Source of the DNA: a virus
Reading direction: 5' to 3' (one strand)
DNA length: 30,064 bases
Virus record (IMG/VR): IMGVR_UViG_3300047318_000129
Coordinates: 1 to 30,064 of that record
Both the position numbers and the translations under genes were made by a program. Within the stretch, counting starts at the first letter, position 1. Every line of letters starts with the position of its first letter. The notes beneath the pieces were generated by a model. That model saw only the letters and a list, made by a program, of their open reading frames with translations. It was not told the DNA's origin and made no database searches. Of the stretch, positions 1-30,064 are shown piece after piece.

Positions 1-141
1 GGCATGGATCTGCACGAGGTCGCCGCGATCCTCGCCGCGATGGGGCTGCAGGTCATGGACACCTCGCAGGCCGAGGCCGTGACTATCCCGCGCGAGGACT
101 ACGACGCCCTGCGCACCCTGGCGCGGAGGGCTCTGGCATGA
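1..141 (+). CDS. C-terminal end of a possible CII-like regulator (partial)
   Basis: An open frame enters from the left edge and stops at TGA 139-141. The first ATG inside is at 4, giving 45 residues beginning MDLHEVAAILAAMGLQV. The pattern 'AAILAAMGLQV' followed by a short linker and a helix ending 'YDALRTLARRALA' resembles the C-terminal tail of lambda CII-type activators, where a 'LAxxGLKVV' segment precedes the tetramerisation helix. The position, at the head of a replication-type early operon, also suits CII. The DNA-binding half lies outside the window, so it is uncertain whether this is the end of a longer protein or a small separate gene. The stop overlaps the next start as ATGA. Confidence 0.45.
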   Translation, partial: GMDLHEVAAILAAMGLQVMDTSQAEAVTIPREDYDALRTLARRALA

Positions 142-308
142 ACGCCTCTGGCTGGCTCCCGGTGACCTTTCCCGCCTCGACGCCCGAGCGTGAGCCCTTG
201 GCCCGCGTCGACTTCCACCTGACCTCCGCCGAGCGCGAGGCCGCGGCCCGCCACCAGGCGCGGCTGGTCACCCACCGAAACCAACCGCAGAAGCGGAGGT
301 ACGCATGA
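138..308 (+). CDS. small phage protein of unknown function (56 aa)
   Basis: ATG at 138 overlaps the previous stop (ATGA), and the frame ends at TGA 306-308, which again overlaps the next start. The 56-residue product begins MNASGWLPVTFPASTPE and ends in a basic stretch (THRNQPQKRRYA). It has no membrane segment or recognisable motif. The central helix 'LTSAEREAAARHQARLV' is amphipathic and charged. Support comes from coupling to both neighbours and codon choice with G or C in third positions. I do not recognise the family. Confidence 0.6.
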   Translation: MNASGWLPVTFPASTPEREPLARVDFHLTSAEREAAARHQARLVTHRNQPQKRRYA

Positions 309-598
309 GCTACTACAACACCACGAGCGAGGCCGGCGCCGCATTGGCTGGCAGTCACGCCGACGCCAATCAGCAGGAAACCGCCATCATGGCGCTGTTC
401 CGGCGTCACGGCACGCTGACCCCTTGGCAGGCTCACGCCTTGCTGGGCGGCCATTACGAGATCACATCGGTTCGCCGCGCGATCACCGACCTGACCAGCC
501 GCGAACGGCTCGCCAAGCTTCCCGCGCTACGCAAAGGACCGAAAGGCAAGAGCGAGCATTTCTGGACGCTGGCCGAGCAGGCGAAGGCGGCAGCGTGA
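305..598 (+). CDS. small winged-helix-like protein
   Basis: This 97-residue protein starts at ATG 305 in an ATGA overlap and ends at TGA 596-598, overlapping the GTG of the replication gene. After a polar N-terminus, residues about 27-75 read as a compact helix-turn-helix: 'IMALFRRHGTLTPWQAHALL', then a second helix containing 'SVRRAITDLTSRERL' and a basic wing-like stretch 'LRKGPKGKSEHFW'. This layout is common among small phage proteins just upstream of replication initiators, where they may act as regulators. The DNA-binding role is inferred from this pattern; the exact target is unknown. Confidence 0.75.
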   Translation: MSYYNTTSEAGAALAGSHADANQQETAIMALFRRHGTLTPWQAHALLGGHYEITSVRRAITDLTSRERLAKLPALRKGPKGKSEHFWTLAEQAKAAA

Positions 599-1449
599 GC
601 ATCCAAGCGATGGCGTGGGCGATCGAGCAGCAGATTGTTCAGGAGCCGACCGCGCGCCACGTGCTGCTGTGCCTGGCGAACTACGCCAATGAAAAGGGAG
701 CCGCCGCGTTCCCGAGCGTTTCCACGATGTCGCAGCAGACCGGCCTGAGCGAACGCACTGTGCGTTACAAGCTCGCCGCGCTGGAGCAGGACGGCGTAAT
801 CCGCCTTGGCAATCAGGCGATTGCAGCGGCCTACATCGACCGTCACGACCGCCGCCCGACTGTCTACAACCTCGCTATTGAGCGGGGTGCAGCAGATGCA
901 CCCCGCGAAGAGAACGGGGTGCAAATGGCGCTCGACGGGGTGCAAATGAAAACAGCACGGGGTGCACCAGCTGCACCCAATCCGTCCTTTACCCGTAAAG
1001 CATCCGAAGAGCAGGAGCTTGTGCAGCCTCCGGCCGCACGCTCGCGCTTCGCCGACTTCTGGCTGACGTACCCGAACAAGAAGGGCCGCAAGGATGCGGC
1101 AAAGGCATGGCACAAGCGGAACCTCGATTCCCGCTTCGATGAACTGGTTGCGCATGTCCGCCTGATGGTGGCAACGGATTCGGACTGGGCCCGCGGCTAC
1201 GCCCCGATGGGCTCCACCTACATCAACCAAGACCGCTGGGAGGACGTGCCGAAAAAGCCGCCCGAGGCGGGGCCGCGCGCGCCGTACGAAAGCAAAACCC
1301 TCACGGGCCTGAAATCACTGCAAGGCATGAAATCGCATGGACTGGTACACGAACGAGATCATCGACGGACTTACCAAGCTGATGTCCTTGAGCTTGGATC
1401 GGACGCCTGCCTCCGACTTGGTGCAGATCACGGCGGCCACATGGATTGA
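595..1449 (+). CDS. phage replication initiator, lambda O-like (winged helix plus C-terminal replication domain)
   Basis: The start is taken as GTG 595, which overlaps the previous stop as GTGA. The open frame runs further upstream, but only through another gene. The 284-residue product has an N-terminal winged helix at about residues 8-80 (core 'STMSQQTGLSERTVRYKLAA', then 'LEQDGVIRL'), as in HTH_36-type phage initiators. The C-terminal region at about 150-225 carries 'FADFWLTYPNKKGRKDAAK', an 'AW' helix and 'GSTYINQDRWEDV', a signature of phage replication proteins thought to contact helicase or its loader. Residues about 97-128 are encoded by an array of direct and inverted iterons, the likely origin, as in lambda O. 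The last roughly 38 residues overlap the next gene and look out-of-frame, so a frame change may have lengthened the tail. Confidence 0.88.
   Translation: MSIQAMAWAIEQQIVQEPTARHVLLCLANYANEKGAAAFPSVSTMSQQTGLSERTVRYKLAALEQDGVIRLGNQAIAAAYIDRHDRRPTVYNLAIERGAADAPREENGVQMALDGVQMKTARGAPAAPNPSFTRKASEEQELVQPPAARSRFADFWLTYPNKKGRKDAAKAWHKRNLDSRFDELVAHVRLMVATDSDWARGYAPMGSTYINQDRWEDVPKKPPEAGPRAPYESKTLTGLKSLQGMKSHGLVHERDHRRTYQADVLELGSDACLRLGADHGGHMD
883..978 (+). repeat. iteron array inside the replication initiator gene
   Basis: The 9-mer CGGGGTGCA occurs in direct orientation at 883-891, 915-923, 936-944 and 958-966. A perfect inverted copy (TGCACCCCG) lies at 897-905 and a 7/9 inverted copy at 972-980. 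The last three direct copies are spaced 21 and 22 bases apart, about two helical turns, and 883-905 forms a 9-bp palindrome with a 5-base spacer. Two copies share the longer form CGGGGTGCAAATG. Such repeats inside an initiator gene are typical of lambda-type origins, where the initiator binds its own gene. Binding by the local initiator is inferred. Confidence 0.85.
979..1010. other. possible unwinding side of the replication origin, with small palindrome
   Basis: Directly after the iterons the sequence is somewhat less GC-rich and contains the perfect inverted repeat CTTTAC-CC-GTAAAG at 987-1000. In lambda-type origins an A+T-richer region follows the iterons and is opened first. The bias here is modest, so the assignment is tentative. 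Confidence 0.4.
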
Positions 1450-1810
1450 TGCGACCAGCTACGACCGCGACTGGCAGCAGGACCGCGACACGCCGCGCAT
1501 CCGGGGCGCGTTCTCGACGCTTGCCCGCATCTGCGATAGCTGGCCGTCGCCGCGCAAGTTCCTAGAAGCGCTGCCGCCGTCGTCGCAGTTGCGCATCACG
1601 GGAGCGGGGGAGCGTCCTGCGGACCCGCCGGAACTGGTGGCAACCCTGCGCAACCTGAAGCCTGGGGAGCGCGTGACTTCGATCGCCGAGGCTGTGCGCG
1701 CGCTGGGCAAGGGGCACGAGCCCGTCAGCCGCGAGCAGCGCGAGGCGGCCGAGGCTGAGCTGGCCGCCATGCGTGATCGCAAGTCGCAAGCCGCGGGAGC
1801 CGACGCATGA
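1337..1810 (+). CDS. possible replication partner protein (helicase-loader-like layout)
   Basis: This 157-residue protein begins at ATG 1337 (MDWYTNEIIDGLTKLMSLSL). An in-frame TGA at 1328 rules out an earlier start. It overlaps the replication gene by 113 bases in a different frame. The N-terminal half is helical and contains 'RDTPRIRGAFSTLARICDSW' followed directly by 'PSPRKFLEALPP'. The order, a helical domain then 'WPSPxxFLxxLP', is the layout seen in lambda P-type and related proteins encoded next to O-type initiators. The C-terminal quarter is a charged helix rich in Glu, Ala and Arg. A helicase-loading or replication-accessory role is inferred from position and this motif only; no ATPase motif is present. 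It is coupled to the next gene by ATGA. Confidence 0.8.
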   Translation: MDWYTNEIIDGLTKLMSLSLDRTPASDLVQITAATWIDATSYDRDWQQDRDTPRIRGAFSTLARICDSWPSPRKFLEALPPSSQLRITGAGERPADPPELVATLRNLKPGERVTSIAEAVRALGKGHEPVSREQREAAEAELAAMRDRKSQAAGADA

Positions 1811-2088
1811 GCCGACCGAATCAACTTCCGCCGTGCCGGCAGGGCGACTACCCGCGCCTGTATCGCCAGAACTATGAGCAACGCCAGCGCGAAGCCGGGC
1901 GCGGGACGCTGCAGGCGCGACTGAGCCCCGCCGCGCACCAGCAGCTGCGAGCCCTGCGCGAACAGTACGGGTGCTCCACGCGCGACGTGCTGGAGGGCTT
2001 GCTGTTCGGAAACATTCCGGCGCCCAACCCGCTGCACCTGAGTCCGTCCGAAGTCGAGTGCGCCCGCGCGCTGGGGGTGCGGCTGTGA
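1807..2088 (+). CDS. small protein with ribbon-helix-helix-like core
   Basis: The 93-residue product starts at ATG 1807 (ATGA overlap) and ends at TGA 2086-2088, overlapping a GTG start. After a basic N-terminus rich in Arg, Gln and Tyr, residues about 35-68 read 'LQARLSPAAHQQLRALREQY' then 'GCSTRDVLEGLLFG'. A short strand followed by two helices with a turn between them is the pattern of CopG/ribbon-helix-helix DNA-binding proteins. The C-terminus 'LSPSEVECARALGVRL' is a further helix. A role as a DNA-binding regulator within the early operon is plausible but inferred; no family was firmly recognised. Confidence 0.75.
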   Translation: MSRPNQLPPCRQGDYPRLYRQNYEQRQREAGRGTLQARLSPAAHQQLRALREQYGCSTRDVLEGLLFGNIPAPNPLHLSPSEVECARALGVRL

Positions 2089-2306
2089 AGCGAGGAGGAG
2101 CGAAGTCTGGGTCGAAGTACCGGCAGGAAATGCTGGAACGTTTCCATTGCGAGACGGCGCGCGGACTGTATTTCCGCATGGCGGTGTGGCTCGCAAGCGC
2201 CCGCAACCCTACGCCGAAGCAGGTCATGGCCCGGTTTGAAGTTGGGCGTGCGACCGCCTACCGCGTAATCGCCGACTGGCGCGACGCTCAAGGAGTGGCC
2301 GCATGA
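2085..2306 (+). CDS. small helix-turn-helix protein
   Basis: GTG 2085 overlaps the previous stop as GTGA, giving 73 residues. An in-frame ATG at 2130 with a purine-rich stretch upstream is an alternative start that would give 58 residues. The C-terminal half contains a clear helix-turn-helix: 'NPTPKQVMARFEVGRATAYR' followed by 'VIADWRDAQG', where 'PKQVMARF' and 'GRATAYRVI' are the two helices. This resembles the HTH of small phage transcription factors and resolvase tails. The product is basic at its N-terminus. It is coupled by ATGA to the following nuclease gene. The regulatory target cannot be told from the sequence. Confidence 0.7.
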   Translation: MKRGGAKSGSKYRQEMLERFHCETARGLYFRMAVWLASARNPTPKQVMARFEVGRATAYRVIADWRDAQGVAA

Positions 2307-2710
2307 TCCGCACCAAGCCCCTGACCAGAAAGAAGCCGCTGCGGTCGGGCACCAAGCGGATGCGCCAAGGGCACAGCACAGGCACGCCGACGAAGGCCGA
2401 GGCCGCGCGCATGGATGCGATCAAGCAAGGTCCGTGTGTGGCCTGCCACCAGCGTGGCGTTAAGTCGTGGTGTCCAGAGGTTCACCACCTTTTGAGTGGT
2501 GGCCGCCGCATCGGCCACCTCGCCACGGTCGGGCTCTGCCAATGGCACCACCGAAGCGTGATCGCGTTCGGCTGCACGGGCGCAGAGATGCGCGAGCACT
2601 ACGGCCCGAGCTTGAACGAGGGCAGCAAACCATTCCACCAGGAGTTCGGAAGCGACGCCGTGCTGCTGGGCTATCAGGACGCGCTTTTAGAAAACCGGGA
2701 GGCGGCATGA
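2303..2710 (+). CDS. Ref-family RecA-dependent HNH nuclease
   Basis: The 135-residue product has a very basic N-terminus (residues 1-35, many Lys and Arg) followed by an HNH/zinc fold. Visible residues are C45 and C48 ('GPCVACHQRG'), 'PEVHHLLSGGRRIGHLATVG' with H61, H62 and H72, C79, H82 and H83 ('LCQWHH'), and 'FHQEFGS' at 111-117. This set and order match the Ref family first known from phage P1, a nuclease that cuts DNA at RecA-made displacement loops. The unstructured basic N-terminus is also typical. A role in phage recombination or in exploiting host RecA is inferred from the family. Both ends are coupled to neighbours by ATGA. Confidence 0.85.
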   Translation: MIRTKPLTRKKPLRSGTKRMRQGHSTGTPTKAEAARMDAIKQGPCVACHQRGVKSWCPEVHHLLSGGRRIGHLATVGLCQWHHRSVIAFGCTGAEMREHYGPSLNEGSKPFHQEFGSDAVLLGYQDALLENREAA

Positions 2711-3156
2711 AGGCTCCGCGAATCGCCATCACGGCGAGGGGGACCATTCGACAGGACGCGGGCACGATTTTCGATGATGTGCGCTCCGTAGTCGCTACAA
2801 AGGAGCGGGCAAATACAACGCCAATCGCGCGCCAAGCGGGAAAGGTGCTTTTGGCCTGCGATCACTGCGGCGTGCAATTTTGGCGAAAGTCCAGCCACGC
2901 AGGGGGCCGAAACTACTGCGGAAGGGGTTGTTCTAGCGCCGCGCAGATCAAGCGCGTTTCTTGCTCATGCACGATTTGCGGACAGTCGTTCCTCATTTGG
3001 CCGTCTGCTGTGAAGGGAGGCCGGACAACGTGCGGAAGGAAAGAGTGCATAGCGGGTCGCCAAAAGATTGTTGCAAAGGATCGGGCGCGCGATAGCCGCA
3101 GCGTCTTTTCACCCAAAGAGCCGCCGCAAACCGAAATCAACAGGGGAAACGCATGA
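2707..3156 (+). CDS. double zinc-ribbon protein of unknown function
   Basis: ATG 2707 (ATGA overlap) opens a 149-residue frame ending at TGA 3154-3156. Two zinc-ribbon-like units are visible: C51-x2-C54 with C71-x3-C75 ('NYCGRGCSS'), and C88-x2-C91 with C109-x4-C114 ('TTCGRKEC'). The C-terminus is basic and polar. Paired Cys units of this kind are found in phage homing-endonuclease-associated and other nucleic-acid-binding proteins, but no HNH or GIY-YIG catalytic motif follows. Codon use is less GC-rich than the neighbours (many AAA, ACA, ACG and GGA codons), which suggests separate acquisition. It could be the DNA-binding remnant of a homing endonuclease or a small regulator. Confidence 0.75.
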   Translation: MKAPRIAITARGTIRQDAGTIFDDVRSVVATKERANTTPIARQAGKVLLACDHCGVQFWRKSSHAGGRNYCGRGCSSAAQIKRVSCSCTICGQSFLIWPSAVKGGRTTCGRKECIAGRQKIVAKDRARDSRSVFSPKEPPQTEINRGNA

Positions 3157-3809
3157 AAACGGAAACAGGAAGGGCGGCGCTGATTCGCGACACGCTCAAG
3201 GCGCAGGGGCCGATGAACTGCGAAGAATTGCAGCAGGTGCTGGGCGAGAAATACGCCGTGGTGTGGGGCGCCTGCTGGACCATGATCCGCGGCAAGATTC
3301 TGGCCTGCGACGAGAATGGCCGTTACAGCGTCGCCCGCGAGCCCCGCGCCAAGCGCAAGCCTGCCGACAGTCCGGCGGAGCGTGACCAGCGCGAGCGCGA
3401 GCGCAGCCAGCGCCGCGCAGCGCAGCGCAGGAAGCGACTGGCGAACCTATCGGCCGAAGAACTGGAAGCGCGCCGACTGGTACAGCGGGCACGGGAGCGG
3501 GCGCTGTACGACCGCCGCAATGCGAAGCGCAAGGCCGAACGGCTGGCCGCCGGCAAGGTGCCGCGCAGCTTCCGACTGGTGCAGAACAAGGAAGTGCGCC
3601 AGCGCGACCACGACCAGCGCACGTCCGAAAAGGTCGCCGCGGCCAAGGCGATGCGCAACAAGGAGCACGGCACGCGCGACCAGGCGACGCCCGAGCACTT
3701 CCCCTGCAGCGCCGCCTTCATCGCTGCGCACCCGCACCTGCACCACGTCATCGGCAACGGCGTCGTGTCGCCGGCCTCGCGGCTGAAGTGCATGGAGGCT
3801 CGCGCCTAA
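3153..3809 (+). CDS. basic coiled-coil protein with N-terminal winged-helix-like domain
   Basis: The 218-residue product starts at ATG 3153 in an ATGA overlap. Residues about 5-60 ('TGRAALIRDTLKAQGPMNCE', then 'ELQQVLGEKYAVVWGACWTM') look like a small winged helix, with 'DENGRYSVA' as the wing strand. Residues about 65-185 are an unusually Arg/Lys/Glu/Ala-rich region likely to form long helices or a coiled coil. The C-terminus contains 'HPHLHHVIGNG'. Such proteins recur in early regions of phages of high-GC hosts. Nucleic-acid binding is likely from charge and domain pattern, but no specific function is known to me. Confidence 0.8.
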   Translation: MKTETGRAALIRDTLKAQGPMNCEELQQVLGEKYAVVWGACWTMIRGKILACDENGRYSVAREPRAKRKPADSPAERDQRERERSQRRAAQRRKRLANLSAEELEARRLVQRARERALYDRRNAKRKAERLAAGKVPRSFRLVQNKEVRQRDHDQRTSEKVAAAKAMRNKEHGTRDQATPEHFPCSAAFIAAHPHLHHVIGNGVVSPASRLKCMEARA

Positions 3810-3982
3810 TGGACAGCCGCCGCTTCGAGCAGATCAAGGACAAGGGTCGGCAGCACCGCCGCGCTGGCGGCAAGACGACGGGAAATCCGTACAAGCTCGG
3901 CACCAGCACAAAGGAATATGACGCCTGGCTGCTGGGCTTCAACGCCGCCGACCGGGATGCGAAGGCGGGGAAGCGCCGATGA
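3809..3982 (+). CDS. RMF/CrpP-like small protein
   Basis: The start is ATG 3809, overlapping the previous TAA as TAATG; the frame opens further upstream but only inside the previous gene. The 57-residue product contains G-x2-H-R-R-A-G-G, then 'NPYKLGTSTKEYDAWLLGFN' and 'AADRD'. The spacing of Gly/Ala, 'xPYxxG', 'WLxGF' and 'AA' follows the ribosome modulation factor (Rmf)-like family, which also includes plasmid and phage CrpP-type proteins. Rmf dimerises 70S ribosomes in stationary phase; what phage members do is not settled. Assignment is by motif only. It is coupled to the resolvase gene by ATGA. Confidence 0.75.
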   Translation: MDSRRFEQIKDKGRQHRRAGGKTTGNPYKLGTSTKEYDAWLLGFNAADRDAKAGKRR

Positions 3983-4449
3983 CCCGAATCCTCGCCATCG
4001 ACCCCGGCACCACGCATTCGGGCTTCGCGTTCTACACCGCTGGAGCCGTGGGCGAGTGCGGCGTCCTTCCCAACCAGGAAGTGATCCACCTGATCACGCG
4101 GGACGGCGACTTCACTTTCGACCTACTGGCGATCGAGATGGTCGCCAGCTACGGGATGCCGGTTGGCGCCGAAGTGTTCCGCACGGTGTGGTGGACGGGC
4201 CGTTTCGCGCAGGCGCTGGAATGCACGCTGTCTCCGCTGCGCGAGGTCTACCGCAAGGAGGTCAAGTCGCACCTGTGCGGAAGCATGAAGGCGAAGGACG
4301 CCAACGTGCGGCAGGCGCTGATCGACCGCTACGGCGGCAAGGCCGAAGCCATTGGCACCGTCAAAAAGCAAGGCCCGTTGTACCGGGTGAAGTCGCACGC
4401 ATGGCAGGCGCTGGCGGTGGCGGTCACGGCCAGCGAAACCAAGGCATAA
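3979..4449 (+). CDS. RuvC-like Holliday-junction resolvase
   Basis: The 156-residue protein opens with 'RILAIDPGTTHSGFAFY', the first strand and catalytic Asp (D8) of the RNase H/RuvC fold. A second acidic site is E53 in 'LLAIEMVASYG'. 'KDANVRQALIDRYGG' (106-120) and 'KSHAWQALAVAVTA' (138-151) match the C-terminal helices of phage RuvC-type resolvases. At position 143, where many RuvC relatives have a catalytic Asp, there is Gln; H140 may take part instead. The enzyme would resolve branched DNA before packaging. Its location at the end of the recombination and replication block, before the late regulator, is common in lambdoid phages. Confidence 0.85.
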   Translation: MTRILAIDPGTTHSGFAFYTAGAVGECGVLPNQEVIHLITRDGDFTFDLLAIEMVASYGMPVGAEVFRTVWWTGRFAQALECTLSPLREVYRKEVKSHLCGSMKAKDANVRQALIDRYGGKAEAIGTVKKQGPLYRVKSHAWQALAVAVTASETKA

Positions 4450-4467
4450 CGAGCAACAGGGGGAGCG

Positions 4468-4914
4468 ATGGGAAACATTGATTCGTTCGGCGAGTACGTC
4501 CGCGACCGGCTGGAGGAGTGGGGCCGCGAGTTCGCATTGCACCGCGATTGCGAATACCTGGGGCACCAGTCGGTGAACATGCTGCAGGTGCTGATCGACC
4601 ACAAGGGCGAAATGCCGCCGCGCCCGACCGGCTTTAAGCCGCTGGAGGTGTCGCTGATGGCGCTGCAGATCGAACGGCTGGTTTCGGAGATAGCACGGGA
4701 CCAGGTGACGCTCGCCTGCGCGCTGCGGGCGCACTACTGCGGCAGCGGCCGGCGCAAGGTGGAACGGTACGAAACCGCGCTGCTGCTGATGGCCTACACC
4801 GGCAACGGCCGCGACTATGTGAAGCTGCCGAATCTGCGGCAATACTTGGGCATGGTCGAGGACGGGCGCACGATGATTCGCGGCGCACTGGTCGGTATGG
4901 CACTGGCGGCGTAG
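4468..4914 (+). CDS. probable Q-type late antiterminator
   Basis: ATG 4468 is preceded by a strong ribosome site (AGGGGGAG, 4457-4464). The 148-residue, mostly helical product contains 'LVSEIARDQVTLACALRAHY' followed by 'CGSGRR', then 'VKLPNLRQYLGMVEDGRTMI'. The motif with successive helices ending in 'LRAHYxxxG' and a later HTH-like 'LRQYLGMVEDG' resembles the phi80/phage 21-type antitermination proteins and DUF1133-like proteins at this place. Position is the strongest argument: it is the last gene before a promoter candidate and a perfect intrinsic terminator that precede the lysis genes. Q proteins load on RNA polymerase at pR' and allow reading through tR'. Function is inferred. Confidence 0.6.
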   Translation: MGNIDSFGEYVRDRLEEWGREFALHRDCEYLGHQSVNMLQVLIDHKGEMPPRPTGFKPLEVSLMALQIERLVSEIARDQVTLACALRAHYCGSGRRKVERYETALLLMAYTGNGRDYVKLPNLRQYLGMVEDGRTMIRGALVGMALAA

Positions 4915-4924
4915 GATCATCCAA

Positions 4925-5122
4925 ATGAAAAAGACGAGACACTCCGCCGTCGGGCACCGGGATATCTTGATGTATTCGACGTTTCGGCGCGTCGGATCAG
5001 AGGTCATGCAATTCGATTTGCGCGTCTTTGCGGACGAGGCGCGCGGAGAAATTGCTCATGCGATATGGGGAAAACTCCGCCCCGCGGCGAGGAAGGGAAC
5101 CCCGATGCGCCCGCCCGCTTGA
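4925..5122 (+). CDS. doubtful small ORF in the late-promoter region
   Basis: ATG 4925 has a possible ribosome site (TAGGATC) about 6-10 bases upstream, overlapping the end of the previous gene region. It would encode 65 residues starting MKKTRHSAVGHRDILMYSTF. The sequence has no recognisable motif, and third-position GC preference is weaker than in neighbours. Its stop lies within the TTGACA of the late promoter candidate. It may be a real small gene or simply open sequence in a regulatory stretch. Confidence 0.3.
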   Translation: MKKTRHSAVGHRDILMYSTFRRVGSEVMQFDLRVFADEARGEIAHAIWGKLRPAARKGTPMRPPA

Positions 5123-5150
5123 CAGGTGCGTTTTTTTCGGAAAAGATTTA
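5119..5150 (+). promoter_or_regulatory. candidate late promoter (pR'-like)
   Basis: A perfect -35 hexamer TTGACA stands at 5119-5124. The best -10 matches at 17-20 base spacing (AAAGAT at 5142 or GATTTA at 5145) are weak. The spacer carries a run of seven T. Downstream lie a small hairpin and a strong terminator, then the lysis genes. This is the expected place and layout for a Q-dependent late promoter. Confidence 0.5.
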
Positions 5151-5157
5151 CCCACGA

Positions 5158-5172
5158 TGGGCGTACTGCCCA
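5158..5172 (+). other. short hairpin in the late leader
   Basis: TGGGC (5158-5162) and GCCCA (5168-5172) form a perfect 5-bp stem around the loop GTACT. It lies between the promoter candidate and the terminator, so it would be in the leader RNA. A pausing or RNA-stability role is possible but inferred. Confidence 0.4.
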
Positions 5173-5185
5173 CTACCACTAACTA

Positions 5186-5214
5186 AGCCCCGGCCTAACC
5201 CGCCGGGGCTTTTT
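5186..5214 (+). terminator. intrinsic terminator before lysis genes (tR'-like)
   Basis: AGCCCCGGC (5186-5194) pairs perfectly with GCCGGGGCT (5202-5210) around the 7-base loop CTAACCC, followed by a T run ending at 5214. It stands about 65 bases after the TTGACA element and about 95 bases before the endolysin. A strong terminator directly after a promoter and before late genes only makes sense if late transcription is made to read through it. Confidence 0.9.
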
Positions 5215-5261
5215 CGTACTCCTCCCCTGGAGTGCCCCGCTGCGTACCCCTGCGCAGCACC

Positions 5262-5288
5262 GCCCGACTGGCTCCCCTCCGGTCGGGC
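5262..5288 (+). other. hairpin upstream of the endolysin
   Basis: GCCCGAC (5262-5268) and GTCGGGC (5282-5288) form a perfect 7-bp stem with a 13-base loop about 20 bases before the endolysin ATG. No T run follows, so it is not a terminator. It could shield or expose the weak ribosome site of the endolysin, which is a guess from position. Confidence 0.4.
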
Positions 5289-5309
5289 ACCCTATTACGA
5301 GACTCGCCC

Positions 5310-5933
5310 ATGCAGATCACCGCCGACTTACTGGTGCGGGCGCTGCGCTGCACGCGCGGATCCGCGTTGACCTGGGCGAAGCCGCTGGCCGATGCCTGCG
5401 CGCTGTACGAGATCACCACGCCGGCCCGCATTGCCGCCTTCCTGGCGCAGATCGGGCACGAATCGCAGGGCCTGACCCGCAGCGTGGAAAACCTGAACTA
5501 CCGGCCCGAGGGCCTGCTGCGCACCTGGCCGACCCGGTTCGATGAAGTGAGCGCGAAGGCGATGGCGCAGCAACCGGCACTTATCGGGAATCACGTCTAC
5601 GGCGGCCGCATGGGCAACAAGGAGCCGGGCGACGGCTACCGCTACCGAGGGCGCGGACTGGTTCAAGTGACCGGCCGCGCCAATTACGAAGGCGTGCGCG
5701 ACCTGCTGAAGTCCCGCCTCGCTGGCGTGCCTGACTTCGTGGCGCTGCCCGAAGTGCTGGCCGAACCCAAGTGGGCGGCGCTCTCCGCGGCGGCGTACTG
5801 GTCCGACCACGGCTTGAACGAACTGGCCGACAAGGGCGACTTCACCGGCATCACCCGCAGGATAAACGGCGGCGCGATCGGCGCCGAGGACCGCGCTACC
5901 CGTTACGAACTGGCCCGGAAGGCGTTGGCATGA
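5310..5933 (+). CDS. endolysin, GH19 chitinase-like
   Basis: The start is placed at ATG 5310 (MQITADLLVRAL). An upstream in-frame ATG at 5232 would add 26 residues with no family likeness and run through the hairpin. The 207-residue enzyme has the GH19 lysin pattern: 'RIAAFLAQIGHESQGLTRS' with E51, then E60 in 'SVENLNYRPEGLL', 'YRGRGLVQVTGRANY' (112-126) and 'DFTGITRRINGG' (177-188). GH19 phage lysins cleave the glycan backbone of peptidoglycan, with the two glutamates as acid and base. There is no signal peptide, so a holin is needed for release. It is the first gene after the late terminator and is coupled by ATGA to the next. Confidence 0.93.
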   Translation: MQITADLLVRALRCTRGSALTWAKPLADACALYEITTPARIAAFLAQIGHESQGLTRSVENLNYRPEGLLRTWPTRFDEVSAKAMAQQPALIGNHVYGGRMGNKEPGDGYRYRGRGLVQVTGRANYEGVRDLLKSRLAGVPDFVALPEVLAEPKWAALSAAAYWSDHGLNELADKGDFTGITRRINGGAIGAEDRATRYELARKALA

Positions 5934-6289
5934 ACCTCGACTGGGCGGCTATTTGGGCAGTGCTCGGGCCGGCGGTTGTAGGCCTTGGTACCTGGTTAAA
6001 GATGCGCAAGCCGAACCAGGCAAAAATGGATGCGGCCGTGGCCCAAGCTCGGGCCGAGGGGGCTGTCGCGGACGCTGAAGGTACGTTGTATGCGCGCCTG
6101 CGCGAAGAAATCGACGCGATGCGCAGGGACATTCTGAGCGTCCGCGCCGACCTGGCACAAACCCGGAGCGAGCTGGACGCCGAGCGAGCGCATAGCCGCC
6201 GGCAGGATTCCTATATCTGGATGCTGATTCGCCTATTGCGCGAGCACAACATCCAGCCGCCGCCGTTCAATGAGGACGCGCCGGCATGA
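5930..6289 (+). CDS. one-TM coiled-coil membrane protein, holin candidate
   Basis: ATG 5930 overlaps the endolysin stop (ATGA). The 119-residue product has one hydrophobic segment at about residues 5-23 ('WAAIWAVLGPAVVGLGTWL'), a basic patch 'KMRKP', then a long Glu/Arg/Ala-rich helix (about 30-105) probably forming a coiled coil. It sits between endolysin and Rz/Rz1, where holins or lysis regulators are usually found, and no other holin candidate is visible. The layout, one N-terminal TM plus a long cytoplasmic coil, also resembles DUF2730-type phage membrane proteins. A lysis role is inferred from position. Confidence 0.8.
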   Translation: MNLDWAAIWAVLGPAVVGLGTWLKMRKPNQAKMDAAVAQARAEGAVADAEGTLYARLREEIDAMRRDILSVRADLAQTRSELDAERAHSRRQDSYIWMLIRLLREHNIQPPPFNEDAPA

Positions 6290-6801
6290 ATCCCTTGAAC
6301 CCGCTGGCCCCGTACTGGCAAACGATCCGGCTGGTGCTGTGCGGGCTGCTGCTGGCGTTCGTGTTCCTGTCCGGCCGCTCCTGCGGTAAGCAGGCCGGCG
6401 ACGCCGAGGTGAGCACCCTGAAGCGCCAGCACGCCGAGCAGACCGCCAAGGTGGCGAAGCTGGCCGTGAAGGCCGTCGAGCGCGTCCGCGCTTCTGAGCA
6501 CGCCTGGGGCGATGCCTTTATCGCGGTGAGCCGCAAGCATTACGAGGATCTATCCGATGCCAAGACCCGCGCCGATAACGTGGCTGCTGGCCTGCTGTCT
6601 GGTGCTCTGCAGCTGCGCGACCACTGGCGCGGCGGTGTGTCCGTCCCCGGCCAGGCTGCCGCCCCCGCCGGAGCTGCTGATGCAGCCGCCGCACGCCGAG
6701 CAGCGGATTCGAGCGCTCTTGTTCAAATCGGCGCCGAGTTCGACGCCTACGCCCGCGCCTGCCAAGCAACCCTAACTGCGGAGCGGGCTTCAAGCCCCTG
6801 A
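6286..6801 (+). CDS. Rz: Rz-like inner-membrane spanin subunit
   Basis: The 171-residue protein is coupled to the previous gene by ATGA. An N-terminal TM anchor lies at about residues 15-32 ('IRLVLCGLLLAFVFLSG'), followed by a periplasmic helical region with 'QHAEQTAKVAKLAVKAVERV', a segment 'ADNVAAGLLSGALQLRDHW' and the C-terminal 'DSSALVQIGAEFDAYARACQ', a common ending in Rz proteins of high-GC phages. Rz spans the periplasm and works with the outer-membrane lipoprotein Rz1 to fuse the membranes at the end of lysis. The Rz1 gene is wholly nested within this one in another frame, which supports the call strongly. Confidence 0.9.
   Translation: MNPLNPLAPYWQTIRLVLCGLLLAFVFLSGRSCGKQAGDAEVSTLKRQHAEQTAKVAKLAVKAVERVRASEHAWGDAFIAVSRKHYEDLSDAKTRADNVAAGLLSGALQLRDHWRGGVSVPGQAAAPAGAADAAAARRAADSSALVQIGAEFDAYARACQATLTAERASSP
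6557..6775 (+). CDS. Rz1: Rz1-like outer-membrane spanin lipoprotein, nested in Rz
   Basis: ATG 6557, with GAGGA about 8 bases upstream, opens a 72-residue frame fully inside Rz and shifted by one base. It has a lipoprotein signal: 'MPRPAPITWLLACCLVLCSC', with two candidate lipidated cysteines, C13 after 'LLA' and C20 after 'LCS'. The mature part is short and proline-rich ('SPARLPPPPELL'), which is typical of Rz1. The protein would be lipidated, sorted to the outer membrane and bind the C-terminus of Rz. Unusually many Cys residues (13, 14, 18, 20) cluster at the processing site. Confidence 0.88.
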   Translation: MPRPAPITWLLACCLVLCSCATTGAAVCPSPARLPPPPELLMQPPHAEQRIRALLFKSAPSSTPTPAPAKQP

Positions 6802-6804
6802 GTC

Positions 6805-7269
6805 ATGGCGCCACGCAAGGCCACCAAGGAGCCGGGTAAGCCCCGGAGGGCGAAGCCTGCCAGTAAGGCCAAGACCGGCCGCAAGTCCAAGTGCACCCCG
6901 GAACGCATGAAGGAGATTGGCCGTCGTTTGGGTGAAGGCGAGCCGCTGACCTCGATCTGCGCCGACCTGAAGCTGTGCGACGACACGGTGCGCAACTGGA
7001 TGGACAAGGACGAGGCCGTTTCTCGGGTCATCGCGCGCGCACGCGAGGAAGGATCGCAGGCCATTGCCTACCGGGTCCGTCAGACGGCCCGCGGTGCTGG
7101 CGACTCCACCGGTGACGTGCAGCGCGACAAGCTGATCATCGATACCGACCTGAAGCTGCTGTCCAAGTGGGACCCAAAGCGCTACGGCGACAAGGTGGAC
7201 GTAAACCACGGCGGCGCGGTCAGTTACACGATCCTGACCGGCGTCGACGGCGGGCTCGATGGCGGCTAA
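6805..7269 (+). CDS. terminase small subunit
   Basis: The 154-residue protein begins three bases after the Rz stop. Residues 1-30 are Lys/Arg/Ala/Pro-rich. Residues about 31-75 form a helix-turn-helix ('CTPERMKEIGRRLGEGEPL', 'TSICADLKLCDDTVRNWM') as in Sf6 gp1/small-terminase DNA-binding domains. The rest is helical ('VIARAREEGSQAIAYRVRQT', 'DTDLKLLSKWDPKRYGDKV'), matching the oligomerisation part; 'WxPKRYGDKV' is a very common end of this family. It recognises phage DNA and hands it to the large subunit, whose gene starts 11 bases before this one ends. Confidence 0.9.
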   Translation: MAPRKATKEPGKPRRAKPASKAKTGRKSKCTPERMKEIGRRLGEGEPLTSICADLKLCDDTVRNWMDKDEAVSRVIARAREEGSQAIAYRVRQTARGAGDSTGDVQRDKLIIDTDLKLLSKWDPKRYGDKVDVNHGGAVSYTILTGVDGGLDGG

Positions 7270-8611
7270 CCAGCAGATCGACCTGGGGTTTCGGCCGCGG
7301 CGCTGGCAGGTCGAGGCCTTTGGGCGGATGAAGGGCAAGCGGTTCGGGGTGGAGGTGGTGCACCGCCGCGCCGGCAAGACGGTCAAGGCGATCGCGCTAC
7401 TGGTCGACCGCGGCCTGCGCTGCGAGCGGGAGCGTGGGCGCTATGCCTACATCGCGCCGCTGCTGAAGCAGGCCAAGGGCATCGCCTGGGACTACCTGAA
7501 GCACTACGCGCTGAAGGTCCCGGGCACGCAGGTCAACGAGTCGGAACTGTGGGTCGAGTTCCCCAACGGGGCGCGCATCCGCCTATTCGGTGCCGACAAC
7601 CCGGACGCCTTGCGCGGCCTGTACTTCGACGGCGTGGTGCTCGACGAGCCGGCGCAGATGAAGCTCGAGGTGTGGGGCGAGATCGTGCAGCCGGCCCTGG
7701 CCGACCGCAAGGGCTGGGCGCTGTTCATCGGTACGCCGAAAGGCGTCAACCTGTTTTCCGACCTGTACTACAAGGCGCTGGCCAACCCGGCCGAGTGGTA
7801 CGCCGGCAGCTGGAACTGCTACGAGACGGACGCGCTGGACGCCGACGAGATCGAGCGGCTGAAGCGCGAACTGACCGACGCGCAATTCCGGCAGGAAATG
7901 CTGTGCGACTTCTCCGCCTCGACCGATGACACGCTGATCCCGTTGTCGCTGGCGCAGGAAGCGAGCACCCGGACCTACAAGCCCGAGCACTACGAGTTTG
8001 CGGCGCGGGTGATGGGCGTCGACGTGGCCCGCTTCGGTGGCGACCGCAGCGTGATCTTCAAGCGGCAGGGCCTGGCGGCACTGAAACCGCGCGTGTGGCA
8101 GGGCATCGACACGATGACCCTGGCCGGTGCCGTAGCCGAGGAGATCACCCGCTGGAAGCCCGACGCGGTGTTCATCGACGCGAGCCCGGCCAGCTATGGC
8201 GTGATCGATCGGCTGCAGTCGCTGGGCCATTCGGTGATTGCAGTCGACTTCGGTGGCAAGCCGGGTGCGGCCAAGTACCTCAACAAGCGCTCGGAAATGT
8301 GGCACGGCCTCGCGCTGTGGCTGGAGCAAGGCGGGGCGCTCCCCGATATGCCAGACCTCAAGGCCGACCTGTGCGCGCCGATGTTCGACTACGCCAACGC
8401 CGCCGGAAAGATGGCGCTGGAATCCAAAGACAAGATCAAGGAGCGCCTGGGCGCATCACCTGACCTGGGCGACGCCCTCGCGCTCACCTTCGCCTTCGAC
8501 GTCGCGCCCTCGCATCGGGTGATCGATGGCGCGGAAGTGCGCGGCATGTTCGACAACGCCTCCTACCTCCCCGCCAACACGGCGGGCGAGCCTTACAACC
8601 CCTTCGGGTGA
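7259..8611 (+). CDS. terminase large subunit
   Basis: The 450-residue protein has a Walker A-like 'HRRAGKT' (residues 35-41), Walker B 'GVVLDEP' (125-131, with D129 and E130) and the coupling motif 'FIGTPKG'. The C-terminal RNase H-fold nuclease shows D255 in 'MGVDVARFGGDRS', D307 in 'VFIDAS' and D405 in 'DLGDALALTFAF'. All expected ATPase and nuclease residues are therefore present. It packages DNA into the prohead and cuts concatemers. ATG 7259 overlaps the small-subunit gene by 11 bases, a usual arrangement. Confidence 0.96.
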   Translation: MAANQQIDLGFRPRRWQVEAFGRMKGKRFGVEVVHRRAGKTVKAIALLVDRGLRCERERGRYAYIAPLLKQAKGIAWDYLKHYALKVPGTQVNESELWVEFPNGARIRLFGADNPDALRGLYFDGVVLDEPAQMKLEVWGEIVQPALADRKGWALFIGTPKGVNLFSDLYYKALANPAEWYAGSWNCYETDALDADEIERLKRELTDAQFRQEMLCDFSASTDDTLIPLSLAQEASTRTYKPEHYEFAARVMGVDVARFGGDRSVIFKRQGLAALKPRVWQGIDTMTLAGAVAEEITRWKPDAVFIDASPASYGVIDRLQSLGHSVIAVDFGGKPGAAKYLNKRSEMWHGLALWLEQGGALPDMPDLKADLCAPMFDYANAAGKMALESKDKIKERLGASPDLGDALALTFAFDVAPSHRVIDGAEVRGMFDNASYLPANTAGEPYNPFG

Positions 8612-8618
8612 TCTGACC

Positions 8619-8819
8619 ATGTGCACCAGCAAGCCCCCCAAGGTGAAGCCCATCGGGGCGCCGCCCGTTGCCAGCCCCGAGGCGCTGGATCAGACCGCAC
8701 TCGAAGCCCGCGACCGTGAGCGCCGCCGCATCCGGGGCAGCTACGGGCGCCAGGCCACGATCCTCGCCGGCAACACAGCGCCCCAGCCGGGCGCGGCCAA
8801 GACGGCGCTGGGGTCCTGA
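8619..8819 (+). CDS. small conserved virion-type protein with N-terminal Met-Cys
   Basis: ATG 8619 opens a 66-residue frame whose stop overlaps the portal start as TGATG. The product begins MCTSKPPKVKPIGAPP and contains 'RIRGSYGRQATILAGN' followed by 'KTALGS' at the end. Small proteins with an MC start, a Pro-rich N-terminus and a 'G(R/Q)xxTILxG...KTxLG' ending are common just before or near the portal gene in podoviruses. Their role is not known to me; a minor virion or assembly function is inferred from position. The lengthy frame upstream belongs to the terminase shadow. Confidence 0.8.
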   Translation: MCTSKPPKVKPIGAPPVASPEALDQTALEARDRERRRIRGSYGRQATILAGNTAPQPGAAKTALGS

Positions 8820-10507
8820 TGGACGCAGCACTGCGTAAGCATTGCCAAACCCGCAAGGCCGCGCTGATGGCCGAGCGTGCGCTGTATGAGACCGACTGGC
8901 GCACGGTGGCCGAGTACGTCGACCCCTACGCGGGCCGCTACCTGCAGCAGCGCACCGGCACGCGCCGACTGCCGAGCCGTTCCAAGATCCTCAACAACAC
9001 CGCGACCCGTGCCCTGCGTTCGATGAACTCGGGGTTCATGGGCAACCACACCAGCAAGGCGCGGCCGTGGTTCGTGATCGGCCTGCCGGCGGCGCAGAAA
9101 CAGGTGAGCGAGCAAGCCGACGTGCGCGCCTGGTGCGATGACGTCACCCAGCTGATTCGCGACACGCTGGCCTCGTCCAACTTCTACACCGCGCTCCCGA
9201 TCTTCTACAACTCGCGCCACCTGTTCGGCGTGGGCGCGCTGTGCGCCGACGAAGATCCGAAGGACGTGGTGCGCTGGTACAGCCGCAATATCGGCACCTA
9301 CGCGGTCGGCTTCGACAATCGCGGCATCTGCGACTCGCTCTACTACGAGTTCGAGCGCACGGCCAGCCAGATTCAAGGCGAGTTTGGCGAGGACAACCTG
9401 CCGCAGGCGGTGCGCGATGCCCTGGCCAATGGCCGCGGCGATAGCAAGTACATGGTGCAATCGCTGATCGAGCCCAACCCGAACAAGAAGCCGGGCGTGC
9501 AGGGGCCGCTGTTCCGTCCGTTCCGCCAGGTCTATTGGATCGAAGGCGCCGCGGCCGATATGCACGGCTGCCTCGATATGGGCGGCCATTACGAAATGCG
9601 CGCCCTGTGCAGCCGCTGGGACGTCACCGGCGACGTGTACGGCCCGAGCCCGGCGCTCGACTCGCTGGGCGACATCAAGCAGTTGCAGTACCTGGAAGGC
9701 GAGAAGCTGCGCCTGATCGACCTGCTCGCCAAGCCCCCGCTGGCGTTGCCCGATTCGATGCGCAACCGCAGCGCCAGCCTGGACCCGGGGAGCAAGACCT
9801 ATCTGACCCCGATGCAGACGCAGCAGCAGGTCGGGCCGATGTACACGCCGGACGCGCGCGGATTGCAGGCGGTGCAGGCCGACATCGAGCGCGTCGAGCG
9901 CCGGATCGAGGCGGCGTTCTTCGTCGACCTGTTCCGAATGCTCGACTTCCTCGACGAGCGCACGCGCACCGCCTACGAGATCAGCGAGCGCAAAGAGGAA
10001 AAGCTGACCATGTTGGGCCCGGCGCTGGAGTCGCTGACCGAGGAGACGCTGGACCCGGCCGTAACCCTCACCTATGCCTCGCTACAGCGTGCCGGCCGCA
10101 TCCCGCCGGTGCCGCAGGCATTGGACGGCATCCCGCTGGTGATCGAGTACACCTCGGTCATGGCGCTGGCGCTGAAGGCCGCGGGCCTGGGCACGATCGA
10201 ACGCACCATCGGCTTCGCGATGCAGATCGCGCAGGCCAACCCGAACGACCCCGGCGCGCTCGACAAAATCGACTTCGACCAGGCCATCGACGAGTTCCAC
10301 AGTCGCGCCGGTTCGCCGGCCCGCATCGTGCGCAGTGACGAGGATGTCGCCGCCCGTCGTGCTGGCCGCGAGCAGCAATCGAAGATGCAGCAGATGGCGC
10401 AGATGGCGCCGGCGGTCAAGCAGATGGCCGATGCCGTCAAGACCGCGGGCGAGGCCGTGCCGCAGGAAGGTAGCGCGCTGCAGGGCCTGGCCGGGGCGAT
10501 GTCTTGA
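8819..10507 (+). CDS. portal (head-tail connector) protein
   Basis: The 562-residue protein matches podovirus head-to-tail connector proteins of the T7 gp8/BPP-1 kind. Recognisable parts are the N-terminal 'ETDWRTVAEYVDPYAGRYLQ', 'ILNNTATRALRSMNSGFMGN' and 'PWFVIGL', the region 'FYNSRHLFGVGALCADED', 'YAVGFDNRGICDSLYYEFER', and the helical stem and crown with 'RTAYEISERKEEKLTMLGPA' near the C-terminus. The Gln/Met-rich tail 'SKMQQMAQMAPAVKQMADAV' is a typical end. The portal forms the dodecameric ring through which DNA is packaged and ejected. The gene overlaps both neighbours (TGATG and TTGA). Confidence 0.95.
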   Translation: MDAALRKHCQTRKAALMAERALYETDWRTVAEYVDPYAGRYLQQRTGTRRLPSRSKILNNTATRALRSMNSGFMGNHTSKARPWFVIGLPAAQKQVSEQADVRAWCDDVTQLIRDTLASSNFYTALPIFYNSRHLFGVGALCADEDPKDVVRWYSRNIGTYAVGFDNRGICDSLYYEFERTASQIQGEFGEDNLPQAVRDALANGRGDSKYMVQSLIEPNPNKKPGVQGPLFRPFRQVYWIEGAAADMHGCLDMGGHYEMRALCSRWDVTGDVYGPSPALDSLGDIKQLQYLEGEKLRLIDLLAKPPLALPDSMRNRSASLDPGSKTYLTPMQTQQQVGPMYTPDARGLQAVQADIERVERRIEAAFFVDLFRMLDFLDERTRTAYEISERKEEKLTMLGPALESLTEETLDPAVTLTYASLQRAGRIPPVPQALDGIPLVIEYTSVMALALKAAGLGTIERTIGFAMQIAQANPNDPGALDKIDFDQAIDEFHSRAGSPARIVRSDEDVAARRAGREQQSKMQQMAQMAPAVKQMADAVKTAGEAVPQEGSALQGLAGAMS

Positions 10508-10845
10508 TCGAGCAGGAACGCAACGAGCAGAAGGCGCGCGAGCGGAGTCAGCGCGACAAGCGGGCCGAGGCGCAGTTCCGCGCCGACCTGCAGGACGTGA
10601 TGGGCACGCCGGGCATGCGCCGCGTCATGGCGCGCTTCCTGGACGAGGCCGCCGTAGAGCACACCGCCTTTCGCCTGGAGCCCGCCGCGATGGCGCACGC
10701 CTGCGGCTGGCAGGACGCGGGCCGCTGGTGGCTGGAAGCGATCAGGGATCACTGCCCGGAGCGCGAGACGCAGATGCGGGCCGAAGCTAAACGCAATGCG
10801 CGCGATAGCGCGAAGGAAACCGAGGATGACAACGGCAACGAGTGA
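10504..10845 (+). CDS. Bbp19-like small protein
   Basis: The start is TTG 10504, overlapping the portal stop as TTGA; the first in-frame ATG would cut off a charged N-terminal helix. The 113-residue product has 'DLQDVMGTPGMRRVMARFLD' (about 29-48), then 'HACGWQDAGRWWLEAIRDHC'. The combination 'DVMxTPxGRRVxxRxLxxA' and a later 'GxRxxGxWLLxxI' is the hallmark of the Bbp19 family found after the portal in Bordetella phage BPP-1 and relatives. The molecular role is not established. The C-terminus is acidic and polar and overlaps the scaffold start. Confidence 0.82.
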   Translation: MIEQERNEQKARERSQRDKRAEAQFRADLQDVMGTPGMRRVMARFLDEAAVEHTAFRLEPAAMAHACGWQDAGRWWLEAIRDHCPERETQMRAEAKRNARDSAKETEDDNGNE

Positions 10846-11509
10846 CACCACCACGACTGCAGGTGATGCGACGGGGACAACCTCGACGGACACCAGCACG
10901 ACCGCAGCTGCTGCAACGGACTCCACCGCGTCCACCGAGACGACGGCGGGGGAAGGTCAGGGCGAAGCGGGCACCACCGGCGAGGCGACCGAAACGGCGA
11001 AAGCCGACGAGGAGGCTGCAGCCACCGGCGCACCGGAAAGCTACGAGGCGTTCACCTTGCCCGAGGGTTTTGCCCTCGACGGTGAGCGTCACGAGTCGAC
11101 CGTCGCGCTGTTCAAGGAGCTGGACCTGCCGCAAGCGACGGCGCAGAAGTTGATCGACGCTTTCTGCAAGACCAGTGGCGAGGATGCCTCGGTCCTGCAG
11201 ACGTTGATCGACGGCAAGCGCCAGGAGCAGATCACCACCTGGGGCGAGCAATCCAAAACCGAGTTCGGCGGCAAGTACGACGAACTGGTGACCGATGCCC
11301 GCGCCGGTGTGGCGCACATGGCCACGACCCGACCCGGCACGTTGGACACCTTCGACTCGGAAGGATGGGGCAACCATCCCGATGCGTTGGCGGCGTTCGC
11401 CGAGATCGGACGACTGGCTCGCGGCAGTGCCATGCGCGGCATGGGAGGCGAAACCGCGACCGGCGGCGAGCGTTCCCTGGCCGACCGCCTGTATGGCGGC
11501 ACCAAGTAA
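10826..11509 (+). CDS. scaffold protein
   Basis: ATG 10826, with AAGGAAACCGAGG just upstream, gives 227 residues. The first about 65 residues are extremely Thr/Ala-rich and acidic low-complexity sequence. After this come 'PESYEAFTLPEGFALDGERH', the helix 'LFKELDLPQATAQKLIDAFC' and 'TTWGEQSKTEFGGKYDELVT', patterns common in head scaffolding proteins of podoviruses and siphoviruses. It would guide capsid assembly and then leave or be cut. Position between portal and major capsid genes supports this. The gene is followed by a terminator hairpin at 11536. Confidence 0.88.
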   Translation: MTTATSDTTTTAGDATGTTSTDTSTTAAAATDSTASTETTAGEGQGEAGTTGEATETAKADEEAAATGAPESYEAFTLPEGFALDGERHESTVALFKELDLPQATAQKLIDAFCKTSGEDASVLQTLIDGKRQEQITTWGEQSKTEFGGKYDELVTDARAGVAHMATTRPGTLDTFDSEGWGNHPDALAAFAEIGRLARGSAMRGMGGETATGGERSLADRLYGGTK

Positions 11510-11535
11510 ACCCACCCTGACCCGCAAGTCCCCCG

Positions 11536-11556
11536 ACCGCCGCAAGGCGGTTTTTT
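11536..11556 (+). terminator. intrinsic terminator between scaffold and major capsid genes
   Basis: ACCGCC (11536-11541) pairs with GGCGGT (11546-11551) around the GNRA tetraloop GCAA, followed by further T residues to 11556. The major capsid ribosome site (GGAG at 11560-11563) comes directly after. It is probably a partial terminator or an RNA 3'/5'-end element that adjusts capsid mRNA. Confidence 0.75.
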
Positions 11557-11569
11557 ATTGGAGAACGAA

Positions 11570-12550
11570 ATGGCACAAGACAATCTGACCCTGCTCGATG
11601 TCGCCAAGCGACTCGACCCCGATGGCTCCGCGTCCGCGATCGCTGAACTGCTCGGCCAGGACAACGAGATCCTGACCGATATGCCGTTCGTCGAGGGCAA
11701 CCTCCCGACCGGCCACCGCGTCACCGTTCGCACCGGCCTGCCGGATGTGGCCTGGCGCAAGCTGAACCAAGGTGTCCCGGCCAGCAAGTCGCGCACCGAG
11801 CAGATCGACGAAGCCTGTGGCCTGCTCGAAGCCCGCGGTGAGGTCGACTGCGAACTGGCCAACCTCAACGGCAACACCACGGCGTTCCGCATGCAGGAAA
11901 ACGCGGCGTTCATCGAGGCGTTGAACCAGCAGATGGCCTCCACGATGTTCTACGGCGACACCGCAGTCACCCCGGAACGCTTCCTGGGCCTGTCCACGCG
12001 CTTCTCCTCGCTGTCGGCCGAGAACGCGGACAACATCGTCACCGGTGGCGGCGCCTCGAACCTGACCAGTATCTGGCTGGTGGGCTGGGCTCCGTCCAAG
12101 GTGTTCGGCATCTACCCGAAGGGCAGCAAGGCCGGCCTGACCCACAAGGACCTCGGCGAGGGCGATGCCTTCGATGCGAGCAACAACCGCTTCCGCGCGT
12201 ACATGGACCAGTACGTTTGGCGTAACGGCGTGGCCGTGCAGGACTGGCGCTATGTGGTGCGCATCCCGAACATCGACGTCACCGCACTGACCAAGGGTGC
12301 GACCGCCGGTGCCGACCTCATCGACCTGATGACTCGCTCGCTGGAGCGCATCCAGTCGCTGACCGGTGTCACCCCGGCCTTCTACTGCAATCGCACCATC
12401 CGCTCCTTCCTGCGTCGCCAGGTCGTGAACAAGGTCAGCAACTCGACCCTGTCGATCGATGCGGTCGGCGGCAAGCCCACGCTGTCCTTCTCGGAGGTTC
12501 CGGTGCGTCGTGTCGACGCGCTGCTGAACACCGAATCGGTCGTGGCCTAA
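11570..12550 (+). CDS. major capsid protein, BPP-1-like
   Basis: ATG 11570 has a good ribosome site (GGAGAACGAA). A TTG at 11558 in the same frame would include the ribosome site and is not favoured. The 326-residue product opens 'MAQDNLTLLDVAKRLDPDGS', with 'AELLGQDNEILTDMPFVEGN', 'LPTGHRVTVRTGLPDVAWRK' and 'LNQGVPASKSRTEQIDEACG' following. These stretches are strongly characteristic of the BPP-1-type major capsid protein, an HK97-like fold. It would form the icosahedral shell together with the cement protein encoded next. It is preceded by a terminator-like hairpin and followed by only 30 bases to the next gene. Confidence 0.95.
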   Translation: MAQDNLTLLDVAKRLDPDGSASAIAELLGQDNEILTDMPFVEGNLPTGHRVTVRTGLPDVAWRKLNQGVPASKSRTEQIDEACGLLEARGEVDCELANLNGNTTAFRMQENAAFIEALNQQMASTMFYGDTAVTPERFLGLSTRFSSLSAENADNIVTGGGASNLTSIWLVGWAPSKVFGIYPKGSKAGLTHKDLGEGDAFDASNNRFRAYMDQYVWRNGVAVQDWRYVVRIPNIDVTALTKGATAGADLIDLMTRSLERIQSLTGVTPAFYCNRTIRSFLRRQVVNKVSNSTLSIDAVGGKPTLSFSEVPVRRVDALLNTESVVA

Positions 12551-12580
12551 ACCCACCCCCTGACACAGGAAACCCTGACC

Positions 12581-13039
12581 ATGTACCTCGACGCAAAGAA
12601 CGAGTTTTCCGACGCGCAGGCGGTGACCGCCACCACTATCTCCACCAACGTCGTCGACCTGGGCGCGACCAATACGCTCAAGGATCTCGGCATCGGTGAG
12701 GATGTCTACCTCATCGTGCTGACGCAGACCGCGTGCACCGACGCCAGCTCCGATGCCACCCTGACCCTGACGCTGGAGTCTGACAGCGTGGCCAACCTGG
12801 CCACCTCGCCCACGGTGCACTACACCACGGGCGCCCTGGCGTTCGCGGCGTACTCCGCGGCCGGCTCGGTGGTCGCGGCGATCCGCCTGCCCTCGGGCAA
12901 TTACGAGCGTTACCTGGGCGTGCGCTACACCATCGCCGCGGGTCCGCTCACGGCCGGCAACTTCGACGCCTTCCTGACCAAGGACTGGCAGAAGTTCCGT
13001 GCCTATGCCAACGGCGTGAACTTCGCCTCGGGCGCCTGA
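12581..13039 (+). CDS. capsid cement/decoration protein (Bbp16-like)
   Basis: ATG 12581 follows the ribosome site ACAGGAAACC. The 152-residue protein starts 'MYLDAKNEFSDAQAVTATTI', contains 'STNVVDLGAT', 'YLIVLTQTACTDASSDATLT' and the C-terminal 'YERYLGVRYTIAAGPLTAGN' with 'FDAFLTKDWQ'. This set and the place right after the major capsid gene fit the Bbp16-type cement protein of BPP-1 relatives, a beta-sandwich that clamps capsomers. No catalytic motif is expected or seen. The C-terminus is beta-rich, consistent with this role. Confidence 0.9.
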   Translation: MYLDAKNEFSDAQAVTATTISTNVVDLGATNTLKDLGIGEDVYLIVLTQTACTDASSDATLTLTLESDSVANLATSPTVHYTTGALAFAAYSAAGSVVAAIRLPSGNYERYLGVRYTIAAGPLTAGNFDAFLTKDWQKFRAYANGVNFASGA

Positions 13040-13051
13040 TAGGGGACTGGG

Positions 13052-13231
13052 ATGAAAACGTTTCGTCTGAAAGCCGGCGCCCCGCCGCACTACGTCCAAG
13101 GCCGCGGGCTGCTCGGGCCGGGCGACACCTACCAGGCGGCCGAGCCGATGTCGATCTTCTCCGAGGAGGTGGAGGCCAAGCCTGCCGCCAAGGTGGAGAA
13201 GGTCGCCAAGGTCGAGAAGGCCGACAAGTAA
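13052..13231 (+). CDS. small protein with Lys/Val/Glu repeat tail
   Basis: ATG 13052, preceded by AGGGGACTGGG, opens a 59-residue frame ending at TAA 13229-13231. It reads 'MKTFRLKAGAPPHYVQGRGL', then a small beta-like part with 'LGPGDTYQA', and ends in near-repeats of 'KVEKVAKVEK'. Small proteins of this kind, with a Gly-rich N-terminus and a Lys/Glu/Ala tail, are common between capsid and tail genes in phages. The function is not known to me. A strong terminator follows 23 bases later. Confidence 0.75.
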   Translation: MKTFRLKAGAPPHYVQGRGLLGPGDTYQAAEPMSIFSEEVEAKPAAKVEKVAKVEKADK

Positions 13232-13253
13232 CCCGTGGAGCAGCAACACCTTC

Positions 13254-13283
13254 GGGGCGCCCTCACCGGCGCCCCTTTTCTTT
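13254..13283 (+). terminator. strong intrinsic terminator inside the structural cluster
   Basis: GGGGCGCC (13254-13261) pairs perfectly with GGCGCCCC (13268-13275) around a 6-base loop, followed by TTTTCTTT to 13283. It lies between the 59-residue gene and the next virion gene, whose ribosome site is at 13284-13288. Expected effect: high capsid/cement expression relative to tail genes, with partial read-through. Confidence 0.88.
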
Positions 13284-13294
13284 GGGAGTGAATC

Positions 13295-13582
13295 ATGGCT
13301 GCAACCCAAATTCTCGCCTCCGGCACGACTGCGGCGCGCTCGTCCGTGGTGTCGCTGGCGGATGGCGCCTCGTCCAACCTGGTCGTGTTCGTGGCCTCGG
13401 GCAACATCCCGGCCGACGCGATCTATGACGTGTTCATTCAGACCAGCGCGGGCAACCCGACGCTGTTCAAGCGCATGACCGGCGGCGACTTCACTGCGCA
13501 CATTTCAGGCCCCGGCGACGTCTATGCGGATCGCGTGTATGCCGGCGCGGCAGGCACGCCCTCTGGCATCGACAAGAACTAA
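13295..13582 (+). CDS. small virion-type protein of unknown function
   Basis: ATG 13295 is preceded by the ribosome site GGGAGTGA. The 95-residue product is Ala/Thr/Ser/Val-rich with alternating beta-like stretches ('SSNLVVFVASGNIPADAIYD', 'VFIQTSAGNPTLFKRMTGGD'). Similar small beta-rich proteins stand between capsid and gp11-like genes in BPP-1-type phages and may be a decoration or fibre-base component. No membrane segment or catalytic motif is seen. A structural role is inferred from place and composition. The next gene begins three bases after its stop. Confidence 0.8.
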   Translation: MAATQILASGTTAARSSVVSLADGASSNLVVFVASGNIPADAIYDVFIQTSAGNPTLFKRMTGGDFTAHISGPGDVYADRVYAGAAGTPSGIDKN

Positions 13583-13585
13583 GCC

Positions 13586-14245
13586 ATGACCAGCCAGGTC
13601 GACATCTGCAACTTCGCGCTGCTCAAGCAGTCGCAGGACATCGCCATTGCGGCGATCACCGAGAACACCAAGGCCGCGCGCATCTTCAACCGCTGCTGGC
13701 CGCAGGTGCTCGACCTGGTGCTGGCCGAGCATTCCTGGCCGTTCGCGCTGAAGGCGATGCCGCTGGAGGAAGTGCTGCAGGCGCCGTTCCCCGGCTGGGG
13801 CAAGCGTTACGCCTACCCATCCGACTGCGTGACGGCGTTGGCCGTGTGTTCGGAGGCGGGCGTGCGGGCGGGCATCACGGCGCTGGGGGCGTGCGGCCTG
13901 GACGAGTGGCAGCAGGTGCAATTCAACGGCCGCGCCCGTTTCGAGGTCACGCACGGCGCGCAGGACACATCGATCGCCACGGACCTCGATGCCGCGTATC
14001 TGATCTACACCGCGCGCATCGAAACCGTCTCGCGCTGGCCCGTGCCGTTCGGCGAGGCCGTCGCCTGCAAGCTGGCGCACTACACCGCGCCGGCGATCAT
14101 GGGCGAGCTGGGGTTCCGCGCGCAGCAGCAGCTTGAGCAGAACTATCAGATGGCACGCGCGATTGCCGCGGCGCACGGGCTCAACCAGGCCAGCGAAGAT
14201 CCGCCGGCCGTCACACCGTCGATCGCAGCGCGGGGCGGCTACTGA
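13586..14245 (+). CDS. tail tubular protein A-like head-tail adaptor (T7 gp11-like)
   Basis: The 219-residue protein contains 'VDICNFALLKQSQDIAIAAI', 'NTKAARIFNRCWPQVLDLVL' and 'AEHSWPFALKAMPL', then 'GWGKRYAYPSDCVTALAV'. The order 'ICNxAL...I.....E..KAA..F...W..VLD..L....W.FA' then 'Y..P.DC' is the pattern of T7 gp11-like adaptor proteins. Twelve copies would sit under the portal and connect to the nozzle protein. The C-terminal helix 'LEQNYQMARAIAAAHGLNQA' fits the known helical end. Its stop overlaps the start of the nozzle gene (TGATG). Confidence 0.92.
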   Translation: MTSQVDICNFALLKQSQDIAIAAITENTKAARIFNRCWPQVLDLVLAEHSWPFALKAMPLEEVLQAPFPGWGKRYAYPSDCVTALAVCSEAGVRAGITALGACGLDEWQQVQFNGRARFEVTHGAQDTSIATDLDAAYLIYTARIETVSRWPVPFGEAVACKLAHYTAPAIMGELGFRAQQQLEQNYQMARAIAAAHGLNQASEDPPAVTPSIAARGGY

Positions 14246-15633
14246 TGGCGAAATTCCCGCAGCCGTCGATGTCGCGCGGCGAGTTGTCGCCGGGCTTGCG
14301 CGGGCGCGTCGACATTGCCGCCTATCCGATCGGGCTGGGCAAGTGCCGGGGGTTCATCACCCGGCCGACCGGCGGCGTCATCAAGCGCCCGGGGTTCCGC
14401 TTCCGCGGCAAGGTCACCGGCGCCACGCGCATCTTCCCGTTCGTCTATTCGACCTCGATCAAGTACCTGATCGAGGCGGGTAATCTCTACTTCCGGTTTT
14501 GGGTCAACGGTGCGCGCCTGACCGAAACCCCAAAGGCGATCACCGGCGCCACGGCGGCGAATCCGGTCGTCATCACCAGCAACGCCCACGGCTACGCCAA
14601 CGGCGCCAAGGTCACCATCGAAGGCGTGCGCGGCATGACCCGCCTGAACGGTGGCGTCTACACCGTCGCCGGGGTCACGGCCAACACCTTCCAGCTGTCC
14701 GGCGTCGACGGCACCGCGTTCGCGGCCTATGCCAGCGGCGGCACCGTGGCCACGGTGGTCGAAGTCGCCACCCCGTACACCACGGCCGACCTGCAGGACG
14801 TGCGCATCACGCAATCGGCGGACGTGCTGTACCTGGTGCACGGCTCCCGCGCGCCGCGCGAACTGCGCCGACTCACCACCACCAGTTTCGAGTTGCGCGA
14901 GTTCAATTTCCGCCTAGGTCCGTTCCGCCTGCTCAACGGCGAGAACGCGGTCGTCATGGCCGCCTCCGCCGCGACCGGCAACGTCACCGTCACCTGCAAC
15001 GCCGGGGTGTTTCATCCGGGGATGGTCGGCGGGTTGGCCTACCTGGAGGAAAAGGAACTGCGCACGGTCAAGCCGTGGGAGCCGCTGGCGCGCAACGTCG
15101 CCGTGGGCAGCTACCGCCGCAGCGACGGCAAGGTCTACCGCGCCACCGCGTTCGCAGCCAAGCCGGCCACGCCTGGCGCCCCGTACAACATCACCGGCAA
15201 CTCGCGCCCACTGCATGAAGTCGGTCGTGCGTGGGACGGCCCGGGCGACATCCGCGACGACGGCGTGAACGGCTACAGCGTCGGCGTGGAATGGGAATAC
15301 GTGCACGGCGGCTTCGGCATCGTGAAGATCACCGGCTATACCAGCGCCACGCAGGTCACCGGCGTGGTGGTGCAGCGTGTCCCCGATTCGTGCGTGGGCA
15401 CGGCGGCGGTGCCGGCGGTCGGCCCCTGGACCATCAGCGGCGATGGCGTCACCAAGACCTTCGCCGTGGCCGGCGCCACCAGCCCGACGCAAGCCGACTA
15501 CGCCGTGACCATCAGCGGCGCCCCGATCTCCCAAGACCCCTATGTCGAGCCCGCCACGGGCGGCAACGGCACCGGCGGCGGCAGCAACGTCGGCCAGAAC
15601 CTGGGCGATCGCGGCAATTACTACCTACCGTGA
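14245..15633 (+). CDS. nozzle/tail tubular protein B-like, N-terminal piece (gene in pieces)
   Basis: The 462-residue piece begins 'MAKFPQPSMSRGELSPGLRG', the classic start of T7 gp12-like nozzle proteins, and continues with 'CRGFITRPTGGVIKRPGFRF' and 'VTIEGVRGMTRLNGGVYTVA', an inserted beta domain. Near the end 'TISGDGVTKTFAVAGATSPT' and 'DYAVTISGAPISQDPY' begin a beta domain whose remaining part, 'WSVDDVADSITFLEAPPVGV', is found only in the downstream piece. The frame stops at TGA 15631 after a Gly-rich stretch and 'NYYLP'. An HNH endonuclease gene follows in the same frame after three sense codons. Function would need both pieces to associate, or the gene is inactivated. Confidence 0.9.
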   Translation: MAKFPQPSMSRGELSPGLRGRVDIAAYPIGLGKCRGFITRPTGGVIKRPGFRFRGKVTGATRIFPFVYSTSIKYLIEAGNLYFRFWVNGARLTETPKAITGATAANPVVITSNAHGYANGAKVTIEGVRGMTRLNGGVYTVAGVTANTFQLSGVDGTAFAAYASGGTVATVVEVATPYTTADLQDVRITQSADVLYLVHGSRAPRELRRLTTTSFELREFNFRLGPFRLLNGENAVVMAASAATGNVTVTCNAGVFHPGMVGGLAYLEEKELRTVKPWEPLARNVAVGSYRRSDGKVYRATAFAAKPATPGAPYNITGNSRPLHEVGRAWDGPGDIRDDGVNGYSVGVEWEYVHGGFGIVKITGYTSATQVTGVVVQRVPDSCVGTAAVPAVGPWTISGDGVTKTFAVAGATSPTQADYAVTISGAPISQDPYVEPATGGNGTGGGSNVGQNLGDRGNYYLP

Positions 15634-15642
15634 GGCGCTGAT

Positions 15643-16173
15643 ATGACGCAGACCACAGCACAGCGCGCCGCAGCGTATAGGGCGCGCCACCCAGAGAGGG
15701 CCAAGGCAGCGCAGCGCAGGTACTACGCAAGCCATGCCGTTGACTGCAACGAGCGTAGCAACGAGTGGAAGCGTAGAAACGCTACGACCACCGAACCAAA
15801 GCAGCGCAAAACCATTGCGGAAATTCGCGAGTACAAAGCCGCATTTGCGAGGAAGTGGAGGTCTGAAAATCCAGCTCGCTCGCAGCTGAATGAAAAGAAC
15901 CATCGCGATCGAAACCGTGCAGCCATCAGGATTTCAAAATGCGATAGCGAGGCGGCTCGTAGAAAGCGCGCTCCCAAATGGGTTGATAGGCAGGCGTGCC
16001 GCGTCTTTTACGAGATAGCGAGCCGTGTAACGGAATGCACAGGCATCCGGTTCCACGTTGATCACATCCACCCGCTTCTCGGAAAAGTGTCGTCCGGGCT
16101 GCATGTTCCTTGGAACCTGCGCGTGATTCCGGCGCGCGCCAATATCGTGAAATCAAATCGGATGGAGTGCTGA
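15643..16173 (+). CDS. HNH homing endonuclease inserted in the nozzle gene
   Basis: ATG 15643 has GAGG seven bases upstream, formed partly by the preceding stop (TGAGG). The 176-residue product has an N-terminal region with repeated '[19 protein letters not shown]'-type units and a C-terminal HNH motif: '[20 protein letters not shown]' followed by '[16 protein letters not shown]' (H138, D140, H141, H143, N158, N167, N172). This is a full phage HNH endonuclease pattern. Base and codon use (AAA, ACG, AGG, ATA-type choices) is clearly less GC-rich than both flanking gene parts, indicating recent transfer. It probably cuts the intact nozzle gene of related phages and spreads by repair. Confidence 0.92.
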
Positions 16174-16175
16174 CC

Positions 16176-17903
16176 ATGGCTCAGGGTTGGTCAGTGGACG
16201 ACGTTGCGGACTCCATCACCTTTCTGGAGGCGCCGCCCGTTGGTGTGAACAACGTGGTGGTGAAGCAGTACGCGGCCAACGCGGTCGGCGGCACCGATGC
16301 GTTTGCGCTGGGAGCGTGGTCGACGGCCTACGGCTGGCCGACCGAGGTCGAGTTCTTCTCCGATCGCCTGTGGTTCGCCGGCACGCCGGTCGACCCGCAG
16401 ACGATTTGGGGGTCGCAGATCGGCGATTACGCCAACTTCGGCAAGTCGACCCCGATCACCGCATCGGACGCGGTGACCTTCACCATCAACGCGCGCCAGG
16501 TCAACGCGGTCATGGACCTGGTGCCGCTCGATCAACTGCTGCTGCTCACCAAGGGCGGCGAGTTCGTGATGACCGGCGGCCAGGATCAGGTCGTCACCCC
16601 GGAAACCATCGCGGTAAAGCCGCAGAGCTACCTGGGCACCGGCGGGCTGCAGGCCAAGGTCGTGGGCGACACCGCGATTTTCGTACGCGAGCAGGGCTCG
16701 CATGTGTTCGACGTCGGCTATCGCTACGAGAACGAAGGCTACCGGCCGACCGACCTGTCGGTGTGGGCCGATCACCTGGTCGAGGGCCGCACGATCCTGC
16801 GTCTGGAATGGATGCCGGCGCCGTGGTCGGTGCTGCCGATGGTGCGCGATGACGGTGTGCTGCTGGGCTGCACCTACATGCCCGAGCAGGAGGTGATCGG
16901 CTGGCACTGGCACGACACCGGCCGCGACCTGCAGGGCACCGGCACCGACACCTTCCTCGACCTGGTGTGCCTGCCGGGCACGCAGCAGACCGAGCTGTAC
17001 GTGCTGACGCAGCGCGTCGTGAACGGCGTGGCCGAGACCTACCTGGAAGAAATGGCGACCTCCGTCGTCGATGACATTCGCGACTGGTTCTATGTCGACG
17101 CCGGCCTGACCTACGACGGCCGCAACGAGACCGCCACCACGCTGGCGCTCTCTACGGCGGGGGGCTGGACCGAACTGGACACGCTGACCCTGACCGCGAG
17201 CAGCGTTACGGGCATCAACGAGGGGCTGGGCTTCCTGGCGTCCGACGTGGGCGACGGCTTCCTGCTGTCGACGCAGGTACTGGAGACCAACCCGGGCACC
17301 GGCGAAACCGCGCTGGTGCCCTACAAGGTGCACGTGCAGGTGGCGTCGTACTCCTCGGCCACGGCGGTCAACGTGATTCCGGTGGGCACGGTCCCGGTGC
17401 AGTTGCGCAACGTGGCTACGTCCGAATGGGTGTTCGAGCGCGACACGATCACCAACCTGTGGCACCTGGAAGGCCGCGAGTGCGCGATCCTGACCGATGC
17501 CTCGGTGCATAGCCGCAAGGTCGTGACGAATGGGCAAGTGACGCTCGACGCGCCGGCCGGTGTCGTGCACGTCGGCCTGCCGTATGTGGCGCAGATCGAG
17601 TCGCTGGAGATCAATGCGGCCGGCGGCTACGTCCGCGACGCGAAAAAGCTGATCTACGAGGTGTCGCTGCTGCTGCGCAACACCCGCGGCGTCAAGGTCG
17701 GCACGAATCTCGCCTATCTCGACGACGTGCCACAACGCCAGTTTGAAGGCTGGGGCGAGCCGACGCTGCCGCAGACCGGGCTGGTGAAGTGCCTGGTGTC
17801 GAACCAGTGGGGCGAGAACGAGGGCGTGTTCCACGTGGTCAGCGATGACCCGCTGCCGTGCGAAATCCTCGCGATCGTGCCGAAGGTGATGGTGGCCGGG
17901 TGA
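16176..17903 (+). CDS. nozzle/tail tubular protein B-like, C-terminal piece (gene in pieces)
   Basis: The start is ATG 16176, two bases after the endonuclease stop, with GGAG at 16164-16167. An earlier ATG at 16110 lies within the endonuclease gene and would add unrelated residues. The 575-residue piece begins 'MAQGWSVDDVADSITFLEAP', which finishes the beta domain started in the upstream piece, then 'GGTDAFALGAWSTAYGWPTE', 'QTIWGSQIGDYANFGKSTPI' and 'DAVTFTINARQVNAVMDLVP', all standard in gp12-like proteins. The end, 'NEGVFHVVSDDPLPCEILAI', is the usual C-terminus. It is coupled by GTGA to the next gene. The intact reading frame over 1.7 kb suggests selection for a working protein. Confidence 0.9.
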   Translation: MAQGWSVDDVADSITFLEAPPVGVNNVVVKQYAANAVGGTDAFALGAWSTAYGWPTEVEFFSDRLWFAGTPVDPQTIWGSQIGDYANFGKSTPITASDAVTFTINARQVNAVMDLVPLDQLLLLTKGGEFVMTGGQDQVVTPETIAVKPQSYLGTGGLQAKVVGDTAIFVREQGSHVFDVGYRYENEGYRPTDLSVWADHLVEGRTILRLEWMPAPWSVLPMVRDDGVLLGCTYMPEQEVIGWHWHDTGRDLQGTGTDTFLDLVCLPGTQQTELYVLTQRVVNGVAETYLEEMATSVVDDIRDWFYVDAGLTYDGRNETATTLALSTAGGWTELDTLTLTASSVTGINEGLGFLASDVGDGFLLSTQVLETNPGTGETALVPYKVHVQVASYSSATAVNVIPVGTVPVQLRNVATSEWVFERDTITNLWHLEGRECAILTDASVHSRKVVTNGQVTLDAPAGVVHVGLPYVAQIESLEINAAGGYVRDAKKLIYEVSLLLRNTRGVKVGTNLAYLDDVPQRQFEGWGEPTLPQTGLVKCLVSNQWGENEGVFHVVSDDPLPCEILAIVPKVMVAG

Positions 17904-18364
17904 AAGCGGAGATCGTGCCGGCGCTGCCCGAGCATATCGACATCATCGCGGCGAAGGCGCGCCTGGCCGACGTTGAGGAACTGTGGGCGCAGGCGCGCAG
18001 TACCCCGGCGCAGTGCATGGAGCAGGGGCTGCGTTATTCGGTCTCCGCCTTCACCGGCCTGATCGACGACGTGCCGGTGTGCCTGTTCGGCGCCACCCCG
18101 TACTCGATCCTCGCCGGGCAGGGCGTGGCGTGGATGGTGGGCTCGACCGACCTCGAGCGCCTGAGCGTGCAGAAGGCGCTGCTGCGCAAGTCCCGCGAGG
18201 CGGTGGATCTGCTGCAGCGTCAGTTCCCGCTGTTGTTTAACTCCGTCGACGAACGCAACGCCGCCGCGCAGCGCTGGCTGCGCTGGCTCGGTTTCACCTT
18301 GCTTGATCCGGCCCCGCTGGGGCCGGACAAGCGTCTATTTCGACCGTTCTACCGGCAAGGCTAG
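17900..18364 (+). CDS. T7 gp13-like protein with GNAT-type fold
   Basis: GTG 17900 overlaps the nozzle stop as GTGA, giving 154 residues. The sequence 'LADVEELWAQARSTPAQCME', 'YSVSAFTGLIDDVPVCLFGA', 'GVAWMVGSTDLERLSVQKAL' and 'NAAAQRWLRWLGFTLLDPAP' follows the acetyltransferase-like pattern of T7 gp13 and DUF2833 proteins: variable loop, beta strand with 'G...I', then 'N.....RWL..LGF'. T7 gp13 is needed for making infectious virions and is linked to the internal core. The last strand 'FRPFYR' is typical. An acetyl-transfer activity is not shown. Confidence 0.88.
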   Translation: MKAEIVPALPEHIDIIAAKARLADVEELWAQARSTPAQCMEQGLRYSVSAFTGLIDDVPVCLFGATPYSILAGQGVAWMVGSTDLERLSVQKALLRKSREAVDLLQRQFPLLFNSVDERNAAAQRWLRWLGFTLLDPAPLGPDKRLFRPFYRQG

Positions 18365-18377
18365 GAGAAAGACCCGC

Positions 18378-18938
18378 ATGTGCTACGTGGCCGCAATCCC
18401 TTACATCGCGATGGCCGTGACCGCCGTCGCGGGCGTGCAGGAGGCCCGCGCGCAGAAGGCCGCCGGCAACGCGAATGCGCAGATCGACGAGAACAACGCC
18501 CGCCTGTCCGACGTGCAGGCCAAGGACGAGGCCAACCTGTCGGCGCGCGAGCAGCAACAAGCGGCCTGGCGCACGCGCGACTTGATCGGCCAGCAAAAGG
18601 CGGCGCTGGCCGCGAACATGGTTGACTCCGGCACCGGCACGGGCTTCGACCTGCTGGGCGAAACCGCGCAGATGGGCGGCGCGGAGCAGTCGGCGCTGGC
18701 GATGGAGGGCGCGCGTAAAGCCTGGGGGCTCCAGTCGCAGGCGCTCAACTTCCGCAACGAGGGCGCGCAAGCGAAGTGGATGGGCAAGACGCAGAGCCGC
18801 ATCACCCTGCTGCGCACGATCGGCCAGGTGGGCAGCATGTACTCGCCGACGCCGAAACCCGCGGGCGGCTTCAGTGGCGCCAACACCGGCAGCGTCAACA
18901 CCGTCAACACCGGCGCGAACTACGGGAACTACACCTGA
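18378..18938 (+). CDS. internal virion protein (T7 gp14-like)
   Basis: ATG 18378 has AGGAGA about 9 bases upstream. The 186-residue protein starts 'MCYVAAIPYIAMAVTAVAGV', a hydrophobic or membrane-active N-terminus, followed by Ala/Gln/Glu/Arg-rich helices ('ANAQIDENNARLSDVQAKDE') and 'GTGTGFDLLGETAQMGGAEQ'. This matches gp14-type ejection proteins, which leave the virion first and form a pore in the outer membrane. The Met-Cys start is shared with many of its relatives. The C-terminus is Gly/Asn/Thr-rich. It is the first of three ejection-protein genes and overlaps the next as TGATG. Confidence 0.88.
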   Translation: MCYVAAIPYIAMAVTAVAGVQEARAQKAAGNANAQIDENNARLSDVQAKDEANLSAREQQQAAWRTRDLIGQQKAALAANMVDSGTGTGFDLLGETAQMGGAEQSALAMEGARKAWGLQSQALNFRNEGAQAKWMGKTQSRITLLRTIGQVGSMYSPTPKPAGGFSGANTGSVNTVNTGANYGNYT

Positions 18939-20956
18939 TGGCTGCGATCGTTCCGCGCGCGAATCCCACGGTGCCGCAGATCAACTCGCTGGCACCGGTG
19001 CGCAACAACACGCAGGTGCAGGCCCCGACCGGCATGGCCGCGGCCGTGGGCTCGGTCGTCGGCGGCGCAATGGATGTCGTGCAAAAGCACAAGGAGCAGG
19101 GCGACCTGACCGCGCTGATGCAGGCGCGGCGCGAACTGTCCGACCACGAACTGGCGTTGTTCGATCCGGCCAACACGACGGGCGTCTACAGCTTCAAGGG
19201 CAAGGACGCACTGGAGGCCGGCAGCAAGGTCGGCGCCGACTTCGACACCAAGGCCGGCGAGATCGCCGGCCGCCTCACCCCCGACCAGCGGGCGCGCTTC
19301 GATCAGATCGCACTGGCCTCGCGCGAGTCGATCCTGGGTCGCGTGCAGAACTATGCCGGCGGCGAATACCGGCAGTGGGAAGCGGCCGACCGCAAGGCGA
19401 GCCTGTCGAGCGTGGTGGCCACGGGCGTCACCGCGGCGCTGGATGGCGACGAAGCCACCGGCACCGCGCGCCTGGCCGAGGCGCTGCACATGCAGCAGCT
19501 GTCGGACCTGGCCGATGGCCAGTCGGAAGCCGTGCAGCGGGTCAACGCGCAGGCGATGACGTCCGGCTACCACATGCAGGTGCTGGCCTCACTGGTCGAC
19601 CGCGACTATGCGACGGCCGAGGACTACCTGAGCCAGCACCGCAACGCGCTGCTACCGGAGGACCGCATCAAGGTCGAGGGCGTGCTGCGTCCGATCGCCG
19701 ACGATGGCGAGGCCGACACCCTGGCCACGGCGATCGTCAACGGCGGGCAGGTGTCGACCGGCCACGACGGCAACATCGCCGCGCGCTCGGCCAACGATCC
19801 GGTGTCGGTGCAAAAGGATTTTCGCGGGCTGGCCGACACGCACGGCTTCGACATTTCCAGCACGAAGCGGCCGGTGCTGGCCATCGGCGCCGGTGCTCGA
19901 TCGCAGCATCCGAAGGGCACAGCGGCCGACTTCAGCGTGCAGGGCAAGACGAAGGCCGAAGGCGATGCGCTGATCGCGGACCTGAAGCGGCACGGGTTCG
20001 AGGTCATCGACGAGCGCGACGGCAAGACCGGCACCGGCCCGCACATTCACGCCGAACTGCCGCCGGACGCGAAGCGCGGCGGCGAGCCCGTCGCCTATGC
20101 CGCGGCGACCACGCTGGGCGAGGCGCTGGAACGCACCAAGGCGATCACCGACCCGCGCAAGCGCCGGGCGGTCGAGCAGCACGTCCGCTCGCAGTGGTCC
20201 GTCATGGAGGCCGACCGCACCGACCGCGAGCGCGTGGCGCTGGAGGGCATGCGCGCCAAGATCGGGGCTGACGATGGCTCCGCACCGCTGCGCAAGGTGC
20301 TGGGCGCCGATTACGCCGAGGCCGAAAAGCAGGGCTGGCTGGGCACCCTCAACGCGGAAATGGACGCCAAGCGCACGGGCACGCTGGTCAAAACCAACCC
20401 GATCACCTACGACCGCTTTGCGCGCCTGCGCGTCACCGATCCGGTCGAGTTCGCCAAGCCGGCGACCAAGCTGGCGATCGAGAAGGCCGCGGGCGAACTG
20501 GACACCGGCGACCTGGCGCGACTGCAAGGCGACTGGGCCGACGCCAACGATCCGAAGAAGCGCGAGGCCGCGCTAAACCAGCGCAAGATCGAGGCGGGGC
20601 TGGTGAAGGAAGGGCTGGCCACGCTCGGCTATACCGGCAGCGGCGACAAGGAAAAGGCGGCGGCGTTCGGGCTCGCCATTGCGCAGGCGCGGCAGGTGTT
20701 CCGCGACACCAACAAGGGCGTGTATCCGACGCCCGAGCAGGACCGCGCGCTGGTCGGTTCGGTCACGCGTCGCTTCCTCAATGACGGCGACACCGCCAAG
20801 GAACGCGCCGAGTCGTATTCGCGCTTCTCGCTGAAGCTCACGTCCGACGAGCGCGACCGCGCCCGCCGCGGACTGATCGGCATGGGCGTGGCTGCGCCGA
20901 GTGAAAGTCAAATCATCGAAGCGGCGAGCGTGCTGCTCAACCGGGGTAATCAGTGA
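18938..20956 (+). CDS. internal core protein (T7 gp15-like) with embedded M15-type peptidase motif
   Basis: The 672-residue, mostly helical protein lies in the gp15 position. The start is ATG 18938 in a TGATG overlap. A distinct module at about residues 285-380 has 'GARSQHPKGTAADFSVQG' and 'GTGPHIHAEL': H324, D331 and H369/H371 match the zinc ligands and active-site pattern of M15 (DD-peptidase/hedgehog-type) enzymes ('SxHxxGxAxD ... HxH'). Such a domain would cut peptide links in peptidoglycan. The rest is Ala/Glu/Arg-rich helices typical of ejection proteins. Inferred role: part of the trans-envelope channel, able to loosen murein during entry. The stop overlaps a GTG start of the giant gene. 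Confidence 0.88.
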   Translation: MAAIVPRANPTVPQINSLAPVRNNTQVQAPTGMAAAVGSVVGGAMDVVQKHKEQGDLTALMQARRELSDHELALFDPANTTGVYSFKGKDALEAGSKVGADFDTKAGEIAGRLTPDQRARFDQIALASRESILGRVQNYAGGEYRQWEAADRKASLSSVVATGVTAALDGDEATGTARLAEALHMQQLSDLADGQSEAVQRVNAQAMTSGYHMQVLASLVDRDYATAEDYLSQHRNALLPEDRIKVEGVLRPIADDGEADTLATAIVNGGQVSTGHDGNIAARSANDPVSVQKDFRGLADTHGFDISSTKRPVLAIGAGARSQHPKGTAADFSVQGKTKAEGDALIADLKRHGFEVIDERDGKTGTGPHIHAELPPDAKRGGEPVAYAAATTLGEALERTKAITDPRKRRAVEQHVRSQWSVMEADRTDRERVALEGMRAKIGADDGSAPLRKVLGADYAEAEKQGWLGTLNAEMDAKRTGTLVKTNPITYDRFARLRVTDPVEFAKPATKLAIEKAAGELDTGDLARLQGDWADANDPKKREAALNQRKIEAGLVKEGLATLGYTGSGDKEKAAAFGLAIAQARQVFRDTNKGVYPTPEQDRALVGSVTRRFLNDGDTAKERAESYSRFSLKLTSDERDRARRGLIGMGVAAPSESQIIEAASVLLNRGNQ

Positions 20957-23900
20957 CCGACCGCGACGACATCGACCTGCTTTCGGAACACTTCGCGCAG
21001 CGCACCCGCGAAACGGCGCTGACCGCTCCGGCCGTCTCGCCCGACGATATGGCCAAGGCGCAGCGCCTGGCGCAGATTCGTGGCGTGCCGCCGCTGGCCG
21101 TGGCGCAGGATCTGCCGCATTACGACGAGCAGGACCGGCTCGACCGGCTGACCGCGTTGGCCAAGGCGCAACCGAAGGTCGGCACGTTCCTGCAGGACCC
21201 GCAGAACGCCACGCTCGCCAAGGGCGAGGAGGACAAGCTGGGCGTGCTCGGTCGCGTGCTGGCCGGCTGGCATGGCTCGATCTTCAACGCGCCGATGCGC
21301 GGCCTGGAGCGGGCCGGCGTGGGGGAGGCGTTCAAGCTGGGCGATACGTCCACGCTGGCATCGCTGTGGCACACCATCACCGATACGCTGGATCAGACCA
21401 CGCAGCGGCCCGTGCGCGATCTGACCGCGGCGCTGCACATCACCGACGACCGTGGCGAAAACCCGTTCGGCGATCCGCTGGGCTTCCAGTCGCAGGCCGA
21501 GCAGTCGCTGGGCGCGGTGCGCGAGATCGGCAAGGATCAGCAGGCCAAGGCGGAGGCGATCGGCAAGCGCCCGGCGTTCGGCGACTTCCTGCGCAATCCG
21601 AACCAGGCGATCGAGCAGCTGTTCGCCTACTACGGCAACCAGGGCACGCAGTCGGCGCCGGCAATCGCGCTGGCCGTGGCCGCGCGTAACCCGGAGATCG
21701 GCGGCGCCCTGATGGGCGGCACGACCGGTGCGCAGACGTATGCCGACCTGCGCGCCGATGGCGTCGACCGTTCGCGTGCGGCACCGGCGGCGATCGAGTC
21801 GGGATTCGTCGAGTCAGCGCTGGGCAGTACCGGCTTGGAAGCGGCGATGAAGCCGGGCGTGCGCGCGTTGGTCACCGGCCCGCTAACCGAGGCCGGCACC
21901 GAAGGGCTGACGCAGTGGGGGCAAAACGAATTTGACGACCTGGCGCGCGGGCGCAAGACGCCGCTGGCCGATAAGGTTTCGCAGCTGATCGACGCGGCCG
22001 CGCTGGGCCTGGGCTTTGGCGTGGGCGAGAAGGTCGGCAGCGGCGCGATCGAGGCCGTGGCCGGCGAGCGTGACGTGAAGCAGTCGCGCCAGGTGTCCAG
22101 CAACATCACGCAGGCATTGCGCAGCGGCGACAACGCGAGCCGCGTGGCCGCGATCACCGAAGCCGCGGCGAACCTGAAGCTGGGCAAGTTGAGCCCGCAG
22201 ACGCTGGCCACCTTCGTCGATCACGTGGGCGGCGGCAACGTCTACCTGGCGCCCGACCAGGCGCGCACGCTGTTTCAGTCCGAGCGCATGAGCGCCGACC
22301 AGGCCCTGGGCGAGATCCTGGGCTCCGCCGATGCGCTGGCCGTGGCCGAAGCCAGCGGCGGCGACGTCGTGATCCCGATGGCGCTCTACGCCAGCCGCAT
22401 CGCGCAGCTGCCCAACGCGGCCGAGATCGCCAAGCACGTCCGCCTGCACCCCGAGGATTACTCCGCCGCCGACCTCGACGCCGGCAAGGCCGAGGAGGAT
22501 ATGGCCGCGACGTTCGGCAATACCGACGCCGCGGCCGAGCGCGCGAAGCCCGAGGACGGCGACACCATCGAGCGCATCCGGCAGGACGTGCTGGGCCAGC
22601 TGCAGGCGACCAACCGCTACGCCCCGGCCGATGCCGAGCGCCAGGCGAAGCTGTACGCCGCGGTATTCCGCACGCTGGGCCAGCGCACCGGGCAGGACGC
22701 GGGCGCGCTGTACGACCGCTACGCGCTGCGCATTCGTGGCAGCAAGCCCGACATCCTGAGGCAGAAGCCCAACACCCTGACCGCTGACCTCGACTCCGCG
22801 CTGACCGCCGCACGCGCCGGGCAGATGCCGAGCGAGGCCGATGCGTTCGGTCCCTCGCTGATCGAGTTCCTGCGCGAAAAGGGCATCGGCGCGGCCGATG
22901 GCATGGAGGGCGAGATCCGTCGCCTGGCCGAGTCGGAACGTGTCGGACGCGGCGGGCAGCGTCGCCTGTTCCGTTCTGACGACGCGCATGCGCCTGGGCT
23001 GGACCGTGCGCGCGAGGCCGCAGCCGAGGCGGGTTATCTCTCGCCCGAGGCCGACCTGTCCGACTTCCTGGAACTGCTGGATCAGGACATCGGCGGCAAG
23101 CCGGTGTACTCCAGCGCCCGCGAGAACCGCGCGCTGGTCGACAAGCGCAACGACGTGCTGAACCTGCAGGGCGCCATCGCCGAGGCGTTCGGCGATGTGA
23201 GCAATGAGGATCTGGCGAAGCTCTCGAATCAGGAGATTGCCGATCGCCTGTTCCCGGAAACGCTGGATCAGGGAGCACGCGAACTGGACTTCGGCGGTCG
23301 GGCCGACGAACAGCTCGATGCCGAATACGACGCGCTGCCTGCAACAGAAGGTGGACGGAGACTAGACACCGACCTGGTGCGGGAGTTGTCGCCCGAGTAT
23401 CGGGCCGATCGCACGCTGTCCTCCCTCATCCATAAGGCGGCCTCGACCTGGACGAAGGCGAGGTTTCTGCGGATGCTGGCGAAGCCAGTGTCCGAAGGCC
23501 GCGACCGCGCTGTGATGTTCACGGCGGGCGGTGGCGGTTCCGGCAAGTCCACTGCCGTGCAGGACGTGCTGGGCGACAGCAATGCGGACGTGATCTATGA
23601 CGGGACGCTCTCCAATCTGACGCGGGCGCGGGCTGACATCGAGGCAGCGCTGGCCAGCGGCAGGGACGTGCGAATTGCCTACGTCTACCGCTCTCCGAAA
23701 AGCTCGGCGGCCAGTGCCATCGGGCGCGCCATCCGTAGCGGGCGCCCCGTGCCCGTCTCCGTGCTGGCCGAGGCACATGCCAAGGCGACCCAAGTGGTCA
23801 AGGCGTTGGCCCTGGAGTATGCTGATGACGCCCGAGTTGGAATTGTCGCAATAAACAACGACGGAGAGGCAGGAAAAGCCGAGCGTATGCCGATCGGCGC

Positions 23901-26900
23901 CGTGCCCGAGGTAAGCCAGAATGAAGCCGAGTCAGTCTTCCGCGCCGCTCTCGAAGAAGCCCGCGCCAACGGTGCCATCGACGAAGCCCTCTATGCCGCT
24001 TTCGATGGACGATCGACCGACCCCGAAGTGGGCGCAGGCGATCATCGACAATCTGAATCGAAACGCCAAGGCGCGAGTCGAAACACCCTAAACCAAAACC
24101 CCGCCGCCGGCGGGGTTTCTGCTTCTGTGCCCCGCGGTTCCATCGGCATCGCGCCCGACCACCGCATGTCGATCACGCTGCTCGAAGGCGCCGACCTGTC
24201 GACGTTCCTGCACGAGTCGGGGCACTTCTTCCTCGAAGTGCTGGCCGACCTGGCTGCCGATACGCCGGCGCTCGCCGGTGACTTCGATGCGCTGCTGCAG
24301 TGGTCGAAGGTCGAAGGCGGCACGCCCGAGGCACGCGCCGCGAAATGGGCGTCGATGTCGCTGGACGAAAAGCGCCCGATGCACGAGCAGATTGCGCGCG
24401 GGTTTGAACTCTACTTGGCCGAGGGCAAGGCGCCGAGCGTCGAGCTAGCCTCCGCGTTCGCGCGCTTCAAGTCGTGGATGCTGGCGGTCTACAAGGCGTT
24501 GTCGCAGTTGGACGTGAAGCTCACGCCCGAGGTGCGCGGCGTGTTCGATCGCCTGCTGGCGACGGACGAGGAGATCGAACTGGTCGAGCAGCGCCAGGGC
24601 ATCGGCCCGCTGGTGGCCGCGTCCGAGTTCAAGGGCCTGGGCCTGACCGAAACGCAGTGGGCCGACTACCAGGCGATGCTCGAAGCGGCCAGCGAGGAAG
24701 GCAAGGCCGAGGTGTTCGCCAAGCTGCACAAGGCGTACCAGCGCGAGGCGCAAGCGTGGTGGAAGGAGGAGCGGGCGAAGGTCCGCACCGAGGTCGCCGA
24801 CGAGTTCGAAGCCGAGCCGATGGTGCGCGCGTGGCGCGTGCTGGCCGGTCGCAAGGTCGAGGGGCTGGCCCCGGCGCTCGCGGGCCTGAAGCTGGACCGC
24901 GACGCACTGCTGGCCACCTACGCGAAGGACTACGTACAGGGCCGCCTGAAGCCGCTGGGCGTCTATGCCGTCAAGGGCGGCGTGCATCCCGACACCGCGG
25001 CCGCGATGCTGGGCCTGCCGTCCGGTGACGCGCTGGTGCAGGGGCTGGCCACGGTAAAGGAGCGCATCGCGCGCGTCGACGCCGAAACCGATGCCCGCAT
25101 GCGCGAGCGTCACCCGGACCCGCTGACCGATGGCTCGCTGCCGGAATTGGCCGAGCGTGCCGTGCACAATTCCGCGCGGGTGAAGGCGCTGCAGTTCGAG
25201 CTAGACCTGCTGGCCAAGCTCGCCGGGCAACCGGTGCCGAAGGCCCGGGCCATCCGCCTGTTCGCGCAGCGGCAGATTGCCGGCGTGGCGATCAAGCGCC
25301 TGCTCCCGAATGCCTACCTGGCGGCCGAGCGCAAGGCCGCCCGGGAAGCGACGAAGGCCGCGGCAAAGGGCGACTATGCGGAAGCGCTGAAGTTCAAGCG
25401 CGACCAGGCGGTGCAGGCCGTGCTCTACAGCGAGGCCCGCGCGGCGCTGGATCAGGTCGAATCGCACGTCGACTACGCCCGCAAGTTCGACAAGCCGAGC
25501 ACGCGCCAGCGCATCGGCAAGGCCGGCGGCGACCTGCTGGAGATGATCGACGGCGTGCTGGCCGCGTATTCCTTCCGTCCGCAGTCGGACAAGGCGCGCG
25601 AGCGCGCCGCCACCTTGCGGCAGTGGTACGACCGCATGCTCGCGCAAGGCGTCGAGCCGCAGGTCGACCCGAAGGTGCTGGCCACGATCGAATCCGCGCG
25701 CCTGACCCATTACCGCGAGTTGACGGTGGGCGAGCTCGGCGCGGCGGTGGAGATCGTCAAGCAGCTGGAGCACCAAGCGAAGGAAGCCAACGAGATCCGC
25801 CTGGCCGGCGACAAGCTGCAGCTGGAAGTCGAGGCCGGCAACCTGTCGGCCGCAATCCTGACGGGGCTGGAGCATCGCGGCCCGCCGCCCATTTCCAACA
25901 CCCTGCGCAACACGCCGGTGGAAGTGACCAAGAAGGGCGCGCGGTTCCTCGGCGCGGTGCTGCTGCGACTGCGCACGCTCGCGCATTGGGTCGACGGCGA
26001 GGGCAACGTCGAGGGCGCGTTCCATCGCCTGATCGTGCGCCCGCTCGATCGCGCGCAGGCGGCCTACCTGGACGCGATGGCCGACTACGGCCAGAAGGTG
26101 ATCGGCCTGTTCGACGAGCACCTGAAGGGCCAGGACCTGACCGCTCCGATCTGGATCGCCTCGCTCAATCAGAACCTGACGAAAGCCGACATCCTCGCCG
26201 CAGCGCTCAACACCGGCAACGCCTCCAACCTGCAGCGCCTGCGCGACGGCATGGGCTGGGGCGATGTGCAGATGACCGAGATCATGCAGAAGATGGGGCG
26301 GGCCGACTGGCAGTTCGTGCAATCGGTGTGGGACACGCTGGAAAGCCTGTGGCCGCAGATCGCCGAGCAGCACAAGCGCCTGAACGGTATCGCTCCGCCC
26401 AAGATCGACGCGCTCCCGGTGCAAACCCCGTGGGGCACGCTGCGCGGCGGGTATTACCCGGTGATGTACGACAAGGATTCGGTGCAGTGGGAGGGCGTGT
26501 TTGGCAAGGCCGACGAGTCGCTATTCGACCCTATGGCGATGACCGCGCTGCCGGCGCAGGGCCATACCAAGAGCCGCGTCGACCAGGCGCGCATCCCCCT
26601 GAAGCTCGACCTGGCCGGCATTCCCGCGCACCTGTCCAACGTGCTGAAGGATCTCACCCACCGGGAAACACTGATCGGCATGCGCAAGCTGCTCAAGCAG
26701 CCGGAAGTCATCGCCGCGCTGCATGAAACCCTCGGCCCGGAAGCCTCGCGCTTCCTCAACGACAAGCTGAAGCACGTCGCGACCGATCAGGTGTATCAGT
26801 TCGCCGGCACCATGAAGGCGGTGGCCGGCTTCTCGCACGGCTTGCGCCGGCATGTGGGCGTGATGGCGATGGGCTACAGCGTGGCCACCGGCATCAAGCA

Positions 26901-27957
26901 GGTGCTGGGCTTCTCGACCGCGCTCGAAGTGCTGACCGCGCGCTACGGCATCAAGGCACCGAAGATCCTGGCCAAGGGCTACCTGGAAATGCTGCGCGGC
27001 CGCGGCGCCTCGGTGCAGGCGGTGCGCTCGCTCTCGGGCGAAATGCGCCACCGTCTGGATACCGTCGACGCCGACGTGCGCAACCTGTACCAGCAATACC
27101 TCGCCGGCCGCATGGCGCAGGGCGCGGGGGCCAAGGTCGGGCGCGCTTACGACGCCTTCCGCTTCCACGCCTTCGCGGTGATCCGCTACGCGCAGGGCTA
27201 CCTGGTCGACATCCCGACCTGGCTGGCCGCGCATGAGGGCGCGCTACAGCAGGGCCTGACCGGCGATGCCGCGGTGGCCGCGGCTGATGACGTGATGATC
27301 GCCTCGCAGGGTGCCGGCGGTGCCAAGGATCAGGCGCTCATCGAGGGCAACATCCCGGGCGTCGAGCTGTTCACCATGTTCTACAGCTACGCCAATGCCT
27401 ACTTCAACCGGCAGATGACGCTCGGCCGCGACGTGGGCAAGTCGCTGCAGGGTGGGCCCGGGCAGTTCTTCGCCGAGTTGCCCCTGCTGTCGGCTCGCTT
27501 CGCGTGCCTGTCGGTGGTGCCGGTGATCCTGGAGGAGTTGATCTCCCAGGCGATCGGGCAGAGCGATGGGCCCGACGACGACGACAACCTGGCGGCGTAC
27601 TACGGCTTGCGCGTGCTCGCGTATCAGTTCTACGGCGTGCCGATCCTGCGCGACTTCCTGCCGAACAAGCTCGGCACGCAAAAGGGCGCCTACCGCATCA
27701 GCCCGGCGCAGTCGGCGATGGACTCGCTTGGCAAGCTGTGGGACGACGCGGAAAAGACCGCGCAAGGCGATGCACCCGAAGCGCGCAAGGCCGCGCGCGA
27801 TGCCGTGAACGCGGTGGGCTACACCTTCGGCCTGCCGCTGGCCGGCCCTTGGAAGCACGTGGACTACCTGTGGCGCTACTTCGAGGGCGAGGAAGATCCC
27901 GACTCCGTGCCCGAGTTCGCTGCCGCTGTCGCGACCGGCAAGCGCGAACAGCAATAA
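20953..27957 (+). CDS. giant 2334-residue polyvalent ejection protein with zeta-toxin-like and metallopeptidase domains
   Basis: GTG 20953 overlaps the previous stop (GTGA). This is the gp16-position protein, larger than T7 gp16 (about 1300 residues). Visible regions: helical N-terminus; Gly/Ala-rich hydrophobic segments at about 233-258 and 347-372; a zeta-toxin-like P-loop kinase at about 804-1035 with 'GGGGSGKST' (859-867) and 'YDGT' (882-885); an HExxH site 'HESGH' (1087-1091) with 'HEQIARGFE' (1144-1152) giving a probable third ligand E1152; long helical regions; and a C-terminal hydrophobic stretch near 2172-2197. Polyvalent proteins with such mixed domains are injected with DNA. The kinase segment and its flanks are less GC-rich and use rarer codons. 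The catalytic roles are inferred from motifs. Confidence 0.93.
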   Translation: MTDRDDIDLLSEHFAQRTRETALTAPAVSPDDMAKAQRLAQIRGVPPLAVAQDLPHYDEQDRLDRLTALAKAQPKVGTFLQDPQNATLAKGEEDKLGVLGRVLAGWHGSIFNAPMRGLERAGVGEAFKLGDTSTLASLWHTITDTLDQTTQRPVRDLTAALHITDDRGENPFGDPLGFQSQAEQSLGAVREIGKDQQAKAEAIGKRPAFGDFLRNPNQAIEQLFAYYGNQGTQSAPAIALAVAARNPEIGGALMGGTTGAQTYADLRADGVDRSRAAPAAIESGFVESALGSTGLEAAMKPGVRALVTGPLTEAGTEGLTQWGQNEFDDLARGRKTPLADKVSQLIDAAALGLGFGVGEKVGSGAIEAVAGERDVKQSRQVSSNITQALRSGDNASRVAAITEAAANLKLGKLSPQTLATFVDHVGGGNVYLAPDQARTLFQSERMSADQALGEILGSADALAVAEASGGDVVIPMALYASRIAQLPNAAEIAKHVRLHPEDYSAADLDAGKAEEDMAATFGNTDAAAERAKPEDGDTIERIRQDVLGQLQATNRYAPADAERQAKLYAAVFRTLGQRTGQDAGALYDRYALRIRGSKPDILRQKPNTLTADLDSALTAARAGQMPSEADAFGPSLIEFLREKGIGAADGMEGEIRRLAESERVGRGGQRRLFRSDDAHAPGLDRAREAAAEAGYLSPEADLSDFLELLDQDIGGKPVYSSARENRALVDKRNDVLNLQGAIAEAFGDVSNEDLAKLSNQEIADRLFPETLDQGARELDFGGRADEQLDAEYDALPATEGGRRLDTDLVRELSPEYRADRTLSSLIHKAASTWTKARFLRMLAKPVSEGRDRAVMFTAGGGGSGKSTAVQDVLGDSNADVIYDGTLSNLTRARADIEAALASGRDVRIAYVYRSPKSSAASAIGRAIRSGRPVPVSVLAEAHAKATQVVKALALEYADDARVGIVAINNDGEAGKAERMPIGAVPEVSQNEAESVFRAALEEARANGAIDEALYAAFDGRSTDPEVGAGDHRQSESKRQGASRNTLNQNPAAGGVSASVPRGSIGIAPDHRMSITLLEGADLSTFLHESGHFFLEVLADLAADTPALAGDFDALLQWSKVEGGTPEARAAKWASMSLDEKRPMHEQIARGFELYLAEGKAPSVELASAFARFKSWMLAVYKALSQLDVKLTPEVRGVFDRLLATDEEIELVEQRQGIGPLVAASEFKGLGLTETQWADYQAMLEAASEEGKAEVFAKLHKAYQREAQAWWKEERAKVRTEVADEFEAEPMVRAWRVLAGRKVEGLAPALAGLKLDRDALLATYAKDYVQGRLKPLGVYAVKGGVHPDTAAAMLGLPSGDALVQGLATVKERIARVDAETDARMRERHPDPLTDGSLPELAERAVHNSARVKALQFELDLLAKLAGQPVPKARAIRLFAQRQIAGVAIKRLLPNAYLAAERKAAREATKAAAKGDYAEALKFKRDQAVQAVLYSEARAALDQVESHVDYARKFDKPSTRQRIGKAGGDLLEMIDGVLAAYSFRPQSDKARERAATLRQWYDRMLAQGVEPQVDPKVLATIESARLTHYRELTVGELGAAVEIVKQLEHQAKEANEIRLAGDKLQLEVEAGNLSAAILTGLEHRGPPPISNTLRNTPVEVTKKGARFLGAVLLRLRTLAHWVDGEGNVEGAFHRLIVRPLDRAQAAYLDAMADYGQKVIGLFDEHLKGQDLTAPIWIASLNQNLTKADILAAALNTGNASNLQRLRDGMGWGDVQMTEIMQKMGRADWQFVQSVWDTLESLWPQIAEQHKRLNGIAPPKIDALPVQTPWGTLRGGYYPVMYDKDSVQWEGVFGKADESLFDPMAMTALPAQGHTKSRVDQARIPLKLDLAGIPAHLSNVLKDLTHRETLIGMRKLLKQPEVIAALHETLGPEASRFLNDKLKHVATDQVYQFAGTMKAVAGFSHGLRRHVGVMAMGYSVATGIKQVLGFSTALEVLTARYGIKAPKILAKGYLEMLRGRGASVQAVRSLSGEMRHRLDTVDADVRNLYQQYLAGRMAQGAGAKVGRAYDAFRFHAFAVIRYAQGYLVDIPTWLAAHEGALQQGLTGDAAVAAADDVMIASQGAGGAKDQALIEGNIPGVELFTMFYSYANAYFNRQMTLGRDVGKSLQGGPGQFFAELPLLSARFACLSVVPVILEELISQAIGQSDGPDDDDNLAAYYGLRVLAYQFYGVPILRDFLPNKLGTQKGAYRISPAQSAMDSLGKLWDDAEKTAQGDAPEARKAARDAVNAVGYTFGLPLAGPWKHVDYLWRYFEGEEDPDSVPEFAAAVATGKREQQ
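24005..24091 (+). pseudogene. relict 28-codon reading frame overlapping the end of the zeta module
   Basis: In the frame shifted by one base from the giant gene, ATG 24005 opens 28 codons (MDDRPTPKWAQAIIDNLNRN...) ending at TAA 24089-24091, five bases before a perfect terminator stem. The peptide looks like a plausible small helical protein ('PKWAQAIIDNLNRNAKARVE'), more so than the main-frame translation here, which is Gln/Ser/Arg-rich. It is best explained as the end of an ancestral transcription unit captured with the toxin. It may no longer be translated. Confidence 0.5.
24096..24120 (+). terminator. terminator-type hairpin inside the giant reading frame
   Basis: AAACCCCGCC (24096-24105) pairs perfectly with GGCGGGGTTT (24109-24118) around a 3-base loop, followed by CTGCTTCTG rather than a continuous T run. 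It encodes Q1048 to S1056 of the giant protein in frame. Its form and its place after a stop codon in another frame suggest a former intrinsic terminator. Whether it still stops transcription is unknown. Confidence 0.7.
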
Positions 27958-27981
27958 CCCCTGGCCCATGAAACCCCCAGT

Positions 27982-28010
27982 CCTCGCCTTAGTGCGGGGC
28001 TTTTCTTTTT
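27982..28010 (+). terminator. intrinsic terminator after the giant ejection gene
   Basis: CCTCGC (27982-27987) pairs with GCGGGG (27994-27999), with one G-U pair, around CTTAGT; then C, TTTT, C, TTTTT to 28010. It separates the ejection-protein genes from the tailspike gene, 15 bases before the latter's start. Confidence 0.75.
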
Positions 28011-28024
28011 GGAGCGCCTGACCC

Positions 28025-29878
28025 GTGACCATTTCCGCCAACGATCGCCGCAAGGAGTACGCCGGCAACGGCGTCACCACCGTATTCACCGGCCCCCGCG
28101 CCTTCTCTGCGTCGCACATTGCGGTGTACGAGCGCGACGACGCGACGCTGGCGGCGACACTGCGCACCGACTACACGTTGACCAACGTGGGCGTGCGCAA
28201 CCGGCAAACGGTGGTGACGATGCTCGCCGCGCCAGCCCTGGGAAAGACCTTGCTGGTGCTGCGAACGGTTCCGTACCAGCAGGACACCGACATCACCAAT
28301 CAGGGCCAGTTCAATCCACAGGTGTTCGAGGACGCGCTCGACGCGATCGAGCAGCAGGTTCAGCAGATTTCCGAAGGGCAGGAACGCAGCCTGCGCGTGG
28401 CGGACACGGCAACCGGCGTGCAGCCGATCGGCAACACGCCCAACCGTTACGTGGTGACCGGCGCCGATGGTAACCCGACCCTGGCCGATTCGCCGCCCGC
28501 AGCGGACCTGACTCTGCGCGGAGATATGGCCAGCGCCAGCGCAGGCAAGGGTGCTGCGTTGGTGGGGTGGCAGCAGTCCGGCACGGCGGCGGTGCCGACC
28601 TCGCTGGATCGCAAGGCGCGCGACACGGTTTCAGTTCGCGACTTTATGACGGCCGGCGAAGTCGCTGACACGCAACTGGCCGCCCCGCTGCTCGATCACA
28701 CCGCGGCGATTCAGCGGGCGATCAACGCGCAGAGCATTTCCCTGGTCAAGGACGCGACACGCCTGCACTTCCCGTTCGGGCATTACCGCATCAGCTCGGA
28801 ACTGGTGGTGCTGTTCAATGGCGTGCTTTTCGGCGATGGCGTGGAATGCACCACGCTCACCTTGCTAAACGCGACGCAAAATGGCATCCGCGTTCCGTAC
28901 TCGGGCACGCTGCAGATCCACGGCATTCACATCAAGGCGGGCGTGGCCAAGACCGCCGGCGCTGGCATCAAGGTCGAGGGCATTTCGGCGGCCAGCGCGT
29001 CGTCTCAAACCCGCATCTTCAACATCAAGGTGGACGGCCAATATGTCGGGATCGACATGGCAAACGCGGGATTTTGGAGCATCCGCGACACGGTGATTTC
29101 TGATGCCTATATCGGCATCCGCGTCGACAATACGCAGAATTTCGACGGCGGGGACAGCATCATCGGCGAGGGGGTGCTGATCTACCGTACCGGCAGCGAC
29201 TCGACATCGGGCACGCGCGCGATCCAGCACGTCGGCGCGGGCGGCCTGAAGTTGGTGGGCGTCAAGATCCTCGGATTCGATCACGGGTATTCACTAATCC
29301 CCCGCATCGGCGCCACCTATATCGTGGACACGCAGATCATCGGGTGCTCGATGGAGTTCCAAAACAACAGCATCCACATGGACACGCAGAATGCCGGCAC
29401 TTCCATCGCGCAGTTCACCATCGTGGGGAACCAATTGGCGCCGCGGGCGAACGGCGTATACCTGCGAGGCAATGTCGGCGGAGGCGCGGTGCTGGGGAAT
29501 CAGATTGGCGTGCAATTCGCCAGCGCGAGCGCTGTCAGGCTTGCTTCGGATGGAGTCAACACCCCCGGCAATGTGAACGTTTCCGGGAATCAGGTCAGCG
29601 GCAACTCGTCGGCCAGCAGTATCGGCATCCACGGCGGGTTCGCCCCGGCGGTCAACAATAACGCCATTCATGGGAACCTGATTTCTGGCGTGGCCAGCAA
29701 AGTCGTCGGCTTCCTCGGCAAGCAGACAGACGTCACTTACACCTTCGCCAACCTCCCCAGCGATGCCGTCGCCGGCTCGATCATCTACTGCTCGGACGGC
29801 ACCACCGCCAACCCGGTAGCAGGCGGCGGCACCGGCTGCATTGCCAAGCGCCTGAACGGCGCCTGGGTCGGAAACTAA
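28025..29878 (+). CDS. tailspike with T7-type anchor and pectate-lyase-like beta-helix
   Basis: The start is GTG 28025, with GGAGCG 13 bases upstream. The 617-residue protein begins with a T7 tail-fibre-type N-terminal domain (about 1-115: 'RRKEYAGNGVTTVFTGPRAF', 'DYTLTN', 'LLVLRTVPYQQDTDITNQGQ'), which anchors to the tail. A short helix 'FEDALDAIEQQVQQISEGQE' follows. At about 199-240, 'DTVSVRDFMTAGEVADTQLA' and 'LDHTAAIQRAI' mark the pectate-lyase-3 type start of a right-handed beta-helix, seen in many repeats of 'G' and 'N' turns up to about 560. The C-terminus 'GGGTGCIAKRLNGAWVGN' is common in tailspikes. It would bind and perhaps cut host capsule or O-antigen; catalytic residues cannot be named. 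Confidence 0.9.
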   Translation: MTISANDRRKEYAGNGVTTVFTGPRAFSASHIAVYERDDATLAATLRTDYTLTNVGVRNRQTVVTMLAAPALGKTLLVLRTVPYQQDTDITNQGQFNPQVFEDALDAIEQQVQQISEGQERSLRVADTATGVQPIGNTPNRYVVTGADGNPTLADSPPAADLTLRGDMASASAGKGAALVGWQQSGTAAVPTSLDRKARDTVSVRDFMTAGEVADTQLAAPLLDHTAAIQRAINAQSISLVKDATRLHFPFGHYRISSELVVLFNGVLFGDGVECTTLTLLNATQNGIRVPYSGTLQIHGIHIKAGVAKTAGAGIKVEGISAASASSQTRIFNIKVDGQYVGIDMANAGFWSIRDTVISDAYIGIRVDNTQNFDGGDSIIGEGVLIYRTGSDSTSGTRAIQHVGAGGLKLVGVKILGFDHGYSLIPRIGATYIVDTQIIGCSMEFQNNSIHMDTQNAGTSIAQFTIVGNQLAPRANGVYLRGNVGGGAVLGNQIGVQFASASAVRLASDGVNTPGNVNVSGNQVSGNSSASSIGIHGGFAPAVNNNAIHGNLISGVASKVVGFLGKQTDVTYTFANLPSDAVAGSIIYCSDGTTANPVAGGGTGCIAKRLNGAWVGN

Positions 29879-29891
29879 GGAGCGCGCCACA

Positions 29892-30064
29892 ATGACCATT
29901 GCTAACAAAATCGGTTGTGTTCCTGTCACTCCCCTATCCCGCGCCATTACGGAGGGGGGCGGGGGTCTTGCCTCGCAGATGATGACTCTTGCCGTTGGTA
30001 ATAGCATCTCCGCGCAGAGTCAATACGGTTTCGCGGGGGCATCGTCTTGGCAGTACCGGAGCGA
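29892..30064 (+). CDS. start of an SGNH/GDSL-hydrolase-like protein (partial)
   Basis: ATG 29892 follows a strong ribosome site (AAGGAG, 29877-29882) that overlaps the tailspike stop. The frame stays open for 57 codons to the right edge. The product starts MTIANKIGCVPVTPLS, has a Gly run, then 'MMTLAVGNSISAQSQYGFAG'. 'AVGNSISAQ' looks like block I of SGNH hydrolases ('GDSI/GNSI', with the nucleophile Ser), often found in tail-associated esterases that deacetylate surface sugars. The sequence here is less GC-rich than upstream. The rest of the protein lies outside the window, so the call is tentative. Confidence 0.65.
   Translation, partial: MTIANKIGCVPVTPLSRAITEGGGGLASQMMTLAVGNSISAQSQYGFAGASSWQYRS

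Follow-up and report, generated by a model that had tools for sequence, protein, structure and literature searches.

The textbook case of an insertion-split phage gene is nrdA of Aeromonas phage Aeh1, whose split has been attributed to an HNH insertion (nrdA-a/mobE/nrdA-b; PMC3653736, PMC2988022). The DNA polymerase gene of Aeromonas phages 44RR and 25 also lies in two pieces, 43A and 43B, whose products cooperate; one relative carries the split without an endonuclease and another carries a free-standing endonuclease at the split (PMC2988022). Because one relative has the split without the endonuclease, the 43A/43B gene may have been divided before the endonuclease invaded it. In Thermus phage phiYS40, one protein is encoded by two consecutive ORFs, nrdJ-a and nrdJ-b, which lie 12 bases apart and have no mobile element between them (PMC3653736). 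Free-standing homing-type insertions near essential phage genes have been reviewed (PMC10448857, PMC2988022), and in T4-like phages mobE lies between nrdA and nrdB, likewise a free-standing HNH gene at the boundary of conserved neighbours (PMC2988022). The naturally split phage proteins that our literature search returned are enzymes; a limited open-access search found no description of a split nozzle.

The window (the whole stretch of DNA analysed, a virus record of 30,064 nt) has a podophage-type gene order: terminase, portal-like connector, major head protein, tail adaptor, nozzle, internal virion proteins, a very long ORF and a fibre. Its nozzle is encoded by two ORFs, genes A and B, with an HNH endonuclease gene between them. 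We consider it very probable that this two-chain nozzle was inherited by a podophage lineage and that the HNH gene arrived later at the A/B boundary. The features of the locus are as follows, in window coordinates.

13586–14245, + strand: tail adaptor gene (tail tubular A-like), immediately 5' of gene A (PHROG 394, E 1.3e-41)
14245–15633, + strand: gene A, N-terminal nozzle chain, 462 aa
15427–15540, + strand: first half of the split beta domain (WTISGDG...ISQDPY), placed by alignment with relatives and with the uncut domain of L083 and L129
15541–15630, + strand: Gly-rich C-terminal tail of A, the interrupted loop; an equivalent tail occurs in HNH-free relatives and is disordered in the L102 model
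15632–15635, + strand: GAGG, ribosome-site-like, 7 bases 5' of the HNH start
15643–16173, + strand: free-standing HNH endonuclease gene, 176 aa, low G+C (PHROG 26577, E 2.8e-20; PHROG 1035, E 7.7e-14)
16051–16158, + strand: HNH catalytic region (FHVDHIHPL...), from the sequence and alignment with L032
16164–16167, + strand: GGAG in the last codons of the HNH gene, 8 bases 5' of the B start
16176–17903, + strand: gene B, C-terminal nozzle chain, 575 aa, start MAQGW (PHROG 15566, E 7.6e-180)
16188–16271, + strand: second half of the split beta domain (WSVDDVADSITFLEAPPVGVNNVVVKQY), placed by alignment and by strands in the L102 model

An earlier note on this DNA had taken the two long frames for a single gp12-like nozzle protein, and profile searches bear this out. 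A and B match adjoining stretches of PHROG 376, a 712-position tail-protein profile (podophage nozzle, gp12/tail tubular B), at positions 4–277 (E 2e-67) and 275–710 (E 4e-126), respectively. They likewise match adjoining stretches of one chain of the solved Carin1 tail nozzle (8ck1_A), with A aligning in sequence to residues 109–312 (its best stretch) and B to residues 316–828 (E 4e-96). The nozzle of PHROG 376 is one gene and one chain, whereas here it is two ORFs with a gene between them, and PHROGs keep the pieces as distinct families (20269 for A, 15566 for B). The neighbourhood is that of a nozzle: the TGA of the adaptor gene overlaps the ATG of gene A, and the adaptor–nozzle–internal virion protein order, also present in CP2 and epsilon15, is found here with PHROG 394 upstream and PHROG 308 and 418 downstream.

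The sequences at the end of A and the start of B, which the same note had read as the two halves of one beta domain, are indeed found joined in L083 and L129, single-ORF nozzles that hold the whole domain uncut. HTVC024P, considered as a named phage with an uncut domain, proved on inspection to be without it. The Gly-rich tail is present at the end of A as described; it is the normal A end in relatives free of the HNH gene, so it is no part of the insertion. The single-gene nozzles of Carin1 and epsilon15 continue through the split point without the extra beta domain, indicating that the domain is not needed for a nozzle as such. Pfam gave no match at the junction ends of A and B. The nearest structures to the beta domain, all weak, are tail-fibre attachment domains: in the PDB, podophage tail-complex chains (E 0.03 and worse), and in BFVD, fibre proteins among others (E about 1e-4 to 1e-2), with structural alignments of approximately 100–120 columns, enough to span both halves. 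By profile comparison, similarity between the domain and the N terminus of the window's own fibre was not significant.

Between A and B lies the 176-residue HNH gene, whose coordinates and description in the earlier note were accurate, with gaps of exactly 9 and 2 bases on its two sides. Its product matches PHROG 1035 (endonuclease VII) and PHROG 26577 and carries the HNH motif (VDHIHPL...); neither Pfam nor NCBIfam yielded a match. Distant relatives of the protein in phages are 27–48% identical among the matches listed, a search of IMG/VR by strict patterns returned no close relatives, and the HNH gene occupying this junction in L032 encodes a protein with 55% identity over 105 aa. The gene contains the window's lowest G+C stretch (56.9%, against 66–69% in A and B), with a third-position G+C of 63% compared with 90% in A and B, a composition that fits, and suggests, a recent arrival. 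The flanking genes end and start as they do in empty relatives. Directly 5' of the HNH gene is the octamer GAGGCGCT, common to CP2, where it precedes the B start. Because the HNH gene sits behind GAGGCGCT and its own end supplies GGAG before B, a plausible ribosome site is kept for both nozzle genes. Judged from its sequence, the HNH gene is an ordinary free-standing insertion of putative homing type near an essential gene. In a search for target-site repeats at its borders, the best local match was 16 bases, a length reached by 29% of shuffles and thus no evidence of such a repeat. No hairpin of the kind that hides the start of T4 homing genes was detected at the HNH start (z −0.39), and no promoter or terminator scored above chance at the A/B junction.

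Relatives found by tblastn and pattern searches carry the same split without the HNH gene. A and B are adjacent in Xanthomonas phages CP2, Olaya, SAC and 10KY502B, and an HNH-free two-gene nozzle also occurs in approximately 44 IMG/VR contigs and 3 Stenotrophomonas genomes, giving about 50 records in all. Gene A is 53–60% identical to its relatives, and B of relatives extends down to approximately 34% identity. With few exceptions the split relatives are cut in the same loop, A ending Gly-rich or with an added domain and B starting MxQGW or near it; their A/B junctions overlap (TAATG, TGATG, ATGA) or lie no more than 12 bases apart, and both half-domains are conserved throughout. L039 is cut slightly earlier and has its Gly-rich stretch on B, so that the exact position of the cut varies within this one loop. 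The added domain occurs in L005, L014, L132, L053 and L100, on three tree branches: there A is extended by approximately 130–150 residues that by eye resemble an intein-type (Hint) domain, with a starting Cys and an ATHN end. For L014 and L005, this domain matched nothing in Pfam, NCBIfam or the PDB; B starts normally in these relatives, so the extension is no intein of the kind that would splice A to B. The HNH gene itself is present at the site in the window, L032 and L079, the last of which begins inside the gene and has an end sequence identical to that of the L032 HNH gene, and absent from the approximately 50 records.

A tree of 45 B regions, including 24 split rows and the window's copy (L001), places all split rows on one side of one branch (support 87/84); in 90% of bootstrap trees a single change between split and unsplit is enough. 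For the HNH gene the same tree implies two independent changes, one in the window and one in L032. The window pairs with its closest relative, L002 (100/98), which is without the HNH gene. Support for the single-split branch is only moderate, and L083 and L129 are not sisters of the split clade; their uncut domain is inferred to be the ancestral state of the domain. The order of events would be gain of the domain, a split of the gene in the domain's loop, and then landing of the HNH gene at the junction. On these comparisons of sequence, the split is old and clade-wide, and the HNH gene came late and sporadically to a gene boundary that already existed.

The earlier note had proposed the reverse: that the endonuclease itself split the nozzle gene. 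This proposal is contradicted by CP2, Olaya, SAC, 10KY502B and others, which are split at this position without the endonuclease; related phages with two separate genes and no endonuclease were the very observation that the note had named as telling against it. To retain it, the HNH gene would have to have entered an undivided nozzle gene, in the manner of Aeh1 nrdA, and later have been lost from all nuclease-free relatives while the split remained. The Aeh1 precedent is real (PMC3653736, PMC2988022), and the HNH gene lies exactly at the split in the window, L032 and L079. However, such a history requires one ancient gain and many precise losses over approximately 50 records, and the two HNH tips are kept apart on the tree. 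The composition of the window's gene, low in G+C, suggests a recent arrival, and no HNH homologues are found where A meets B in L034, L036, L086 and L102, which are deep split branches. We regard it as very improbable. Fainter still are the prospects that an intron, an intein, programmed frameshifting or read-through makes one protein of A and B. Several relatives have A and B in a shared frame with one stop between them, and some carry the intein-like domain on A; but the frame of B relative to A varies among relatives (a TAATG or ATGA overlap in most, the same frame in others), and in the window A is separated by a complete gene, stop codon included, from a B that has its own start and a ribosome-like site. 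The note's judgement that there is too little non-coding DNA for a group I intron core also stands: the two gaps leave no room for one, and an Rfam scan of the site with E up to 5 returned one chance match only. Nor does the locus resemble a split intein or fractured gene, A ending Gly-rich and B starting MAQGW as in relatives.

If A and B remain separate, they may still work as one nozzle. In four close pairs of relatives, the dN/dS of A and B was 0.03–0.11, indicating purifying selection on both, and selection thus maintains the two chains in relatives, where their translation is probably sequential. The structure prediction suggested in the earlier note was run on a one-chain read-through of the relative L102, in place of the window's own pair. 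A and B of L102 share one frame with a single TAA between them; the read-through was a modelling device only, and nothing suggests that the phage reads through this stop. The model (pLDDT 75) had the Carin1 tail as its best PDB match by far (E 1e-67, TM 0.79, target-normalised) and matched T7 gp12 by predicted fold. When the beta domain was folded alone, the strands of both halves were mostly predicted at pLDDT 78–94 and the Gly-rich linker mostly below 50, so that the half-domains are predicted with confidence to fold together. Of the earlier claim that the nozzle works as two chains joined by domain complementation, the separateness of the chains is thus upheld, with two ORFs and no splicing match, and complementation is plausible from conservation and predicted fold: A and B may well complete one beta domain. 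Alternatively, both chains could be virion proteins that meet only through old nozzle interfaces, with the half-domains as mere remnants. The absence of the domain from the Carin1 and epsilon15 nozzles would suit this alternative, and the complementation model is prediction-based; yet both half-domains are conserved in all split relatives, and their strands are predicted confidently together, which makes the remnant explanation rather unlikely.

We therefore favour a history of inheritance followed by invasion. The ancestral single-chain nozzle would have had an additional beta domain between the positions that correspond to residues 312 and 316 of Carin1. In the ancestor of the clade, a stop and a new start, by a mutational route that we infer, would have cut the gene inside the long loop and left A with its Gly-rich tail and B with MxQGW. 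A and B would then assemble by completing the beta domain and by packing like the single-chain nozzle, as conservation and structure prediction suggest. Later, and independently in at least two tips, a putative homing HNH gene would have landed at the A/B boundary. In the window it appears to have landed just behind the old ribosome-binding site of B, which it would now use; by taking the old site and supplying a new GGAG for B, it would have left A and B undamaged.

Of the two features of this locus, the insertion is the less interesting; more so is the long-standing division, shared by a whole clade, of a virion nozzle within one of its domains. If confirmed in virions, this division would mean that a whole clade builds an essential structural ring, normally made from one chain per subunit, from two domain-completing chains, that the split is old enough for the pieces to have diverged to approximately 34% identity, and that podophages offer a natural cut site for nozzle engineering. 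The locus would also be a clear example of a homing-type endonuclease gene that exploits a gene split and does not create it. A bolder reading takes the nozzle loop for a standing break point that has been used in several ways: the gene split, the Gly-rich tail, the intein-like domain that A carries on three or more branches and that may cleave itself, and the HNH gene. The free A tail and the split, fibre-anchor-like domain could then be a moving or processed part in tail assembly or DNA ejection, and the two-chain nozzle may be more than tolerated. We hold this reading to be unlikely.

Compared with described nozzles, A and B together are homologous over their summed length to Carin1 8ck1 and epsilon15 gp12, and T7 gp12 is matched by predicted fold; all three of these are one chain, and Carin1 and epsilon15 are without the extra beta domain. 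Among split or invaded phage genes, the locus resembles Aeh1 nrdA in having an HNH gene between two pieces of one gene and no intron, but the defining feature of that system, an uncut gene in relatives that lack the insert, fails here, as nozzle relatives are split without any insert. The mobE gene of T4-like phages occupies a comparable boundary, although nrdA and nrdB are different subunits and not halves of one domain (PMC2988022). The nrdJ pieces of phiYS40 are alike in being consecutive ORFs for one protein, and differ in encoding an enzyme and in being a single reported case (PMC3653736). A better match than Aeh1 nrdA is 43A/43B, with its possible endonuclease invasion of a pre-split gene. 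That system differs in being a replication enzyme and not a virion part, and in that the 44RR spacer is an untranslated element; and, unlike 43A/43B, the nozzle is split without a nuclease in approximately 50 records over a whole clade.

Piece A, the N-terminal chain of the two-gene nozzle, carries in the window an insert matching Pfam E1_FCCH, a domain of ubiquitin-activating enzymes (E 1.6e-10), and in several relatives a different C-terminal addition:

window 14551-14757, E1_FCCH-matching insert in piece A (Pfam E 1.6e-10)
L005:4620-4991, intein-like (Hint) domain at the end of gene A (by eye)
L014:6100-6539, intein-like (Hint) domain at the end of gene A (by eye)

In the alignment of A relatives, the E1_FCCH insert is also present in Xanthomonas phage CP2 and in three of the compared nozzle records (L004, L005 and L032), and is missing from most others, for example L008-L015. 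This insert is a second optional domain of the nozzle.

The Hint-like domain, of around 130-150 aa, was recognized by eye only, from the pattern CVDA...TPM...ATHN, at the C-terminus of A in L005, L014, L132, L053 and L100, and is spread over three branches of the tree. HN is followed by a residue other than Cys, Ser or Thr, which would make self-cleavage more likely than splicing.

In Pseudomonas phage UFJF_PfDIW6 (L050:2055-4524) the nozzle is annotated as two overlapping genes, broken at a position quite different from the A/B split, reflecting either a sequencing frameshift or another split. In L128:3062-5531 a conserved region of the nozzle ORF is interrupted, with a long overlap, probably through a frameshift error. 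The cut in L039:378-465 is placed earlier, leaving the Gly-rich loop on the N-terminus of B, the C-terminal chain; either the cut shifted its position inside this one loop, or there were two independent cuts.

Another low-G+C patch of the window (2303-3156) holds overlapping ORFs with a match to a Ref-like endonuclease and a weak one to an HNH family; BLASTP of these ORFs against the HNH endonuclease at the A/B junction found no relationship. Further along, window 20953-27957 is a single ORF of 2334 aa (PHROG 9880), and CP2 has a 7437-base ORF at the equivalent place.
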